Assembly: GCF_947077775.1 (NCBI RefSeq)
Contig: NZ_CAMTTE010000001.1
Span: 3,500,501-3,564,500 of the forward strand
Length of the DNA: 64,000 nucleotides
Origin: Salinibacter pepae
GTDB taxonomy: Bacteria; Bacteroidota; Rhodothermia; Rhodothermales; Salinibacteraceae
Reading direction: 5' to 3'
Shown here: positions 1-64,000 of the stretch, in pieces
How positions within the stretch are numbered: position 1 is the stretch's first letter
Layout of the letters: every line of letters begins with the position of its first letter
Position numbers and translations under genes: made by a program
Notes under the pieces: model-generated
Told to the model about the DNA's origin: nothing
The model's database searches: none
The model's input: only the letters and a program-made list of their open reading frames with translations

Positions 1-467
1 CGGTTGACGAGCTGAAGGCCGGTGCTGGAGTCGGCGGGCCGAAGGGTGAGCCGGCCCGTGTACGTGCGCGTCGACTCGGAGGGCAGGGCGAGCGTCCAGC
101 TGCCCCCCCTGGACGGCGCGAGGCGAAGCGACCGGGCGTACAGGTTGGCCGTCCCGCGCCGGGCATACACATCTCCTTGGCGGCGCCCGAGCGTCACGGT
201 CTCGTCGCGGTTCAGCCGGAGGATTCGGGAATCACTGCTGGGAAGCAGCACCGAGAGCGAACGGCGCCTCGGGGTCAGGCGAACAGACTCAACCTCCGTC
301 CCGTGATGCAGGCGCACCTGTACCCAGTCTGTGCTGTCGGGCGAAGACTGGGCGGCGGCCGGAGACGAGGCCCCACCCGCAATCAGCCCCAGCATTGAGG
401 CGGCTAGTGCCCAGAGCAGGCCCCGAGTGCCCGGGCGGAGGATCGGGTGAAATTTACACCAACGCAT
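1..467 (-). CDS. SpoIID/LytB-domain protein, N-terminal part (truncated by window edge)
   Basis: The minus strand reads open from an ATG at 465-467 to the left edge, giving about 155 residues; the C-terminal part lies outside the window. The first 40 residues form a signal peptide: a basic start (MRWCKF), a hydrophobic core (LLWALAAS, LGLIAGG) and an Ala-rich cleavage region ending AAAQ. The mature part ends with a stretch like YTGRLTLRP followed by GLQLVNR, the pattern that precedes the conserved LEDY motif in SpoIID/LytB proteins. SpoIID is a peptidoglycan lytic transglycosylase in sporulators; non-sporulating bacteria carry exported relatives of uncertain substrate. The family call rests on this short stretch. 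It is divergent from tatD, with about 150 bases between. Confidence 0.6.
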   Translation of the reverse strand, partial: MRWCKFHPILRPGTRGLLWALAASMLGLIAGGASSPAAAQSSPDSTDWVQVRLHHGTEVESVRLTPRRRSLSVLLPSSDSRILRLNRDETVTLGRRQGDVYARRGTANLYARSLRLAPSRGGSWTLALPSESTRTYTGRLTLRPADSSTGLQLVN

Positions 468-617
468 TTACAGTGTGGGGCCTTCAGTTGATGTTCTAAC
501 GCACGGTGCCAAGACGATGAGTGCCGGTCTTCCTACGGTGCAAAATGGGGACTTCGTTCCCGGTCGTCATCGGCTCGTTTTGTCCACCTCTTTCGCTTTC
601 GGTCGTCGCTTCAGCCT

Positions 618-1406
618 ATGATTATCGACACACACGCGCACCTGTACCTCGACCAGTTCGATGGGGACCGAGACGCGGTTCTGCGTCGGGCCTGGGGCGC
701 CGGGGTCGACGTCGTCGTGATGCCCGCCATCGACGTTCCCTCCATCCAGCAGGCGGTAGACCTGTGTGAGGAGTACGACGGGCTCTACGCCATGGCGGCC
801 CTGCATCCCTCGGAGACCCAAGAGGTCACCGAGGAGGACTTTGAGGCGGTCGTGAACTGGTGTTCGCACCCGAGTGTGGTGGCGGTGGGGGAGAGCGGGC
901 TGGACTACTACTGGGACCGGTCGTTTGACGACCGCCAGAAGCGCTTTTTCCGCAAGCACATCCGCCTGGCCATTGAGGCCGACCTGCCCCTTGTGATTCA
1001 CAACCGCGACGCCGCGGAGGACATACTCGCCATTCTTGAGGAGGAGTACGTGCGGGCCGAGGTCCCGGAGAAGATGCGCGGGATTCTGCACTGCTACGTC
1101 GATCCGCCCGACGTGGCCGAGCGGGCCTGGAATTTGGGGTTCTATCTGGGGGTCGGGGGCATCATGACATTCTCCAACAGCGAGGTCGACGAGTACGTGA
1201 AGGAAGTGCCGCTCGACCACATCGTCGTGGAGACCGACAGCCCGTACCTCGCCCCGGAGCCAAACCGGGGCGACCGCAACGAGCCGGCCTACGTCCGACA
1301 CGTTGCCGAGCGGCTCGCCGAGATCAAGGATCTTCCGCTGGAGACGGTCGCCGAGGTGACGACCCGGAATGCCCGGGCAATCTACGAGCTCGACGGTACG
1401 CGGTGA
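618..1406 (+). CDS. tatD: TatD-family metal-dependent hydrolase (DNase)
   Basis: 262 residues, the usual family length. TatD proteins are metal-dependent TIM-barrel amidohydrolases with 3'-5' exonuclease activity on DNA. Visible metal ligands are the N-terminal HxH (H6, H8 in DTHAH), the Glu of GESGLDYYW, a His in LVIHNRDA, the His of ILHCY, and the Asp of ETDSPYLAP near the C-terminus, in the family order. The ATG at 618 is chosen because the conserved IDTHAH motif begins two residues later. The gene converges with dnaK; a terminator serving dnaK lies between them. It has no operon partner in the same direction. Cellular role (DNA repair or RNA turnover) cannot be read from the context. Confidence 0.9.
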   Translation: MIIDTHAHLYLDQFDGDRDAVLRRAWGAGVDVVVMPAIDVPSIQQAVDLCEEYDGLYAMAALHPSETQEVTEEDFEAVVNWCSHPSVVAVGESGLDYYWDRSFDDRQKRFFRKHIRLAIEADLPLVIHNRDAAEDILAILEEEYVRAEVPEKMRGILHCYVDPPDVAERAWNLGFYLGVGGIMTFSNSEVDEYVKEVPLDHIVVETDSPYLAPEPNRGDRNEPAYVRHVAERLAEIKDLPLETVAEVTTRNARAIYELDGTR

Positions 1407-1470
1407 GCGGCCGCGGGGCCTGAGGCTTGCGGCATCTGCAGTTGTAGTCCCGCAGGGGCTGGCCCGCAAT

Positions 1471-1515
1471 GTAACAATAAAAAACGCCCCGACCGGAACT
1501 TGCCCGGTCGGGGCG
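1471..1515 (-). terminator. Rho-independent terminator of dnaK
   Basis: On the minus strand a perfect 12-bp stem (CGCCCCGACCGG at 1485-1496 pairing with 1504-1515, 7-base loop) is followed by a T-rich run, seen as A-rich sequence at 1471-1484 on the plus strand. It lies about 100 bases past the dnaK stop codon. The plus strand has no T-run after the stem, so the signal mainly serves dnaK, not tatD. Confidence 0.85.
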
Positions 1516-1611
1516 CCTGAATGGCCGCGGGCTCCCGCGATCGTCGGGGAGGGCGGGGCGATGTAGAGGGACGCGGGCACGTCGAGTCCGCCCGCGTCCA
1601 AACGGCCGCAT

Positions 1612-3609
1612 CTACTCTTCCTCGCCTTCGTCTACCACTTCGTAGTCGGCGTCCTGGACGTCCTCCTCGTCGGAGTCGGGGGCGCCGTTTCCGGGAGTCG
1701 GTCCCTCCGTGGGACCGCCCGCGGGGCCTCCGGCACCGGCCGCCGCACCGGCACCCGCCGCACCGGCACCCGCCGCGGCGCCCTGCTGCGCCTGCTGCTG
1801 TTGGGCCTCGCGGATCTCCTCGCCGGCGGCGGACCACGCCGCGTTGAGCTCCTCGAGGGCGTCCTCCAGCGCGGTGATGTCCTCGTCGGCGCTGGCCGTT
1901 TCGAGCTCCTCGTTCAGCGAGTCGAGGGCGTCCTGGAGGGGCGACCGCTTGTCCTCCGGAATCTTGTCGCCGTACTCCTCGAGGCCCTGCTCCACGGAGT
2001 AGGCCATGGAGTTCGCCTCGTTGATCGTGTCGGCGCGCTCCTTGCGGCGCTCGTCCTCCTCGGCGTGCTGCTCGGCCTCCTCCTTCATCTTCTCGATCTC
2101 CTCGTCCGAGAGGCCGCTGTTCGCCTCCACGCGGATGGACTGCTCCTTGCCGGTGTCCTTGTCCTCGGCGGACACGTTCAGGATGCCGTCCGCGTTGATG
2201 TCGAACGTGACCTCAATTTGCGGCGTCCCCCGCGGGGCCGGCGGGATGCCGTCCAGGTGGAAGCGGCCGAGGGTGCGGTTGTCCTTTGCCATCTCGCGGT
2301 CGCCCTGCAGGACGTGCACCTCGACGGAGGTCTGGTTGTCGGCGGCCGTGGAGAAGACCTCGCTCTCCTTCGTCGGGATCGTGGTGTTCTCCTCAATCAG
2401 CGTCGTCATCACGCCGCCGAGCGTCTCGATGCCGAGGTTGAGCGGCGTCACGTCCAGCAGCAGCACGTCGTCGACGTCGCCACTAAGCACGCCGCCCTGT
2501 ACGGCCGCGCCGAGGGACACCACCTCGTCCGGGTTCACGGACTTGTTGGCCTGCTTGCCGAAGAAGTCCTCGACGGTCTCCTGCACAAGCGGCACGCGGG
2601 TGGATCCGCCAACCAGGATGACCTCGTCGACGTCGCTCTTGGAATGCCCCGCGTCGTCGAGGGCCTTCTCCATCTGTGGCACCGTCTTTTCGACCAGGTC
2701 CTCGATCAGGTTCTCGAAGGTGGCCCGGTTGAGGTCCATGTTCAGGTGCTGCGGCCCCTCGTCCGTGGCCGTAATAAACGGCAGGTTGATCGTCGTCGTC
2801 TTGGCGCTCGACAGCTCAATCTTGGCCTCCTCGGCGGCCTCCTTCAGCCGCTGCAGGGCCATTGGGTCGTCCCGGAGGTCGATGCCGGTGTCCTGCTCAA
2901 ACTCGTCGGCAATGTGGTCGATGAGGCGCTTGTCGAAGTTGTCGCCCCCGAGGTGCGTGTCGCCGTAGGTGGCATTCACTTCGAAGACGCCATCGCCGAG
3001 CTCCAGGATGGAGACGTCGAAGGTGCCGCCGCCGAGGTCGTACACGGCGACCACCTGATCGCTCTCGTCGTCGAGGCCGTAGGCGAGGGACGCTGCGGTC
3101 GGCTCGTTGATGATGCGCTGCACGTTCAGGCCCGCAATCTCGCCGGCCTCCTGCGTGGCCTTCCGCTGCGCGTCGTTGAAGTAGGCCGGCACGGTGATCA
3201 CCGCGTCGGTGACCTCCTGGCCCAGGTAGTCCTCGGCCGTCTGCTTCAGCTTCTGCAGCACCACGGCCGAAATCTCCTGCGGGGTGTACTTCCGGTCCCC
3301 AATCTGGACGCGCGCCGTGTCGTTCTCGCCGCGGACGACCTCGTACGGGACCTCTTCAATTTCGTCCTCGACCTCGTCGTAGAAGCGGCCCATGAACCGC
3401 TTGATCGAGGACACGGTGTTCTCGGGATTCGTGATGGCCTGACGCTTCGCCGGGGCGCCCACGAGGCGCTCGCCGTCGTCCTTGTAGGCCACGACGGACG
3501 GCGTGGTGCGCGCTCCTTCCGCGTTTTCGATGACGTCGGGATCGTCCCCCTCCATCACGGCCACGACCGAGTTCGTCGTGCCAAGGTCGATTCCAATGAC
3601 TTTACCCAT
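1612..3609 (-). CDS. dnaK: Molecular chaperone DnaK (Hsp70)
   Basis: 665 residues. DnaK binds exposed hydrophobic segments of client proteins in the cytoplasm under ATP control with DnaJ and GrpE. The N-terminal ATPase domain shows [50 protein letters not shown] and VGGSTRVP in order; the substrate-binding domain follows the [11 protein letters not shown] linker region. The ATG at 3607-3609 starts the canonical [10 protein letters not shown]; an upstream in-frame extension is arginine-rich and not DnaK-like. The C-terminus is a long Gly/Ala/Pro tail with two copies of a 15-base unit at 1741-1770, ending in an acidic stretch with the [11 protein letters not shown] tail typical of DnaK. No dnaJ or grpE is adjacent, so it appears monocistronic. 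Confidence 0.97.
1741..1770. repeat. Two tandem 15-base units in the dnaK C-terminal tail
   Basis: CGCCGCACCGGCACC occurs twice head to tail. It is in frame with dnaK and encodes Ala/Gly pentapeptides in the disordered linker before the acidic C-terminus, so copy-number change would alter only tail length. Confidence 0.8.
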
Positions 3610-3970
3610 GAGTACGTGTGCGTTGGTTCGGATCAGTTCGAAAGTCGAAGGCGTGTCGGGGGCGAGGGGCGGCCGCCTCTCGGCGTCCCCAACTCTACAT
3701 CGCCACGAGACATACTTCTCAAGAACAATGCCGCGCCGCAAAGCCCCCGAAACAGTCCGTCAGAATGACAGGGTGGCAGGGCCGGGCCGGTCGATTTCCC
3801 CTGGCGGGGCGTCAGGACTGGCACCGGGACGCCCGCACGCTGAAAAGTTTGCAGGACGGAGGCATGGTCCTTGGGGGGCAACCGTCTCCCCTCCGTTTCC
3901 GTGCAAAATTTCACCAATATCGAAGGGGGCCCAAGATATTCCCGCGACTCGTGCTTATCGTGTGATTGTC
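3610..3970. other. Intergenic region between divergent dnaK and pgsA-like gene
   Basis: 361 bases with no supported gene. No CIRCE element (TTAGCACTC-N9-GAGTGCTAA) is present, so HrcA control of dnaK is not indicated. On the minus strand CTTGAG (3718-3723) and CGATGTAG (3695-3702), 15 bases apart and about 85 bases before the dnaK start, weakly resemble a heat-shock promoter, but the lineage is not known for RpoH, so this is only a candidate. AATATC (3916-3921) and GATATT (3935-3940) form an inverted repeat with a 13-base spacer about 30 bases before the pgsA-like ATG, a possible operator. Confidence 0.4.
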
Positions 3971-4576
3971 ATGTACACGTCTGCTGCCCTCCGGTACATC
4001 CCCAACCTTCTGACGGTCGGTCGGATTCTGGTGACCCCGTTGCTGCTCCTGCTCCTGTCGGTTCCGAGCACGGCCGGCCAGATGAGTGCGGTCGTGCTCT
4101 TCGTTCTGGCGTCCTTGACGGACTACTACGACGGGGTGTTGGCCCGTCGGTACGGCGTGCGGTCGCGGCTCGGGCAGTACCTCGACCCCCTGGCGGATAA
4201 GATTCTGATTCTGGGGACCTTCATCGCCCTCGCCCTGGAGGCCCCCGACCTCGTCCCGTGGTGGGCCGTCGTGGCCATCGCCCTTCGCGACGTTGTCGTG
4301 ACGGTCCTGCGGTCGTGGGCCGAAGCGTCCGGGCAGACGCTGCACACCTACCGCGTGGCGAAGGGGAAGACGATGCTGCAGGCCGCATTCCTGTTCGGCG
4401 TGCTCACGCTCCGGGCCGCGACGCACTTTTCCCCGCCGCTTCGCGACGCCGCCCGGTGGCTGCTTTACGACAGCGGCCTGCCGGGGCTGGCCCTAACGGT
4501 CGTCGTCGGGTTTACGCTGGCCACGGGCGCGCTGTACGTGGTGGCGCCGGTGGAAGAGAAGGGGGAACTGGAGTAG
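3971..4576 (+). CDS. pgsA: CDP-alcohol phosphatidyltransferase, PgsA-like
   Basis: 201 residues, normal for CDP-diacylglycerol-glycerol-3-phosphate 3-phosphatidyltransferase, the membrane enzyme that commits CDP-DAG to phosphatidylglycerol. The family signature D-x2-DG-x2-AR-x8-G-x3-D-x3-D is seen in DYYDGVLARRYG followed by GQYLDPLADK, which holds the metal and CDP-binding aspartates. Hydrophobic segments at LLTVGRILVTPLLLLLL, SAVVLFVLASL, VVAIALRDVVV and near the C-terminus (LALTVVVGFTLATGALYVV) fit an integral membrane enzyme. The ATG at 3971 is used because MYTSAALRYIPNLLTVGR matches the usual PgsA start; the longer upstream frame is not protein-like. Substrate (glycerol-P versus another alcohol) is inferred. 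pyrE follows 46 bases downstream. Confidence 0.8.
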   Translation: MYTSAALRYIPNLLTVGRILVTPLLLLLLSVPSTAGQMSAVVLFVLASLTDYYDGVLARRYGVRSRLGQYLDPLADKILILGTFIALALEAPDLVPWWAVVAIALRDVVVTVLRSWAEASGQTLHTYRVAKGKTMLQAAFLFGVLTLRAATHFSPPLRDAARWLLYDSGLPGLALTVVVGFTLATGALYVVAPVEEKGELE

Positions 4577-4622
4577 CGCTCCATGCCGCACTCGCGCCCT
4601 CGACTGACTGCTGTCGTCCGTG

Positions 4623-5297
4623 ATGTCCCAAGACCTCTTCGCTCCATCGTCGGCTGAGCGGGCCCGCGCCCTCGCGGATGCCCTGCTGAGCATTGATGCC
4701 GTCTCGCTCCGCCCGCACGACCCGTTCACGTGGTCCTCGGGCCTCGCGGCGCCCATCTACTGCGACAACCGGCAGACCCTGGCCCATCCGTCCGTTCGCG
4801 GACGCATTGCGGACGGGTTTGCGGAGGTTGTACGGGGGGACGACGGGGCCTCGCTCACCGTGGCGGGCACGGCCACGGCCGGCATCCCCCACGCGGCCTG
4901 GCTGGCCGACCGGATCGAGGCACCGATGGCGTACGTCCGTGACTCGGCCAAAGGGCACGGCCAGGGGCGGCGCATCGAGGGGGCACGGCCGGGGGGAGGG
5001 GATGAGGTTGTCGTCGTGGAGGATCTCATCTCGACGGGCCGATCCGCGTTGAACGCGGCGGCGGCCGTTCGCGAGACTGGGGCCAATGTCTCGGCCGTAC
5101 TGGCCATCTTCTCGTACGGGCTGGACGCCGCCGCCACGGCCTTTCGGGAGGCCGGCGTGCCCTGCCACGTGCTGACGACGTTTCCCGTGCTGCTGGACGT
5201 GGCGCGCCGCCAGCACTCCCTCTCGGCAGACGCCGAGGCGCTCCTTAACGACTGGCAGGCCGACCCCGAGGCCTGGTCGCACGAACACGGCGGCTGA
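4623..5297 (+). CDS. pyrE: Orotate phosphoribosyltransferase
   Basis: 224 residues. PyrE condenses orotate with PRPP to give OMP, the fifth step of UMP synthesis. The type I phosphoribosyltransferase loop VVVVEDLISTGRSALNA is clear, preceded by the substrate-binding GTATAGIPHAAWLA and YVRDSAKGHG segments in the positions seen in OPRTases; the N-terminus has FTWSSGLAAPIYCDNR, the family's substrate region. A GTG codon immediately precedes the chosen ATG. The gene lies between the pgsA-like gene and cinA in the same direction, away from the pyrB-pyrR pair 39 kb to the right. Confidence 0.93.
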   Translation: MSQDLFAPSSAERARALADALLSIDAVSLRPHDPFTWSSGLAAPIYCDNRQTLAHPSVRGRIADGFAEVVRGDDGASLTVAGTATAGIPHAAWLADRIEAPMAYVRDSAKGHGQGRRIEGARPGGGDEVVVVEDLISTGRSALNAAAAVRETGANVSAVLAIFSYGLDAAATAFREAGVPCHVLTTFPVLLDVARRQHSLSADAEALLNDWQADPEAWSHEHGG

Positions 5298-5389
5298 GCC
5301 GGCGTGCGCGCACCCCCGGCTGACTCCCGCACCGGCCGGACTGGGGACGCCCCTTGTTTCCGCTCTCTTCTGGTTGCTTTTCCCCCTTG

Positions 5390-6628
5390 ATGAAGGCACA
5401 ACTCCTGACCATCGGCGACGAACTGTTGATTGGCCAGACCACCAATACGAATGCCGCCTGGCTCGGGGGCAGGCTCAGTCGCCTCGGCGTCCGCATGACC
5501 CGGACGGTGACCGTCGGGGACGCCCGCGAGGCGATCTTCCGGGAGCTGGACCGGGCGTACGAGGCGGCCCGCCTCGTCATTTGCACTGGGGGGCTCGGCC
5601 CCACCCACGACGACCTCACGCGGACGGTCATCGCCGATTACTTTGGGGCCCCGCTCCAGACCGACCCGGACGTGCTGGAACGGGTTCGCCAGTACTACGA
5701 CCGGCGAAACCGAGACGTGCCGCCGTCCGCCCCGGCCCTTGCCCAGCGGCCCCAGGGCTTTGAGACGCTCGACAATCCGGTTGGCGCCGCCGTGGGGTTG
5801 TGGTACGAGGCCCCAGACGGGCGGCTGATCGTGCTGTTGCCCGGGATCCCGGAAGAGATGACCGCCATCTTCGAGGCCTCGGTCCAGCCGCGGCTCGAAG
5901 AGCAGTCGGGCGTGGGCGAGGTGCGCCACCGAACCCTCGTGACGGCGGGGATCGGGGAGACGGCCCTGCAGGAGAAGCTGGGCGACCTGTCCGACGTGCT
6001 GGGGGACGACGTGTCCCTGGCGTACCTGCCCTCCACGAGCGGGGTGCGCCTGCGCCTCTCGGCCGACGCCCGGCAGACGACGGCGGGTGCGCGCCTGGAT
6101 ACGGTGGAGGCGGCAATCCGGGAGCGTGCGGGAGACGACATCATCGGCACCGGCGATGTGACCCTGGAAGCGGTGCTGGGGGAGGCACTGCGGACCCGCG
6201 ACGCCACAATTGCCAGTGCGGAGAGCGCGACGGGCGGGCTCATTGGGCACCGGTTGACGGGGGTCGCCGGGTCGTCCGACTACTACCTGGGAAGCGTGGT
6301 CGCCTACGCCAATTCCGCAAAGAAAACCATCCTGGGCGTGGACGAGGCGGCGATCCGTGAGCACGGCGCCGTGAGCGAGGCGGTCGCCGTCCAGATGGCC
6401 GAGGGGGTGCGGGCGGCGCTCGGCACCACGGTGGGCGTGTCGACCACCGGCATCGCGGGGCCGACGGGCGGCACGCCCGAGAAGCCGGTGGGCACCGTGT
6501 GGGTCGGGTACGCCGACGCGTCCGGGCGGCACGCCCGGCGCCACCAGTTCGTAGAGGACCGCACGTTGAACAAAGAGCTCTTCGCGTCCGCGGCCCTCGA
6601 ACAGGCGCGCCGGACGCTGTCGGCGTAG
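5390..6628 (+). CDS. cinA: CinA-family protein with nicotinamide-nucleotide amidase domain
   Basis: 412 residues with the two-domain CinA layout. The N-terminal MoCF-like domain begins KAQLLTIGDELLIGQTTNTN and carries TGGLGPTHDDLT; the C-terminal PncC domain carries SAESATGGLIGHRLTGV, SDYYLGSVVAYAN and STTGIAGPTGG. PncC deamidates NMN to NaMN for NAD salvage; the N-terminal domain of full-length CinA has been reported as an ADP-ribose pyrophosphatase. The name reflects its link to competence in Streptococcus, which is not implied here. The ATG at 5390 places the GDE motif at the expected distance. It lies 92 bases after pyrE on the same strand. Confidence 0.92.
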   Translation: MKAQLLTIGDELLIGQTTNTNAAWLGGRLSRLGVRMTRTVTVGDAREAIFRELDRAYEAARLVICTGGLGPTHDDLTRTVIADYFGAPLQTDPDVLERVRQYYDRRNRDVPPSAPALAQRPQGFETLDNPVGAAVGLWYEAPDGRLIVLLPGIPEEMTAIFEASVQPRLEEQSGVGEVRHRTLVTAGIGETALQEKLGDLSDVLGDDVSLAYLPSTSGVRLRLSADARQTTAGARLDTVEAAIRERAGDDIIGTGDVTLEAVLGEALRTRDATIASAESATGGLIGHRLTGVAGSSDYYLGSVVAYANSAKKTILGVDEAAIREHGAVSEAVAVQMAEGVRAALGTTVGVSTTGIAGPTGGTPEKPVGTVWVGYADASGRHARRHQFVEDRTLNKELFASAALEQARRTLSA

Positions 6629-6762
6629 GGCCGAACGGCCGGGCCGCCGAGCCCGTCGGTCGCCGCGCCCCGTGGGGCACCACCGCCGGACCCGTCGGAG
6701 GGCGTGCCGCACTGCAGGAAAGCACTCACGCGTCATTTGCCAACCAACCCATCCGCGCATCC

Positions 6763-7746
6763 ATGCGAGCCGTTCGCGTTCCCGACCCCGGCGCCCCGTC
6801 CGCCATGACCATCGGCGAGGTGCCGACCCCGACGCCCGGGGCGGACGAGGTCCGTGTGCAGGTCCACGCCACGGCCCTCAACCGCGCCGATACGTTCCAG
6901 CGCCGCGGTCACTACGCCCCGCCGGAGGGGGCCTCTTCCATCATGGGCCTCGAAATGGCCGGCGTCGTTCAGGAGACCGGACCCGACGTGATCGACTGGC
7001 ACGAAGGGGACCGCGTATTCAGCCTGCTGGCCGGGGGCGGATACGCCGAGCAGGTGGTCGTCCATAAGGACCTGCTGATGGCCGTCCCGCCGGGTCTCTC
7101 CATGCGGGCGGCGGCGGCAATTCCGGAGGTGTTCCTGACGGCGTACCAGGCCCTGCACTGGCTTGGGGGGCTGCAGCGCGACCACGACGTCCTCGTCCAC
7201 GCCGGCGCCAGTGGCGTGGGGACCGCCGCCATCCAGCTCGTGCGGGAGGCCGGCGCGCGCCCCTACATCACGGCCTCGGCCCCGAAGCACGATCTTTGCC
7301 GCGATCTGGGGGCGGCGGCCACCATCGACTACGAGTCGGAGGACTTCGCCGCCCGGATCGACGATCTCACGGGCGGAGCGGGGGTGGACATCGTGCTCGA
7401 CTTTATCGGCGCGCCGTACTTTCACCAGAACGTGGAGGCCCTGTCCGTGGACGGCCGCATCGTGCAACTCGCGACCCTCGGGGGGAGCACCGTCGAGGAG
7501 GTGAGCCTGCGTGCCCTGATGGCCAAACGCATTCAGCTCTTAACCTCGACGCTTCGCGACCGAAGCCTCGACTACAAGGTGCAGCTGACCCATGAGTTTG
7601 CGGGGGACATCGTGCCCACGTTCGTGGATGGGCAGCTCCGTCCCGTGATCGACTCGACCTACGACTGGACCGAGGTGGCCGACGCCCACCGGCGCATGGA
7701 AAACAACGCAAACGCCGGCAAGATCGTCCTCCAAGTGGTCTCGTAG
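6763..7746 (+). CDS. Zinc-free NAD(P)H quinone oxidoreductase, PIG3 type
   Basis: 327 residues, a medium-chain dehydrogenase/reductase without the structural-zinc cysteines. The N-terminal GroES-like domain has LNRADTFQRRGHYAPP and IMGLEMAGVV; the Rossmann domain has VHAGASGVGTAAIQLVREAGA. These match TP53I3/PIG3-like quinone reductases, which reduce quinones with NADPH and are linked to oxidative stress. The ATG at 6763 is chosen because MRAVRVPDPG is the family start; upstream in-frame sequence lies in the shadow of cinA. It follows cinA by 134 bases, so it may or may not be cotranscribed. It converges with the osmC-like gene. Confidence 0.87.
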   Translation: MRAVRVPDPGAPSAMTIGEVPTPTPGADEVRVQVHATALNRADTFQRRGHYAPPEGASSIMGLEMAGVVQETGPDVIDWHEGDRVFSLLAGGGYAEQVVVHKDLLMAVPPGLSMRAAAAIPEVFLTAYQALHWLGGLQRDHDVLVHAGASGVGTAAIQLVREAGARPYITASAPKHDLCRDLGAAATIDYESEDFAARIDDLTGGAGVDIVLDFIGAPYFHQNVEALSVDGRIVQLATLGGSTVEEVSLRALMAKRIQLLTSTLRDRSLDYKVQLTHEFAGDIVPTFVDGQLRPVIDSTYDWTEVADAHRRMENNANAGKIVLQVVS

Positions 7747-7761
7747 ACCGACACACGAACA

Positions 7762-7789
7762 CCCCGAGTCCTCGACGGAGGACCCGGGG
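7762..7789. terminator. Hairpin between convergent oxidoreductase and osmC-like genes
   Basis: CCCCGAGTCCTC (7762-7773) pairs with 7778-7789 with one mismatch around a 4-base loop. It sits between two convergent stop codons. There is no good T-run on either side, so it is a weak bidirectional terminator candidate only. Confidence 0.4.
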
Positions 7790-7821
7790 CGGAGAAGAGT
7801 ACTGACCGAGCGCGTTGAAGC

Positions 7822-8247
7822 CTACGTCAGGCTCGCGTCGAGCGTGATCTCCGTGCCGGCGAGGGCCTTCGAGACCGGGCAGCCCTCCTTCGCCGCCGCG
7901 GCGTGCTCGTCGAACGTGTCCGCGTCGAGGCCCGGCACGGACGCCTCCGTCGTCAGGTGGATCTCGGTGATGGTCGGGTCCCCCTCGACCATCTGGAGCG
8001 TCACGTCCGCCGTGGTGTTGACCGATTCGGGGTCGTGCCCGGCCTCAGCCAGGACGTTGGAGAGGGCCATCGAGAAGCAGCCCGCATGGGCGGCGGCAAT
8101 CAGCTCTTCGGGATTGGAGCCGTCTCCGTCCTCGAAGCGGGAGCGAAACGAGTAGGCGCCCTCGTAGGCCCCGCTTTCAAGCTGCATGGTGCCGCTGCCG
8201 TCGGGCAGGTTGCCGGTCCACGTTGCGTCCGCAGAACGAGTAGGCAT
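7822..8247 (-). CDS. OsmC/Ohr-family peroxiredoxin
   Basis: 141 residues, the OsmC size. These cytoplasmic thiol peroxidases reduce organic hydroperoxides using two cysteines. Both are present: C57 in HAGCFSMAL and C123 in EGCPVSKAL, and the conserved NPEELIAAAHAGC helix precedes the first. The start MPTRSADATWTG matches OsmC proteins that begin with a few residues before the ATW strand; an upstream in-frame extension lacks family similarity. OsmC is a better fit than Ohr by its short N-terminus and the FRSRFEDGDGSNPEE stretch. It stands alone between the convergent oxidoreductase and the MscS gene transcribed in the same direction. Confidence 0.9.
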   Translation of the reverse strand: MPTRSADATWTGNLPDGSGTMQLESGAYEGAYSFRSRFEDGDGSNPEELIAAAHAGCFSMALSNVLAEAGHDPESVNTTADVTLQMVEGDPTITEIHLTTEASVPGLDADTFDEHAAAAKEGCPVSKALAGTEITLDASLT

Positions 8248-8374
8248 AGATGGGTGTGTGGGTTGGTCGTTGGGGATGTCAGAGGTCACACACTGCAAAT
8301 GCGTGCCCCCCTGTACGTTCCTCCCCGGCCCCGCTTTTCGGAAAGAACACACCAACACCAGCCCCGCCTCGGGG

Positions 8375-9226
8375 CTACGCCGCCTCGTCGCTGCCGTCGA
8401 GCTCGTCGAGGTGCACGTCCATCTGCGGGTAGGGGATGCCGATCTCGGCCTCGTCGAGCTTGTACTTGACCTGCCGGGTCAGCTCCTGCTTCAGGCGAAA
8501 GTAGTCGTCGGGCGTGGCCCACACGCGCACCTGCCAGTTGATAGACGAGCCCCCCAGGGCTGTGAGCGCGGCCTGTTCGCCCTTCTCTGTGACCCGGTCG
8601 TCAACGTTCCGGGCGGCCTCGAGTAGGACCTCCCGGGTGGCGTCGATGTCCGCCGGGTAGTCGGTGCCCACGTCGCAGTCCACCCGGACGACATCGTGGG
8701 CAAAAATATTGCGGATGGTGGAGCCAAAGATGTCGCCGTTGGGCACAATGATAAGCCGGTTGTCCCGGGTGGTCAGTCGCGTAAAGAAGAGGGAGATGTC
8801 GCGTACAAAGCCGGTTTCATCGGCAATCTCGACGTAGTCGTCCACCTTAAAGGGCCGGAAGATCAGCAGCATGATGCCGGCAGCAAAGTTGGCGAGGGTG
8901 CCCTGCAGGGCGAGGCCCACCGCGAAGCTGGCGGCGGCCAGAACGGCGACGAAGCTGGCCGTTTCGACGCCGACCGTTTCCAGACCGGCGAAGATCGCTA
9001 GCAGGAAGATGGCGTAGTACGCGAAGTTGCCGGCAAACTTCGTCAGGGTCGTATCGACCTTCGGCTTGTCGAGACCGCCCCGAATTACATCGCGAACCTT
9101 GGTCGCTACGTACCGTCCCACGACGAGAATGAGGACAAAGGCCACAATGCTCAGCACGTAGGAGCCGAGCATCTGAATCGTCTCGGCGTTCAAATAGTCC
9201 TGAGACTGAGAAAGGAGATCGTTCAT
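8375..9226 (-). CDS. MscS-family small-conductance mechanosensitive channel
   Basis: 283 residues, close to E. coli MscS. MscS channels open under membrane tension to release solutes on osmotic downshock, relevant to a halophile. Three N-terminal hydrophobic helices are visible (YVLSIVAFVLILVVGRYV; YAIFLLAIFAGLETVGV; the pore helix ASFAVGLALQGTLANFAAG), followed by the MscS beta domain start FRPFKVDDYVEI and the IPNG-like motif LIIVPNGDIFGSTIRN. The cytoplasmic alpha/beta domain ends IPYPQMDVHL. The ATG at 9226 gives a normal N-terminus; the frame stays open upstream only as an arginine-rich shadow of the next gene. 71 bases separate it from the YdjM-like gene on the same strand. Confidence 0.93.
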   Translation of the reverse strand: MNDLLSQSQDYLNAETIQMLGSYVLSIVAFVLILVVGRYVATKVRDVIRGGLDKPKVDTTLTKFAGNFAYYAIFLLAIFAGLETVGVETASFVAVLAAASFAVGLALQGTLANFAAGIMLLIFRPFKVDDYVEIADETGFVRDISLFFTRLTTRDNRLIIVPNGDIFGSTIRNIFAHDVVRVDCDVGTDYPADIDATREVLLEAARNVDDRVTEKGEQAALTALGGSSINWQVRVWATPDDYFRLKQELTRQVKYKLDEAEIGIPYPQMDVHLDELDGSDEAA

Positions 9227-9297
9227 GGTGGCGTTGGGGCGCGACGGCGAGTGTAAGTGAAAAGTGTCCTGAAGGTACTGGGAAACGGGGGGAAGTA

Positions 9298-10386
9298 TCA
9301 ATTCGTCCCGCGTCGCATCCGCCAGACGGGCAACGGCCCCCCACACCGGACCGACTGGAGGGAGGCGACGGACTGGCCCTGAATACGGGCGAGAAACCGG
9401 CGGAGGAGGGCGGCGTCGAGTTCGAACGGCGGCTCGGGCCGTGCAATGCCGACGACGGTTCCCGCCGGTCCCTGCTGCAGCCGGTACGTGAAGAGGTACT
9501 CGCCGTCGTCGGTGAGGCCGACATCGCTGCGCCCAAACCGGAGATCGTGAATTCGAAGCGCGCCGTCGCCCCGGCGGACGACGAAGTAGCCCCGAGAGAA
9601 CCGGCGCAGGTCCCGCACGACGGGATTGCTCCACCGGTCGGCCAGAAGGTCGTGCTTCTTGGGAACGTACTGGAAGTTGACGGCCCGATCCGGGTCCAGC
9701 AGCGAGTAGTCCCCGACGTAGTAGCCGTCCTCGGTCTCCGCGACGCCCTGCCAAAGGAGGTTGTTGAACGGGGTGGGGGACGTGAAGAGGCGTTCGTAGT
9801 GGGGGGCCGTCTCCGAGAGGGCCTCGTCGAAGACCAGCCTGACGTATTCCTTGTTGACGACGGTGAAGACGAGGTACGCGGAGCTCAACGCGAGGCCCGC
9901 GTAGTTCGCCCAGCGCCGCGCCGATGCCGTGGCGTTCCATCGGAGGGACACGAGCAGCCCTGCGGCCAATGGGACGGTGTACAGCGGGTCGATGATAAAG
10001 ACGGCCCCGTGGACGACAGGGTAGTTGCTGAAGGGCCAGAAGACCTGCGTGCCGTACGTTGTGAGGCAGTCCAGGCCCACGTGTGTTCCGAGCGTGAGGG
10101 CCACCAGCGCTCCCCATCGCCCCATGGAGACCGGGACGTCTCGGTGAAAGCGCCGCAGTCCGTACGCCGCACAGGCACTGACCAGGGCGACAAACACCAG
10201 GGAGTGTGTTACGCTCCGGTGCATGGTGAGGGCCTGGAGTTCGGTCAGAAACGGGTTGGCGAGCACGTCCAGGTCGGGCAGCAGCCCAAAGGCCGCGCCC
10301 CACAGCGGCGCTTTGAGGCCGGCCTCGCGGCCTGCCGTGGCCTCGCCCACCGCGGCGCCCAGTGTAATCTGTGTCACGGAGTCCAT
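9298..10386 (-). CDS. YdjM-like membrane-bound metal-dependent hydrolase
   Basis: 362 residues. The family (DUF457, LexA-regulated YdjM in E. coli) consists of integral membrane proteins with histidine motifs resembling phospholipase C. The N-terminus has MDSVTQITLGAAVGEA, GAAFGLLPDLDVL and the conserved MHRSVTHSLVF; later GTHVGLDCLTTYGTQVFWPF adds further His and Asp residues. Five or so hydrophobic stretches occur in the first 190 residues; the last 130 residues are a soluble domain not typical of E. coli YdjM. Substrate is unknown. It may be cotranscribed with mscS, and the divergent unknown gene at 10503 shares its 116-base upstream region. Confidence 0.75.
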   Translation of the reverse strand: MDSVTQITLGAAVGEATAGREAGLKAPLWGAAFGLLPDLDVLANPFLTELQALTMHRSVTHSLVFVALVSACAAYGLRRFHRDVPVSMGRWGALVALTLGTHVGLDCLTTYGTQVFWPFSNYPVVHGAVFIIDPLYTVPLAAGLLVSLRWNATASARRWANYAGLALSSAYLVFTVVNKEYVRLVFDEALSETAPHYERLFTSPTPFNNLLWQGVAETEDGYYVGDYSLLDPDRAVNFQYVPKKHDLLADRWSNPVVRDLRRFSRGYFVVRRGDGALRIHDLRFGRSDVGLTDDGEYLFTYRLQQGPAGTVVGIARPEPPFELDAALLRRFLARIQGQSVASLQSVRCGGPLPVWRMRRGTN

Positions 10387-10502
10387 GAAGCAGGGAGCAT
10401 TCGCTGTGGAAGAGGAACGTGAAAGAGGGCCCCCTGTACGGCGCTGTCCCCCTCCTGAGCCGTGCCTTGCCGCCGCCTTTGCCCACCCGTTACGAGGTCG
10501 CC

Positions 10503-10985
10503 ATGCCCGACCGCTATCGTTGTCGCGTCGAAGATGCCGTTGTCCGTCCCGAGAAGCGCGAGGCGCTGGAGGGCCTCGTGCGGAAGCTGTTTGAGCGGCG
10601 GCACCACGGCCTCATCGGCGGACGGGAAAAAGACTGGCTGACCGTCGAACTCGTCCAGTCGCTGCGGGCGGAAAGCCAGGTGTATCAGGAGGCCCTGAGC
10701 ACAAAGACCGACGGCCCCCTGCCGTTTGCCCTTGGCTACTTTCAGGTCCGCAGGGACCGGCTCACGCTGGTCAGCGACGAGGTCCCCGCCAATGTCTCCC
10801 CCGAAACGCTCGTGCGGTTCCTAAGCGAGTTTTTGCAAGTGGGGGCGACCTTCTGGTTCGCGGACGAGGAGGGGGAACAGGCGTGGACGATTCAGGGGGT
10901 TGGGGAGGTCGACCGGGGGGCCGGCACGCCCGGCGCCGCCCCGCGTCAGGTGCCCGAAGACGAATCGGCAGGTGCCAACAATTGA
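10503..10985 (+). CDS. Conserved-looking protein of unknown function
   Basis: 160 residues, acidic, soluble, no signal peptide or membrane segment. The sequence has balanced composition and alternating predicted strands (RYRCRVEDAVVRPEK, FALGYFQVRRDRLTLV, ATFWFADEEGEQAWTIQGVGEV), which argues for a real protein. I do not recognise its family. ATG 10503 is preferred because a purine-rich GAGG lies about ten bases upstream; a longer in-frame start at 10419 adds proline-rich residues. Its 3' end overlaps the convergent unknown gene by 40 bases, so one of the two C-termini may be shorter than given. Confidence 0.55.
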   Translation: MPDRYRCRVEDAVVRPEKREALEGLVRKLFERRHHGLIGGREKDWLTVELVQSLRAESQVYQEALSTKTDGPLPFALGYFQVRRDRLTLVSDEVPANVSPETLVRFLSEFLQVGATFWFADEEGEQAWTIQGVGEVDRGAGTPGAAPRQVPEDESAGANN

Positions 10986-11602
10986 AGAAGGCGCGGCGCG
11001 GCGTCCTGCATCGACAGATTCTCAAGGTCGTTCCGGTCGTCCGGCAGGAGCGCAACGGTGCGGTACCGACCGCCCTGTTCGTTGCCCAGGTGCTCTCGCA
11101 CCCGCACCCCCAGGCACGAGCCGTCGTGGGCGACCAGGCCGGTGACCGTGTTGGGCCGGTTCGGAAACGGGGTGCCGTCCGGAAGGGCCTCCTCGACGGC
11201 ATGCAGGGCCGCCCGTGCGGCGTCGGGGGACGGCGCCTCCAGCCGCGTGAACAGGTCTACGGCAAGCTCGCGGTGAAAGTCGACCTCAACGCGACTCATG
11301 GTGGGGTTCATGGGCGTCCAGTCGAGGTCGATCGTCCCGCATCCCCCCGTCAGCTCCTCGACGGCGTCGAGGAGGGTAGGAAAGCGCTCCTCGAAGGCCC
11401 CCTTCAGCTCCGCGTACCCGCGCATCTCGCCGCGCATGTCCGGGCGCCGACTCATGCCCTCGGCCGCCTTCGTCGAGGCCTCCCGGAGCCACTGTCGGAT
11501 CTCCTCGGTCTGCATGAGCCGCTCGTTGGCGGCCTGCACCGAGGTCGAGAGGAGGGGAGCAAGCAGAGACGTCCAGTCCTCTTTGGAGCGAGCGGGGGGC
11601 AT
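10946..11602 (-). CDS. Protein of unknown function
   Basis: 218 residues, soluble, no signal peptide. The N-terminal half looks helical and amphipathic (LLAPLLSTSVQAANERLMQTEEIRQW); the middle has GTIDLDWTPMNPTMSRVEVDFHRELAVDLFTRLEAP. Composition is acidic and unlike an antisense shadow. No family recognised. It overlaps the end of the convergent gene at 10503-10985 by 40 bases and is divergent from the HTH gene at 11714, with about 110 bases between them. Confidence 0.55.
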   Translation of the reverse strand: MPPARSKEDWTSLLAPLLSTSVQAANERLMQTEEIRQWLREASTKAAEGMSRRPDMRGEMRGYAELKGAFEERFPTLLDAVEELTGGCGTIDLDWTPMNPTMSRVEVDFHRELAVDLFTRLEAPSPDAARAALHAVEEALPDGTPFPNRPNTVTGLVAHDGSCLGVRVREHLGNEQGGRYRTVALLPDDRNDLENLSMQDAAPRLLQLLAPADSSSGT

Positions 11603-11713
11603 CGTCAGGAGGGGGAAATGGCACGATCAACGACAGGCAGGGCACGAACACGGAGGAACAAAAGAGGCCCTTCTATGTCCAATGTAGGCCTCCCTTTTTC
11701 TAAATGTCACCGG

Positions 11714-12139
11714 ATGCATATTGTGCCTGACCGACCCGCGACGTCGCGGCAGCCGAAGACGATGCCGCTCGACGAGCTTTCCGAGCACCTCCAGCTCTCG
11801 AAGCAGACCCTGGTCCGCTGGACCGATCGCCACCTGATCGACGCGGACCTCTACTGGTCCCTCTCCGACGCCAACGAGGAGATTCGGATGATCGACCTCA
11901 CGGACGAGACCCTCGACTTCCTCGAGGACTTTGCTGCCGACTACCGAGAGGATGTCGTGAGCCGCACCGAGGCGCGGCGCATTCTCAAGCAGATTGACCG
12001 GAAGAAAATCAAAAAGCTGATTCGGGCCGGGGACGTCGAAGACGTGGAGGTCGATGAAGAGACGCGAGTCGTCGTGGGCAGCCTCGAAGACTACCTGATG
12101 AGGCGGGAGCGTGTGGAGGAAGAAGAGGACGACGAATGA
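11714..12139 (+). CDS. Small MerR/excisionase-like HTH protein
   Basis: 141 residues, strongly acidic at its C-terminus. The segment PLDELSEHLQLSKQTLVRWTDRHLIDADLYWS has the winged-helix pattern of MerR/excisionase DNA-binding domains: helix, turn, recognition helix, then a small wing. The second half (DEEIRMIDLTDETLDFLEDF, then RRILKQIDRKKIKKLIRAGDVEDVEV) resembles a second, more degenerate HTH followed by a VGSLEDYLMRRE tail. The protein lacks a sensor domain. Start is uncertain: ATG at 11675 has an AGAGG eight bases upstream, ATG at 11714 is intermediate, ATG at 11762 begins just before the HTH. It converges with the tlpA-like gene, 9 bases apart. A transcription regulator is inferred; target unknown. 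Confidence 0.6.
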   Translation: MHIVPDRPATSRQPKTMPLDELSEHLQLSKQTLVRWTDRHLIDADLYWSLSDANEEIRMIDLTDETLDFLEDFAADYREDVVSRTEARRILKQIDRKKIKKLIRAGDVEDVEVDEETRVVVGSLEDYLMRRERVEEEEDDE

Positions 12140-12148
12140 CGCTGCCGA

Positions 12149-12721
12149 TTACGCCTCGCCGGAGAGCATCGCCTTGAGGGTCGGGCGCATCTCCTCGGTG
12201 GGGAAAATGCCGACGACCCGCTTGGTGACCTGTCCGTCCGGGGTTACCAGAATCGTGGTCGGAAGGCCGGGAATGGGGCCGAACGCCGCCTCGGCGGCGC
12301 CCGACTTGTCTATGACAATCGGGTAGCTGATCTCAAGCTTCTGCGCAAACGGCTTCACCACCTCGCGGCCCTTGCGGTCCAGTGCGACGCCGATGACCGT
12401 GAGGTTCTCAAAGTCTGTGTGCAGGCTCTTGAGGTCCGGAATCTCCTCCCGGCACGGCGCGCACCAGGTGGCCCAAAAATTGACGAGCAGCAGTTCGCCG
12501 TCCCGGGCTTCGAGGTCGATGGATGCCCCGTCGAGCGTTTCCAGTGTGAGTGCGGGCACCGGCTTGGGCCCCACGTCCCGCACCTTTCCGGGAATGGGGC
12601 CGCGCGACGCGGATGCGGACGGCGCGGCCTGGTCGCTCGTCTCGGCTGTATCGTCCCCCCCACATGCGGTCAGCAAAACGAGCAGTCCGACGGTGCAGGC
12701 GAGGGTCAAGAGGCGACGCAT
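12149..12721 (-). CDS. TlpA-like thioredoxin-fold lipoprotein
   Basis: 190 residues. The N-terminus is a lipoprotein signal (MRRLLTLACTVGLLVLLTAC, lipidated Cys20), so the protein is anchored at the envelope. The thioredoxin fold carries FWATWCAPC with active cysteines C87 and C90 and the cis-Pro loop GIPGLPTTILV-like stretch (PIPGLPTTILV). TlpA/ResA proteins reduce disulfides outside the cytoplasm, for instance in cytochrome c maturation. It follows the bacilliredoxin-like gene by 8 bases on the same strand, so the two are probably cotranscribed as a thiol-redox pair across the membrane. No cytochrome c biogenesis gene is nearby, so the partner is unknown. Confidence 0.88.
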   Translation of the reverse strand: MRRLLTLACTVGLLVLLTACGGDDTAETSDQAAPSASASRGPIPGKVRDVGPKPVPALTLETLDGASIDLEARDGELLLVNFWATWCAPCREEIPDLKSLHTDFENLTVIGVALDRKGREVVKPFAQKLEISYPIVIDKSGAAEAAFGPIPGLPTTILVTPDGQVTKRVVGIFPTEEMRPTLKAMLSGEA

Positions 12722-12729
12722 AAGGGGCG

Positions 12730-13128
12730 TTAGTTGGTGGAAGAAGGCGCAGACTGGACGGCCTCGCGGACGGCATCGGCCGTAACGTCGAAGTGAGACG
12801 CGTCAAAGACCGGGGCCTCATCGTCGAGGACGATGACCTGCGGCGTCTCGTGTCGGATGTCCAGGGCCTCCGCGATCTCGTCGGACAGGGCCCGACTCTC
12901 CTGCACGACGAGCCTGTAGACGGGCAGGGCACTGTCCTCGGCCAGGGGCTGCAGTTGCGTCTCGGCCTTGGCGCTCACCGGACAGGCCGAGCTGTGCTTG
13001 AACACGAGCACCGGCTGGGTTTTGGACGCGGATCGGGCCTCGGCCCAACTGGCGTCGGTGGAGAGGGGACGGAAGGAAGAATCGGACACTGCACGTGATG
13101 CGTCAATGGTACAAACGGCTCGTTCCAT
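12730..13128 (-). CDS. ytxJ: YtxJ-type monothiol bacilliredoxin
   Basis: 132 residues. VLVFKHSSACPVSAKAE with one active cysteine (C49) and the cis-Pro segment HETPQVIVL match YtxJ/BrxC-family bacilliredoxins, which remove bacillithiol from mixed disulfides on proteins. The call implies that the organism makes bacillithiol, which no gene in this window proves. The ATG at 13126-13128 is used; an upstream in-frame extension (13182) lies in the divergent promoter region shared with pepF. Cotranscription with the TlpA-like lipoprotein gene is likely given the 8-base gap. Confidence 0.82.
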   Translation of the reverse strand: MERAVCTIDASRAVSDSSFRPLSTDASWAEARSASKTQPVLVFKHSSACPVSAKAETQLQPLAEDSALPVYRLVVQESRALSDEIAEALDIRHETPQVIVLDDEAPVFDASHFDVTADAVREAVQSAPSSTN

Positions 13129-13263
13129 CTGTACCACGACGCGGGGACCGTGATACACGGGCGGGGGTGAACAATCGGTCAATACCGTTTGGTCGGGCCC
13201 GAGACGGTCGACTCGGTCGGGGCGGGCCCTGCATTCTCTTGCTCATTCAATGCATGCACGCTT

Positions 13264-15087
13264 ATGGAAACGCCGGACACCGGGGCCAACGACGTGCGGT
13301 GGGCCCTCGACGACCTGTACGCCGACCCGGATGCCCTCGAAGAGGACCTTGCGTCACTGGAGGCCGACGCGACGGCCTTCGCCGAGCAGTACCGAGGACG
13401 GATTGGAGAGTTAGGACCCGAAGCCTTGTCTGAGGCCCTGGACACGCTTGGGGCCCTTCAGGACCGGCTCGGCCGGGCACACGCCTACGCGCACCTGTCC
13501 TGGACCGCCGACACCAACGACGCCGAGCGAGGGGCCCTCCGGCAGTCGGTGCAAGAGACGGTGGACCGCATCCAGCAACGTCTCGTCTTCTTCGACACCG
13601 AATGGGTGGCCCTCGACCCGGAGCGCGTGGAGGACCTCCTCGGCCACGAGGCCCTCGACGACTACCGCCACTACCTCGAGACCGAATATCAGCGCAAGGA
13701 GCATGTCCTGAGTGAAGCGGAGGAGAAGGTGCTCTCGGAAAAGAGCATTACCGGCAAGAACGCCTGGACGCGCTTCTTCGACGAGACCCTCGGCGCGGCG
13801 CGGTTCGAGCTCGACGGCGAGTCGCTTCCCCAGGAACAGACCCTCTCGAAACTCTACGACCCTGATCGCACCGTTCGGCGGGAGGCGGCGCACGCCTTCA
13901 CGGACGGACTGAAAGACCACCTCCGCACCCTCACGTACGTCTTCAACACGCTCCTGGCGGACAAGGCCTCCACCGATCGGCTCCGCGAATACGACCACTG
14001 GCTCGAACAGCGAAACCTCGCGAACGAGGTGGACGACGAGACGGTCGATACGCTCATCGAGGCCGTCACCGGTCGATACGACCTGGTAGCGCGGTTCTAC
14101 CGCCTCAAAAAGCAGCTCCTAGACGTCGACGAGCTCTACGACTACGACCGCTACGCGCCCATCCGCGAGGCGGACTCCACCTACGAGTGGGGCGATGCGC
14201 GGGCCCTCGTCCTGGAGGCGTACGGGGACTTCCACCCGACGATGGCACAGGTCGCCCGCCAGTTCTTCGAGGGCGACTGGATCGACGCTGCCCTCGTCCC
14301 GGGCAAGCGCAGCGGCGCCTTCAGCCACGGGACGGTGCCGAGCGCCCACCCCTACGTGCTCCTCAACTATACGGGCAAGCCCCGCGACGTGCAGACCCTC
14401 GCCCACGAGTTGGGCCACGGCGTGCACCAGTCCCTGGCCCGCGAGCAGTCCATTTTTCACCACGGCACCCCCCTTACGACTGCCGAGATGGCCTCCGTCT
14501 TTGGCGAGATGCTCGTCTTTCAGCGCCTGATGCGCAACGAGGAGGACCCGGCCAACCGACTCGCCCTCCTGGTTGCCAAGATCGACGACACGCTCGCGAC
14601 GGTCTTTCGGCAGGTGGCCATGAATCGGTTTGAGCACCGGATCCACACGACCCGTCGGAATCAGGGGGAGCTTCAGGCCGACCAGTTCGCGGAGCACTGG
14701 ATGGAGACGCAGCGAGCCATGTTCGAGGGAAGCGTGACCCTTGGCGAGCACTACCAACACTGGTGGAGCTACGTCCCGCACTTCCTGCACACGCCGGGCT
14801 ACGTGTACGCCTACGCGTTCGGCGAACTGTTGGTGCTGGCCCTGTACGCCCGGTACGAGTCGTCCGACGGGGGCTTCGCCGATCGCTACCTGGATCTCCT
14901 CCGGGCGGGCGGGGCCGACTGGCCCCACGAGTTGGTGGGGCAAATGGGGGTGGACCTGGAAGACGAAGACTTCTGGACCGACGGGCTCTCGCATATCGAG
15001 GCCCTCATCGAGGAGGCGGAGGCGCTGGCGGACCAGACGGCGCTCGGCTCGGCCCGCGGGAACGGACGGGCGCGACCCTCCTCCTGA
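13264..15087 (+). CDS. pepF: Oligoendopeptidase F (M3 metallopeptidase)
   Basis: 607 residues, the standard PepF length. PepF is a cytoplasmic zinc peptidase that cleaves peptides of roughly 7-17 residues. The active-site HELGHG is at residues 381-386 (zinc ligands H381, H385) with the third ligand Glu in the downstream TTAEMASVFGEML segment, and the substrate loop GTVPSAHPYVLLNYTGKPRDV precedes the motif as in M3B enzymes. The ATG at 13264 gives METPDTGANDVRWALDDLY, which matches the family's WDLSDLY start region. It is divergent from ytxJ. The methyltransferase reading frame begins 34 bases downstream. Confidence 0.94.
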   Translation: METPDTGANDVRWALDDLYADPDALEEDLASLEADATAFAEQYRGRIGELGPEALSEALDTLGALQDRLGRAHAYAHLSWTADTNDAERGALRQSVQETVDRIQQRLVFFDTEWVALDPERVEDLLGHEALDDYRHYLETEYQRKEHVLSEAEEKVLSEKSITGKNAWTRFFDETLGAARFELDGESLPQEQTLSKLYDPDRTVRREAAHAFTDGLKDHLRTLTYVFNTLLADKASTDRLREYDHWLEQRNLANEVDDETVDTLIEAVTGRYDLVARFYRLKKQLLDVDELYDYDRYAPIREADSTYEWGDARALVLEAYGDFHPTMAQVARQFFEGDWIDAALVPGKRSGAFSHGTVPSAHPYVLLNYTGKPRDVQTLAHELGHGVHQSLAREQSIFHHGTPLTTAEMASVFGEMLVFQRLMRNEEDPANRLALLVAKIDDTLATVFRQVAMNRFEHRIHTTRRNQGELQADQFAEHWMETQRAMFEGSVTLGEHYQHWWSYVPHFLHTPGYVYAYAFGELLVLALYARYESSDGGFADRYLDLLRAGGADWPHELVGQMGVDLEDEDFWTDGLSHIEALIEEAEALADQTALGSARGNGRARPSS

Positions 15088-15576
15088 GTCATTCACCTCG
15101 TCACTGGTCTCCGTTTCCTTGTGTCCGATTCGCCACGCCCGAGCAGCCGGCCCGATTTCTGGGACGTCCGCTACGAGCAGGACCGACATCTCTTCGGGGC
15201 GTGGCCGAATGCCTTCGTGAAGGCAGCGGCCCACCGCCTGCCCCCCGAGAGCGCGGTTGTGGAGCTGGGGGCGGGGGAGGGGCGCACGGCGGCCTGGCTG
15301 GCCCGGGAGCACGGGCATCGCGTGACCGCCGTCGATTTTTCGGAGGCGGCCCTGAAAACGGCGCAGGAGCGGGCGGAGGCCGAGCACCTCCGGCTCGACA
15401 CCGTTCGGGCCGACGTGCGCACCGGGCGGCCCGATCGGCAGTGGGACGCGGCCGTCGTCACGTTCCTGCAGTTGCTTCCCGACGAGCGTCTTCATTTGTG
15501 CCGCTTGCTGAAAACCAGTGTCCGTTCCGGCGGTTGGCTGCTTGCCGAGTGGCTTCGGCCGGCTCACCTGACGGGT

Positions 15577-15620
15577 CCCTACCACCGCATTCCCTACCAC
15601 CGCATTCCCTACCACCGCAT
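15577..15620. repeat. Three tandem 15-base units inside the methyltransferase gene
   Basis: CCCTACCACCGCATT occurs at 15577-15591 and 15592-15606, with a third copy lacking the last base at 15607-15620. The unit length keeps frame and encodes YHRIP repeats. The unit is not found elsewhere in the window. Confidence 0.95.
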
Positions 15621-15791
15621 GGGGCCGAGCCGGGCGGACCGGATGGTACCAGGTGCGTCGGGCCTTCGCGGGCGAGCGCCTTGCGTCTGTGGAGGCCGTA
15701 GACGTGCACCTCCAGGAAGGCCCTCACCGCACTGGGGACGCCGCCGTCGTTCGGGGCGTTGTGCAGGCCGGAGGGGGCTGGAGGAAAAGCG

Positions 15792-15814
15792 GCCGTGGGG
15801 GACCGCCCCACGGC
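15792..15814 (+). terminator. GC-rich hairpin at the 3' end of the methyltransferase region
   Basis: GCCGTGGGG (15792-15800) pairs perfectly with 15806-15814 around a 5-base loop, followed by TGTCTTCC. The T content is poor, and it falls inside the +1 frame of the methyltransferase, so it is a weak terminator candidate. Confidence 0.3.
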
Positions 15815-15932
15815 TGTCTTCCAAATGGCCGTGCCCGGTCGTCAAGGCTTCCCGTGTAGACATTGCCGGTGGCAGAAGATACATTTGCACCTACAAAACT
15901 GTGGGGCATACGTCCCCGGCATCCTTTCTCAC

Positions 15933-15960
15933 TTAGACTCACTTCCTTAGACTCACTTCC
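15933..15960. repeat. 14-base direct repeat just upstream of the first USP gene
   Basis: TTAGACTCACTTCC is present twice in tandem, ending six bases before the ATG at 15967. Each copy contains a TAGACT that could act as a -10 element, or the repeat may affect translation start. Confidence 0.9.
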
Positions 15961-15966
15961 CTCCCC

Positions 15967-16926
15967 ATGCTCGAAATTAATGACCTGCTGGTCGCCCGCG
16001 ACTTCTCGTCGGTCTCCAATCGGGCCGTCCGGTACGCCCTGGACGTGGCCGCGCGGACCGGCGCCACGCTTCATGTCCTGCACGCCGAGGTCCTCCACGA
16101 GGCCTCCACCCCGGACGCGGAGGGCGGCGGCCGCTCGCCAGGGCACGACATTCCCCGATTTCGGGACGAAGTGCGGCAGGAAAGCACCGTTTCGACGGAC
16201 GCCCTCGACGCGGTGGCCATCAAGGAGATCGAGCGACGTGACGTGTCGGCCGGCCCCGCAATCCTGAGTTACGCGGCGGAGACGGGCGTGGATCTCATCG
16301 CCCTCGGGACCCATGGGCGCCGCGGCCCGAGTCGCATCCTACTGGGTAGTGTGGCCGAGGAGGTGGTGCGCCGGTCCGATCAACCGGTGTTGACGGTCCG
16401 TGGCGACGCCGAGGAGCAGACTGAAGTCCACCCCCGGATTGTCGATCGGATTCTGGTCCCCGTTGACTTTTCTGAACCGTCCCGCGAGGCCCTCCGCACC
16501 GCGAAGGAATGGGCGGCCCTTTACGACGCGTCGATCGACGTTCTGCACGTCGTGGCCGAGCGCATTCAGCCGGCTTTCTATACCGGCGGGGTGCAGTCCA
16601 TTTACGACATGGAGCCGGACATTGAGCAGAAGATGATGGACCGCCTGGAGGCCTTCGTCGCCGACACCGGCGGGCCGGAGCGGGCAATCCGACCGCACGT
16701 CACGGTCGGGAACGCAGCGCCGGACATCGCGGAGTTTGTAGACGCTGAGTCGGTGGACCTCGTGGCCATGTCGACCCACGGCCGCACGGGGCTGGATCGC
16801 TTTCTGCTCGGAAGTGTGGCCGAGAAGATCATCCGACATGTGCACTGCCCGGTTCTGACAACGAAGCCGTTTGGCACGACCTTCGCCCCGTCGGCGGACG
16901 CGGCCGAATCGGATGCCGGTGCGTGA
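15967..16926 (+). CDS. Tandem-domain universal stress protein (first of two)
   Basis: 319 residues holding two UspA domains. Each ends with the ATP-binding G-2x-G-9x-G(S/T) motif: GTHGRRGPSRILLGS in the first and STHGRTGLDRFLLGS in the second. Such cytoplasmic proteins bind ATP and appear under starvation, osmotic or oxidative stress; their molecular output is usually unknown. A linker insertion (EGGGRSPGHDIPRF) sits in the first domain. The ATG follows the 14-base direct repeat directly. The second USP gene begins 43 bases after the stop, so they probably form one transcript. Confidence 0.92.
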   Translation: MLEINDLLVARDFSSVSNRAVRYALDVAARTGATLHVLHAEVLHEASTPDAEGGGRSPGHDIPRFRDEVRQESTVSTDALDAVAIKEIERRDVSAGPAILSYAAETGVDLIALGTHGRRGPSRILLGSVAEEVVRRSDQPVLTVRGDAEEQTEVHPRIVDRILVPVDFSEPSREALRTAKEWAALYDASIDVLHVVAERIQPAFYTGGVQSIYDMEPDIEQKMMDRLEAFVADTGGPERAIRPHVTVGNAAPDIAEFVDAESVDLVAMSTHGRTGLDRFLLGSVAEKIIRHVHCPVLTTKPFGTTFAPSADAAESDAGA

Positions 16927-16969
16927 TTCGACTTTGCGCTGCCCGTCGCACGGCCCCGACCGGGTGCCC

Positions 16970-17878
16970 ATGTTGCACGTCGACCGCATTCTGTGTCCCA
17001 CCGATGGGTCTGGGTGTGCGGGGCGGGCCCACCGCCACGCCCAGCACCTTGCCGCCCATCTCGATGCCGCCCTCCATGTGATCTCCGTCGAGGAGTGCGA
17101 CGTGGATCCCGACGAGGGGATTGGGGTCGAGCCTGCGAGTCCCCGAGCGGACCTGCACGGACTAAAACCGGGGGCGGGGCCGGTGCCGGCCCCACGCGTT
17201 CGGGAGCGGACCGTCGCCCACCCGACCGCGGCGGGCGGCATTCTGAACTACGTCGTCCAGTACGACATGGATCTGGTCGTGATGGGCACCCACGGCCATC
17301 GAGGCGTCCGGCGCTTGCTCCTGGGAAGCGTGGCGGAGGAGGTGGTTCGCAAGGCCCCGTGCCCCGTGGTGACGGTGGGCCGGGGGGCGACTGCCCCCGA
17401 AGGCCTGGAAGGCAGCACCCTGTTGGTTCCGGTCGACGTTTCGGAGCACCGATTTCGGGTCATGGCCCACGCCCGGGCGATTGCCCTCGTGTACGGCATG
17501 GCCCTCAGGCTTTTCCACGTCGTGGAGGTGACGGGCCTGCCCGATGCCTACGGGGTATACGGCTCGCCGCCCGACCCGGGCGTCCTGTTTGACCGGGCCG
17601 AGACGGTGCTCGAGGGGGAGGCCGAGTCGCTCCGGACGACGAGACTTGAGGTCACGCTCGATGTGCGTGGGGGGCATCCGGCCGCCGAAATTCTGGACGC
17701 GGCGCGGGAGGGCGGGGCGGCCTTCATCACCCTCGGAACCCACGGTCGGACGGGGCTGGAGCATATGTTGACGGGCAGCGTGGCGGAAAAGGTGCTTCGG
17801 CAGGCCCCGTGTCCGGTCTGCGCCGTGAAGTCCTTCGGTCGGTCCCTGGTCGACGGCGACGACATCGCCGACGCGTAG
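16970..17878 (+). CDS. Tandem-domain universal stress protein (second of two)
   Basis: 302 residues, again two UspA domains, with ATP-binding motifs GTHGHRGVRRLLLGS and GTHGRTGLEHMLTGS. MLHVDRILCPTDGS is the usual USP start and fixes the ATG at 16970; upstream in-frame sequence overlaps the previous gene and is proline/arginine-rich. The two adjacent USPs have the same plan but differ throughout, so they arose by an old duplication. The Dph6-like gene begins 42 bases downstream on the same strand. Confidence 0.9.
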   Translation: MLHVDRILCPTDGSGCAGRAHRHAQHLAAHLDAALHVISVEECDVDPDEGIGVEPASPRADLHGLKPGAGPVPAPRVRERTVAHPTAAGGILNYVVQYDMDLVVMGTHGHRGVRRLLLGSVAEEVVRKAPCPVVTVGRGATAPEGLEGSTLLVPVDVSEHRFRVMAHARAIALVYGMALRLFHVVEVTGLPDAYGVYGSPPDPGVLFDRAETVLEGEAESLRTTRLEVTLDVRGGHPAAEILDAAREGGAAFITLGTHGRTGLEHMLTGSVAEKVLRQAPCPVCAVKSFGRSLVDGDDIADA

Positions 17879-17920
17879 CAGCCCCCCCAACGCAGTCTCC
17901 TTCCAACCGCCTTTCATGCC

Positions 17921-18613
17921 ATGGCGCTTCCCCGTTCGCAGGACGGCCTCGTGCTGATGTGGAGTGGGGGCAAGGATGCAATGCTGGCCCTCGACGTGCT
18001 TCACAGCCAGTCGCCCCGGCGGGTGGGGGCGTTGCTCACAACGGTGACGGCGCACGAGGAGCGCGTCACGATGCACGGCACCCCACTGTCCCTCGTCGAA
18101 CGACAGGCCGACGCGCTCAATCTTCCGCTCCATGTCATGCGGGTGCCGCCCCAGCCCCCGAATGAGGTGTACGAGGCGCGTCTGGAGGCGGCCCTGACGC
18201 CCCTCCTGGAGGACGGGTTCTCGACCGTCGTCGCGGGGGACCTGTTCCTCGATGATGTGCGCGCCTACCGCGAAGCGCTGATCGAGTCGGTGGGGGCCAC
18301 GGCCCTGTTCCCGCTGTGGGGACGCGACACGACGTGGCTGGCCCAGCGCTTCTCGACGCGGGGCTACCGGGCCGTCGTGACCGCCGTCGACACCACCCAG
18401 CTCGATTCCTCCTTCGTGGGGCGGGCCTACGACGATTCGTTTTTGGAGGACCTGCCCGATGCGGTCGACCCCTGTGGCGAGAAGGGGGCCTTCCACACGT
18501 TCGTGAGCGACGGCCCGCCGTTTGCCGCGTCCGTGCCCGTGGCCGAGACCGGTCGAGACACCACGGGACGCATCCACACGGTCCGCCTTCGGGCGACCGG
18601 GGAGGAGGCGTAG
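17921..18613 (+). CDS. Dph6-like ATP pyrophosphatase (adenine nucleotide alpha-hydrolase fold)
   Basis: 230 residues. The PP-loop SGGKDAMLAL near the N-terminus and the internal VVAGDLFLDDVRAYREAL and FPLWGRDTTWLAQRFSTRGY segments match the DUF71/Dph6 family. In eukaryotes and archaea Dph6 amidates diphthine on EF-2; bacterial members cannot do that and have unassigned amide- or thiol-forming roles. The ATG at 17921 is chosen over the upstream ATG-like triplet because the PP-loop falls at the normal distance. It follows the USP pair and converges with clpC across a terminator. Confidence 0.82.
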   Translation: MALPRSQDGLVLMWSGGKDAMLALDVLHSQSPRRVGALLTTVTAHEERVTMHGTPLSLVERQADALNLPLHVMRVPPQPPNEVYEARLEAALTPLLEDGFSTVVAGDLFLDDVRAYREALIESVGATALFPLWGRDTTWLAQRFSTRGYRAVVTAVDTTQLDSSFVGRAYDDSFLEDLPDAVDPCGEKGAFHTFVSDGPPFAASVPVAETGRDTTGRIHTVRLRATGEEA

Positions 18614-18683
18614 GCGTAGCGTTTTCGCCCCGGGCCGGATTGGATCCGAGAATCGTGACGTGAGGGCCTGCTTCAACTCCCTG

Positions 18684-18726
18684 CAAACACAAAAACCCCT
18701 CCGCCCGGTGCTGCCGAACGGAGGGG
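18684..18726 (-). terminator. Rho-independent terminator of clpC
   Basis: On the minus strand CCCCTCCG/CGGAGGGG (18719-18726 with 18696-18703) forms an 8-bp stem with an inner CGG/CCG pair, followed by TTTTTGTGTTTG. It lies about 25 bases past the clpC stop codon. Confidence 0.8.
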
Positions 18727-18750
18727 AAGGGGGGCTTTGCAGGAGAACGG

Positions 18751-21378
<2,628 letters not shown>

Positions 21379-21684
21379 ACCAGATGGGTTGAACGATCAA
21401 AAGCGCCGCGTCGGCGCCCTACACGAACGGGGATGCAACGAGGAGACATCGAAGCGCCCGTCCCTCGAAGGACGACCCCATGCGTGAAGCACGTGGTGCA
21501 AGCAGTAACCAGGCATCTGCGCATTCTGTTCCCCTCCCCGATCCGCCTGCATATTGGGAGGCGAACTAGTGCAGGAGCGTTACAAGATTGACGAAGCGGT
21601 CGGGCACGATGGTGTGACGCCAGACGGGCGTTAGGGGCCGAGCCCGGGGATCGTCAAGGGGCAGTGCGCGAAGGAAGGCGGGGA
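21379..21684. other. Intergenic region upstream of clpC
   Basis: 306 bases between the clpC start and the stop of the IscA-like gene, both on the minus strand. It should hold the clpC promoter. I see no CtsR or CIRCE-type operator, no convincing gene, and no strong hairpin with a T-run after the IscA-like gene. Confidence 0.4.
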
Positions 21685-22056
21685 CTAGGCCGCAAAGCTG
21701 GCGCCGCAGCCGCACGTCTCGGTCGCGTTGGGGTTCTCGAAGGTAAAGCCCCGCGCGTCGAGCCCGTCGTGATAGTTGATGGTGGTCCCCATCAGGTAGA
21801 GCCCGTGTCGCTTGTCCATGTAGACGGTGATCCCGTCGAGATTAAACACCTTGTCCTTCTCGCGCTCCTTGTCGAACCCGAGCACGTAGCTCATCCCCGA
21901 ACAGCCGCCGCCTTTCACGCCTACGCGGAGCCCATAGCCGTCCGGAATGTTCTTCTTGTTGATGATCTTTCGGATCTCGCGCGCCGCGTTCGGACTGATT
22001 TGGATTGGGGCGTCCTGGGAAGAGGTATCCGACGTCGGGGAGGCAATATCGGGCAT
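21685..22056 (-). CDS. HesB/IscA/SufA-type iron-sulfur carrier
   Basis: 123 residues. The A-type carrier motif is complete: GGGCSGMSYVLGF in the middle and ETCGCGASF at the C-terminus supply the three cysteines that hold an iron-sulfur cluster. The N-terminus (PIQISPNAAREIRKII) is typical. These proteins pass clusters from IscU or SufB to target enzymes. ATG 22054-22056 gives MPDIASPTSD before the domain; longer in-frame starts overlap the upstream region without similarity. No suf or isc gene is adjacent, so IscA, SufA or ErpA cannot be told apart. Confidence 0.9.
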   Translation of the reverse strand: MPDIASPTSDTSSQDAPIQISPNAAREIRKIINKKNIPDGYGLRVGVKGGGCSGMSYVLGFDKEREKDKVFNLDGITVYMDKRHGLYLMGTTINYHDGLDARGFTFENPNATETCGCGASFAA

Positions 22057-22307
22057 AGAAGGAAAATACGGATGAGCCTTTCTGCAGACCTCTCGATTCG
22101 TGGTCATGCCTACCAAACAGGGCATTTCCCTGTTCCGGTGCCCACGGCCTCGCAGGCAGGCATCCCTGGAGAACCCGTCCCTTCACCGCGAAGGTGCCGG
22201 CCCCGAATTGGTGGATTCGAGAAATGTGTTTGGGACCGATGGACCCGTGGGCCATGCAGACAGTCCGTTGACGTGCTCCCGCTTCCCACAAGTTTCTCCG
22301 TGCCGTC

Positions 22308-22970
22308 GTGACTTCTATCAAACCGCCCGCGTCCGTTCCGCCTTCTGCAATCGCTGCTGTCCTGGGGGCTTTGCTCTTGCTGGGGGGGCTCGACACAAAA
22401 GCCCTGGGACAGTCCAGGGGGGCGTCCCACGACTCGTTGGCCCAGGTCCAGTCGGCGCAGTTCGGAGACGCCCGGCGCGCGCATCTGTGGCGGGTTGGGG
22501 CGTGGGGGGGCGTCAACGCGCTGGGGGGACTGGCGCTGGTCTGGGCGTCGTCCCGCTCGGCCCAGTCGACCCGATGGCACTTTGGGGCCATGTCGGCGGG
22601 GTGGGGGCTCGTGAACGCCGGCATTGCCGCCGGGGGGCTTCTGGCGTCCGGGCCCCCGCCGGCGGAGGCCGGCCCCTTGCTGGCGGCGGAGCGACAGTTT
22701 CACGACGTGCTGCTCCTCAACCTCGGGCTGAACGTTGCGTACTCGGCCGTCGGCGCCACCATGCTCGGGGCGAGCTACTACGGCATCGACACCGTCGGCC
22801 GGTGGCGCGGCTTCGGCACCTCCCTCATCCTGCAGGGGGCCGGGCTGCTCGTGCTGGACGGCATCGCGTTCTGGGCGTCGCGGGGCCGCCTGTCGTCGCT
22901 CCTCGACGCGGGCGTGCAGCTGTCCGTGCACCCCGCGCCGACGGGCCTGGCCCTCACGCTTCAGTTCTGA
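22308..22970 (+). CDS. DUF6992-like multi-span membrane protein of unknown function
   Basis: 220 residues from a GTG start. An N-terminal hydrophobic segment (SAIAAVLGALLLLGGL) looks like a signal peptide, followed by four hydrophobic helices: WGGVNALGGLALVWASS, AGWGLVNAGIAAGGLLAS, NLGLNVAYSAVGATMLGAS and LILQGAGLLVLDGIAFWAS. The pattern of paired helices with conserved Trp/Asn and a His-rich turn resembles, from memory, the Bacteroidota DUF6992 family. No activity is known. Its last 10 bases overlap the end of the convergent S9 peptidase gene. Confidence 0.65.
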   Translation: MTSIKPPASVPPSAIAAVLGALLLLGGLDTKALGQSRGASHDSLAQVQSAQFGDARRAHLWRVGAWGGVNALGGLALVWASSRSAQSTRWHFGAMSAGWGLVNAGIAAGGLLASGPPPAEAGPLLAAERQFHDVLLLNLGLNVAYSAVGATMLGASYYGIDTVGRWRGFGTSLILQGAGLLVLDGIAFWASRGRLSSLLDAGVQLSVHPAPTGLALTLQF

Positions 22971-25384
22971 GGCCGGGCCGGCCCGACGCTCTCCTGAATG
23001 AGTTCGAAAATGCGCCGGTACTCGTCCGTCCAGCTCGACGGCTCCTCAAAGCCGTGCCCCTCCACTGGATAGATCGCCAGCTCCCAGTTCTCCTTGCCGA
23101 GCTCGATGAGGCGCTGGGTGAGCCGGAAGATGTCCTGCGGCTGCACGTTCGTATCGACGAGGCCGTGGGGCATGAGGAGCGGGTCCTCCAGCCCCTCCGC
23201 GTGGTAGATGGGGGAGGAGCGGGCGTAGGCGAGGGAGTCGGTTTGCGGGGTGTTCAGGATGTTGGACGTGTAGACGTCGTTGTAGTGGGCCCAATCGGTG
23301 ACCGAGCGGAGCGCCGCCCCGCCACCGAAGTGCTCCGGTTCGGTGAAGAGGGCCATCAGGGTCATGAAGCCGCCGTACGAGCCGCCGTAGATGAACCGAC
23401 GCTCGGCGGGAATGCCGTAGGTGTCCCCCACCCACTTGGCGGCGTCAACGTAGTCTTGCAGGTCGCGCCCCCCCATGTGGCGGTAGACGGCCGTGCGCCA
23501 GTCGCGCCCGTAGCCCGCCGACCCGCGGTAGTCCACGTCGACCACCGTGTAGCCGAGGTCCGTGAGCATGTTGTGGAACATGTACTCGCGGAAGTACGGC
23601 GGAAAGTCTTTGAGGACGTTTTGCAGATAGCCGGCGCCGTGGACGAAGAACACGGCCGCGCCGTTCGGATTGCCGGGCCGAAAGACGTGGGCGGGCACCT
23701 CCACCCCGTCCGAGGCCTCAAAGCGGGTGAGTTCCGGCATGCGCCAGTCGTAGGCGGCCCACTCGTCGGTGGGAGACGTGGTAATGCGGACCGGGTCCGC
23801 GTCCGCCGTGGCGTCTTTGAGGTAGAGGTCGGCGGGCTGGTTGGTGGTAGAGTAGAGCGTGGCGAGGCGCTCCCCATCGGGACTCAGGGCGGCGTCGTGG
23901 GTGCCCGCCATCTGGGTGAGGCGCGTGATGTCGCCACCGTCAGCGGGCATTCGCTCCACGTGCTGCTGGTGCGGCGAGTGCCGGTTGGTGGTCAGCGTCC
24001 ACGTTGAGCCGTCCTGCGACAGCCGCGCGTCGAGCACCTCGAAGTCCCCGCTCGTGAGTTGGGTGGTCTCGCCGGTTTCGACATCGACGGTGTAGAGGTG
24101 GCTGTAGCCGGTGGCCTCGCTCTGGAAGTAAAAGTGCTCTCCGTCGGGCATCCACCCCACGTTCCCGGGCCCGCCGTATGCGCTGATGCCGGGCCCCCCA
24201 ATCCAGGCCGTGTCGTGCTGCCGATCGAGCAGCGTAAGATCGCCCGTTTCGGGGTCAAGACGGGCGATCCACCGGTCCTTGTTGTTGTCCGCCCGCACCA
24301 CAAGAACCCCGTGGTCCCCGTCCGTGCTCCAGTAGGGGCCGTAGCTGTAAAGGGCCCGCTTCGTCTCGCTGGAATCACGCTCTGCGCCCTGCTCCTGTCG
24401 GTATTCCGGCACGTCGTAGGCGCCGGGGAGCTGGTGCAGGTTGACCGCAATCGTGGTGTCCCGCTGCAGGTCCTGCACGTACAGCGCAAAGTCGCCGGGC
24501 GGGATGCCAACCTTGGGCCGGGCGCGCTGAACGTCGGCGTGGCCCGATTCCGTGACGTAATCGATGACCTGCGTGGGATCGGCGGCGTCCGGCTGGGACT
24601 GCTGCGCGATCGTGACGAACCGCTCGGTCGGGTCCATGCGAAGGGCACTCACCTCGGCGTCTCCGGTGTAGAAGGGGGGCGGCGGGTCGTCGGCCTCGCG
24701 GTCTCGCTCTCGCGCTTCGTCGGCCTGCTCTTCCTCCTCGTCTCGCGCGCGGAGGGTCTCGAAGAGCTCCAGTTGCTGTTCTTCGAGGAACCGCTCGCGG
24801 GGGGACGGCGCGTCTTCTTGCGGTTCGCGCCCGGACTGCACGTCGGTCAGTTGCCGAATCTGGCCGGTGCTGAGGTGGACAGAAAACAGGTTGTCGTCCC
24901 GCTCGAACAACACCCGGTCCTCCTCCAGGCCGAACCGCGGATTGCCTTCGCGGGCCGGGGTGTCGGTGAGCCGCGTCTGGGTGTCCGTTTCGCGGTTGTA
25001 GAGGTACAGGTCGCCGTCGGCGGCGTAAACCTTCCGGGAAAAGTCGTCGGTGTAGACGTGCTCGCCGTGGTGCCAGCCGTCGAACGTGGGGGGGTTGGAC
25101 CGTCGCTCCGCCGGGGACACTTTTTGGGGGGCGCCGCCGCTGCGCGACACTTTGTAGAGCGAATCACTGGGAAAATCCCCGCCTGGGTTCCAGTTGAAAT
25201 AGAGGGCCTGTCCATTTTCGTGCCAGCGGGCATTGGTCGGCCAGTCGCCGATCCACGTCTCGGGTGCCTGCATGATTTGCTCGACCGTGAGCGACGAGGT
25301 GCGCTCGGCGGGCTGTCCCTGCGCCGGGCGCAAGGGGAGAAGAAGAACGGAGAGCGCGAGGAGAAGAGAGGAAAAGCGAGTCAT
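22961..25384 (-). CDS. Secreted prolyl-oligopeptidase-family (S9) serine peptidase
   Basis: 807 residues. MTRFSSLLLALSVLLLPLRP is a Sec signal peptide, with cleavage likely after the QGQ region. A long beta-propeller with WD40-like repeats (YSHLYTVDVETGETTQLTSG, for example) is followed by an alpha/beta-hydrolase domain. The catalytic triad is Ser669 (GGSYGG), Asp744 (GLVDTNVQPQ) and His777 (VEGHGFEEP), as in DPP IV/acylaminoacyl-peptidase relatives. An acidic, charged insertion occurs around residues 215-245. It probably degrades peptides in the periplasm or outside. Its 3' end overlaps the convergent membrane-protein gene by 10 bases; a degraded copy of its 5' end lies 2.5 kb upstream. Confidence 0.9.
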   Translation of the reverse strand: MTRFSSLLLALSVLLLPLRPAQGQPAERTSSLTVEQIMQAPETWIGDWPTNARWHENGQALYFNWNPGGDFPSDSLYKVSRSGGAPQKVSPAERRSNPPTFDGWHHGEHVYTDDFSRKVYAADGDLYLYNRETDTQTRLTDTPAREGNPRFGLEEDRVLFERDDNLFSVHLSTGQIRQLTDVQSGREPQEDAPSPRERFLEEQQLELFETLRARDEEEEQADEARERDREADDPPPPFYTGDAEVSALRMDPTERFVTIAQQSQPDAADPTQVIDYVTESGHADVQRARPKVGIPPGDFALYVQDLQRDTTIAVNLHQLPGAYDVPEYRQEQGAERDSSETKRALYSYGPYWSTDGDHGVLVVRADNNKDRWIARLDPETGDLTLLDRQHDTAWIGGPGISAYGGPGNVGWMPDGEHFYFQSEATGYSHLYTVDVETGETTQLTSGDFEVLDARLSQDGSTWTLTTNRHSPHQQHVERMPADGGDITRLTQMAGTHDAALSPDGERLATLYSTTNQPADLYLKDATADADPVRITTSPTDEWAAYDWRMPELTRFEASDGVEVPAHVFRPGNPNGAAVFFVHGAGYLQNVLKDFPPYFREYMFHNMLTDLGYTVVDVDYRGSAGYGRDWRTAVYRHMGGRDLQDYVDAAKWVGDTYGIPAERRFIYGGSYGGFMTLMALFTEPEHFGGGAALRSVTDWAHYNDVYTSNILNTPQTDSLAYARSSPIYHAEGLEDPLLMPHGLVDTNVQPQDIFRLTQRLIELGKENWELAIYPVEGHGFEEPSSWTDEYRRIFELIQESVGPARPQN

Positions 25385-25830
25385 AATCGAAGTACGCTTG
25401 GAATCGAGGATGTCACCCCGTAGCATAACGGCTGACGGACCCAATGTCGATGGGGCTGTCCCGCGTAATGCTGTTATTGCACAGCCGGGCTTTTGAACGA
25501 CTGTTCACCGCCTACAGGGGCTTCCTGTAGACGAGCGTGTACACGGCCCGACCGGGTCACTCGCAGTCGACACACTGTCATCCTCTCGCTGGGTCCTGGT
25601 GGACCCCGCTGTTGCGTTGATGTCTTTGATGGGGGCCGCATCACAGTACGGCCTAGACAACCGCATTGGGGGGATCGGTTCTCGCCCACCTGGTGATGAG
25701 GCGTCCCCGACGCGACGCTTCCTCCCGCGAATACGAACCCCTTTGCGTGTGCACCGTCCCAAAAAAGTGCGGACGTCTCCGTCCCCGGCAGGGACACACG
25801 CACAGCGCTCGGGGCGGGGGCACGTCCCCA
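25385..25830. other. Intergenic region between S9 peptidase and broken sulfotransferase-like gene
   Basis: 446 bases. The part next to the peptidase should hold its promoter. The rest contains only short arginine/proline-rich frames that I do not accept as genes. No insertion-sequence ends or direct repeats are visible. The low coding density matches the wider degraded stretch to the right. Confidence 0.4.
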
Positions 25831-27183
25831 CTACGGCACAGCGGACGTATTCCCCGACGAACACGCCCACGCGTCAACCTGCTGCCGTGTGAGATGGAGC
25901 CGGGTGGCCTTTGTAACCACGGGCACCTGGCGTGCGTCGTAGGGCGGATGAACCCATTCCCAAACCGTTCGGCCGGTGGAATCGACCTCCACAACCCGCC
26001 CCGCCTGTGCCTCGGTCAGCAGCATGTTGCCATTCGGCACGCGTTGAAATTTGCCCCGAACATCCGTGTAGAAAGGGTCCGAGGCGGACGTGGGGAATCG
26101 GATTTCCATCGAGTCGGTGTGGGGCTGCATGGCCACGATTCGGCTTCCCCCGAGCATCGTCCCCCGTTCGGTAAAGTCTTCGTTGTTGTCGAAGACGCCA
26201 ATCCAGCCGTCTCCGACGAAATCGGGATCGTGCTGTTGGATGAAGGGCGCTGAGGCATGCCACTTGGTCTCCTTCGTGTCGGGGTCGAGGACAAAGACGA
26301 GGTGCGGTTCCCGAAGCGAAACCAAGAGGTCGCCGGCGTCGAAGAGGGGGTATTCGTCAGCCATCCTGGGGGAGAGCGGCTCCACGTCGTTGAGGTGCAG
26401 CAGGTCTTTTGTCCCGGGGCCGTCCGTGCCGGCCTCCGGCTGGTTGACCTTGACTGCGTACCGCTCTAGGTCGTTCGCGTAGAGAACGTCGAGCACATTG
26501 ATGCTTTGCAGCAGGTCTCCGTTTTCGCCCACATGCAGCAACCTCTCGATCCACACCGACTCGTCGAGTCCGGAATATCCGTCGGGGCGGGCCGCGCTCG
26601 TCTGGCGGGGCCGCCGGCTCGTTCCTGGAATCCAGAACGTACCGTCGTGTGTCTACGCAATCGAGTGGTGGTTTCCCTCCGCCAAGCGCCACTGAATTCG
26701 CCCGCACGCGTCCAGCCGCACGGTGCCGACACGGGAGAGATTGACGAGGAGATCTCCATTCGGGGCGACGTGAGACCCGTGCAGGGCCCGGACCTCGGGG
26801 TATGTCCAACGCAGGTCGAGGGAGTCGGGAAAGAGCGATGCCTTCTCGACGGACCAATGATGAACCACCTGCCCCGTGCGGTCCATGAGCCTCACGCCAG
26901 CCGACCATGTGTCCTTCGTCTGCCACGTAGACGTGATGGCCGTGAGGCCGGGCTGAATGCGGCTCGAATCTACGGTTCGGGCGCCAGAACGATCGTACAC
27001 GCGATCAGCGAGGGGAGTGGGCTTTTCTGACCAGTATGTTTTCAGAATTGTGGCCTGGTCCGAGGCCTGCTCCAACACCTCGTTGGGAACCCACCGGTGC
27101 CACCGAGTCGCAAATCCGAGAAGAAATGCGATGAGGGCGACGGAAAAGACGAAGGAGAGCTTCGCAAAATGAGAAGATCGCAT
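25831..27183 (-). pseudogene. Arylsulfotransferase-like (ASST family 2) gene with an in-frame amber codon
   Basis: Two minus-strand segments lie in the same frame and are separated only by a TAG at 26653-26655. Joined, they give 450 codons with one stop. The N-terminal part has a membrane anchor (SFVFSVALIAFLLGFATR), HGSHVAPNGDLLVNLSRVGT and RLAEGNHHSIA; the C-terminal part continues THDGTFWIPG, LHLNDVEPL, LLVSLREPHLVFVLDP, HDPDFVGDGWIGVFDNNED and RVPNGNMLLTEAQAGRV, the repeated HxxD and NG(D/N) blade pattern of arylsulfotransferase-like propellers. Sequence on both sides is intact, so the loss is recent, is an error, or is read through. It sits between the S9 gene and its degraded copy. Confidence 0.75.
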
Positions 27184-27400
27184 CTTGGGCCGAAAACAAT
27201 TCTACGAACGGAGGGGCCGTGGCAGAAGGGGCCACGCCGGACCCCGAAAAGGGGATGAGGGGGCTTTTCGAGCCGCTCCTCCAGCCTGGTGGCTTCGGGA
27301 GAGGACGCCGGAGCGGGCAGACAAAACCAGGGAATGTACAGGGGGACGGCGGTTTGTCTACGGGCAAAAGGCAGTAGCGGGGCGTCTAACGGCTCGGGGC

Positions 27401-27412
27401 GGGGGGGGGGGG
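27401..27412 (+). repeat. Homopolymer of 12 G
   Basis: An uninterrupted G12 run, preceded by CGGGGC, in non-coding sequence. It is prone to length change and to sequencing error; no gene start lies close enough to suggest phase control. Confidence 0.9.
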
Positions 27413-27691
27413 CGATTCGCGGGCGGGAAGGGAAGCGCGTCGCCTTCCGCATGATGTCGTCGGTATGATACAGTGTGTACCGGTATGCTGCAATTCTGTA
27501 CCGAACCCATGGGGCGCACGGCCGTCGGGCAGGACGGCAGGCCCAACCAATCGTAGACCGGATCAACCGCAGACGGTGGCTGGTCGGGGGGGCACTCCAC
27601 TCCTGCTGTCGAACCCATCAGTGTGCCATTTCAAGCCCCACCCAGAGAGAAAAGTCCCACACACGGACCGGAGGACAGCACAGAAAGTGCT

Positions 27692-27848
27692 GTTTGTGCC
27701 ACTGCGCGCCGGTCGGGCGGTCGTCGATCCACGTCTGAGGCACTGGCCCGATGTGTTCGACCGTAAGCGACGCGGTGCGCTCGGCGGGCGGCCCCCCACC
27801 GCCGGTGGACGCGGGAAAGAAGACGAGCAAAGGTGGAACGCAGGACAT
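27692..27848 (-). pseudogene. Remnant of the 5' end of a second S9 peptidase gene
   Basis: On the minus strand a start codon at 27848 is followed by a hydrophobic stretch and then PAERTASLTVEHIGPVP and QTWIDDRPTGAQWHK. This aligns without gaps to residues about 24-55 of the intact S9 peptidase (PAERTSSLTVEQIMQAP, ETWIGDWPTNARWHE). The DNA itself aligns over roughly 100 bases, for example GATCCACGTCT and GGTGCGCTCGGCGGGC on the plus strand in both places. Past WHK the similarity ends and a stop follows. The rest of the gene is absent, so this is a decayed duplicate. Confidence 0.8.
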
Positions 27849-28085
27849 GCGTTCACAAAGAAGTGGGCGGGCATATCGGCTCCCAAATCGGCGGGGCGGA
27901 ATCCATCGTCAATCCTGCCGGCACGCACAATCCCCCCCACAAACCGAGTTGAAAAGTGCACGACTCATCCAAATCATGATGGGGGGATTCCTCCAGGAAG
28001 TGTGGACGGACCGGTCCCCATCCTGGACATTCACGGGCGTTCAGTGTTTAGATGATCGGCCGCTTCCGGAACCGACCGAAGGTAC

Positions 28086-28643
28086 ATGCCAGCTCCAGAA
28101 TTTCGTGTGTGGGACGGAGACGAAATGATTTACGTCAACGACAGCGCCGTCTGGTCGCTCAAGATCGAGGACTCTTCGGATTGGACCCTTCACCGCAAGA
28201 CCCGGCTCCACTGCCGGGCGTCTCCGGACACGAGCCTCATGCAACACATTGGACTGGCCGATGCCGAGGGGGCGCAGATCTTCGACGGCGACATCCTGCA
28301 GGATGAGCACGGGGCGGTCGCGATGGTCCGTTGGGCGTCGGACGCGGGGGGGTACGTCCTTCTACGAGAAAACGGCAAACCCGTCGGGCTCTCCGAAGAC
28401 AACATTCAGAACGGGCCCTGGCGCGTTGCGGGCAATCTCCACGAAACCCCGAACAGGATCGACCCGGACCTGAGCCGACTTCTGAACCGGCTCCGAGAGT
28501 ATACCGGCGAGGTGGAGTGTCCGATGTGTGGCGGGACCGAGTTTGAGGCGGGCGGCACCCCCGAAGACCGTCAGGGCCCCATCGCGGTCCACTGCGTGCG
28601 CTGTCACCACGTTATGTTGTTTCACGACGATGTCCTCCGGTAG
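28086..28643 (+). CDS. YopX-like protein with C-terminal zinc ribbon
   Basis: 185 residues. The first 130 follow the YopX pattern: FRVWDGDEMIYVND, LMQHIGLADAEGAQIFDGDILQ, MVRWASDAGGYVLL and WRVAGNLHETPN, a beta-rich fold found mainly in phages of Firmicutes and Bacteroidota. The last 50 residues add CPMCGG and, about 30 residues on, CVRCHH, four cysteines that could bind zinc. The YopX function is unknown. No other phage gene is seen nearby. ATG 28086 begins just before the conserved FRVWDG. It is separated from guaD by 67 bases, convergent. Confidence 0.75.
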   Translation: MPAPEFRVWDGDEMIYVNDSAVWSLKIEDSSDWTLHRKTRLHCRASPDTSLMQHIGLADAEGAQIFDGDILQDEHGAVAMVRWASDAGGYVLLRENGKPVGLSEDNIQNGPWRVAGNLHETPNRIDPDLSRLLNRLREYTGEVECPMCGGTEFEAGGTPEDRQGPIAVHCVRCHHVMLFHDDVLR

Positions 28644-28710
28644 GGCCCGCCCGTGGCGAGCGCGCCTGAGGATGCAAGCCCCGACGCACTTCGAGTCCGG
28701 ACGAAGGGGG

Positions 28711-29184
28711 TCAGTAGGCAACCCGGTCCTCGTAGTCGAGCCAGGCCTCAAAGGGGCGATCGGCCTCCTCGGAGAGAGCCTGGTCCATCGGGATCTGTCG
28801 CTCGGTGGGCGGCATTGCCATCTCCTCGTAGATGTGGTGGTCGTCGAAGCCGGCCTTGGCGGCGTCTTCCTGGGTGGCGGCGTAGTAGACCCGGTCGAGC
28901 CGTGCCCAGTACGCGGCGCCCAGGCACATGGGACAGGGCTCACAGGTGGCGTACAGCGTACAGCCCGTCAGTTCAAAGTCGTCTAGCGCGTCGCAGGCCC
29001 GTCGGATGGCGGTGACCTCGGCGTGGGCCGTCGGGTCGTTGAGGGTCGTGACCACGTTTGTGCCCCGTCCGACGATTTCTCCGTCCCGGACGACGAGGGC
29101 CGCGAACGGACCGCCCTGTCCGGTGGTCACGTTTTGGATTGCCATCTCGATGGCCTCACGCAGAAATGAAGAGGGAGAAGGCAT
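28711..29184 (-). CDS. guaD: Guanine deaminase (CDA-fold)
   Basis: 157 residues, the size of Bacillus GuaD. The enzyme converts guanine to xanthine in purine salvage. The zinc site is H54 with catalytic E56 (TAHAEVTAIRRAC) and the PCxxC cysteines C84 and C87 (CEPCPMCLGA). GGPFAALVVRDGEIVGRGTN, YWARLDRVYYAATQEDAAKAGFDD in two parts, and a C-terminal FEAWLDYEDRVAY match GuaD more closely than tRNA adenosine deaminase TadA. ATG 29182-29184 starts MPSPSSFLREAIEMA, the family N-terminus. It is divergent from the aminotransferase gene with 219 bases between. Confidence 0.9.
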   Translation of the reverse strand: MPSPSSFLREAIEMAIQNVTTGQGGPFAALVVRDGEIVGRGTNVVTTLNDPTAHAEVTAIRRACDALDDFELTGCTLYATCEPCPMCLGAAYWARLDRVYYAATQEDAAKAGFDDHHIYEEMAMPPTERQIPMDQALSEEADRPFEAWLDYEDRVAY

Positions 29185-29403
29185 TGGGGGGGTGGACTCG
29201 ATGGGGAGGACTCGAAAACGAAAGCCAGGGAGGAGAAACGGGTCGCCTGCCCAAATCGCCTCCATCATTCGGCTGCCGCGTCGCTTGGTTCCGGGGCGGA
29301 GTGGCGCGCGTTCGTGCGCCTGCTCCGAACCGCCGCTTGCATACCGCGCCGGGAAGCACTTTCTTGGCGGGTCCATCAGCGCACCGTATTTGGCGTTCCT
29401 GCC

Positions 29404-30597
29404 ATGGACCGTGCCGCACCGCCGTCGCTTGCCGCCCGCGCCGACGACCTGCAGCAGAGTGCCATTCGTTCCGTGACCCGTCGTGTGGAGGAGGTGGACG
29501 GCATCAACCTGGGCCAAGGCGTCTGCGACCTGCCGACGCCGGAACCAATCAAGGCCCGGGCGCACCAGGCCATCCGGGACGACGCGTCGATTTATTCCCA
29601 CTACGCCGGCATCGAGCCCCTCCGGCGCGCCATTCTCGAAAAGGAGCAGGCCCACAACGAGGTCCCCGCCACCTCCCCGGAGGACGTGGTGGTGGGTGTG
29701 GGGTCGACCGGCGTGTTTGTATCGGCGGCGTTCACGCTCCTGGAGGCCGGCGACGAGGTGGTGCTCTTCGAACCGTTTTACGGGTACCACCGCAATATTT
29801 TGGAGCTCACCGGGGCGACGATCCGGTACGTTCCGCTCGGCGGCCCCGAGGCGACCTTCGACCGGTCGGCGATGGAGGCGGTCCTCACCGACGACACCAA
29901 GGCCGTGGTGGTGAACACGCCGGCCAATCCCAGCGGCAAGGTGTGGACCCGCGAGGAGCTGTCCACCCTCGCCGGCCTGCTCCACGCCCACGACCTCGTG
30001 GCGATTACGGACGAGATCTACGAGTACATGCTCTACGACGGGGCGGAGCACGTCTCGCTCGCCAGCCTGCCGGGCGCCTACGAGCGCACGATCACCCTCT
30101 CGGGCTTCTCCAAGGCCTACAACGTGACGGGGTGGCGCCTGGGCTACGGCGTGGCCCCCGCGCCCATCGCCGAAAAGATCGGCCTGATGAACGACCTGCT
30201 CTACATCTGCGCCCCGCGCCCCCTCCAGCACGCGGCCCTGGCGGCCTTCGAGGACCTGGACAGCGACTACGTCGCGCAGCTGCAGGCGGACTACGCGGAG
30301 CGCCGCGAGCTCCTGTGTGAGACGCTGGAGGCCATCGGGTTCGACGTGCCGTGGCCGGACGGGGCCTACTACGTCCTCGCCCACTTTGGGGACCTCGCCG
30401 GCACGCAGGCGGGCTTTGCCGACGACGCGGCCGCCTGCGATACGCTCATCGAGGACGCCCACATCGGGAGTGTCACCGGGCGCTCGTTCTACCGGGACCC
30501 CGCGGACGGGCAGCATGAGCTTCGCCTCTGTTTCGCAAAGGAGATGCCCGTCCTGCGGCAGGCGTGCGACCAGCTCCGTGATGCCTTCGGGGGATGA
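29404..30597 (+). CDS. PLP-dependent class I/II aminotransferase
   Basis: 397 residues of fold-type I aspartate aminotransferase superfamily. INLGQGVCDLPTP, YSHYAGIEPLRRAI, VVVNTPANPSGKVW, ITDEIYEYMLYDG and SGFSKAYNVTGWRLGY occur in order; Lys237 in the last motif is the PLP-binding lysine. An arginine near the C-terminus (HELRLCFAK) would bind the substrate carboxylate. Closest remembered relatives are aspartate/kynurenine-type aminotransferases; substrate cannot be fixed from sequence. The ATG at 29404 is used because upstream in-frame residues are shadow sequence. It converges with the nucleotidyltransferase gene. Confidence 0.88.
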   Translation: MDRAAPPSLAARADDLQQSAIRSVTRRVEEVDGINLGQGVCDLPTPEPIKARAHQAIRDDASIYSHYAGIEPLRRAILEKEQAHNEVPATSPEDVVVGVGSTGVFVSAAFTLLEAGDEVVLFEPFYGYHRNILELTGATIRYVPLGGPEATFDRSAMEAVLTDDTKAVVVNTPANPSGKVWTREELSTLAGLLHAHDLVAITDEIYEYMLYDGAEHVSLASLPGAYERTITLSGFSKAYNVTGWRLGYGVAPAPIAEKIGLMNDLLYICAPRPLQHAALAAFEDLDSDYVAQLQADYAERRELLCETLEAIGFDVPWPDGAYYVLAHFGDLAGTQAGFADDAAACDTLIEDAHIGSVTGRSFYRDPADGQHELRLCFAKEMPVLRQACDQLRDAFGG

Positions 30598-30637
30598 CGC
30601 GCCGTGCGCCCGTCCGCCGTCCGTCACGTCGTCACAG

Positions 30638-31453
30638 TCACGCCCCAGTCCCGGCGAGAGCGTCCCGCACGGGGGCCGGGCCGAGCACGTGCCGCGGTCC
30701 CTCACGGAGGAGCCGGCGGGCGTGCTCCAGGTCGTCGGGCGTGTTGCAGTGGAGGCGCAGATGGGCGGTCTGTGGGAGGCGGTGGGCCCGCACGGAGTGG
30801 GTCCGGGCCAGCCGGTCGAGGAACGCGCCCAGCATGTCGGGCGGCCCGCCGCCGTTGAGGTAAGCGGAAACGGCCTCTAGCCCCCCGGCACTCAGCAGGA
30901 GCCAGGAGGGGCAGATGCGGGTGGAGGCGGTGCCGGTCGGGTCGTCGTGCACCGCGGTCACCGTGGGGCCGTCGAGCTGGAGGACGCTACTCTGGGCGCG
31001 GCGCGCAGGGGCGGGCTCGTGGAGCGCAAGGACATCGTTCGTGGTACCCTCGTAGGCATTCAAGATCGGGGCGAGCGGGAACCGGTACAGGCTGTCGCCC
31101 CCGCTCACGAGTGCGCCGTCAGGCGGAACGCCAACCTCATCCAGCAGGAACTTCAGGTCGCCAACACTCCCGAGCTGGTCGGCGGGGGCCTCCACGCCAT
31201 CGTCGTGGAGGTGCAGTTCAATCCCTTGGGTGCCCAGGTCCGCCCGGTGACTGGCCGCCCACTCCCGAAAAGCGGGGGCATCGTCATGGTTGACGGCAAC
31301 GTGGATCTCGGTAAGGGCCGACCAGGCGGTGAGCGCGCCCAGAAGGTAGTCCAGAAGGGGGCGGCCCGCCACCGTGACCAGTGACTTCGGGGTCTCGGCG
31401 GTGACGGGGCGCATCCGGGTGCCGAAGCCCGCGCACAGGAGAAAGGCATGCAT
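30638..31453 (-). CDS. Sugar-1-phosphate nucleotidyltransferase-like protein
   Basis: 271 residues. MHAFLLCAGFGTRMRPVT and TPKSLVTVAGRPLLDYLL are the NTP- and sugar-phosphate-binding motifs of GlmU/RmlA-like nucleotidyltransferases; a metal-binding Asp is in LVSGGDSLYRF. The enzyme would join a sugar or other phosphate to an NMP. No C-terminal acyltransferase domain is present. The ATG at 31453 is favoured because the motif starts there, but a GTG at 31498 overlaps the TGA of the upstream phosphatase gene (GTGA), which would give a 15-residue longer, translationally coupled product. Confidence 0.82.
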   Translation of the reverse strand: MHAFLLCAGFGTRMRPVTAETPKSLVTVAGRPLLDYLLGALTAWSALTEIHVAVNHDDAPAFREWAASHRADLGTQGIELHLHDDGVEAPADQLGSVGDLKFLLDEVGVPPDGALVSGGDSLYRFPLAPILNAYEGTTNDVLALHEPAPARRAQSSVLQLDGPTVTAVHDDPTGTASTRICPSWLLLSAGGLEAVSAYLNGGGPPDMLGAFLDRLARTHSVRAHRLPQTAHLRLHCNTPDDLEHARRLLREGPRHVLGPAPVRDALAGTGA

Positions 31454-31494
31454 TGGGGAAGCGGATGGTGCGTCCGGGAGAGAAGGGGATTGGC

Positions 31495-32496
31495 TCACGC
31501 CTGGGCGGCAGCCAGGGCCTCGATGACCTCGTCGTGGACGGGCCCGTTGGTGGCGACGACGCCCGTGTTGGCCTCCAGCAGGCGGCCGTGGGTGAAGTCG
31601 AGAGGTGTGCCGTGCATGTCCGTCACGGTACCCCCGGCAGCCTCCACTGCGAGTGCCCCGGCCGCGTGGTCCCAGATGCGCTCGGTGTAGTCGGGGCTGT
31701 CCGGCCGCGGGAGGCGCAGGTAGATCTCCGCCTCGCCCCGCGCCACGATGGCGTACTTCGCCTGGCTGTCGATCCGGATGGAGTCGGCCGTGATGCCGAG
31801 GCGCTCCCCGGCCTGCGCGGCGAGGTCGTGGGAGCTGTGCGACGAAACGAACGATTCACAGAACCGGCTCTCCGACGGGTCGGTCGTGCCGCTGGTCTGG
31901 ATTGGGGTGGGCACCGCGTCGGTGGCCGGCGTGAGCGGCTGTTGTACGGTCCCCTCGCCCCGAACGGCCAGGAACGCCTGGCCCCGTGATGTGGGCGGAT
32001 CGGCGTCGAGCGAATTCGGAAGGTGGGGGCAGCACAGGGCTGCCACCTGGGGGCGGCCGTCCACGATCAGGGCGAGCGCGATCGCGTACTGGTCGCCCCG
32101 CACGAAGCCCTTGGTTCCGTCAATCGGATCGAGCGTCCAGAAGCGCTCGCTGTAGCCCTCGTCGGTGCCGTGGTCAATCCAGTCGAACACCAGGCCCGGA
32201 TTGACGTCCGGGTGGTGGGCGCGCACCTCTTCCAGGAGGTGGGCCCGTACATCGGCGTTCGCGTCGGCCCGCAGGGCCGAGCTGTCTTCCTCGCCGATGA
32301 CGGGGTCGTCCGGAAAGGCGTCCCGAAGCGCCTTGCAAATGACGGCCTGGCTGCCGAAGTCGGCCACGGTGACGGGCGTGCGGTCGTCCTTTTCCATCAC
32401 GTCCCCGTCGAGGTCGGCCCGGACGGACTGGCACAATTCGGCGGCGGTCTGAACGGCACGGAAGGCGACGGTGCGTTCGCGGTCGTAGGCGGGCAT
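31495..32496 (-). CDS. 3'(2'),5'-bisphosphate nucleotidase-like (inositol monophosphatase superfamily)
   Basis: 333 residues. The lithium-sensitive phosphatase motifs are present: VIGEED, WTLDPIDGTKGFVRGDQYAIALAL and WDHAAGALAVEAAGGTVTD. The spacing and FVRGDQYA sequence match Hal2/CysQ enzymes that dephosphorylate 3'-phosphoadenosine 5'-phosphate, a salt-sensitive step of sulfate assimilation, more than inositol monophosphatase. An extra segment lies between the VRGEGTVQQ and KYAIVARGEAEIYLR regions. ATG 32496 is used; a TTG lies two codons upstream. Directly coupled to the nucleotidyltransferase gene downstream. Confidence 0.85.
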   Translation of the reverse strand: MPAYDRERTVAFRAVQTAAELCQSVRADLDGDVMEKDDRTPVTVADFGSQAVICKALRDAFPDDPVIGEEDSSALRADANADVRAHLLEEVRAHHPDVNPGLVFDWIDHGTDEGYSERFWTLDPIDGTKGFVRGDQYAIALALIVDGRPQVAALCCPHLPNSLDADPPTSRGQAFLAVRGEGTVQQPLTPATDAVPTPIQTSGTTDPSESRFCESFVSSHSSHDLAAQAGERLGITADSIRIDSQAKYAIVARGEAEIYLRLPRPDSPDYTERIWDHAAGALAVEAAGGTVTDMHGTPLDFTHGRLLEANTGVVATNGPVHDEVIEALAAAQA

Positions 32497-32538
32497 ACGC
32501 AAAGAAAACAGGAAGTGTGGAGGAGCGAGAGGCGAGTC

Positions 32539-33012
32539 CTACGGGCCGTCCGCCCTGCTCAGGAGAACGTCGTAGGGGGGAAGGTCGTCGAGAAAGGCAT
32601 AGCTCTGGTCATCAAAGTCGATGGCACAGGCGTAGTGCGTCTGGCCGTTGGTCACCACGAGGTACGGGGCCTGCAGGACGATGTTGTAGCGGGCCCCCTG
32701 GTCGAAGGCGTCCTGGGCGATCGAGACGCGCGGGGCCTTGCACTCGACCAGAAGAAGCGGATCGCCCTGCCGGTCGTGCACAATGACGTCGGCGCGGCGC
32801 GGCTGGCCCTGGACCCGGAATGCGGCTTCAATGGCAACCAGGCCCGCCGGCACATCGAGCTCCTGGATCAGATACTGCACGAAATGCTGACGCACCCACT
32901 CCTCGGGCGTCAGGCGGACGTACCGGTCCCGGAGCGGGTCGTAGATGGCCCGAGCGTCCCCACGGGCCTGCGTCCGAAACTCGTACGTGGGCAGATTCAG
33001 CGCGTCCACCAC
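32539..33012 (-). CDS. Orphan HsdR N-terminal-domain protein
   Basis: 157 residues consisting of the type I restriction R-subunit N-terminal nuclease fold alone. RLTPEEWVRQHFVQYLI, RADVIVHDRQGDPLLLVECKAP and AFDQGARYNIVLQAPYLVVTNG give the PD-(D/E)xK pattern: Asp in RADVIV and ExK in VECK. No helicase, methylase or specificity subunit is encoded nearby. Small proteins of this kind are common in Bacteroidota genomes; their role is not established. Located 42 bases upstream of the phosphatase gene on the same strand. Confidence 0.8.
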   Translation of the reverse strand: MVDALNLPTYEFRTQARGDARAIYDPLRDRYVRLTPEEWVRQHFVQYLIQELDVPAGLVAIEAAFRVQGQPRRADVIVHDRQGDPLLLVECKAPRVSIAQDAFDQGARYNIVLQAPYLVVTNGQTHYACAIDFDDQSYAFLDDLPPYDVLLSRADGP

Positions 33013-33056
33013 CCTGTTGATCGGTGCGAGAGAGCGACTGGACGGGTCCGTATCGG

Positions 33057-34226
33057 CTACGAGACGGGAGACCCGGGGCTGTCGCCGTATCCCGTCATCT
33101 CCACGTACCCGCGGCCGGTCGCGGAGCCCTTCACCCGAACGAAGCCTTCCCAGTAGCGGACGGACACGTTGAGCTCCTGGTCCGGAAACAGGGGCGTAAT
33201 CCGCAGGTCGATGTCTTCGTCGGGCACGCGCAGGGTCCAGTCCACGGGGTAGGTGTGCGTGCCGTCCGGGCTCGTCCAGGTCTCAAGGACCTCCACAGAG
33301 ACGTCCGAGCGGTCTAGCGTCTGGGTTGCGCCGTCCGGGCCCACGATCACCCCTTCGCTAAAGCGGCTCGGGGTGCCGTCCGTCCGGCGGAGTTGATAGT
33401 ACATGAGGTCGCGCCCGTCGTCGAGCTGGAGCGAGAACCAGTCCCACCCCTCCTGGTCGGGGCCGAGGGCGGAGGTGCTCCACTCCCGGTCCATCCAGCT
33501 GTTGCCGGTCACCGACAGCGTGTCGCCCGACAGGACGAGCGTCCCCTCGGTGGCCAGGCGCGTGTAGGAGTAGTAGTACGACGCGTTGCCGCTCCCCGGC
33601 CCCTTCTGGCTCAGGCCCTGATCGCCCTGCAGCACGCGCGGCTTGGTGGGACGGAGGGCGAGGTCAATGCCGACGCCTTCCTGCTGGGCCCGCAGGCGGA
33701 GCGGGAACGCGGACGAGTCGGGCCCGGTCATCGACCAGTCGTCGAGCCACACGCGGAACGGGGACGAGTGCGCCCCTGCCAGCCCGGCGCCGCCCCGCTG
33801 AAACCGCTCAAAGGCGTGAAATTCCTCGGTCGCCCCGTCGGTGACGGCGAAGTGCGCCAGGTAGAGCTGGTTCGTGCGCCAGCCGGCCGTCGACGAGTCG
33901 GGCGCCTCGGCCGGCGGGGTGAGGCCGGTCCGGAAGATCGTCAGCTCGTAGCCGTAGGGCTGGGCGTCCGGGCCGCTCAGCGTGCCGGTTACGTACCACC
34001 ACTCCGTCTTGTAGCCGGGATGCGGGCCGTAGTCGTCCGGAAACGAGAACGCCCGGGGCGCCGTGGCCCGCCGGTAGCCGGTGGTGTCCCCGGCCATCGC
34101 CTCCGATACGGAGACCGACGTCTGCAGCTCGGCCTCGCCGGACGAGGCCGTGAGCCAGTAGGCCCCCAGGCCGAGACCGGCGACGGCGGCGGCGAGGACT
34201 GCAAGAATCGAGACCGAACGAGTCAT
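33057..34226 (-). CDS. AttH/CrtC-like lipocalin-fold protein, exported
   Basis: 389 residues. An N-terminal hydrophobic segment (SILAVLAAAVAGLGLGAYWL) is a signal peptide or anchor. The body has DDYGPHPGYKTEWWYVTGTL, LYLAHFAVTDG, SWMDREWSTSALGPDQEGWDW (split between two strands) and SLQLDDGRDLMYYQLRR, the hallmarks of the carotenoid 1,2-hydratase CrtC / AttH family with two lipocalin-like domains. AttH proteins accompany AttEFG ABC transporters of unknown cargo; CrtC hydrates carotenoids. Its context with an FtsX permease and LolD-like ATPase favours the AttH role. The cation antiporter gene lies between it and the permease. Confidence 0.8.
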   Translation of the reverse strand: MTRSVSILAVLAAAVAGLGLGAYWLTASSGEAELQTSVSVSEAMAGDTTGYRRATAPRAFSFPDDYGPHPGYKTEWWYVTGTLSGPDAQPYGYELTIFRTGLTPPAEAPDSSTAGWRTNQLYLAHFAVTDGATEEFHAFERFQRGGAGLAGAHSSPFRVWLDDWSMTGPDSSAFPLRLRAQQEGVGIDLALRPTKPRVLQGDQGLSQKGPGSGNASYYYSYTRLATEGTLVLSGDTLSVTGNSWMDREWSTSALGPDQEGWDWFSLQLDDGRDLMYYQLRRTDGTPSRFSEGVIVGPDGATQTLDRSDVSVEVLETWTSPDGTHTYPVDWTLRVPDEDIDLRITPLFPDQELNVSVRYWEGFVRVKGSATGRGYVEMTGYGDSPGSPVS

Positions 34227-34326
34227 GTTGAGCAGGAAGGGTCTGGTGTATCGGTGTACCTCAACGGTCCGCCCCGGCCCCCGTTCGCTGCTCGGCGAGA
34301 CCGTGGGGGGCTCCCGGCGCGGCCCG

Positions 34327-35544
34327 CTACGTGGTCGTTACGGGGGGCAGCAACAGCCGCAGGGCCAGCGGGACCGTCCCCATCGTCAGGATCACCACGG
34401 CCACGACGACCGCGAAGGCGTCCGGGGAAACGACCCCCAGGTCGAGCCCGCGCTGCATGACCAGAAGGGTGATTTCGGAGCGGGGAATAAGGGCCACGGC
34501 AAACGTCAGCGCACTGCCGGGCCGCAGTCGATTCATGACGGGCATGAACGAGCCCAGCCCCTTTCCCACCACCGCAGCCGCAAACAACAACAGAACTGCT
34601 CCTAGATTTCCGAACAGAAGAGACAGATCGAGCGCAAACCCAACGTGGAGGAAGAAAAACGGAATGAACAGGTCGGACAGCGAGTCGAACGAGGCGTCAA
34701 TCTTGACGGAGAGTGGATCCCGACTGAAGATGAGCCCGGCGAAAAAGGCCCCGATGGCGGCCGAGAACCCGAGCAGCGCCGCAAGGCCCGCCACCATGAG
34801 CCCGACGCCGAGGACGCTGATCATCAGGTCGGGCCGGGGCTGAAGATCGTGAAGCCAGTGCGTGAGCGGATGCTCCAGGTACTGCGCAAACAGGAGTCCG
34901 CCAAGCGCGAGCAGGGCCATTTTTCCGAGGACAAGCCCGAGCGTCAGGGCCATCGGACCGACAAGGTCGGCCGAAAGGCCGGCCTGCAGGTGTGGCACCA
35001 GCGCCGTGAGGAGGGCGAAAAGCACAACGCCCGAGAGATCGTCGAGCTCCGCCACGTCGAGCATAAGTGCGCCTTTGGCAGAGCCGAGCTGGTCCGTATG
35101 CCGCCAGATGCGTACCGACACCCCGATCCCCGTCGCGGTGAGGGCGACGGCGGCAAACAGGCTGGGAAGGAGCGCCCAGTCGAGCAGGAACAGGGCCACG
35201 CCAAGCACCGCCCCGAGGCTCAGGGTGATGTTCGCGATCCAGATCCGCGTCGCGCCCGAGAGCCGGCGGAGCAGGTTCTTCGGGGTGCATTCCAGTCCGA
35301 TGCGAAAGAGGAGGGCAACGATCCCGAGTTGGGCCAGGAAGGAGAGCACCTGAGGCCCGTCGACGAACCAAAAGAGGCCTGTCCCCTCGACCAGGCGAAG
35401 GGCCATTCCGATCAAGAGGTACCCGAGGAGGTCGGGAAGATTGAGGCGCTCGAGTGCGGCCTTTGCCAGACGTGAAAGAACGATCAGGATGCCAACCAGA
35501 AGGGCCCCACGCGCCGCAAGGTCTTCCATTTCGAATGCTGTCAT
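34327..35544 (-). CDS. CPA2-family cation:proton antiporter
   Basis: 405 residues with about 12 hydrophobic helices and no C-terminal RCK domain. LPDLLGYLLIGMALRL, FLAQLGIVALLFRIGLE, ALTATGIGVSVRIW, DVAELDDLSGVVLFALL and FFAGLIFSRDPLS follow the Na+/H+ antiporter fold; the paired acids of ELDDLSG are in the ion-binding position. KefB-like enzymes move K+ or Na+ against protons. Cation specificity is not visible. The ATG at 35544 is one codon after a TTG. In a salt-loving cell such transporters serve cation balance; its position inside the AttH/FtsX cluster on one strand suggests cotranscription. Confidence 0.88.
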   Translation of the reverse strand: MTAFEMEDLAARGALLVGILIVLSRLAKAALERLNLPDLLGYLLIGMALRLVEGTGLFWFVDGPQVLSFLAQLGIVALLFRIGLECTPKNLLRRLSGATRIWIANITLSLGAVLGVALFLLDWALLPSLFAAVALTATGIGVSVRIWRHTDQLGSAKGALMLDVAELDDLSGVVLFALLTALVPHLQAGLSADLVGPMALTLGLVLGKMALLALGGLLFAQYLEHPLTHWLHDLQPRPDLMISVLGVGLMVAGLAALLGFSAAIGAFFAGLIFSRDPLSVKIDASFDSLSDLFIPFFFLHVGFALDLSLLFGNLGAVLLLFAAAVVGKGLGSFMPVMNRLRPGSALTFAVALIPRSEITLLVMQRGLDLGVVSPDAFAVVVAVVILTMGTVPLALRLLLPPVTTT

Positions 35545-35654
35545 CAATAATCACGCTGTGGACCGCACACCAACGGTTCCTCGGCGCGAGTCGTTGGGTC
35601 GGCAGGCCCACAGGGCTGGGGGAGGACGAGGGCGATGTGGTGTGCCGTTCGTTC

Positions 35655-38198
35655 TCAATCTCCCTGTAGGGCCACCGCCGGGTTTGACCGCGCCATGCGC
35701 CACGTCGGGTAGAGGCCCGCCAGGAACGCGGCCACGACCGCCAGCACGAGCGACTGGACCAGGACGTCGGTCGGCACTGTGAGCTGGAGCGTCCACCCGA
35801 AGGAGCGCTTGTTGATGACGAAGACCAGCACGTAGGCCAGCACGTAGCCGAGCGGCAGCGACAGGAGGCCGGCGATGGCGCCCATCAGGCTCGATTGGAG
35901 CGTCAGGTAGCCGCCCACCTGGGGGGGCGTCATCCCGGTGGCCCGCAGCACGCCCATCTCCCGTCGCCGTTCCAGGGCCAGGGCCATGAGGGCCGTGAGC
36001 ACCCCGATGAACGCTACGGCAATGGCGAGCAGGCGCAGGACCGTCGTGATGGTAAATGTGCGGTCGAAGACGCGCATCGACGTCTCGCGCAGGGCCCGGT
36101 TTGACCGGATGAGCACGTCCTGGAGCCCCGCCACGGAGGCGCGCATGTCCGCAATGAGGGCGTCGACGGAGGTCGTGTCGGCGGCCGCAAACGCCAGGCC
36201 GGACACGCCGCGGTCCTCGTAAAACTGCTCGTAGGTCGACCGGCTCATGAGGGCCACCCCGAGGTCGGAGCCGTAGTCGTAGTAGACCCCTTCGACGGCA
36301 AATGGCTGCTGGCCCCGATCCGTCTGGAGGCGCAGCGTGTCGCCCACGCCCACGTCATAGCGGTAGCTGTAGGGCTCGGAGACGAGCACGGAGGGCCCCG
36401 ACCGAACCGCCTCCCACGCCGTCTCGGGAGTGCCGGCCTTAAGCTGGTAGATGTCGGCGGTCTCGGGGCCGGGCTCCACGGCCACGAGGTCCGTGCGCCC
36501 CACGTCGGCCCGTACGGTGACGCGACGGACCGAGTAGGCCCCTTCGACGCCCGCAACGTTCCGCAGGCGACGCGCGACGGTGGAGTCGATCGTGGCGGTG
36601 GAGCGGCGGAAGACGAGGCTCGGCGGCTGCACGTAGACGTCGGCCTGCAGCGACTGCTCCAGCCAGCTGGTGACGGTGCCGCGGAAGCTGTCGATCATCA
36701 CGCCCACGCCCACGGTCGACGCGATGGCGATCGTGAGGGCGGCGATCGCGACGCCGGCGCGGCTCAGGTTCGTGACGACGCCGCGGGCCGCCATGCGCCC
36801 GATGACGCCGGCCGCCCGCCCGAGCAGGGGGCGCGCCCCGTTCGACAGCCCCACCACGGCCCACGGAATCATGAAGGCCGCCCCGACGAGAAGACAGAAC
36901 AGCGCCCCGTACCCGGCCCAGATGCTCTGTTCGGTGACGAGGAGCAGGAGGCTGCCGGCCGCGGCGACGAGGAGGCCGAACCCGGCCCACCCGGGCGCCC
37001 GCCGGCGCAGGGTGCTCTCTCGGGTCGACCGGCGCAGCACGGTGCTCACCGAGGCGGCGGTGGCCTCCTGGGCCGGGGGCAGGGCTGCGGCCAGCGTGGT
37101 GCCGACCCCCAAGAGGGCGCCTTTCGTCAGCGTCCACGCCGGGACCGACAGCTCGCTCACCTCCACCACGAAATAGAGGTCGTTGATGGTCTGCGCCAGG
37201 AGCTGCACCAGGCCGGACGCCAGCACGATGCCGAGCAAAAGCCCAATCCCGCTGCCCACCAGGCCCAGCACGGCGGCCTCCCCCACCACGAGCCGAAAGA
37301 CCTCCCCGCGCGTCACGCCCAAGGCCCGCAGCCGGCCAATCAGGGCGCGGCGCTGGACGACCGAAAAGGTCATCGTGTTGTAGATGAGAAACGCGCCCAC
37401 GATGAGGGCCAGCAGGCTGAGCGCCGTCAGGTTGAGGTCGAACGCCTTCGTCATTTGGGCCACGGTCTCCGTCCGGGTGTCCGAGCGCCGCAGTTGGGCC
37501 CCGTCCGGAAGGGATTCGCGCACCCGACGGAGGTAGGCCTCCCGGGCCGACGCCGCCGAGGGGGTAAGCAGGTCGATCCGGCTCAGCTGGCCGGCCTGGT
37601 CGAAAAGCTGCTGGGCCGTCGATACGTCCACGACCAGCAGGTTGGCCACCGCCCGGCGCGTCCGTTCGTTCTGCGGCGAGATCAGCCCGCTGAGCACCAC
37701 CGGGTGGGTCGTGCCCTCGATCCCCACGCGCAGGGTGTCGCCGGAGGAGAGCCCAATCGCCTCGGCGGTGGGGGCACTCATGAGGGCTGCGTCGTCCGTC
37801 ATGAAGGTCCCGAGGTCCAGGTCGCTGCCGGCCCCGGTGCCCAGGTAGGGCCGGAAGGGCGCGTCGGCCAGGGGATCGATCCCCACCACCTGGAATGTGC
37901 GGTCCCCTCGTTCGAGGGAGCCGTAGCCCTCCACGATGGGGGCGGACGGGCGAATGCCGGCCGCCCGGAGGCGCCGGTACACGTCGTCGTCGAGCGCCCC
38001 GCCGGCCCCCACGACCTGGTGCGTCGCGGCGCCGGTGACGGTCTCGGCGGACAGCTCAAACGCCCGGCTCGCGCTCGTATTGGCGAGGTCGATCGCCACC
38101 ACCACGGCCACCCCGATCGCCACCCCCAGTACCGACAGGCCCATGAGCCACGGGTGGCGGGTCAGGTAGCGCCGGCTGGAGCGATGCAGAAGTGTCAT
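35655..38198 (-). CDS. Large two-domain FtsX-like ABC permease
   Basis: 847 residues. Layout: an N-terminal helix (LMGLSVLGVAIGVAVVVAI), a periplasmic MacB-like domain (about residues 45-245), three helices with LIVGAFLIYNTMTFSVVQRR, further helices to about residue 480, a second periplasmic domain, and a final FtsX module ending VLAVVAAFLAGLYPTWRMA and SNPAVALQGD. This is the two-FtsX arrangement seen when both permease halves of AttF/AttG or LolC/LolE-type systems are fused. It probably handles an envelope lipid or lipoprotein, not a small solute. The partner ATPase gene begins 95 bases upstream. Confidence 0.9.
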   Translation of the reverse strand: MTLLHRSSRRYLTRHPWLMGLSVLGVAIGVAVVVAIDLANTSASRAFELSAETVTGAATHQVVGAGGALDDDVYRRLRAAGIRPSAPIVEGYGSLERGDRTFQVVGIDPLADAPFRPYLGTGAGSDLDLGTFMTDDAALMSAPTAEAIGLSSGDTLRVGIEGTTHPVVLSGLISPQNERTRRAVANLLVVDVSTAQQLFDQAGQLSRIDLLTPSAASAREAYLRRVRESLPDGAQLRRSDTRTETVAQMTKAFDLNLTALSLLALIVGAFLIYNTMTFSVVQRRALIGRLRALGVTRGEVFRLVVGEAAVLGLVGSGIGLLLGIVLASGLVQLLAQTINDLYFVVEVSELSVPAWTLTKGALLGVGTTLAAALPPAQEATAASVSTVLRRSTRESTLRRRAPGWAGFGLLVAAAGSLLLLVTEQSIWAGYGALFCLLVGAAFMIPWAVVGLSNGARPLLGRAAGVIGRMAARGVVTNLSRAGVAIAALTIAIASTVGVGVMIDSFRGTVTSWLEQSLQADVYVQPPSLVFRRSTATIDSTVARRLRNVAGVEGAYSVRRVTVRADVGRTDLVAVEPGPETADIYQLKAGTPETAWEAVRSGPSVLVSEPYSYRYDVGVGDTLRLQTDRGQQPFAVEGVYYDYGSDLGVALMSRSTYEQFYEDRGVSGLAFAAADTTSVDALIADMRASVAGLQDVLIRSNRALRETSMRVFDRTFTITTVLRLLAIAVAFIGVLTALMALALERRREMGVLRATGMTPPQVGGYLTLQSSLMGAIAGLLSLPLGYVLAYVLVFVINKRSFGWTLQLTVPTDVLVQSLVLAVVAAFLAGLYPTWRMARSNPAVALQGD

Positions 38199-38292
38199 CG
38201 AGGAGCGAACGGGACGGGTGAGAGAGACAGGGACGAGCGCGGCGCCCTGGGCGGCGCCACGGCGCTTCGTTCACGAATCGCCTGTGTGTGGG

Positions 38293-39009
38293 CTACGTCC
38301 CCGACGTGATGTATTCGGGCACCTCTTCGTGCAGGGATCCGCCGTGGAGGTGCAGGACCCGATCGGCCCGGGGAACCACCTCCGGGTCGTGCGTGGCCAC
38401 GAGGAGGGTGGTATCGGTATCGACCACGAGGTCGCTGAGGAGGGTGAGCACCGCCTGCCCGGTGTCGTAGTCCAGGTTGCCCGTCGGTTCGTCGGCGAGA
38501 ACGAGGAGGGGCTCGTGGGCCAGGGCCCGGGCGACGGCCACCCGCTGCTGCTCCCCGCCGGAGAGGCGGTCGGGGAACTGGTCGGCCCGGTCGGCCAGCC
38601 CGACCCGGTCCAGCATCGCACGGGCCCGGTCTTTCGTGGCCCGGGGCGCCCTGCCGGCCAGCTCAAGGGGCAGCCGCACGTTCTCCCCAACCGTCAGGGT
38701 CGAGATCAGGTTGAACGACTGAAACACAAACCCCACGTGAGAGCGGCGAAAGCGAGTGCGTTCCGTCTCGGACTTGCCGGTGAGGTCGGTGTCCCCGATC
38801 CGGACGCGGCCGGAGGTGGGCTGGTCAATGCCGCTGATCAGGTTGAGGAGCGTGCTCTTCCCGGCCCCGCTGCGTCCCATGAGGACCGAGAAGTCCCCCC
38901 GATTCAGTCGCAGTGAGACCTCCTGAAGCACCGCGCGCTCCTGATCGCCCTCCCGGTAGGTCTTTGTGAGGGCGTCGAGCTGGACGAGGGGCGACGAGGC
39001 GTCGGGCAT
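38293..39009 (-). CDS. LolD/MacB-type ABC transporter ATPase
   Basis: 238 residues with all ABC motifs: Walker [11 protein letters not shown]-loop VFQSFNLI, signature LSGGEQQR, Walker [13 protein letters not shown] and the H-loop VATHD. The EPTGNLD form marks the LolD/MacB/FtsE subfamily that works with FtsX-fold permeases. [14 protein letters not shown] fixes the start at 39009. It is the first gene of the minus-strand run ATPase, permease, antiporter, AttH-like protein. Confidence 0.93.
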
Positions 39010-39316
39010 ACTGGCGGGCGGCGGTCGGAATGGGGCTTGGCGGCAGGGACGAGACCCAAGTCCAAAAACCCAACGCCGAGGATGGAGGGGGCCGTTCCGA
39101 GGGGAGCGCCTCTCTCCAGAATCTTCGCGCCCGACCGCCAACGAGATGAAGTCCGAGGACCTGCGATCTCGACGTCTCCCCGTGAGAGGAGGGCCTGCCC
39201 TGGTGCTGTTCGGACCAGATCCAAGGATGCACGTGGGCGAGGCCCCCGCCCGGGCTCAGCCGAGCGGCATCGGGCAGAGCACCGACCTTGGGGCGCGCGG
39301 CGGCATTTCTTCATTC
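39010..39316. other. Intergenic region upstream of the ABC ATPase gene
   Basis: 307 bases after the stop of the outer-membrane barrel gene and before the ABC ATPase start, both on the minus strand. It should hold the promoter of the ABC cluster. No gene, clear terminator or repeat is visible. Confidence 0.35.
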
Positions 39317-40756
39317 TCAGAACCGGATTGTCGCCAACGAGAGGCTTACCGCGTAGCGTGCGCCGCTGCCGAGCGTCGAGGTGGAAGGGGTGATGCTCGC
39401 CCCCAGGTCGAACCGGTAGAATCCGAGGTCCAGCCCGAAGCCTCCGGAGAGGGCGACGGCCTGTGTGCCGGAGACCCGAGCGCCGGCGCGGATGGGGACG
39501 GGCCCGAGGTGGAGCGTCCCCCCCATATGGAGGGCCGCCGGACTGGGCACCGCCCCGGCGTCCTCGTTAAGCCCGATCGATGCGCCCCCGTTCAGGGTGA
39601 CGAGGCCCTGGTCCCAGGTGCTGTTCACGTGTAGCGTGGTGGGAAGGCCGGTAGCGAACGACGAGCGGTCGCGATTCACGTCCTCGTAGGCGGCATGAGC
39701 AAGACTGTCGACCTGGTCTTCGATGTACTCCCCCGTTGCGCCGTCGTACTCATCATCGATCCGATCCGAGTCCAGCGTCACGCCCTCAAACCGAAAGACA
39801 TCCTCCACGGGCGTCACCGTCTGGGCCTCCTGGCTCCAGCTGATCCGGCCCAGGTCCGTGATGCTCGCCGAGACGAGCAGCCCCGGCCGCACCGTGTAGG
39901 TGGCCCCGAGGTCGAGGCCGCCCCCGATCCCCGCGATCCCGGACGACCCCCCCACGACTTCGTCCACCGGGTCGTCGTTGAAGGCGTTGAACGTGTCGAA
40001 CAGGCCGGTGCTCAACGGGCCCGCCGCCCGGGCCGTGTAGTCGAATCGGTGCACCAGGGAGTCGCCGCTCACGGTCGCCTGCGAGTTGAGGGCGGCGTCC
40101 GCGAAGGCCGTCCCGAAAATCACGCGGGGCGAGACGCCCACCGACAGGGGCACCGACGAAAACCGGTAGCTGAAGGCCCCGGTGACGTCGACGGTCGCGT
40201 ACGCTCGGCTGCGCCCGTCGACCGGTACGGTGCGTTCCTCCCCCGTCCCTCGGAGCAGCACGTCAAACAGGCCCTTGTTCATCGCGGAGGTCTGAACGGT
40301 GCGGCCCCGAATGCCGAAGCCGACCGCCCAGGAGCGGTCGCTCGGGCGATGGGTGATCGACAACGGGACCACCTCCAGGTACGTGCTTGCCGTTTGCTGG
40401 TCCCCCCCGAACCAGTCGTCGAGGATGGCCTTCTGCTCGTCGTTCGGGAGGGCCTTTTCGTTGTTGTAGAAGAGGGGGTCGATGTGCTCGAACTGGTAGA
40501 AGTCGCCCCCGTGGTAGGCCCCCACCCGAAGCAGCTGAATCTCGAGGGAAGGGTCGGTCGGCCCGACCGTCAGGTTGGCCGGATTGGAGTAGAGCGCGGC
40601 CGGGCCCGTATCGAAGACGGACGTGCCCCCGCCGGTGCTCACGGCCGTCACGCTGCGCATGCCGGACTGGCCGTGAACGGATTCGGGCGCCAGGGCCAGA
40701 AGGCCCGAGAGGAAAAGAACAAGGGCCGAGCGGAAGACAAAGGCGTGGGGCGTCAT
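39317..40756 (-). CDS. Outer-membrane beta-barrel protein, DUF5723/OmpP1-like
   Basis: 479 residues. A signal peptide (FRSALVLFLSGLLALAPESVHG) is followed by RSVTAVSTGGGTSVFDTGPAALYSNPANL, the N-terminal loop found in FadL/OmpP1/PorV-like barrels. Alternating polar and hydrophobic strands fill the rest, with GLLVSASITDLGRISWS and a final strand ending LATIRF, an aromatic C-terminus suited to BAM insertion. The length and the Tyr/Asn-Pro-Ala pattern resemble DUF5723 proteins of Bacteroidota. It follows the large lipoprotein gene by 67 bases on the same strand, so they are probably an operon. Confidence 0.7.
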   Translation of the reverse strand: MTPHAFVFRSALVLFLSGLLALAPESVHGQSGMRSVTAVSTGGGTSVFDTGPAALYSNPANLTVGPTDPSLEIQLLRVGAYHGGDFYQFEHIDPLFYNNEKALPNDEQKAILDDWFGGDQQTASTYLEVVPLSITHRPSDRSWAVGFGIRGRTVQTSAMNKGLFDVLLRGTGEERTVPVDGRSRAYATVDVTGAFSYRFSSVPLSVGVSPRVIFGTAFADAALNSQATVSGDSLVHRFDYTARAAGPLSTGLFDTFNAFNDDPVDEVVGGSSGIAGIGGGLDLGATYTVRPGLLVSASITDLGRISWSQEAQTVTPVEDVFRFEGVTLDSDRIDDEYDGATGEYIEDQVDSLAHAAYEDVNRDRSSFATGLPTTLHVNSTWDQGLVTLNGGASIGLNEDAGAVPSPAALHMGGTLHLGPVPIRAGARVSGTQAVALSGGFGLDLGFYRFDLGASITPSTSTLGSGARYAVSLSLATIRF

Positions 40757-40823
40757 CGGTCCAACCTGCTGTGTCGGGAAAGAGAGGTGCCGGGGGGGGC
40801 GGTCGCGTCGAGGCCTCTGGGGC

Positions 40824-42782
40824 TTAGTTGCCGGTTTGAACGGAGGCGTCGGCCTCGAGACGGACGCGGTTGAGGATCAGCTGGTCGTCGGCCCGGAGGC
40901 GAGCGACGGCCGACGTGCCCCCTCCCGATCCCGCCTGATCCATGTTGAGGGCGAGCCGAATTTCATCGCCGTCGGCCAGCGCTCGCAGGTCCTCCTGGGT
41001 ACTGCCGAGGGGGAAGACGAATGTGCCCGATGACGGAGCCGCTGCCGCGCCGTCGTCGTCCTTCGCGGCCGGCTCAATTCGGAAGTTGTCGTTTTCGAAG
41101 TCGCCGTTGAACGTCTCAATTGCCGAGCCCGCGGCGTCGACAATGACCATCCTCACGTCTGCCCCGAGGGGCAGGCCGTTCGTATATTCGAACTGCAGCT
41201 CCGCCGTCGAAATGTTCACGTCCTCCTCCGGGTCGGTCAGGTCGTTGAGGTCGGACAGGTCCGCATCGATGGTGTCCCGCACGCGGAACCGATCCTTGAT
41301 GCGGAGGGGGACGTTGAGCGAGAACTTCGCGTCCAGCGAGATGGGTGTTCGGACGCTCAGGCCGCCCTCGTCCGTGTTGATCCGGGCCTGCCCGGCCAGG
41401 CGGACCTCCGTCGGGAGGGCGTTGACGAAGTCCGCCACGTTTGAATTGTCTCCATCCACCACGAGCGGCGTTCGCACCGTTTCGCCCAGGGACGCATCCT
41501 CAAGCCCAACGCCCAGCTTGATCAGCTCCTCATTCGGAAGGGTAGAGCCGTTTTCCGTAAACGCAGAAAAGGGTGAGGGCAGGGAGGACACGTTCCGGTC
41601 CGCCCCGCGCGACGCGTCCTGATCTTCCGTTCCGCCAAGATAGATCTGGTCTGTCTCGTTCGTCCCCTGAATCGCCGCATACAACTGGGCGTCCGTCGAC
41701 GCGAGGTTGGCGGTTTCAACCTGGAAGGTTAGGCTCACGTCCGCCAGCTCGAGCCCGTCCACGCGTCCCGTGATGCCCCCAAAGCCATCGAAGGCCGCCG
41801 TCCGCACTTCGCTGTCGTCGGCAACATCAACGGCTCCCCCGTCTTCATTCGGCGTGACGGCCACCGTGAACGGCCTCGCCGCACCGACATCGATCTCCTG
41901 AATCTCAAAATTGTCGAGGGCGGTCGACGCCCCGAAGGAGATCTTGTCGTCGTTTTCCACTCTCAGGTCGGGGTTCACTTGGCCGTCAATCTCAAACGTG
42001 ACCGTCCCGTCTTCGTCGATCTTCGGCTTGTTCGGGTACACGCGCGTGCCCTCCGGACCAATGCGAAACCCACTTCTCAGGTCGTTTATGTCCCGTTCGT
42101 ATTTGCCACTGGGATTTTCGACAAAGCTGACGACGAGCTGGTCGTCTTCGCCGTACGGCTCAACTCGAATGTCGGGATATACGAACCGAAGCTCATCGAA
42201 CACACGCTCCTGGGCGGTCGGGGAAACCGTGATGTCTTGCCCCCTAATCTCCGTGCTTCCGAGCTCCACGTAGTTGTCCTGCGCCTTGTCGAACGCGACC
42301 CGGTCGCTTCCACGTACCGGGATAGTGGCCGTTGCCGATCTCTGTAGCTCCTCTTCGGTGAGATAGTCCCCGATCCGCTGTTCTCCCGAGGACGGAATTC
42401 CTTCCTCTTGCAAATCAATGAGGTCCCGTTTGAAGCTCTTCTGGGCGAAGGTGAGGGCCCCGGTCGCGTTGTCGAGGGCGCCGTTCAGGTTCCCGATGTC
42501 GAAGTTGTCGATTGTCTGCACGACCGAGATGTCGTTGTTCGCCGCCTCCACTTCGAACAGGGCGTCGAAGTCCGACGAGGTGGTGTCGATCAGCGGGTCG
42601 AATTCACTGTTCGGCCCCCCGAGAAACGTGAAGGTTTTTTCCTGTACGAGCGGCGTGCTGACCTCCGTGTCGGTGTTGAGGGATGGCGAGGAATTGCCCG
42701 TGGGCACGTCGCACCCCATCAGAGTGACGAACGTGAGTGCGGCCGCTGTGAGGGGCCACCAGCTAGCCTGAGAAGAAGACAT
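40824..42782 (-). CDS. Large exported lipoprotein of unknown function
   Basis: 652 residues. The start at 42782 gives MSSSQASWWPLTAAALTFVT followed by a lipobox LMGC, so the protein is lipidated at Cys near residue 24. The mature chain is highly acidic and made of many short predicted strands (for example KISFGASTALDNFEIQEIDV, SLTFQVETANLAST), suggesting repeated beta domains; an acidic DDDGAAAAP linker occurs near the C-terminus. No known family recognised. The upstream in-frame extension to 42974 has no lipoprotein logic. Its pairing with the downstream barrel points to a joint role at the outer membrane. Confidence 0.75.
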   Translation of the reverse strand: MSSSQASWWPLTAAALTFVTLMGCDVPTGNSSPSLNTDTEVSTPLVQEKTFTFLGGPNSEFDPLIDTTSSDFDALFEVEAANNDISVVQTIDNFDIGNLNGALDNATGALTFAQKSFKRDLIDLQEEGIPSSGEQRIGDYLTEEELQRSATATIPVRGSDRVAFDKAQDNYVELGSTEIRGQDITVSPTAQERVFDELRFVYPDIRVEPYGEDDQLVVSFVENPSGKYERDINDLRSGFRIGPEGTRVYPNKPKIDEDGTVTFEIDGQVNPDLRVENDDKISFGASTALDNFEIQEIDVGAARPFTVAVTPNEDGGAVDVADDSEVRTAAFDGFGGITGRVDGLELADVSLTFQVETANLASTDAQLYAAIQGTNETDQIYLGGTEDQDASRGADRNVSSLPSPFSAFTENGSTLPNEELIKLGVGLEDASLGETVRTPLVVDGDNSNVADFVNALPTEVRLAGQARINTDEGGLSVRTPISLDAKFSLNVPLRIKDRFRVRDTIDADLSDLNDLTDPEEDVNISTAELQFEYTNGLPLGADVRMVIVDAAGSAIETFNGDFENDNFRIEPAAKDDDGAAAAPSSGTFVFPLGSTQEDLRALADGDEIRLALNMDQAGSGGGTSAVARLRADDQLILNRVRLEADASVQTGN

Positions 42783-43646
42783 GGCGCAGAACCGGTTGCG
42801 GAAAGGAAAGACGGTGTTCACTGAAAGTGGGAGCGGTGGCCTCTCGGAGACGGGCCGTTGTCCGCGGTAGGAAAAGGGGCGTTTCTCCAAAACGGCCTCG
42901 CCGTGATCAAAATTCCTGAGGTCAGCCCTGAAGCGCAGCACATTGAGCGGCACTCGCCCTTGAGTCCGGCTCACATGGTGCGTTGGTCAAGAATCGCGCC
43001 AGGTCGGATGCCCCGCCCTTACGCTGCGGCCTGGTTTCTTGAGGGCGACGATACCTGTGCTGGACCTGTAGTTTCTTCGCCCCGCAGTGCGCAATTACGC
43101 GGCCTGCGTTCGGCGGACATGGATCTCCACGCCGGACGGGCACGCTCGACGTTCGGGGCGACCGGGCCGTGGTCGTAGACAGGCGTGCCGTCGCCGCCCG
43201 TCTGGCCGAGAGGGCTTCTCCTGCCGACGCCCAATTGGGCCCGCGTGGAATCAGCAATCATCCAGAGAGCGGGTGGCGGGTCGTGCTTGGCGCCCCGCAC
43301 CCCTCGTTATCGGCAGGGACTGAGGCAATCGGATCCGGTACGGCATCCGCCACAGTTCCGGCTTCCCGCGCCGTCATACAGGCCCCCAGGCGCTCGTCGG
43401 ATGCAACACATCTGCGCGCTCGTCTCGTCGGCCGGTCTCTCGTGCAGGGCCCTCGCCCCGGCGCAGCCCGTTGGTCCGGACGTCAGTAGACCCTGATTCG
43501 TCCCATTGCGGCGGCGACGCCGTCAATTCCGGGCGGTCGTCGATACGATGTGAGTGGGCGATGGGGGCGCTGCCCCGGAGGATGCGCTTGAGACCCTTCC
43601 TCGACACCCTCGACATCCGTGGCGGCTCCGTTTGACGACCGCGGGG
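42783..43646. other. Gene-free stretch between lipoprotein and pyrB genes
   Basis: 864 bases, the longest interval without a supported gene or remnant. Frames on both strands are short, arginine-rich and dissimilar to families I know. The part next to 42783 should carry the lipoprotein promoter. No transposon ends, tRNA, or strong hairpin with a T-run was found. It may be a decayed gene or hold an unrecognised RNA. Confidence 0.4.
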
Positions 43647-44615
43647 CTACGCCTCCTCGCGGCGCGGGGCCAGGACGTAAAGCACGGCCATCCGCAGGGC
43701 GACCCCGTTTGTGACCTGGCTCAGGATGATGGACCGCTCGTGGTCCACGACGGCGTCGGTCAGTTCAATGCCGCGGTTGACCGGCCCCGGGTGCATGATG
43801 AGAAGGTCGGGGTGACGGCTTAGGTGGTCGGTCGTGATGCCGAACTGGCGGTGGTACTCCCGGGTGCTGGGGAAAAGGCCTGCGTTCTGCCGCTCCATCT
43901 GGATGCGCAGGGCCATGGCGATGTCGCAGCCCTCTAGGGCCTCGTCGAGGCGGGTCGTGGTGCGCACGTCCAGCGCCGCCTCCATCTCCACCGGCAGCAT
44001 CGTCGCCGGCCCGCAGAGCGTGACGGTGGCCCCGAGCGTGGTGAGGGCCTGCACGTTGGAGCGGGCGACGCGGCTGTGCGTGATGTCGCCGATGATGGAG
44101 ACGTTCAGGTCCTCAAACGAGTCGACGTGCGCCCGCATCGTGAGCACGTCGAGCAGCGCCTGGGTCGGGTGGGCGTGGGCCCCGTCGCCCGCGTTCAGAA
44201 TGACGCTGTCGGTGCAGCGGGCGAGGAAGTGGGGGGCGCCGGGCGACGGGTGGCGGAGCACCACCACGTCCACCTTCATGGCCTCCACGTTGCGGGCCGT
44301 GTCCTTCAGCGTCTCGCCCTTCGTGACCGACGAGCTGGCCTTCGAGAGGCTCACGGTCTCGGCGGAGAGGCGGCCGGCGGCGAGGTTGAACGAGAGCTTC
44401 GTTCGGGTGGAGGGCTCAAAGAAGAGGTGGGCGACCGAGGTGCCCTGCAGGGTGGGCACCTGACGGATGGGCCGGTCCAGCACCTCCCGAAATTCCTGAG
44501 CGGTGTCGAGCAGGTACTGGATCTCGTCGGCCTCGTAGGGGGAGAGGTCCAGCAAGTGCTGGTGGCGCAGCCCGTCGGGGCGATCCAGGGCGGCAGACGA
44601 TTCGGAGGCAGCCAT
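43647..44615 (-). CDS. pyrB: Aspartate carbamoyltransferase catalytic chain
   Basis: 322 residues. PyrB joins carbamoyl phosphate and aspartate, the committed pyrimidine step. Carbamoyl phosphate-binding [12 protein letters not shown], aspartate-side HPTQALLD and [11 protein letters not shown], and the [12 protein letters not shown] loop are intact. The N-terminus begins with a short acidic extension before [13 protein letters not shown]. It follows pyrR by 55 bases on the same strand, as in many bacteria where PyrR controls pyr expression. No regulatory PyrI chain is seen. Confidence 0.96.
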
Positions 44616-44670
44616 AGGAGGGGCGGGAGAGGGGATATGGGAATCAGGGAAATCGCGGAAACGGGCACGC

Positions 44671-45270
44671 TCAGCGGCCGTCGTCGGCGGACGGACGGGA
44701 CGCGGGGGCTTGGACCAGCCACACGCCGTCCGCCTCGTCGACCTCCTCGACGCGCACCCGCACTTCCTCGCCGGGCAGGGTGGGCACCTCGCGCCCTACA
44801 ATGTCCACCGAGATGGGAAGCTCGCGATGCTGACGGTCGATGATGGTGAGGAACTGAATGGTGGCGGGGCGGCCCCGGTCCATGAGCGCGTCGAGGGCGG
44901 CGCGCCCCGTTCGGCCGGTGAACACCACGTCGTCGACGAGCACGATCGTCCGGTCCGTGACGTCGAACGGGATGCGTGTGGTCTGAATCTCGGGCTGCTC
45001 CAGCCGCAGGCGCACGTCGTCCCGGTACATGGTCACGTCGAGGAGCCCTAGGGGCAGCTCCAGTCCCGTCTGGGCCTCGATGCGGCGTTGGAGGCGACGC
45101 GCGAGGTGGACCCCTCGCGTCTGCATGCCCACGAGGGCAAAGGTGTCGGTGGGAGACGCCGCCGCCTCGGGGGCGAAGCGCTCGATGATCTGCTGGGCCA
45201 TCCGGTCCAGCGTCCGGCCGAGGTCCTGGGCCGTCATGAGGTGCGCTTTGATGTGATCGTCGGACGGCAT
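44671..45270 (-). CDS. pyrR: PyrR bifunctional regulator / uracil phosphoribosyltransferase
   Basis: 199 residues. The PRPP loop [20 protein letters not shown] and [17 protein letters not shown] match PyrR, which binds pyr mRNA in Bacillus to cause attenuation and can have weak uracil phosphoribosyltransferase activity. ATG 45268-45270 gives [20 protein letters not shown], the usual start. The upstream region (45271-45415), shared with the divergent DUF58 gene, shows no clear anti-terminator/terminator pair, so whether RNA binding is used here cannot be told. Confidence 0.92.
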
Positions 45271-45415
45271 GGGGGCGTCGGGCACGATGAGAGCGGAAAG
45301 GCGCTGGGGGAAATTGGGGCCGTCGCCGTTGGGGCGAATCGCCTCCCTCAAGGAACCGAACAGGCGGCAAACTTTCTAACGGGTCCGGTGCATTTGGGAA
45401 TTTGCCAGTTTCTTT

Positions 45416-46348
45416 ATGGCCGAATCCAATGCCGCGCGTCGCTACCTCGATCCCGTCGTCGTGTCGCAACTCGAGACCATGGAGCTGCGGGCGCGGCTGA
45501 TCGTGGAGGGGTTCATCACGGGATTGCACCAGAGTCCCTACCACGGCTTCTCGGTCGAGTTTGCCGAACACCGCCCCTACAACCCGGGCGACGAGCTCCG
45601 GCACGTCGACTGGAAGGTCTACGCGAAGACCGACCGCTACTACATCAAGCAGTACGAGGAGGAGACCAACCTCCGCAACTACGTCGTCCTCGACACCTCC
45701 GCCTCGATGCGCTACGCGGGCGACAGTGAGCTGTCAAAGCTCGACTACGGGTCGTACCTCGCCGCGGGGCTCCACAACCTCATGCTGAAACAGCAGGACG
45801 CCACGGGGCTCATCGGGTTCGACGAGTCCGTGCACACGCTCCGGCCCCCGAAGGCGACACAGGGATACCTGCGGCAGTTGCTCGTCACCCTCGAGCAGTT
45901 TCGGCAGCGGGACGCGACGGAGCAGCGCACGAACGCGGCCGCCGCCCTCGAGGAGGTGGCCGAGCGGGTGGAGCGCCGATCCCTTATCATCGTGATCACG
46001 GACCTCTTCGAAAACATCGCGGCCCACGACGACCTTCTGCGGGCGCTTCGTCACCTCCGGCACCGGGGGCACGAGCTGATTGTCTTCCACGTCCTGGAGG
46101 GCCAGACCGAGCGACAATTTCGGTTTCCGGACCGGCCCATGCTGTTTCGGGACGTGGAGACGGGGGAGGAGGTGTCGCTCCGGCCCGCCCAGCTGCGCGA
46201 CCACTACACGGAGGCGGTGGAGCACTTTACCGAGACGTTCCGCCGCAGCTGCCTGGAACACGACATCGACTTCGCAGAGCTGGACACGAACGAGGCCTAC
46301 CACACGGCCCTCATGGCGTACCTTAACAAGCGCTCGCGCCTGGTGTAG
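45416..46348 (+). CDS. DUF58 protein with von Willebrand A-like domain
   Basis: 310 residues. The DUF58 motif YNPGDELRHVDWKVYAKTDRYY is followed by a vWA-like fold with the metal site DTSASM and VITDLFEN. DUF58 proteins typically sit beside MoxR AAA+ ATPases and are thought to act in protein maturation or metal insertion, but no moxR gene is in this window. No membrane segment. The ATG at 45416 is the only good start. Its end is six bases from the stop of the convergent membrane-protein gene. Confidence 0.85.
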   Translation: MAESNAARRYLDPVVVSQLETMELRARLIVEGFITGLHQSPYHGFSVEFAEHRPYNPGDELRHVDWKVYAKTDRYYIKQYEEETNLRNYVVLDTSASMRYAGDSELSKLDYGSYLAAGLHNLMLKQQDATGLIGFDESVHTLRPPKATQGYLRQLLVTLEQFRQRDATEQRTNAAAALEEVAERVERRSLIIVITDLFENIAAHDDLLRALRHLRHRGHELIVFHVLEGQTERQFRFPDRPMLFRDVETGEEVSLRPAQLRDHYTEAVEHFTETFRRSCLEHDIDFAELDTNEAYHTALMAYLNKRSRLV

Positions 46349-46354
46349 TCGCCC

Positions 46355-46945
46355 TCACGGGCGGGCCGCGGCCTCCGACGCCGAGGCCGTGAGGGCCTCC
46401 AGGTGGTCCAGTAGCGCCGCCCGCGCCTCGGGCCCTGGGAGGGCCACAATCACGGGGCCGTCTCCCGTACGCACGCAGAGCACCTGCTCCGAAACCGCAC
46501 TGGCAAACACCTGCGTGGCGGCGTAACGGCGGTAGTGACGATGGTAGCGCTGGGCCGAGATGAGACGAACGTCCTGAATATCGGGGGCCGAGAGGGTGCG
46601 CGTCTGGTCCCCTTGGCGAAGGGTGACCGCATCGGGGCGGCACGTCACGCGAACCGCCGGGCGGAAGCCCACGAGCCCAAGCCCGGCTAGGACCAGAACC
46701 GATCCCACCTGTGTCTGCCAGAACAGGGGCTCCCACCCCGGAGACGCGGCAAGGGCCGAGGTCAAGAGCGCCCAGCCCAAATAGTGCGCCATGAGCAGGA
46801 TGATGGTGAGGCCCGTCATCGCCACCAGGTAGAGCGCTTCCCCCTGCAGCCGGTCGTTCGTCCAGGCCCGAACCGCGCGGCCGAGGACGGAGGCGCTGGG
46901 GCGGTAGGTCCGAGGGGCCTCAAAGGTCCGCGTCACGATGTCCAT
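46355..46945 (-). CDS. Two-span membrane protein of unknown function
   Basis: 196 residues. Two hydrophobic helices (EALYLVAMTGLTIILLMAHYLGW and VGSVLVLAGLGLVGF) lie between a cytoplasmic N-terminus and a C-terminal domain of predicted strands (AVRVTCRPDAVTLRQGD, DVRLISAQRY, VLCVRTGDGPVIVALPG) resembling a PH-like membrane-associated domain. No family recognised with confidence. ATG 46945 is chosen, since the upstream extension is cysteine- and serine-rich shadow sequence. Confidence 0.65.
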   Translation of the reverse strand: MDIVTRTFEAPRTYRPSASVLGRAVRAWTNDRLQGEALYLVAMTGLTIILLMAHYLGWALLTSALAASPGWEPLFWQTQVGSVLVLAGLGLVGFRPAVRVTCRPDAVTLRQGDQTRTLSAPDIQDVRLISAQRYHRHYRRYAATQVFASAVSEQVLCVRTGDGPVIVALPGPEARAALLDHLEALTASASEAAARP

Positions 46946-47090
46946 TGGGGATTGATGGAAAGAAGTCCCTGCCGGAAGGGAGGAGCGGGAGGGGCACAAG
47001 GAGCACGACTGGCCGTCGGGCACAGGCCATCACGCCCAACCACACGAGGGCGGGTGGGGTGCGTGGGGCCCAGCCTGGGGAGGAACTATT

Positions 47091-48419
47091 TCATGGGGCG
47101 CCATATTCGCTGAGGTCAAGCGTCAACTCTTCGCGGAAGGCCCGGTAGCCCGTCATCAGGATTGCGGTCATGGGCACGGCAATCAGAAGGCCGAACACGC
47201 CGAGCAGCGTCCCGAAGACGAGCAGGGAGAAGAGCACCAGGAGCGGGTGCAGGCCGACCTGGTAGCTGAGGATGTTTGGGGTCAGCACGCTCTGTTCGAG
47301 CAGGCTTTCCCCCAGGAGGACCGCAATGACGATGACGGCCTTGACCCAGCTCCCGAGGATGAGCGCCACCAGGGCGCCCACGACCATCGTGATGAGGGCG
47401 CCGATCTGGGGAATCAGGTTGAGGAGGCCGGCGAGCAGCCCGATCAGCAGCCAGAACGGGATGTCGAACAGAAACAGGAGCACCGACACGTTGATGGTTG
47501 CGATGATGCTGATGAGAAGCTGCCCGCGAAAGTACCGGCCCACGATGCTTCCGGCCTCGACCAGGTAATCGCGCCGCCCGCCCGCCGTGGGAAAAAGGTC
47601 GACCAGGCCCGACTGGACTGTCGGGTAGTCCTTCAGGGTGTAAAAGAGGATGACGGGCACCAGGGCGAGGAGCGTGACGACGCCTAGAAAGGACCCCAGG
47701 GAGGCCACCAGGTTTTCGGCGGCGCTGGGCAGGCGGCCGGCCTGCTCCTTGATCAGGGCCTGGAGTTGGGCAATCACCTCCTGCTTTCGGAGGAGCCCGG
47801 CCCCTTCGAGGGCGTCCAGCACCGTGGAGGCCTCCAGCCAGGCGCGCAGGGTCTGGACGGTCCCCAGCACCCGGTCGGAGAGGGCCTGCGCCTGATTGGC
47901 GATGTTCGGGGCGAGAATGAGAATGAACAGAACAAAGACGCCCACCACGAGGCTGGTCACCACGAGCGAGGGCAGCCAACGGGGCACCTGATAGCGCTCC
48001 CTGAGCCGCTCGACGAGCGGGTTCAAGAGGTAGGCCAGGAGGTACACGGCCGCAAACGGAACGAGAACGCGGCTGACCTTGTCCAGCGTCCAGAGCAGAA
48101 GCAGAAGCCCCCCGGAGAGCAGCAGGGCCCGCACGGCCTTGTGGCCGCGCAGTGGCCAGAGGAGAACGACGCCCGCAAGGCCCACGAGGGCCGGAGACAG
48201 AAAGCCGTTCTCCGGCGGGGGCGTGTGCATCTCGTACAACATCACGAGGAAGAGCACGACCCCACCCGCCACGAGCACCGCTTCGAATGCCACCCTGCGA
48301 AGCCGTTCCAGCCGGGACGCCGGGGCCGACGATCCGGGCGAGGAGGGGTCCGAAGGGTCGAGGGGCACGACCGAATCGGAAGACTCCGATGAGTCGGGCG
48401 AGGGGGAGTCGGGGGGCAT
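47091..48419 (-). CDS. AI-2E/PerM family transporter
   Basis: 442 residues with an acidic Ser/Pro-rich N-terminal tail of about 35 residues, then around eight hydrophobic helices. FAAVYLLAYLLNPLVERL, LVPVILFYTLKDY and LLAGLLNLIPQIGALITMVVG are typical of the PF01594 family. Members have been proposed to export AI-2 or to move Na+ for protons; the role here is unknown. It has no luxS nearby. Located 145 bases upstream of the two-span membrane gene on the same strand and divergent from the ARMT1-like gene. Confidence 0.9.
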   Translation of the reverse strand: MPPDSPSPDSSESSDSVVPLDPSDPSSPGSSAPASRLERLRRVAFEAVLVAGGVVLFLVMLYEMHTPPPENGFLSPALVGLAGVVLLWPLRGHKAVRALLLSGGLLLLLWTLDKVSRVLVPFAAVYLLAYLLNPLVERLRERYQVPRWLPSLVVTSLVVGVFVLFILILAPNIANQAQALSDRVLGTVQTLRAWLEASTVLDALEGAGLLRKQEVIAQLQALIKEQAGRLPSAAENLVASLGSFLGVVTLLALVPVILFYTLKDYPTVQSGLVDLFPTAGGRRDYLVEAGSIVGRYFRGQLLISIIATINVSVLLFLFDIPFWLLIGLLAGLLNLIPQIGALITMVVGALVALILGSWVKAVIVIAVLLGESLLEQSVLTPNILSYQVGLHPLLVLFSLLVFGTLLGVFGLLIAVPMTAILMTGYRAFREELTLDLSEYGAP

Positions 48420-48655
48420 GGGACGGGAGACGGACTTTGACGGACCGCCTGCTGCAAACTGCTTCTGTCCTGATGGGTTCGGGCCGCCGGTCGTCTACGT
48501 TTGGCGGGGGCATTGCTGCTCGTGAGAGACCCGGAGCCCGTCCCCCAGTCTATGGTTTTGGAGAAAAGAGGAACGGGCCCGACCTCCCGGGCGGGGTCGC
48601 AGTACAGATTCCGAAGAATCTCTGTCCCCTTCTCTTCCGCAAGCCGATTGCTATT

Positions 48656-49909
48656 GTGGACCCTACCGACTCCTCTGCACCGCTTCCCCCACCCCTTCGG
48701 GGCACCAATTCGGGAGCGTTCACGCGCCGCACGATCGCCGCCCGATGGCCCCGAATCGCCGGGCGTGTCATCGCGGACAACGACTTTCCCGACCCGATCA
48801 ATGCTCGCATCCAGGCCCTCCGCGATGCGCTTCCCAACGGGCCGATCCGGCGGCTTCGCGACGACGAGGCGCCCGACGCGGCCCTCTGGGAGGAGTATGT
48901 GGCGCCTCATCTCGGGAAGACCTGGTTGGAGGTGCCGTGGTTCTTCGGTGAGACCTATTTCTATCGTCGGCTGTTAGAGGCGACCGGATACTTCCGGGCC
49001 GGGGCCGGGCGCCAGGCCGACCCGTTTGCCGATCAGAAAGAGCAGGGCCTCGCTCACACTGAAGCCCGAATCGAGGCACTGGCTCGGCGACGGAACCGGG
49101 CCCGCGACGAGGGGCACGAGACGCATTCCGTCCTGACACGGTTGCTCCGTTCGGCGCTCTGGGGCAACCAGGCCGACCTGAGCATGTGGACGGCCGACGA
49201 GGAGGGGCCGGGCCACCGGCATCCCGAGCGGGCCGAAGAGCACCTTCTGGTCGACGACACCCCCGTGGCGCTCGCGCAACTGGAGGAACGGGATCGCCCG
49301 GCCCGGGTCGACGTGTGGGCCGACAACGCGGGGTTTGAGCTCGTGTCGGACCTTGCCCTGATCGACGGGCTGCTTGCCGCCGCGGCCGTCGGGCGGGTAA
49401 CTTTGCACCTGAAGGCGCATCCCACCTTTGTCTCCGACGCGACCGTCGACGACGTGCACGCCACACTCGCCACCCTGGCCGACGCCGACGAGGCGCCTGT
49501 TCGGGCTCTGGGGGGGCGGCTGCGCAGGGCCCTCGCGGCCGGGCGCCTTCGCCTGCGGGAGGGGTGGGTCTGGACCTCGCCGCTCCGGGCCCGTGAGCTG
49601 CCGCCTCCCGTGCGTGCCGAAATGGCCCGGGCCGATCTCCTGATCAGCAAGGGGGACGCCAACTACCGGCGCCTCCTGGGGGACCGGCAGTGGGACTTCA
49701 CGACGCCGTTTGCGGAGGCAAGTGCGCCGGTGCCGGTGCCGGTGCTGGCGCTCCGGACGCACAAGTCGGAGGTGGCCGCCGGGCTGTCGGCGGCCCAGGT
49801 CGATCGGCTCGACGACGAGGAGCCGGACTGGGCGGTGAACGGAGAGTGGGGCGTCATGCAGTTTGCCCCGGCCGACGCATCGCCGGAAGCCATGCGCCCC
49901 GTGGCCTGA
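48656..49909 (+). CDS. ARMT1-like (DUF89) damage-control metal phosphatase
   Basis: 417 residues from a GTG at 48656, the best-placed start before conserved sequence. WLEVPWFFGETYFYRRLLEATGYF, VDVWADNAGFELVSDLALID and LLISKGDANYRRLLGDRQWD match the DUF89/ARMT1 family; the Asp and Asn of DNAGFE and the Asp of KGDANYR bind the metal. Family members dephosphorylate damaged or side-product sugar phosphates; a carboxyl-methyl transfer role has been reported for human ARMT1 and disputed. It precedes yhbY on the same strand by 81 bases. Confidence 0.82.
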   Translation: MDPTDSSAPLPPPLRGTNSGAFTRRTIAARWPRIAGRVIADNDFPDPINARIQALRDALPNGPIRRLRDDEAPDAALWEEYVAPHLGKTWLEVPWFFGETYFYRRLLEATGYFRAGAGRQADPFADQKEQGLAHTEARIEALARRRNRARDEGHETHSVLTRLLRSALWGNQADLSMWTADEEGPGHRHPERAEEHLLVDDTPVALAQLEERDRPARVDVWADNAGFELVSDLALIDGLLAAAAVGRVTLHLKAHPTFVSDATVDDVHATLATLADADEAPVRALGGRLRRALAAGRLRLREGWVWTSPLRARELPPPVRAEMARADLLISKGDANYRRLLGDRQWDFTTPFAEASAPVPVPVLALRTHKSEVAAGLSAAQVDRLDDEEPDWAVNGEWGVMQFAPADASPEAMRPVA

Positions 49910-49990
49910 GAACGCATGCAGGAACGCCCGGGCGCCACGATCGTGGGGAAACGAACTGTCAACCCCCATCTCATTTGGCCTGCAGATTCC

Positions 49991-50314
49991 ATGTCCGACC
50001 GCCTGACGTCTCGCCAGCGCGCCCACCTTCGCAGCGAAGCCCACGGGCAGGATCCCCTCGTGCACATCGGCAAGGAGGGGGTGACCGACGCCGTCATGCA
50101 GGCGGTCGAGGAGGCCTTCAACACCCGCGAGCTGGTCACCATCCGCGTGCTCGACAACGCCCCCCGCCCCGTCCGCGAGGTGGCAGAGGCGGTGGCGGAC
50201 GCCCTGGAGGACGTACAGGTCGTCCGTACGATCGGGGGCACGGCCCTGTTTTACCGTCCGCACCCCGACAACCCGAAGATTGACCTGCCGGCGTCGGGGG
50301 CCGAGGAGGCGTAG
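49991..50314 (+). CDS. yhbY: YhbY-family CRM-domain RNA-binding protein
   Basis: 107 residues, a single CRM domain. LTSRQRAHLRSEAH, LVHIGKEGVTDAVMQAVEEAF and the GGTALFYRP end match YhbY, which associates with pre-50S ribosomal particles. The conserved GxxG-like loop (HIGKEG) lies near residue 27. ATG 49991 begins a few residues before the conserved domain. The stop is eight bases from that of the convergent MBL hydrolase gene. Confidence 0.92.
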   Translation: MSDRLTSRQRAHLRSEAHGQDPLVHIGKEGVTDAVMQAVEEAFNTRELVTIRVLDNAPRPVREVAEAVADALEDVQVVRTIGGTALFYRPHPDNPKIDLPASGAEEA

Positions 50315-50322
50315 GGGCGCCC

Positions 50323-51234
50323 CTACGCCGTCTGCGTCGTCCAGTATCGCCGCAGCCCCAGTGCCGCCATCCAGCTCGGATTGGCCCGTTCGTAGCGGTC
50401 CCAGGCGTCGCCGTCGACCCCATGGTCGGAGGCCCGGCCGCGCATCCACTGCGTGACGGCATCCTGGAGGGCCTCATCGCCGTCGTCCCACCCGGGCAGC
50501 GTTCGGGCGGCCCAATTGTCGGCGGTCTCGATGGCGGCCTCCAGCCGGTCGAAGTGGGCAGGAAGGTCGTCGTAGAGCCCGAAGTGCGTGGGGGCGAGAT
50601 GGTGAAGGTCATGCCGGTCGGCCGCGGCCCGGAGGGCGGCCAGGCTCTCGCGCCAGGCATCGAGGTCGATTTCGGGGGGCGCGAGGGGAAGCTCGACGTG
50701 GCGCTCCTCGGGCATGCGGACGCCCCCCACGTCGCCGGTGAAGCAGACGTCCCCGAGCACATAGCTCATGTGGTGGGAGGCGTGGCCTGGCGTGTCGAGC
50801 GCAGTCAGCGGCTCCCCGCCCAGGGGCACGGTGTCCCCGTCGTTCAAAGCGACGAGTTGGTCGTCGGGGACCGGGTGCATCTCCCCCCAGAGGGCATCCA
50901 TGTCGTCCCCGTAGATGCGCCGCGCACTTGCCAGTAGGCGGGCCGGGTCGGACAAGTGCGGGAGCCCGACGTGATGGGCGTAGATCGTGGCGCCGTGCCG
51001 GGCGAGATGGCCCGCGGCCCCGGCGTGGTCGAGGTGGATGTGCGTCAGAAAAACCTCCGAGATGTCCGCCGGAGTAAGGCCCCGGGCGGCCAGCCGGGCC
51101 TGCAACATGGGGACGGTGGAGCCAGGGCCCGTTTCGATGAGGGCCACCCCGTCGGCGTGGGGGTAGAGGTAGGCTGCGATGATGCGCCGTTGGTCCTGGA
51201 AGTGGAGGTCGAGCGTGTCGAGTCGGTCCAGCAT
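50323..51234 (-). CDS. MBL-fold metallo-hydrolase
   Basis: 303 residues. The metal motif HIHLDH (H65, H67, D69, H70) is followed by the usual third His (TPGHASHHM) and Asp (CFTGDVGG), then a last His in THFGLYDD, fitting a two-metal metallo-beta-lactamase fold. No signal peptide. The C-terminal 90 residues add helices of the type seen in lactonase or thioesterase-like hydrolases. Substrate unknown. It is 101 bases downstream of the histidinol-phosphatase-like gene on the same strand. Confidence 0.88.
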   Translation of the reverse strand: MLDRLDTLDLHFQDQRRIIAAYLYPHADGVALIETGPGSTVPMLQARLAARGLTPADISEVFLTHIHLDHAGAAGHLARHGATIYAHHVGLPHLSDPARLLASARRIYGDDMDALWGEMHPVPDDQLVALNDGDTVPLGGEPLTALDTPGHASHHMSYVLGDVCFTGDVGGVRMPEERHVELPLAPPEIDLDAWRESLAALRAAADRHDLHHLAPTHFGLYDDLPAHFDRLEAAIETADNWAARTLPGWDDGDEALQDAVTQWMRGRASDHGVDGDAWDRYERANPSWMAALGLRRYWTTQTA

Positions 51235-51335
51235 GGCGGGACGGAAGAAATGAAACGAGGGCGGCGATCTCGCGCGGCCATAGAGGGGCCGTTGAGGGGC
51301 AGCGAACGAATTGAGACGTACGTTCCTTCCCCCAG

Positions 51336-52163
51336 TCAGCGGGGAGGCTCTGCCCCATCGGCGCTCGGTTGAAGCAGGCTGCGCACCTTGTGGAGCAACG
51401 ACTCGCTGCCGGCCGTGACCAGACTGCCGCCAAACACGACGTCGTCGGCCTCGGGGGCGAGCGGTTGGGCAACACCGCCGGCCTCCCGCACGCAGGGCAC
51501 CAGGGCGGCCACGTCCCACGGGCGCATGAGGGTGTCCACGGCCGCGTGGGTCCGCCCCCGGGCCACGAGGGCGTGCTGAATGCAGTCGGTGACGAACCGA
51601 AACTTGCCGGCCCGCCGGACCAGATCGGTGAGACGGTAGGGCGTCTGGTCGGCCTCCGCCGTGACGTCGGAGCTGTGGAGGGCCGTGGTCGTGACGGTGG
51701 CGGCATCGAGCGACTCGACCGGGTCTGCGCTCACCGCGTGCTCGGCCTCGCCTGTTCGAAACCAGCAGCCTTCCCCCCGGGCGGCGTATACGGTCTCGCC
51801 GAGCGCAGGGAAGTGGATCACCCCCGCGACCGGCGTGCCGTTTTCCAGAAGCCCCACGAGTGTGCCGAAGAGGGGCACCCCAATCGTGAACCCGGCGGTC
51901 CCGTCCACGGGGTCGAGCACCCACCGGTACTGGGCGTCGTCGGGGCCGCTCGCGCCGAACTCCTCCCCGAGTACGGCATGGTCGGGGCGCTCGTCGGCCA
52001 GGTGCTCGCGCATGACCCGCTCGGCTTCACGGTCGGCCTCCGTGACCTCCGTGCCGTCCGGCTTGTGGGTGACGCTGACCGTGCGGAAGCGGGGAAGGAT
52101 TTCGTCTTCGGCGATGTGGGCCAGGTCGAGGGCCAGGTCGAGGTCGGAAGAAAGGGCGGACAT
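51336..52163 (-). CDS. Histidinol-phosphatase-like inositol monophosphatase-family enzyme
   Basis: 275 residues. Metal sites VLGEEFG, WVLDPVDGTAGFTIGVPLFG and the C-terminal MRPWDVAALVPCVREAGG are complete. The VDGTAGFTIGVPLFGTLVG pattern resembles HisN-type histidinol-phosphate phosphatases of this superfamily, more than inositol or PAP phosphatases. No his genes are nearby, so the substrate is inferred only. This is the second member of the superfamily in the window, and it is clearly different from the one at 31495. Confidence 0.8.
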   Translation of the reverse strand: MSALSSDLDLALDLAHIAEDEILPRFRTVSVTHKPDGTEVTEADREAERVMREHLADERPDHAVLGEEFGASGPDDAQYRWVLDPVDGTAGFTIGVPLFGTLVGLLENGTPVAGVIHFPALGETVYAARGEGCWFRTGEAEHAVSADPVESLDAATVTTTALHSSDVTAEADQTPYRLTDLVRRAGKFRFVTDCIQHALVARGRTHAAVDTLMRPWDVAALVPCVREAGGVAQPLAPEADDVVFGGSLVTAGSESLLHKVRSLLQPSADGAEPPR

Positions 52164-52220
52164 CAGAACGGCGTTGCGTTGTGGAAAAGTGAGTTGTGGG
52201 GCCCGCCGAGTCCGAAGGGA

Positions 52221-52952
52221 TCACGAGGGGGACGGGTCCGAGGCCATCTCGTTAAGTGTCCGGCGGGCGGCCTGTTGCTCGGCGTCCTGTTTGCTTCCGG
52301 CGGTGCCCCGTTCGTGGGCTGCGTCCCCAACCCGCACCTCCACCGTGAAGGTTTTGTCGTGGCTCGGGCCCTTCTCCTCGACGACGTGATAGGTGGGCTG
52401 AGGGCGCCCCAGGGCCTGAAGGTGTTCGAGCAATTGGCTCTTGTAGTTGTCGTCCCGGGTTGCCACGTCCTCCAGGTCGACGCGGGCGAGCACGCGGTCC
52501 TGGACGAATCCCCGCGCTGCCTCGTGGCCCAGATCTAGGTAGACCGCCCCCACGAAGGCCTCGAACGCGTCGGCGAGGATGCTGGGGTTGTCGCGCCCGT
52601 CGCCCTCGGCCGCGTTTTCGCTCATCAGGAGGTGGGGGCCGAGGCCGAGGCCACGGGCGTAGGTGGCCAGGGGGCGCTCGCTCACGAGCCGGGCCCGGAG
52701 TCGGGTGAGCGCGCCCTCGTCCTTCTCCGGAAAGCGGCCGTAGAGCACCTCCCCCACAAAGACGTCGAGGAGGGCGTCCCCCAGAAACTCAAGCCGCTCG
52801 TTCGACCGGAACGTGCGCGCCGGGTAGACGCGGAGCAGCGATCGGTGCGTGAGGGCCCGCCGGTAGTGGGACAGATCGTCGACCGGACGCCCCACGAGCT
52901 GCTCGACCGCGGCCGGGTCGACCTGCACGCCGGGGGGAAGAGAGTCGCTCAT
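52221..52952 (-). CDS. rnc: Ribonuclease III
   Basis: 243 residues. RNase III cleaves double-stranded RNA in rRNA maturation and decay. The signature NERLEFLGDALLDVFVGEVL and the second acidic motif ILADAFEAFVGAVYLD supply the catalytic Glu/Asp residues; a double-stranded RNA-binding domain follows (YKSQLLEHLQALGRP to KQDAEQQAARRTL). The ATG at 52952 is used; a TTG five codons upstream is possible. Neighbours are not the usual acpP or era. Confidence 0.95.
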   Translation of the reverse strand: MSDSLPPGVQVDPAAVEQLVGRPVDDLSHYRRALTHRSLLRVYPARTFRSNERLEFLGDALLDVFVGEVLYGRFPEKDEGALTRLRARLVSERPLATYARGLGLGPHLLMSENAAEGDGRDNPSILADAFEAFVGAVYLDLGHEAARGFVQDRVLARVDLEDVATRDDNYKSQLLEHLQALGRPQPTYHVVEEKGPSHDKTFTVEVRVGDAAHERGTAGSKQDAEQQAARRTLNEMASDPSPS

Positions 52953-53142
52953 GCGCCGTCGAGACAACGATTGCGGGGAATGACGAGGGGTGAGTTTACG
53001 CAGGCCCCCCCGCTGGGATCTAGTGACTCGACGAAGACGGCCCGGAATTGGCGAGGAAGCAACGAGCGGCCGCCGGGATCACCGTTCGACGGACGGTCGT
53101 GAAACCCGGTGTCTCGTCTTGTCGCATTGCATCTCTCCGGCC

Positions 53143-54510
53143 ATGCCCCTCGTCTCCGTAAACCCCACGACCGAACAAGAGATCGAACGATATTCGACGC
53201 ACACGGGCCGAGAGGTCGAGCGACGCCTCGAACGCGCCGCGTCGGCCTTCGAGGTGAACCGGAGCCGCTCGTTCGACGAGCGGGCCGCGCGCCTGGAGCG
53301 GGCCGCCGACCTCCTCGAAGGCAACGCCCCCGCGCTCGGGGCCCTCATGACCGAGGAGATGGGGAAGCCCCTCCCCCAGGCACAGGCTGAAGCCGAGAAG
53401 TGCGCGTGGGCCTGCCGGTACTACGCGGAGCACGGCGCCGATTTCCTGGCCGACGAGCCGGTGGAGACGTCCGCCCGGAAGAGCTATGTGGCCCACGAGC
53501 CGCTCGGGCCCATCTTGGCGGTCATGCCGTGGAATTTTCCGTTCTGGCAGGCGTTTCGGTTCGGCGCGCCGACCCTGATGGCCGGCAACGTGGTCCTCCT
53601 GAAGCACGCGCCGAACGTCACCGGCTGTGCCGAGGCGATCGCGGACCTCCTGCGGGAGGCCGGATTTGCGGACCACGAGCTGCAGGTGCTGCGCGTCGAC
53701 GAGGAGACGGTCGGGACCGTTCTGGACGATCAACGGGTTCGGGGCGCTACGCTCACCGGAAGCGTGCCGGCCGGGGCGGCGGTTGCCCGGCAGGCGGCGG
53801 CCCAGATCAAGCCCACGGTGTTGGAGCTTGGCGGCTCCGATCCGTTCATCGTCTGTGCCGACGCCGACCTGGAGAAGGCCGCGTCCGTGGGGTGCACGGC
53901 ACGCATGCAAAACAATGGCCAAAGCTGCATCGCCGCAAAACGCTTCATTGTCGAGCGGGCCGTGCTCGACGACTTCCAGGAGCGGCTGGTGGAAACCGTG
54001 GAGGCCCTTACGGTCGGCCCCCCCACGGATCGGGAGACGGACGTAGGGCCGATGGCGCGGGCGGATCTGCGCGACACGGTGCACGACCAGGTGGAGCGGG
54101 CCATTGGGGCGGGTGCCGTGGCCGTCGCCGGGGGGCACACCCTCGAGCGCGACGGGTTTTTCTACGCCCCGACCGTCCTCGCCGACGTGGATCCCGGCAC
54201 TGTGGCCTTCGACGAGGAGATTTTTGGGCCGGTGGCGTCTGTCATTGCGGCCGACGACGCCGAGCACGCCGTGGCCCTCGCCAACGACACGCGGTTTGGG
54301 CTCGGGGGGAGCATCTTTACCGAAGACCTCGAAAAGGGAGAGCGAATGGCCCGTTCTTTGGAGGTCGGCTGTGTCTTCGTGAACGAGATGACAAAGAGCG
54401 ACCCCCGCGTTCCGTTCGGGGGCATCAAGGACAGCGGCTACGGCCGTGAGCTGTCCCGCCACGGGATCCGGGCGTTCGTGAACGCCAAGACCGTATGGGT
54501 TGAGGAATGA
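53143..54510 (+). CDS. NAD(P)-dependent aldehyde dehydrogenase, succinate-semialdehyde type
   Basis: 455 residues. MPWNFPFWQAFRF, the TGSVPAGAAVA Rossmann segment, LELGGSDPF with the general-base Glu, and NNGQSCIAAKRF with catalytic Cys262 are present. The MPWNFPFWQ and PRVPFGGIKDSGYGREL forms match the succinate-semialdehyde dehydrogenase subgroup of the family; substrate is inferred. The gene is divergent from rnc and 186 bases before the YbbR-like gene. Confidence 0.9.
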   Translation: MPLVSVNPTTEQEIERYSTHTGREVERRLERAASAFEVNRSRSFDERAARLERAADLLEGNAPALGALMTEEMGKPLPQAQAEAEKCAWACRYYAEHGADFLADEPVETSARKSYVAHEPLGPILAVMPWNFPFWQAFRFGAPTLMAGNVVLLKHAPNVTGCAEAIADLLREAGFADHELQVLRVDEETVGTVLDDQRVRGATLTGSVPAGAAVARQAAAQIKPTVLELGGSDPFIVCADADLEKAASVGCTARMQNNGQSCIAAKRFIVERAVLDDFQERLVETVEALTVGPPTDRETDVGPMARADLRDTVHDQVERAIGAGAVAVAGGHTLERDGFFYAPTVLADVDPGTVAFDEEIFGPVASVIAADDAEHAVALANDTRFGLGGSIFTEDLEKGERMARSLEVGCVFVNEMTKSDPRVPFGGIKDSGYGRELSRHGIRAFVNAKTVWVEE

Positions 54511-54696
54511 GAAAACGGCCCGGGCCGCCCCCAGGCTGAGCGACCCGCGCGGGCGTTCCCGGGTCCCGCCGCGAGGGGGCGGGGAGCCCCGACGTGCTCC
54601 CGCCCGCCTTCGGGGGACGGAAGGCGAAACGAAGCCAAGTCCCTGCCGTGAAAGCAGCCGTGGTCTCCCATTCCAGACGAACCTCGACCAAGCCTT

Positions 54697-55698
54697 GTGG
54701 CCACCAACTCCGATTCTCAAGGGGCCGTGTTCTGGGACTGGCTGCGTCCCCTCTTTGCCGCAGACGACGAGCCTCGACGGGACGGAGATCCTCAGCGCGG
54801 CATGGCCCTCACGGTCTGCGTCCTGCTTTCCTGCATCCTCTGGCTGTCGCTGACCCTCGGTGAGCAGCGCACGCAGACCGTCCGGCTGCCGGTCGAGGTG
54901 GTGGAGGCCCCGGCGGGGCAGGCCCTCGCTGAGGTGCCCCCGACCCACGTGCAGGTACGGGTGGAGGGGCGGGGGCTCGACCTGCTCCGACTGCTCTACA
55001 GCCCCCCCGTTGTCGAGGTCAGTGCGACCACGAGCCGGGTCGACGTGGCCGACGAGGTGACCCTGCCGCAGGGCACGTCGTTGCAAATTGAGGCGGTCAC
55101 CCCTGCGTCCTTCGAAATGGCCCTGGAGCCTCGTCGGGCCCGAACGGTGCCGGTCCGGAGCCGTGTGGAGGTCGTTCCCGCGTCCGACTACGAGCTGATC
55201 GACGACCCGCACCTTGCGCCCGACTCGGTGAGGATAGAGGGGGCGGCGTCCGTGGTCGAGGGGATGGATGCGTGGCCCACCACTGCGAGCACGATTGAGG
55301 ATCTGCAGGACACCGTTGAGGTGGAGATGCCCCTGGCCGATACGCTTCGCCGGCTCGTAGACGTGCATCCCCGGTCGGTTCAGGTGACGGCACGGGCGGG
55401 GCGGTTCGTGGAGGAGACGCGGGCGGTGGAAGTGGGGGTGACCGGCGTGCCGTCCGGGCAAGACCTCGTGTCGCTTCAGCCGTCCACGATTCGCATTCGG
55501 TATCGGGTCCTGTTCCGCGATCTGTTCAAGGCGCGCCGTGCCTCGGAGTTCTTCGCCACCGTTTCGTACGATCAAATTCGCTCCGACACGACCGGGTACG
55601 TGACGCCGAGGGTACACGTCCCGCCCGACCTCCACATCCGAGACGCGGCCCCCGTTCCGTCGCGGCTGCGCTACTACACCTTCGTCTCCGAGAGCTAG
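54697..55698 (+). CDS. YbbR-domain membrane-anchored protein
   Basis: 333 residues from a GTG start. A single membrane helix (ALTVCVLLSCILWLSLTLG) follows a short cytoplasmic part, then repeated beta-rich YbbR-like units outside the cell (VRLPVEVVEAPAGQALAEVP, VPVRSRVEVVPASDYELID, AVEVGVTGVPSGQDLVS). In Firmicutes YbbR (CdaR) regulates the diadenylate cyclase CdaA; no cdaA gene is adjacent here. The extracytoplasmic units match the family, but the function in this organism is not known. Confidence 0.75.
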   Translation: MATNSDSQGAVFWDWLRPLFAADDEPRRDGDPQRGMALTVCVLLSCILWLSLTLGEQRTQTVRLPVEVVEAPAGQALAEVPPTHVQVRVEGRGLDLLRLLYSPPVVEVSATTSRVDVADEVTLPQGTSLQIEAVTPASFEMALEPRRARTVPVRSRVEVVPASDYELIDDPHLAPDSVRIEGAASVVEGMDAWPTTASTIEDLQDTVEVEMPLADTLRRLVDVHPRSVQVTARAGRFVEETRAVEVGVTGVPSGQDLVSLQPSTIRIRYRVLFRDLFKARRASEFFATVSYDQIRSDTTGYVTPRVHVPPDLHIRDAAPVPSRLRYYTFVSES

Positions 55699-55779
55699 TG
55701 GACGGCGGGGCCCGAACTGGTGAGAGCGCCGTCGTGGCGGGCGGCCGTGAACCCTGAACACATCCCCTGTGTCTGGTCG

Positions 55780-56712
55780 ATGATTTTCTTGGTCTTCGCC
55801 GTGGCGAGCAGCGTCACCATTGGCATGATATTCAAGCATGCCAGCCGGCAGCAGCTGGACCGGACGGCTCTCCTGACCGTGAATTACGCCGCGGCCGTGG
55901 CCGTAGCGGTGGGGGTCCTCGGCGTGGGGGGGCGGGAAATCGATCAGGGCCTCGCCCTGTCGGGGCCGCTGGTGGCGCTTGGGGCGGGGACAGGGGCCGT
56001 GCTGATTGCAGGGTTTTTCGTGCTGGCGTGGGCCACGGAGGTGGCGGGCATGTCGCTCGCGATCGGGGTCATGCGGGTGTCTGTCGTCGTTCCCTTTCTG
56101 GCGTCGTGGGGCGTGTGGGGGGAGGTGCCCAGCCCGGCACAGGGCGTGGGGATGGTGTTGGCCATGGGGGCGTTTTTCTTGCTGGCGCATCAGCGATCGG
56201 CCCCCGATCCCGTCCCTGCAGGGGGGGCTGCCACGACCGAGCCGACGGCCCCTTCTCGTTCGCCGGTCTGGTCCCACGTCGATTGGTTCGCCGCGGGCGT
56301 ACTGGCCCTCACGTTCTGTGCGGGGGGCGCCATCGATGTGCTGATGAAGACATTTGAAGAAGGCTTCGGGGCCGAGAACAGCCGGGTCCTGTTTCTGCTG
56401 CTGGCGTTCGGGGTCGCCTTCCTCGTGGGCGCCGTCATCGTCGTGCGTCGGGGGCTCCGAGACGGGGCGTGGCCGACGCCCCAAACCGTTGGGTGGGGCG
56501 TCCTGCTCGGCCTTGCGAACTATGCCTCCCTTGAGTTTCTGCTCCGCGCCATCGAGGGGCTCCCCGGCACGTTCGTCTTTCCGGCGAACAACATCGCCAT
56601 CATGGTCCTCGCGGCCCTCCTCGGGGTGGTCGTTTGGGGGGAGCAGCTCTCCCGCCCCAATCGCATCGGCCTCGGCCTGGGCTGCGTCGCCCTCGTGCTG
56701 CTCGGGCTGTGA
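55780..56712 (+). CDS. DMT/EamA-family transporter
   Basis: 310 residues with about ten hydrophobic helices in two repeats: FLVFAVASSVTIGMIF, FVLAWATEVAGMSLAIGVM in the first and GVLALTFCAGGAIDVLM, VLLGLANYASLEFLLRAI, NIAIMVLAALLGVVVWGEQL in the second. This is the drug/metabolite transporter fold. Substrate unknown. Starts at GTG 55720 or 55747 are possible; ATG 55780 puts the first helix at the N-terminus as usual. It lies 48 bases before the DUF4230-like gene. Confidence 0.82.
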   Translation: MIFLVFAVASSVTIGMIFKHASRQQLDRTALLTVNYAAAVAVAVGVLGVGGREIDQGLALSGPLVALGAGTGAVLIAGFFVLAWATEVAGMSLAIGVMRVSVVVPFLASWGVWGEVPSPAQGVGMVLAMGAFFLLAHQRSAPDPVPAGGAATTEPTAPSRSPVWSHVDWFAAGVLALTFCAGGAIDVLMKTFEEGFGAENSRVLFLLLAFGVAFLVGAVIVVRRGLRDGAWPTPQTVGWGVLLGLANYASLEFLLRAIEGLPGTFVFPANNIAIMVLAALLGVVVWGEQLSRPNRIGLGLGCVALVLLGL

Positions 56713-56760
56713 TGCGCCGCCTGCTCGCCGTCTCGCCGCCATCGTCCGTCGTTGCCGACC

Positions 56761-57465
56761 ATGACCCCCCACGTGCGTGCCGCCATCGGGGGCGGTGTGA
56801 TCGCAGGGCTTCTTCTGGTGGTAGGGGGGCTGCTTTGGGACCCGGGCCCGTCGGACGCGACGGTACGGAAGACGGTCCTCACGACGATTCAAGACGAGGC
56901 CCCGGCGTCCTTCCTCGTCACGGGCACCCTGGACATGCGGGCAACGGTGCGGGTGGACTCGGCGCAGTACCTCACGCCCTCGTGGCTGACGTACCTGCTG
57001 CGACAGACCCAGCCGAGCGCCCTGCCCCTCCTGCGGGGCGGGTCGGAAACGCAGGTGCGGGTGCCCGGGACAGTGTCCTATGGCTTCGATGTGCAGACGC
57101 TCGACGCGTCGATGATTGCGGTGGACGACCGGGGGCGGGTGGGCGTGGCCCTGCCCTCGCTCGCCGTCTACGGCGTGGAACCGGACCTTGGCCGACTGGA
57201 GGTGCGCTCGCGGACACGTGGCTGGATGCGGGTCCTGCCGTCCGACATGCCGGCGGCCGTCCGACGAGAGGCGCTGGGGGCCGTCAAGGCAGCCTTCCGG
57301 GAGCAGGCGGTGCGTCGCCTTGGGGCCGCCACCCAGCCGCGCGTCAACACCGCACGGGCCCTAAAGAAAATGCTTCGGCCGGCCCTGGAGGCCGCCGGGG
57401 TGGAGGCGCCCCAGTTTCGGATCCGGGTCGGCGACGAACTCGTCCTCCAACCGAAGGGCGGATAG
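56761..57465 (+). CDS. DUF4230-like protein with an N-terminal membrane anchor
   Basis: 234 residues. A membrane helix (AAIGGGVIAGLLLVVGGLLW) precedes a soluble domain with VPGTVSYGFDVQTLDASMIAV and VGVALPSLAVYGVEPDLGRLEV, the pattern of DUF4230 proteins of Bacteroidota and Firmicutes. Function unknown; the fold is likely outside the membrane. The ATG at 56761 gives a normal anchor. It follows the transporter gene closely in the same direction. Confidence 0.7.
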   Translation: MTPHVRAAIGGGVIAGLLLVVGGLLWDPGPSDATVRKTVLTTIQDEAPASFLVTGTLDMRATVRVDSAQYLTPSWLTYLLRQTQPSALPLLRGGSETQVRVPGTVSYGFDVQTLDASMIAVDDRGRVGVALPSLAVYGVEPDLGRLEVRSRTRGWMRVLPSDMPAAVRREALGAVKAAFREQAVRRLGAATQPRVNTARALKKMLRPALEAAGVEAPQFRIRVGDELVLQPKGG

Positions 57466-57673
57466 GCGCAGTCCGTGCACGCACCACGCGTTCGGGGCGG
57501 GGCGTGATTTTGAGACACCGACGGAAGGGGCCCGGTAGGCGGGAAAGTCCTTCAACTTTCAGTTTGAATTGAAACCGCGCCCCCCAGCCCCTGTACGGGG
57601 TCTTCGGCGACTCAATCGTGGAAGAGTCGGCCGTGGTTTCGTGACATGTAAATCCTGACCCAGTACGCTCCGG

Positions 57674-58315
57674 ATGGAGGGGTCCGCCACACCATACGTC
57701 GACACCCCGTACGGCCTCCTCACGGAGGGCGGACGATGGTACCACGTCACGGAGAGCGACGTGGAAGAGTATGCCGGGGCGGTGCTCAACCACGTGCCGC
57801 TGGCACAGCTGCTCCGCTGGGCGGACACATGGGTCGACTCCGCCAGGACCGTCACGGTCTGGGCGTTGCCGTTGATGCTCTGGGGGCTTCCCGTGGGATG
57901 GGCGGTGGGAGGAGCGCTCACGCTGTTTGTCGCGTGGGCCCTGTTGAGCCCGTCTCTGCCGAGCCTGCTGGCGGTGCGGGCCGTGTCCGCGCTCGACCAC
58001 GTGCTCGCGCAGGCGCTGTACTACGTGGTGGCGATGAGCGCCGTTGCCGCCGCGGAGATGTACGCGGCGCTTGGGGCCGGCCTTTTGGGATTCGTGCTCC
58101 TGCGGTGGGGGGTGCTGGGGTGGGCAGCCGGGTATGTGGTCCGTCCATTGCGCCGAGCGCTCTATCCCTTGCCGGTGGCCGACCAGGTGCTCCGGGGGTT
58201 GATCGTCCGGGTGGCACTCAAGCATCGCCTGTCCCTGCCGCAGGTCGACGACATCACCAAGGACATCCTCGATAATCTGCATGATCGCCAGGGGACAGAC
58301 CCGGACGACGCGTAG
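57674..58315 (+). CDS. Multi-span membrane protein of unknown function
   Basis: 213 residues. Four or five hydrophobic segments (VTVWALPLMLWGLPVGWAVG, LFVAWALLSPSLPSLLAV, ALYYVVAMSAVAAAEMYA, LGAGLLGFVLLRWGVLGWAAG) follow a 50-residue soluble start with GGRWYHVTESDVEEYAG. No family recognised. 60 bases separate it from the histidine phosphatase gene. Confidence 0.6.
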   Translation: MEGSATPYVDTPYGLLTEGGRWYHVTESDVEEYAGAVLNHVPLAQLLRWADTWVDSARTVTVWALPLMLWGLPVGWAVGGALTLFVAWALLSPSLPSLLAVRAVSALDHVLAQALYYVVAMSAVAAAEMYAALGAGLLGFVLLRWGVLGWAAGYVVRPLRRALYPLPVADQVLRGLIVRVALKHRLSLPQVDDITKDILDNLHDRQGTDPDDA

Positions 58316-58375
58316 ACGGGCGTCCAGGCGTTCGCAGACTCTGTCTTTTCGTGCACGGTCCCCACAGTGGTTTGT

Positions 58376-59053
58376 ATGAGTGACGGCTTGCGACCTCGTG
58401 CTGCGGAGGCACCGACCACCCTGTACCTGGTTCGGCACGGCGAGACCGAGTACAACCGACGGGGCATCATGCAGGGCGGGGGCATCGACAGCACCCTGAA
58501 CGCGACCGGCCGCGAGCAGGCCCGGGCACTGGCCCGCCGGTTCGCGTCGGCGGACATCGATGCGCTGTACGCCAGTACGCTTCGGCGGGCCACGCAGACC
58601 GCCGATATTCTCGCGACGACCCACGATCTGCTCTCGCGTACCCATCTTCGAGCCCTGAACGAAATGGATTGGGGCGTCTACGAGGGGGAGGCTCCATCTC
58701 CGGAGCGGGACGCGTCGGTCGACGCCCTCAAATCAGCCTGGCGTGAGGGGGCATACGATCGGGGGCCGAAGGGGGGCGAGTCCATCCGGGAGGTGCAGGG
58801 CCGGGCGCGACAGGCGCTCCGGCACATCCTTGCACGAGAGGCCGGGGGAACGGCCCTCGTCGTGACGCATGGCCGGTACCTGCGCGTGTTGCTCGCGACC
58901 CTCCTCGACGCGTACGAACTGGAGCACATGCCCGAACTCGACCACTCCAACACCTGCGTCAATCAGGTGGTCTACGAGCGGGGGCAGGCACGGGCCGAGC
59001 GGCTCAACTGCACGGCCCACCTCTCAGGGGGCTGTGCCTCGGCCCCTGCCTAG
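58376..59053 (+). CDS. Histidine phosphatase superfamily (phosphoglycerate-mutase-like) protein
   Basis: 225 residues. LYLVRHGETEYNRRG is the catalytic RHG motif with the phospho-accepting His; a second His in VVTHGRYLRVLL completes the site, with LYASTLRRATQTADIL and LNEMDWGVYEG in between. Such enzymes are broad phosphatases or phosphoglycerate mutases. Placement just before menF is suggestive of cotranscription but no menaquinone role is known for the family. ATG 58376 is preferred. Confidence 0.88.
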   Translation: MSDGLRPRAAEAPTTLYLVRHGETEYNRRGIMQGGGIDSTLNATGREQARALARRFASADIDALYASTLRRATQTADILATTHDLLSRTHLRALNEMDWGVYEGEAPSPERDASVDALKSAWREGAYDRGPKGGESIREVQGRARQALRHILAREAGGTALVVTHGRYLRVLLATLLDAYELEHMPELDHSNTCVNQVVYERGQARAERLNCTAHLSGGCASAPA

Positions 59054-59147
59054 CCGATCCGCCACGCCTCATGGCAGACGGTGCGAGCGGCCTCCCCCGC
59101 CCGCTCCTCCCCTTCACCCACGACCCGTTTTTCTCACGCACACCTCC

Positions 59148-60572
59148 ATGCTCGATCTCGATCCCACCGTCATTCGTGACATCGAGGGGGCCGACGACGT
59201 CCGTGCGGCCCTGGCGGACCGGATCCGTGATGCGACCCGGTCGTCGGCCGCCCGGACGGTTCGCGTGAGCGTGCCGGTGCCGGGGCGCATGCGCCCCATC
59301 GACTGGGTGCGGGCCCGGTCGTCCGCCGAGGCGGTATACTGGTCGGGGCGGGACGAGGACCGCACGGTCGCGGCGTGCGGCACGGCGGACGTGGTGTCGG
59401 GCAGTGCGGCGCCCGTCGACTACCAGGCCCTCGGCCGCGTCCTGGACGAGCGCCTGGACGGCGCCGATTCTGGGGTCCGATACTACGGGGGGATGCGGTT
59501 CGACGCCGGGCAGCCGACCGCCCCGAACCGACCCGACGGTCGCTGGGCGCCGTTTGGCACGTATCGCTTCGTCCTGCCTCGGTTTGAGTTGGTGGAGGCG
59601 GACGGCACGCTGCGGCTCGTGTGTGCCTTGGTGCTTCCCCGCGATGCGGAGCGCGTGGACGAGATTGTGGACGCGCTTGGCGCGGTGGCGCTTCCGGTCC
59701 CCAGCGAACACACGGCCCTGCCCCGCCCCCACCAGCGACAAGACGTGCCGGGCCACGGCGAGTGGACCGACATGGTGCGCTGGGCACTCGACGCGATAGA
59801 CGGCGGGTCCCTCGACAAGGTGGTGCTGGCCCGACGCGTGGCCCTCTCGCTCGGCGCGCCGATGGACCCCCTCCTCGTGCTGAGTCACCTGGAGCCCGCG
59901 ACGCCGGGGTGCTACCACTTTGCGGTGCGTCCGTCACGGGGGGCGGCGTTCGTCGGGGCCTCCCCGGAGCGCCTCTTTCGACGGGCGGGCCGGACCGTCG
60001 TCAGCGAAGCGGTGGCCGGCACGCGGCCCCGGGGGGAGACGGCGGCGGCGGACGCGCGGCTCCGGCAAGAGCTCCTGCAGAGCCCGAAGGAGCGCCGCGA
60101 ACACGCGTTCGTGCGGGACGCCATCCGGGACGACCTGAACCGGGTCTGCCGCGAGGTCCGCATTCCGAAGAAAAGGGGAGAGTTGGCGTTGGCCCGCGGA
60201 CGCCATCTTCACGCCCGCATCACCGGTACGCTCCGCCCCGATACGGGGACGACGGACGTGTTGGAGGCGCTGCATCCCACCCCAGCGGTGGGCGGGGTGC
60301 CGACCGATGACGCCGTGGCGGCGATCCGGGCCCGAGAGCCGTTCGATCGGGGGTGGTACGCGGGGCCCGTTGGGTGGGTGGGGCGCGACGCCGCCGAGTT
60401 TGCAGTGGGCCTGCGGGCGGGCCTCGTGGAGGAGGCGCAGATGGCGCTGTTTTCGGGGGCGGGGATCGTTGAGGGGTCGGCGCCGGACCGGGAGTGGGAC
60501 GAGATCGAACAGAAGATTGGCGACTTTGCCGCCATCATGGGCGTGAGCGATCCCCGGATGGCCTCCCGGTAG
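59148..60572 (+). CDS. menF: Isochorismate synthase (menaquinone pathway)
   Basis: 474 residues. The chorismate-binding domain fills the C-terminal half: LDKVVLARRVAL with the catalytic lysine, FVGASPERLFRR, VAGTRPRGETAAADARL, LHARITGTLR, HPTPAVGGVPTDDA and FDRGWYAGPVGWVG. It turns chorismate into isochorismate. The order menF, then menD, marks it as the menaquinone enzyme, not the siderophore type. The ATG at 59148 gives MLDLDPTVIRDIEGADD. Confidence 0.9.
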   Translation: MLDLDPTVIRDIEGADDVRAALADRIRDATRSSAARTVRVSVPVPGRMRPIDWVRARSSAEAVYWSGRDEDRTVAACGTADVVSGSAAPVDYQALGRVLDERLDGADSGVRYYGGMRFDAGQPTAPNRPDGRWAPFGTYRFVLPRFELVEADGTLRLVCALVLPRDAERVDEIVDALGAVALPVPSEHTALPRPHQRQDVPGHGEWTDMVRWALDAIDGGSLDKVVLARRVALSLGAPMDPLLVLSHLEPATPGCYHFAVRPSRGAAFVGASPERLFRRAGRTVVSEAVAGTRPRGETAAADARLRQELLQSPKERREHAFVRDAIRDDLNRVCREVRIPKKRGELALARGRHLHARITGTLRPDTGTTDVLEALHPTPAVGGVPTDDAVAAIRAREPFDRGWYAGPVGWVGRDAAEFAVGLRAGLVEEAQMALFSGAGIVEGSAPDREWDEIEQKIGDFAAIMGVSDPRMASR

Positions 60573-60597
60573 TTCTTCTGATCAACCAAGTGCGCCT

Positions 60598-62373
60598 GTG
60601 GCCCATCAGTCCTGGTCCGTCCTCGACGCCCCGAATCCCACCTACCTGTGGACGCAGCTGCTCGTCGAGGAGCTCGTGCGGAATGGCGTACACACCTTCT
60701 TCGTCGCGCCGGGATCCCGTTCTACGCCCCTCACGGTCGCCATTGCGCGCCATCCGGAGGCCGAATCGGTGCTGCACGTGGACGAGCGGGGCGCCGCGTT
60801 TGCGGCACTGGGCGTGGGGCGCGCCGCGCGGGGGCCCGCCGCCTGGGTCACGACCTCCGGAACCGCCGTCGCGAACGGCCTGCCCGCCGCGGTGGAGGCG
60901 TCGGTCGACGGCGTGCCGATGCTCCTCCTCACGGCCGATCGCCCGCCTGAGCTGCGCGATACAGGGGCCAACCAGACGATCGACCAGGTGAAGATCTTCG
61001 GGGACTACGTGCGGTGGCAGGCCGATGTCCCCCCGCCGTCCGACGAGGTGGACCCCGCATACGTCCTGACGACGGCCGACCAGGCCCTGCACCAGACCCT
61101 CCGGGCGCCCGCAGGCCCCGTGCACGTGAACTGCATGTTTCGGAAGCCGCTGGAGCCGGTGGAGACGGAGGCGTCGGTCGCCGTTCCGACGGCCGTCGAC
61201 GCGTGGGCGAGGGGCACCGAGCCGTACACGCACTACCCGACCCCCGCTCCTTCTCCGCCCGGCCCCGAGGTCGACGCGCTCGCCGAGACGGTACGTGGGA
61301 CCGAGCACGGGCTCGTGGTGGCGGGGCGGCTCGACTCGGCCGCGGCGGCCGACGCGACCCGACGGCTGGCCACGCACCTCGGCTGGCCGCTCATTCCCGA
61401 TCTTACGTCGCGTCTCCGTCGGGGCGGGCGGGAGCAGCCGGAGCAGGTGCCGTACGGGGACCTGGTGCTGACCTCGGCGGCCTTCCGGGAAGGCCATCCG
61501 CCCAGGGTCGTTCTGCAGGTCGGGGGGCGGTTCGCGTCGAAGCGGCTGCGTCTCTTCCTGCGCGATAGCGCTCCCGAGGTCTGGGCCGCTGTGCGCCCGG
61601 ATCCGTCCCGCATCGACCCGGATCACCGGGTGACGCACCATGTGGAGGCGGCCGTTCCCGCGGCGGTCGACGCGCTGGTTGCGCGGCTGGAGGAGGGCCC
61701 GAGGGGCACGACGTGGCGCGACGACTGGGCCGGTGCCAGCGAGCGCGCCGGGGCCGTCGTGCAGGCCCACGTGCAGGAGTCGGACACGCTCACCGACCCG
61801 CTCGTGGCCGCGCTTCTCACGGAAGAGATGCCGCCGGAGCATGCGCTGGTGGCGGCCAGCAGCATGCCGGTGCGGGACCTTAACCGCCACGCCGCCCCAA
61901 GCGGGACGGGCGGCCCGGCCTTTGCCAACCGGGGCGCGAGTGGCATCGACGGGACCGTGGCAACCGCGGCGGGCATTGCCGAAGGACGAGACGGCCCGGT
62001 GACGCTCCTGATCGGAGACCTCGCCCTCCAGCACGACCTGAACGGGCTGGCCCTTCTCCAAGACCGTCCCATCGTGGCGATCGTCGTCAACAACGACGGT
62101 GGAGGCATCTTCCACTTCCTGCCCATCCGCGAGCACGACGAGTTTGACCCGTACTTCACGACGCCCCACGGGCAAGACTTCGAGCACGCGGCGGCCCTGT
62201 TCGACCTGCCGTATCATCGCCCGGACTCCCCGCCGGCCCTCCGCAGCGCCTACGTGCAGGCCTGTCGGTCTGGCGAATCGGCCCTCATTGAGGTCCAAAC
62301 CGATCGTGCGACGAACCGGCAGGTGCACGATCGGCTGGAGGCATCGGTCGAGAGGGCCGTGGAGGAGGGGTGA
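60598..62373 (+). CDS. menD: SEPHCHC synthase MenD
   Basis: 591 residues from a GTG start. MenD is a thiamine-diphosphate enzyme joining isochorismate and 2-oxoglutarate. FFVAPGSRSTPLTVAIARHP and HVDERGAAFAALG hold the N-terminal active site; the C-terminal ThDP/Mg2+ motif is GDLALQHDLNGLALL then VVNNDGGGIFHFLP. The GTG is 25 bases after the menF stop, indicating cotranscription. It converges with the Tat-type MBL hydrolase gene. Confidence 0.95.
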   Translation: MAHQSWSVLDAPNPTYLWTQLLVEELVRNGVHTFFVAPGSRSTPLTVAIARHPEAESVLHVDERGAAFAALGVGRAARGPAAWVTTSGTAVANGLPAAVEASVDGVPMLLLTADRPPELRDTGANQTIDQVKIFGDYVRWQADVPPPSDEVDPAYVLTTADQALHQTLRAPAGPVHVNCMFRKPLEPVETEASVAVPTAVDAWARGTEPYTHYPTPAPSPPGPEVDALAETVRGTEHGLVVAGRLDSAAAADATRRLATHLGWPLIPDLTSRLRRGGREQPEQVPYGDLVLTSAAFREGHPPRVVLQVGGRFASKRLRLFLRDSAPEVWAAVRPDPSRIDPDHRVTHHVEAAVPAAVDALVARLEEGPRGTTWRDDWAGASERAGAVVQAHVQESDTLTDPLVAALLTEEMPPEHALVAASSMPVRDLNRHAAPSGTGGPAFANRGASGIDGTVATAAGIAEGRDGPVTLLIGDLALQHDLNGLALLQDRPIVAIVVNNDGGGIFHFLPIREHDEFDPYFTTPHGQDFEHAAALFDLPYHRPDSPPALRSAYVQACRSGESALIEVQTDRATNRQVHDRLEASVERAVEEG

Positions 62374-62445
62374 TCTCGGCCAGACACCGGGCGTGCATTG
62401 TGCTACGTGTCGACGGCGTGTGCACCCGTTCGGGAAGCCTGCTCG

Positions 62446-63345
62446 TCACCCGGCCGTCTGCTCCCGGTAGACGGCCTCGATGCAGTCGGCAAGCGACAGG
62501 GCCCAGTCGAAGTTGAAGGCCTCGAAGCCGTCCAGCACCTTCGTCTGCTTCATCTCGTCCAGGGACGCCCCGGCCTGGCGCTGCTGAGTGACGTACTCGT
62601 TGAGCGCCGAGAGAAAGTCGCGCATCACCAAGAGGTCCTCGCGCCCACCGGTGACGCCAAAGTCCGGGTTGCCGTGGCCGTGAATGACGATCGTATCGTC
62701 GTCGAGGGCCCCGTGGATGGTTTCGAGACTGTCAATCCACCCTTGGGAGTCCGCCCCCCCACCGACATCGATAAAGGGGTAGGCCCGGTTGAAAACCAGG
62801 TCGCCCACGTGGACGATGTTCGCGTTCTCGAAGACGACGATCGCGTCGCCGCCCGTGTGGGCCGGGCCGCGGTAGCGAAGCGTGATGGTCTCGTTCCCGA
62901 GGGGCTCGGACCACGTGTCCTGGAACGTTTCCGTCGGGTACGTTTTCTCGTCGGCCGTTCCGTCCTCGGCGCCGGCCCGCATCAGGTCCGGCACGTTGGC
63001 GTGCGCCACGAGGCGGTCGGTGTGCCGGGCAAAAACGCCGTTGCCGCCAATGTGGTCGCCGTGGTGGTGCGTGTTGATGACCATCGCGAGGGGACTGTCG
63101 GACCGTTCGCGGAGGCCGTTCCAACAGTCGGGGGCCGACTGGGGGGACTGCGTGTCGACGACCGCGAGTCCGTCGTCGGTGGCGAGCCACCCGATGGTGC
63201 CCCCGCGCTGGGTGAAGGTGCCGATGCCGCCCCGGAGGGACGTGAAGCCGTCCGCGGAGGCGAGCCAGGCGGGGAGGGACGAGAGGGCCGGAGCGGCGGC
63301 GAGGGCAAGGCCGCACTGGCGAAGAAATGTACGGCGAGACGACAT
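62446..63345 (-). CDS. Exported MBL-fold metallo-hydrolase with Tat-like signal
   Basis: 299 residues. The N-terminus MSSRRTFLRQCGLALAAAPA contains SRRTFLR, a twin-arginine signal pattern, so the enzyme is probably exported folded. The metal motif is NTHHHGDHIGG (H93-H98), followed by GPAHTGGDAIV and HVGDLVFNRAYPF. It belongs to the glyoxalase II/quinoprotein-relative-like group of the superfamily; substrate unknown. It lies on the opposite strand between menD and menA. Confidence 0.88.
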   Translation of the reverse strand: MSSRRTFLRQCGLALAAAPALSSLPAWLASADGFTSLRGGIGTFTQRGGTIGWLATDDGLAVVDTQSPQSAPDCWNGLRERSDSPLAMVINTHHHGDHIGGNGVFARHTDRLVAHANVPDLMRAGAEDGTADEKTYPTETFQDTWSEPLGNETITLRYRGPAHTGGDAIVVFENANIVHVGDLVFNRAYPFIDVGGGADSQGWIDSLETIHGALDDDTIVIHGHGNPDFGVTGGREDLLVMRDFLSALNEYVTQQRQAGASLDEMKQTKVLDGFEAFNFDWALSLADCIEAVYREQTAG

Positions 63346-63561
63346 GGAATTGGGGGGAATTGTTGCGATAAAATGTAGAGTTCAACGTAGCCCCCGCCGG
63401 CGGCGAATGCCAGCGCACCGGCCCGCGAAGAGACAAGATTTTCCAACCCTGGCGAGCCTCACACGCAAGGGGGGATGGGATCGTCTCCGTCCTCCAGGGC
63501 GTTGAGGTGTGCGCTTGTATGCACGCTCGTCTTGTTTGCTGCACCCCCTGACTACTCGCTC

Positions 63562-64000
63562 ATGAACGATTCGACGGACGCCCAGGACGTGAGCCAGGCA
63601 CGTGTCTGGCTGTGGGCGGCCCGGCCCAAAACGCTCGGGGCGGCCGTCGCCCCTGTGCTCGTCGGGACGGGGATGGCCCTTGAGGCCGGCGCGTGGCACC
63701 TTCTCTCGGCGCTCCTGGCCCTTGCCGGGGCGGTGCTCATCCAGGTCGGGGTGAACTACCACAACGACTACGCCGACTACGTGCAGGGCGCGGACACCCC
63801 AGAGCGCGTGGGGCCGCTCCGGGTCACGCAGGCCGGGCTCGTGGCCCCTCAAACGATGCGACGGGCTACGATTCTGGTCTTCGGCCTCGCCGTGATGGCC
63901 GGCCTCTACCTCATCGCGCGGGGCGGATGGCCCATTCTGGCCGTGGGCGCGGCGTCGATTGGGGCGGCCATCTGGTACACCGCGGGCCGGTATTCGCTCG
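63562..64000 (+). CDS. menA: 1,4-dihydroxy-2-naphthoate polyprenyltransferase, N-terminal part
   Basis: 146 codons to the right edge; the C-terminal half lies outside the window. RPKTLGAAVAPVLVGTGMAL is the MenA start; the aspartate-rich prenyl-diphosphate motif is NYHNDYADYVQGAD. Hydrophobic helices (LLSALLALAGAVLIQVGV, ILVFGLAVMAGLYLIA, AVGAASIGAAIWYTAG) fit the UbiA membrane fold. MenA attaches the isoprenoid tail to make demethylmenaquinone. ATG 63562 is used. It resumes the direction of menF and menD after the antisense MBL gene. Confidence 0.93.
   Translation, partial: MNDSTDAQDVSQARVWLWAARPKTLGAAVAPVLVGTGMALEAGAWHLLSALLALAGAVLIQVGVNYHNDYADYVQGADTPERVGPLRVTQAGLVAPQTMRRATILVFGLAVMAGLYLIARGGWPILAVGAASIGAAIWYTAGRYSL

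Follow-up and report, generated by a model that had tools for sequence, protein, structure and literature searches.

A probable recent pseudogene of a TehB/Slr1183-like methyltransferase in Salinibacter pepae, with an in-frame 15-base triplication and a separate frameshift

Closest described systems

The class I SAM methyltransferases are defined by a seven-strand core that is complete in one reading frame. Among them, the Slr1183-type and TehB-like enzymes (PDB 2kw5, 3mer and 2n47; 2xva) are the closest solved relatives of the gene described here, which lies in a 64,000-nucleotide stretch of Salinibacter pepae DNA, hereafter the window. S. pepae is reported to share an ANI of about 94% with S. 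ruber (PMC11568254). A literature search found no paper on this methyltransferase gene. The intact orthologue matches Slr1183 in sequence over almost its entire length (E=3.5e-19), and Slr1183 and TehB are its best fold matches. In contrast to these proteins, the window copy is cut off past strand 5 by a frameshift, and its repeat adds 10 residues.

Two other kinds of described system are relevant: simple-sequence contingency loci, in which a change in repeat copy number alters the reading frame or promoter spacing, and ordinary bacterial pseudogenes that carry short tandem duplications and deletions, in which disabling mutations stand against intact orthologues. We read the window locus as a class I SAM-dependent methyltransferase gene of the TehB/Slr1183-like type that was recently inactivated and is now a pseudogene, with a probability of roughly 0.88. 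The resemblance to ordinary bacterial pseudogenes is close: the window copy has several unrelated disabling lesions, relatives have a single-copy intact form, and derived changes fall at conserved sites. Nothing notable differs from such pseudogenes; the perfect three-copy 15-base array is unique in the window.

The methyltransferase gene and its relatives

The gene occupies positions 15121–15781 (+) of the window and has a GTG start at 15121. It was compared with relatives represented by one genome per species, the nearest of which, G005, is 95.5% identical across the aligned region. The gene and its neighbours comprise the following features.

13252..15087, + strand: intact M3-family oligoendopeptidase (PepF-like), upstream neighbour (TIGR02290, E=5.4e-176)
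15121..15651, + strand: 5' part of the methyltransferase, frame 0, with the SAM-binding domain (Pfam Methyltransf_25; tblastn against G005)
15650..15778, + strand: 3' part of the methyltransferase, read in the +1 frame and homologous to residues 170–212 (84% identity to G005)
15967..16926, + strand: intact tandem-domain universal stress protein (usp), downstream neighbour (Pfam Usp, E=4.2e-60)

In G001–G004 and G012 the gene likewise follows pepF and precedes usp, with all three in one orientation. The SAM-binding domain is present in the frame-0 part (Methyltransf_25, E=1.1e-14, residues 46–138), which is 87% identical by tblastn to residues 1–167 of the G005 orthologue. Its SAM-binding motifs LGAGEGRT, VDFS and ADVR are undamaged. 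In a profile search the protein fell below all NCBIfam cut-offs, so that no substrate can be assigned. The same genome holds a diverged paralogue (G000:C1:753137-753721; 45% identity) that is open without internal stops.

Eight other Salinibacter genomes (G001, G002, G003, G004, G005, G006, G010 and G012) have a single YDR unit in this gene and an uninterrupted reading frame. Against these intact orthologues the window copy shows disabling mutations, an 8-base deletion with its frameshift and the loss of the stop codon. Elsewhere in the family, homologues from other genera likewise carry one unit at the equivalent place, and none of those compared has more than one. In G007, an 83%-complete draft genome, the frame of the orthologue shifts by 1 base within a GGGGGG run (L034 5440-5449); this shift is unrelated to the window lesions and is probably either a base error or a separate break.

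A triplicated 15-base unit

The most conspicuous feature of the window copy is a short tandem array.

15576..15620, + strand: three perfect tandem copies of TCCCTACCACCGCAT, translated YHRIP YHRIP YHRM (TRF; a single unit, PYDRM, in relatives)

The first-pass annotation had described three 15-base units encoding YHRIP pentapeptides, and this reading is correct: TRF reports 3.0 copies of TCCCTACCACCGCAT at 100% match. This is the top-scoring array of the window and, for periods of 10–60, the sole array in 64 kb with at least three perfect copies. Relative to G005, where the unit is single and the frame unbroken, the window carries a 30-base tandem insertion at 15576, equal to two extra units. 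A search of 13 genomes of the genus found the doubled unit only at the window locus. Each of the three units carries both the D155H change and a GGC-to-GGT change; these changes therefore most simply predate the triplication. Two extra perfect units in the window, against one unit in every relative, support the earlier suggestion of a replication-slippage scar.

That annotation had also raised the possibility of a contingency locus, in which repeat number would switch the gene on and off by phase variation. The window gene resembles simple-sequence contingency loci in having a perfect tandem array within its coding region, close to a frameshift. It differs from them in other respects. The copy number of this repeat cannot switch the frame, because the 15-base period is a multiple of three, and a unit inside the coding region leaves promoter spacing unaltered. 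The frameshift lies outside the repeat, in a separate, non-repetitive 8-base deletion that slippage could not reverse. The array is not conserved: a single unit is found in all compared relatives across the family, and the doubled unit is absent elsewhere in the genome or genus. Given these points and the other lesions of the gene, phase variation is extremely improbable.

Frameshift and loss of the stop codon

Two further lesions lie downstream of the array.

15650..15651, + strand: point at which 8 bases present in G005 are missing, which causes the frameshift (alignment; HSP break in tblastn)
15779..15781, + strand: former stop codon, TGA in G005 and TGG in the window (alignment, sequence and translations)

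A loss of frame 20–35 bases past the repeat had been reported; it is seen about 30 bases downstream, at this deletion. The frameshift comes from the 8-base deletion alone, because the 30-base insertion is a multiple of three. With G005 taken as the ancestor, the deleted bases are non-repetitive and the junction has no microhomology. The net change in gene length relative to G005 is +22 bases. Alignment of both frame segments to an intact homologue, the check that had been proposed, follows frame 0 until 15651, and between 15650 and 15778 it follows the +1 frame. The earlier statement that the +1 frame resumes a normal C-terminus thus holds for the homologous stretch and fails at its end, where the native stop has become TGG. 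The frame-0 reading continues to a chance stop at 15936.

A preserved +1 segment could instead indicate programmed ribosomal frameshifting, or the division of the gene into two parts that each encode a functional protein. The segment is still 84% identical to relatives, and a GTG at 15653 could start a 68-aa ORF. Programmed frameshifting was rejected, since the relatives use one frame and there is accordingly no conserved recoding. Against either version, the junction lacks residues and the native stop is gone. No Pfam family matches the 68-aa ORF, which would amount to no more than one helix and two of the strands in the methyltransferase fold. Recoding or a functional split thus has hardly any likelihood.

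Consequences for the fold

The intact S. altiplanensis orthologue is modelled with a pLDDT of 83 as a seven-strand methyltransferase fold. In this model the repeat site is a loop past strand 5, at about residues 153–157. The frameshift precedes helix 168–174 and strands 180–191 and 197–208, so that the last helix and the last two strands are lost. The window copy therefore does not have the complete core in one frame that defines the class: its last helix and strands 6–7 are out of frame. The frame-0 product folded alone gave an uninformative model (pLDDT 35), which was not used. The window copy would have lost its enzyme activity, and annotating the locus as a working methyltransferase would probably be wrong.

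Substitutions and selection

Residue changes were assigned to branches with the use of G001 and G002. The assignable differences between the window and G005 comprise 13 derived in the window and 2 derived in G005. One of the 13, E170Q, results from the deletion junction itself, so 12 are independent. Four window-derived changes (W102G, Y127C, D155H and L196R) fall in columns that are otherwise invariant in the eight Salinibacter orthologues. The dN/dS ratio relative to G005 is 0.40 for residues 1–152 and 0.74 for residues 170–212, against 0.02–0.29 in the flanking genes. On the window branch, nonsynonymous to synonymous changes number 16:7 in the gene and 29:38 in the flanking genes, a marginal difference (Fisher p=0.05) in which the junction codon supplies one of the 16. 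The flanking genes also show a somewhat higher value on the window branch. Relaxed selection on the window copy is thus likely from these sequence comparisons rather than proven.

Sequencing error or gene decay

The first-pass annotation had also named an assembly error. By this explanation the true gene would have a single unit and an unbroken frame. Occasional base errors are possible, as a few other frame breaks in the window relative to G005 come from 1–2 base indels (5315, 8368 and 48510). An error at the methyltransferase would require three independent events of differing kinds within a 660-base gene: an exact +30 tandem insertion, a −8 non-repetitive deletion and a stop-loss substitution. 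Window-derived changes at invariant residues accompany these three lesions, and the assembly is 99.97% complete, with 3 contigs and 3.63 Mb. Assembly or sequencing error is consequently unlikely.

At 4515-6544 (minus strand), a 677-aa G005 ORF is split in the window near 5315, where one base is missing from a C run; it has no Pfam match, and the split is possibly a base error or a second pseudogene. Near 8368, a 193-aa G005 ORF loses frame close to its C-terminus through a 2-base deletion, and the window part has no Pfam match. At 47094-48910 (minus strand), a 1-base loss from a G run near 48510 breaks the frame of the orthologue of a 606-aa AI-2E family transporter ORF; the break lies upstream of its transporter domain.

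At the level of aligned sequence, the lesions of the methyltransferase gene are present in the window copy, absent in its relatives and placed on the window lineage. Its decay as a probable pseudogene comprises the following changes. (i) Two extra 15-base units were gained in frame, adding 10 residues, presumably through replication slippage or a short tandem duplication. (ii) Eight bases were lost about 30 bases downstream of the repeat, producing the frameshift. (iii) The stop codon was lost, and substitutions arose at conserved residues. Slippage is the mechanism suggested by the array, and any order of these events is presumptive. The locus is a well-documented example of early gene decay, in that an intact relative at 95% identity places each lesion on one lineage. 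The decay would be of an ordinary sort, without wider consequence. The allele could alternatively be polymorphic in the natural population, with a repeat-bearing truncated protein still made in a changed role. The pepF-methyltransferase-usp locus would then represent local diversification rather than decay; we regard this as very unlikely.

Neighbouring indels

Three of the indels of at least 8 bases between the window and G005 fall at 15576-15960. A local mutational hotspot was considered and is not claimed, because pseudogene or intergenic sequence, which tolerates indels, makes up much of this interval. The interval includes a second small tandem duplication.

15932..15960, + strand: 2.1 copies of the 14-base unit CTTAGACTCACTTC (single copy in G005 and G002)

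This duplication lies just upstream of the usp ATG at 15967 and may change usp leader spacing.

Follow-up and report, generated by a model that had tools for sequence, protein, structure and literature searches.

The locus and the FadL-type barrel

The window, the whole stretch of 64,000 nucleotides from Salinibacter pepae analysed here, carries on its minus strand a lipoprotein gene, then a gap of 67 bp and then the gene for an outer-membrane barrel, as read from the open frames. The original prediction had described a lipoprotein of 652 residues lying 67 bp before the barrel, and both frames are confirmed. The features of the locus are as follows.

40824..42782, minus strand: lipoprotein gene, 652 aa; homologues occur phylum-wide, mostly beside DUF5723 barrels
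42714..42782, minus strand: signal peptide, residues 1-23; LMG precedes the lipidated Cys24 (from the sequence and the alignments of C24)
42453..42713, minus strand: lipid-proximal tail, residues 24-110, including the best-conserved 50-residue stretch (27-76)
42336..42452, minus strand: site lacking about 300 aa, residues ~111-149; the extra part is present in 13 of 19 aligned relatives and absent from the window's group
40842..41909, minus strand: region matching 4H3W, residues 292-647 (low-confidence model with Z 10.0 over 260 aligned residues; profile E 0.1, then 4.4e-4)
40827..41285, minus strand: C-terminal beta module, residues ~500-652; one short flavobacterial form matches nothing but this module
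40757..40823, no strand: intergenic gap of 67 bp, scanned without a terminator-like or promoter-like site
39317..40756, minus strand: DUF5723 outer-membrane barrel, 479 aa, with a predicted FadL-superfamily fold
40577..40585, minus strand: FadL-superfamily NPA motif, residues 58-60, unchanged in all 20 aligned barrels

The promoter and terminator scan of the 67-bp gap returned fewer sites than were found in shuffled sequences. Both lipoprotein and barrel have one above-threshold match each in their own genome.

The barrel belongs to Pfam family PF18990, DUF5723 (E 3.5e-27, 96.5 bits against a cut-off of 26.8), and its fold is that of the FadL/OmpP1 superfamily, which bears out the DUF5723/OmpP1-like class given to it earlier. 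Its AlphaFold model was calculated from a five-sequence alignment and reached a pLDDT of 67 and a pTM of 0.67. With this model Foldseek placed TodX and a FadL homologue at the top, while the BamG chains came fourth and fifth. VIA-align gave the highest score for CymD (Z 24.3, 316 aligned residues, rmsd 4.5), followed by E. coli FadL (Z 23.7, 309 aligned), a chain of the type IX translocon that is presumably PorV (Z 21.7, 266 aligned), the BamG chains (Z 19.8, 19.4 and 18.8) and OmpG, which is another barrel type (Z 18.2). A profile of 20 barrels matched TbuX around the NPA motif with an E of 0.011. As judged from the moderate model (pLDDT 67) and the NPA motif, the barrel has a FadL-superfamily fold.

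The likeness to the FadL, TodX and CymD channels extends over about 300-335 residues of the barrel fold and includes the hatch with its NPA motif. However, sequence identity to them is only about 11-16%, and unlike these channels the barrel has a lipoprotein neighbour in most relatives. The main rival to the interpretation that we favor below takes the channel likeness at face value: the barrel would be an uptake channel for hydrophobic substrates, like FadL and TodX, and a lipoprotein facing the periplasm would take over the substrate or gate the channel. In its favor, these channels are the best fold matches, the NPA motif is invariant in all 20 aligned barrels, and the N-terminal tail of the barrel comes without an extension of the BamG type. 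To our knowledge, FadL channels need no such partner, which counts against uptake. We consider this function rather unlikely, but it deserves to be taken seriously.

Co-inheritance and adjacency of the two genes

Here, we show that lipoprotein and barrel are co-inherited and adjacent. In a set of 60 related genomes, the window's own included, lipoprotein and barrel were each found in 20; 19 genomes have both and 39 have neither. Both or neither are thus present in 58 of the 60, and the single genes of the two others (G048 and G041) sit at contig ends. In every one of the 19 relatives that hold both, the genes are adjacent and on one strand, with the lipoprotein gene first.

The pairing extends across the phylum, for which 296 genomes were searched. 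The first lipoprotein profile (A1) has matches in 75 of them and the barrel profile (A2) in at least 150. A lipoprotein profile built from 27 distant homologues (A9), with the class of the window left out, recovered the window protein at E 6e-23 and matched 100 of the 296 genomes. A DUF5723 barrel adjoins the lipoprotein in 91 of these 100: in 80 it follows on the same strand within 3.5 kb, one genome (G186) has the reverse order, and ten more cases, one of them a second copy, were read from the loci. In one of these ten (G225) the barrel was missed by A2, yet it matches DUF5723 at E 9e-55. Adjacency by profile means the same contig and strand and a distance of no more than 3.5 kb, with barrel positions taken from the A2 matches listed and some from a search with the Pfam model; ten genomes were settled by their loci. 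The remaining nine genomes still have the barrel elsewhere. Six of them belong to one family and two to another, and the ninth is G319; a lipoprotein or barrel locus was read in three of the six and in both of the two, and the other four were placed by contig positions alone, some of them in fragmented assemblies. A search range of -60 to 300 bp yielded 64 pairs; the two genes overlap in 15 of them and are never more than 109 bp apart.

Fisher's test on these counts yields 9e-35 for the phylum (97/3/53/143) and 2e-13 for the relatives (19/1/1/39), but it ignores kinship; since the genomes are related, the counts are inflated and the values are not real probabilities. Adjacency in 19 of 19 relatives and 91 of 100 phylum genomes places the pairing far beyond chance. 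The two-part system of the original prediction therefore gains strong support, and the separation of the two genes in most relatives, named beforehand as the result that would speak against it, is not what the genomes show. This conserved togetherness suggests an uncharacterised two-part machine of the envelope, and not a chance neighbourhood.

The surroundings of the pair are much less constant. In 101 stretches that were chosen for either gene, the BLAST cluster of the barrel occurs in 86 and that of the lipoprotein in 73, but the next neighbour in just 20. The neighbours change while the pair stays. In the window the pair is flanked by an ABC ATPase and permease. Two genomes of the same genus (G005 and G011) do not have the pair: there, matches to this ABC ATPase and permease come about 264 and 181 bp, respectively, behind a pyrB match. 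Nothing in this stretch matches the lipoprotein or the barrel, and the site is otherwise intact. Two further genomes (G001 and G012) gave no pyrB match and are uninformative on the pair-less site.

Barrels also occur on their own. Of 20 barrel loci without an adjacent A1 match, 12 still have an upstream lipoprotein gene and eight have none, and four of these eight solo barrels come from genomes that have a pair as well, where they are the second copy. A further 20 loci, out of 32 places found with the Pfam model, comprise eight with a lipoprotein and 12 without. Because loci were chosen partly for a missing lipoprotein, the number of solo barrels is not a frequency. Their existence means that a partner is not needed by every barrel of the DUF5723 fold. 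When the 92 barrels of a quick tree are scored as paired (71 rows) or solo (20 rows), 6 changes of state are required, against 18.3 in shuffles, and paired barrels stand to either side of its midpoint root. The tree was made without four near-duplicates (L061, L066, L119 and L154) and without L052, whose barrel was missed by the gene caller. The gene maps are mechanical open frames, and overlapping frames cost L052 its barrel and L057 its lipoprotein.

One barrel per lipoprotein, nearly always with the lipoprotein gene in front, is also what might be expected if the barrel exported or displayed its own lipoprotein, as a dedicated surface-lipoprotein translocator with its substrate, along the lines of the original prediction. 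The modular build and variable length of the lipoprotein would be compatible with this. However, some barrels have no lipoprotein next to them, and we know of no export role for FadL-type barrels. PorV is described as a binding and shuttling protein and BamG as a docking subunit (PMC12578637), which likewise speaks against translocation. We regard such an export function as improbable.

Tail, modules and structural relative of the lipoprotein

The lipobox of the lipoprotein is LMG|C24. The cysteine is invariant in all 19 aligned relatives and has a counterpart in each of the 27 distant homologues, which carry a similar C..P..P motif in the tail. Conservation is highest in this tail (0.67 for residues 27-76 against a mean of 0.54), and a second peak, 0.64 for residues 491-540, lies where the last module begins. 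The mature protein has a pI of 4.05, with 119 D/E against 47 K/R, but acidity says little in an apparent extreme halophile. Compared with most of its aligned relatives the window protein is short: in 13 of the 19, about 300 additional residues stand between window positions ~111 and ~149. This change in length within one genus argues against a part that spans a fixed gap. It would also be odd for a fixed handover partner of an uptake channel, and the lipoprotein comes without a ligand-binding family.

The lipoprotein contains repeated modules. In profile-profile comparisons of five modules, X1, X2 and X5 are alike (X1-X2 94.8%, X2-X5 94.2%, X1-X5 87.4%), whereas X3 and X4 resemble no other of the five. 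The insert seen at the level of the order, Y2, resembles X1 (98%) and Y6 (96%), and in the order-level alignment the Y2-Y6 pair is the only internal likeness found by this comparison.

The original prediction had seen no recognised family in this protein. Indeed, it exceeds the cut-off of no Pfam family, and NCBIfam gave nothing at E<=1. However, the C-terminal half is remotely related to 4H3W. Single-protein searches of the PDB with the window proteins gave nothing useful, and profile A1 had no PDB match at E<=10. With A9, 4H3W ranks first in the PDB (E 0.1). A profile of 54 C-terminal lipoprotein regions (A10) has 4H3W as its only PDB match at E<=10, with a whole-chain E of 4.4e-4 and 0.09 for the best single stretch; the matching stretches run in the same order along the 4H3W chain. 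The AlphaFold model of the lipoprotein, made from a four-sequence alignment, is poor (mean pLDDT 42.7), and hence we make no claim on the full fold. In this model residues 292-647 superimpose on residues 68-349 of the 4H3W chain (Z 10.0, 260 aligned, rmsd 9.7), with the next best match at 6.6. The other rows of the fold list (Z <=6.6, many of them viral capsids) were taken as common beta-sandwich matches. As judged from the profile and the low-confidence model, which match in register, the C-terminal half of about 350 aa is a remote relative of 4H3W. This entry is BDI_1231 of Parabacteroides distasonis, a 'putative secreted protein' of 330 aa. It is the only solved relative that we found for the C-terminal ~350 aa, and it provides the lipoprotein with a first structural relative. 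Matches to A10 occur in 121 of 394 genomes.

We further show that a lipoprotein of this kind can be as short as 181 aa. In G399, a genome of flavobacterial type as far as its group can be inferred, such a protein is encoded 52 bp upstream of a DUF5723 barrel and matches the last module only (E 4.7e-5 genome-wide, 24.7 bits). The smallest form seen thus consists of the lipid anchor, a short stretch and the last module, and we read the short stretch after the lipid as the same tail as in the window protein. Three other short lipoproteins (L163, L165 and L166) scored weakly (7.5, 7.0 and 3.4 bits); their position alone marks them as partners.

In Bacteroides, surface lipoproteins are marked by at least two acidic residues among the six after the cysteine (PMC12578637). 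The window protein reads CDVPTGN and has a single acidic residue, so that this rule, here transferred to another class, does not assign it to the surface. Among 64 homologues 25 follow the rule and 39 do not, the window's included. The cysteines of four proteins (L060, L061, L066 and L102) were re-read by eye, and the correct ones fail the rule as well. The surface placement that had been proposed for the lipoprotein thus finds no support in the acidic export rule. That just 25 of 64 carry the signal fits a lipoprotein facing the periplasm, as in the uptake reading.

A putative outer-membrane complex beside BamG-BamH and PorV

Partnerships of FadL-type barrels with lipoproteins have been described in the BAM complex of Bacteroidota. 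In two reports, BamG is a FadL-type barrel, BamH is a surface lipoprotein, and the conserved lipidated tail of BamH lies in a groove of BamG (PMC12611786, PMC12578637). BamG and BamH are reported there to be universal in the phylum (PMC12611786), and for Bacteroides a putative operon of BamG2 with BamH2 is described (PMC12578637). The pair in the window resembles BamG-BamH in joining a barrel of the FadL superfamily to a large lipoprotein with a conserved N-terminal tail behind the lipid, in its phylum-wide spread, and, as far as BamG2/BamH2 are concerned, in the putative operon arrangement. It differs in its barrel family (DUF5723 instead of Toluene_X), in its patchy occurrence, and in that its genes are mostly adjacent, while bamG and bamH lie apart as judged by locus numbers.

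BamG itself is recognised by an N-terminus that is about 10-12 residues longer than that of FadL and threads the lateral opening. Such an extension is absent from the window barrel: 28 residues separate Q30 from the NPA motif at 58, against 40 in the BamG-like protein of the same genome (cleavage sites inferred). This genome has separate Toluene_X barrels, one of which is BamG-like. A PDB search with this protein came back empty, so that its label relies on its motif and on Toluene_X. We therefore rejected the identity of the window barrel with BamG, given its DUF5723 family, the lack of the extension and the BamG-like barrel elsewhere in the genome. As to BamH, A1 retrieved nothing from the PDB at E<=10, A9 and A10 gave 4H3W and not BamH, and the lipoprotein model is poor; DUF4270, our guess for BamH, had no match in the window's own genome.

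The pair might still serve as an alternative module of BAM, docking on BamA as a divergent form of BamG2-BamH2. The architecture is the same, the barrel is of FadL type, and for BamG2 and BamH2 a putative operon in Bacteroides is on record (PMC12578637). However, the barrel has no N-terminal extension of ~12 residues, it belongs to DUF5723 rather than Toluene_X in a genome with separate Toluene_X barrels, and 39 of 60 relatives yielded neither gene, whereas BamG and BamH are reported as universal (PMC12611786). A docking module of this kind appears very improbable.

The reading that we favor, on balance and with some reserve, is a stand-alone two-part outer-membrane complex whose barrel would anchor the lipoprotein and hold it in position, a design like that of BamG-BamH in a separate family. 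The lipid would hold the lipoprotein in the outer membrane, and its conserved tail together with the C-terminal module may bind the barrel. The middle beta modules, variable in number, could then act as a spacer or platform, and the barrel would mainly be an anchor or partner rather than a plain channel. PorV of type IX secretion offers a parallel, being a FadL-superfamily barrel of the same phylum that binds another protein; unlike PorV with its many cargo proteins, the window barrel has a one-to-one lipoprotein neighbour, and no genes of type IX secretion were noticed next to the pair. More tentatively, and with somewhat less confidence than an even chance would warrant, the pair may be a third, as yet undescribed and phylum-wide FadL-based machine beside BamG-BamH and PorV: an obligate complex of a DUF5723 barrel and a modular 4H3W-type lipoprotein, with a reach set by 181 to more than 1,000 residues, that existed from early in the phylum on and was lost or gained as a block.

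The original prediction held that such a system had not been described. We found no literature that names DUF5723 or BDI_1231, and no description of an operon of a FadL-like barrel and a lipoprotein in Bacteroidetes, in a search that left most subscription papers and all preprints outside. The general design, however, has been known since 2025 from BamG-BamH (PMC12611786, PMC12578637). Few FadL-superfamily barrels, BamG and PorV, work with a protein partner, and the present pair would add one family to them. Two genes without a name become a single system that can be tested and whose conservation extends across a major phylum. For a genetically tractable host, the short flavobacterial form points to a minimal pair.

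Neighbours of the pair

The genes that follow the pair of 652-aa lipoprotein and 479-aa DUF5723 barrel in the window were labelled from a reading of the sequence:

35655-39141, same strand as the pair and directly downstream: ABC transporter ATPase and 847-aa FtsX-type permease

Among the order-level loci mapped, these two genes flank the pair within the genus only. Two other gene clusters, defined by BLAST over 101 fetched stretches that were all chosen for holding the barrel or the lipoprotein, recur near the pair. Membrane proteins of cluster c2, which we take to resemble LptF/LptG permeases, are found in 11 loci (including L151, L153, L162, L173 and L175), and in the loci examined their genes lie on the strand opposite to the pair. 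Upstream of the lipoprotein, the small gene of cluster c4 (about 104-133 aa, presumably DUF3467-like) occurs in 14 loci, among them L149, L150, L153, L157 and L175.

DUF5723 barrels without the lipoprotein

Four genomes that carry the paired copy also hold a second, solo DUF5723 barrel (L145-L148), flanked by a helicase gene and a protease gene, which we assume to be UvrD-like and Lon-like, respectively. Another solo barrel, DUF5723-like with a tblastn E of 2e-5, lies at L135:5902-7173, in a sequence whose record title reads Calditrichaeota; upstream of it is a gene that is presumably adenosylhomocysteinase-like.

Toluene_X barrels of the same genome

The S. pepae genome encodes a further barrel-lipoprotein pair at L136:1141-4329 (contig C1, ~715,000), where a second FadL-type barrel, of the Toluene_X family, is followed after 3 bp by a lipoprotein gene whose product we take to be SGNH/GDSL hydrolase-like. 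Another Toluene_X barrel of 534 aa, with an extended N-terminus (QTADDAYRFSN...), lies at L137:817-2421 (C1, ~1,538,000). A PDB search with this protein gave no match; it is probably the BamG of this organism, that is, the FadL-type barrel of the Bacteroidota BAM complex.
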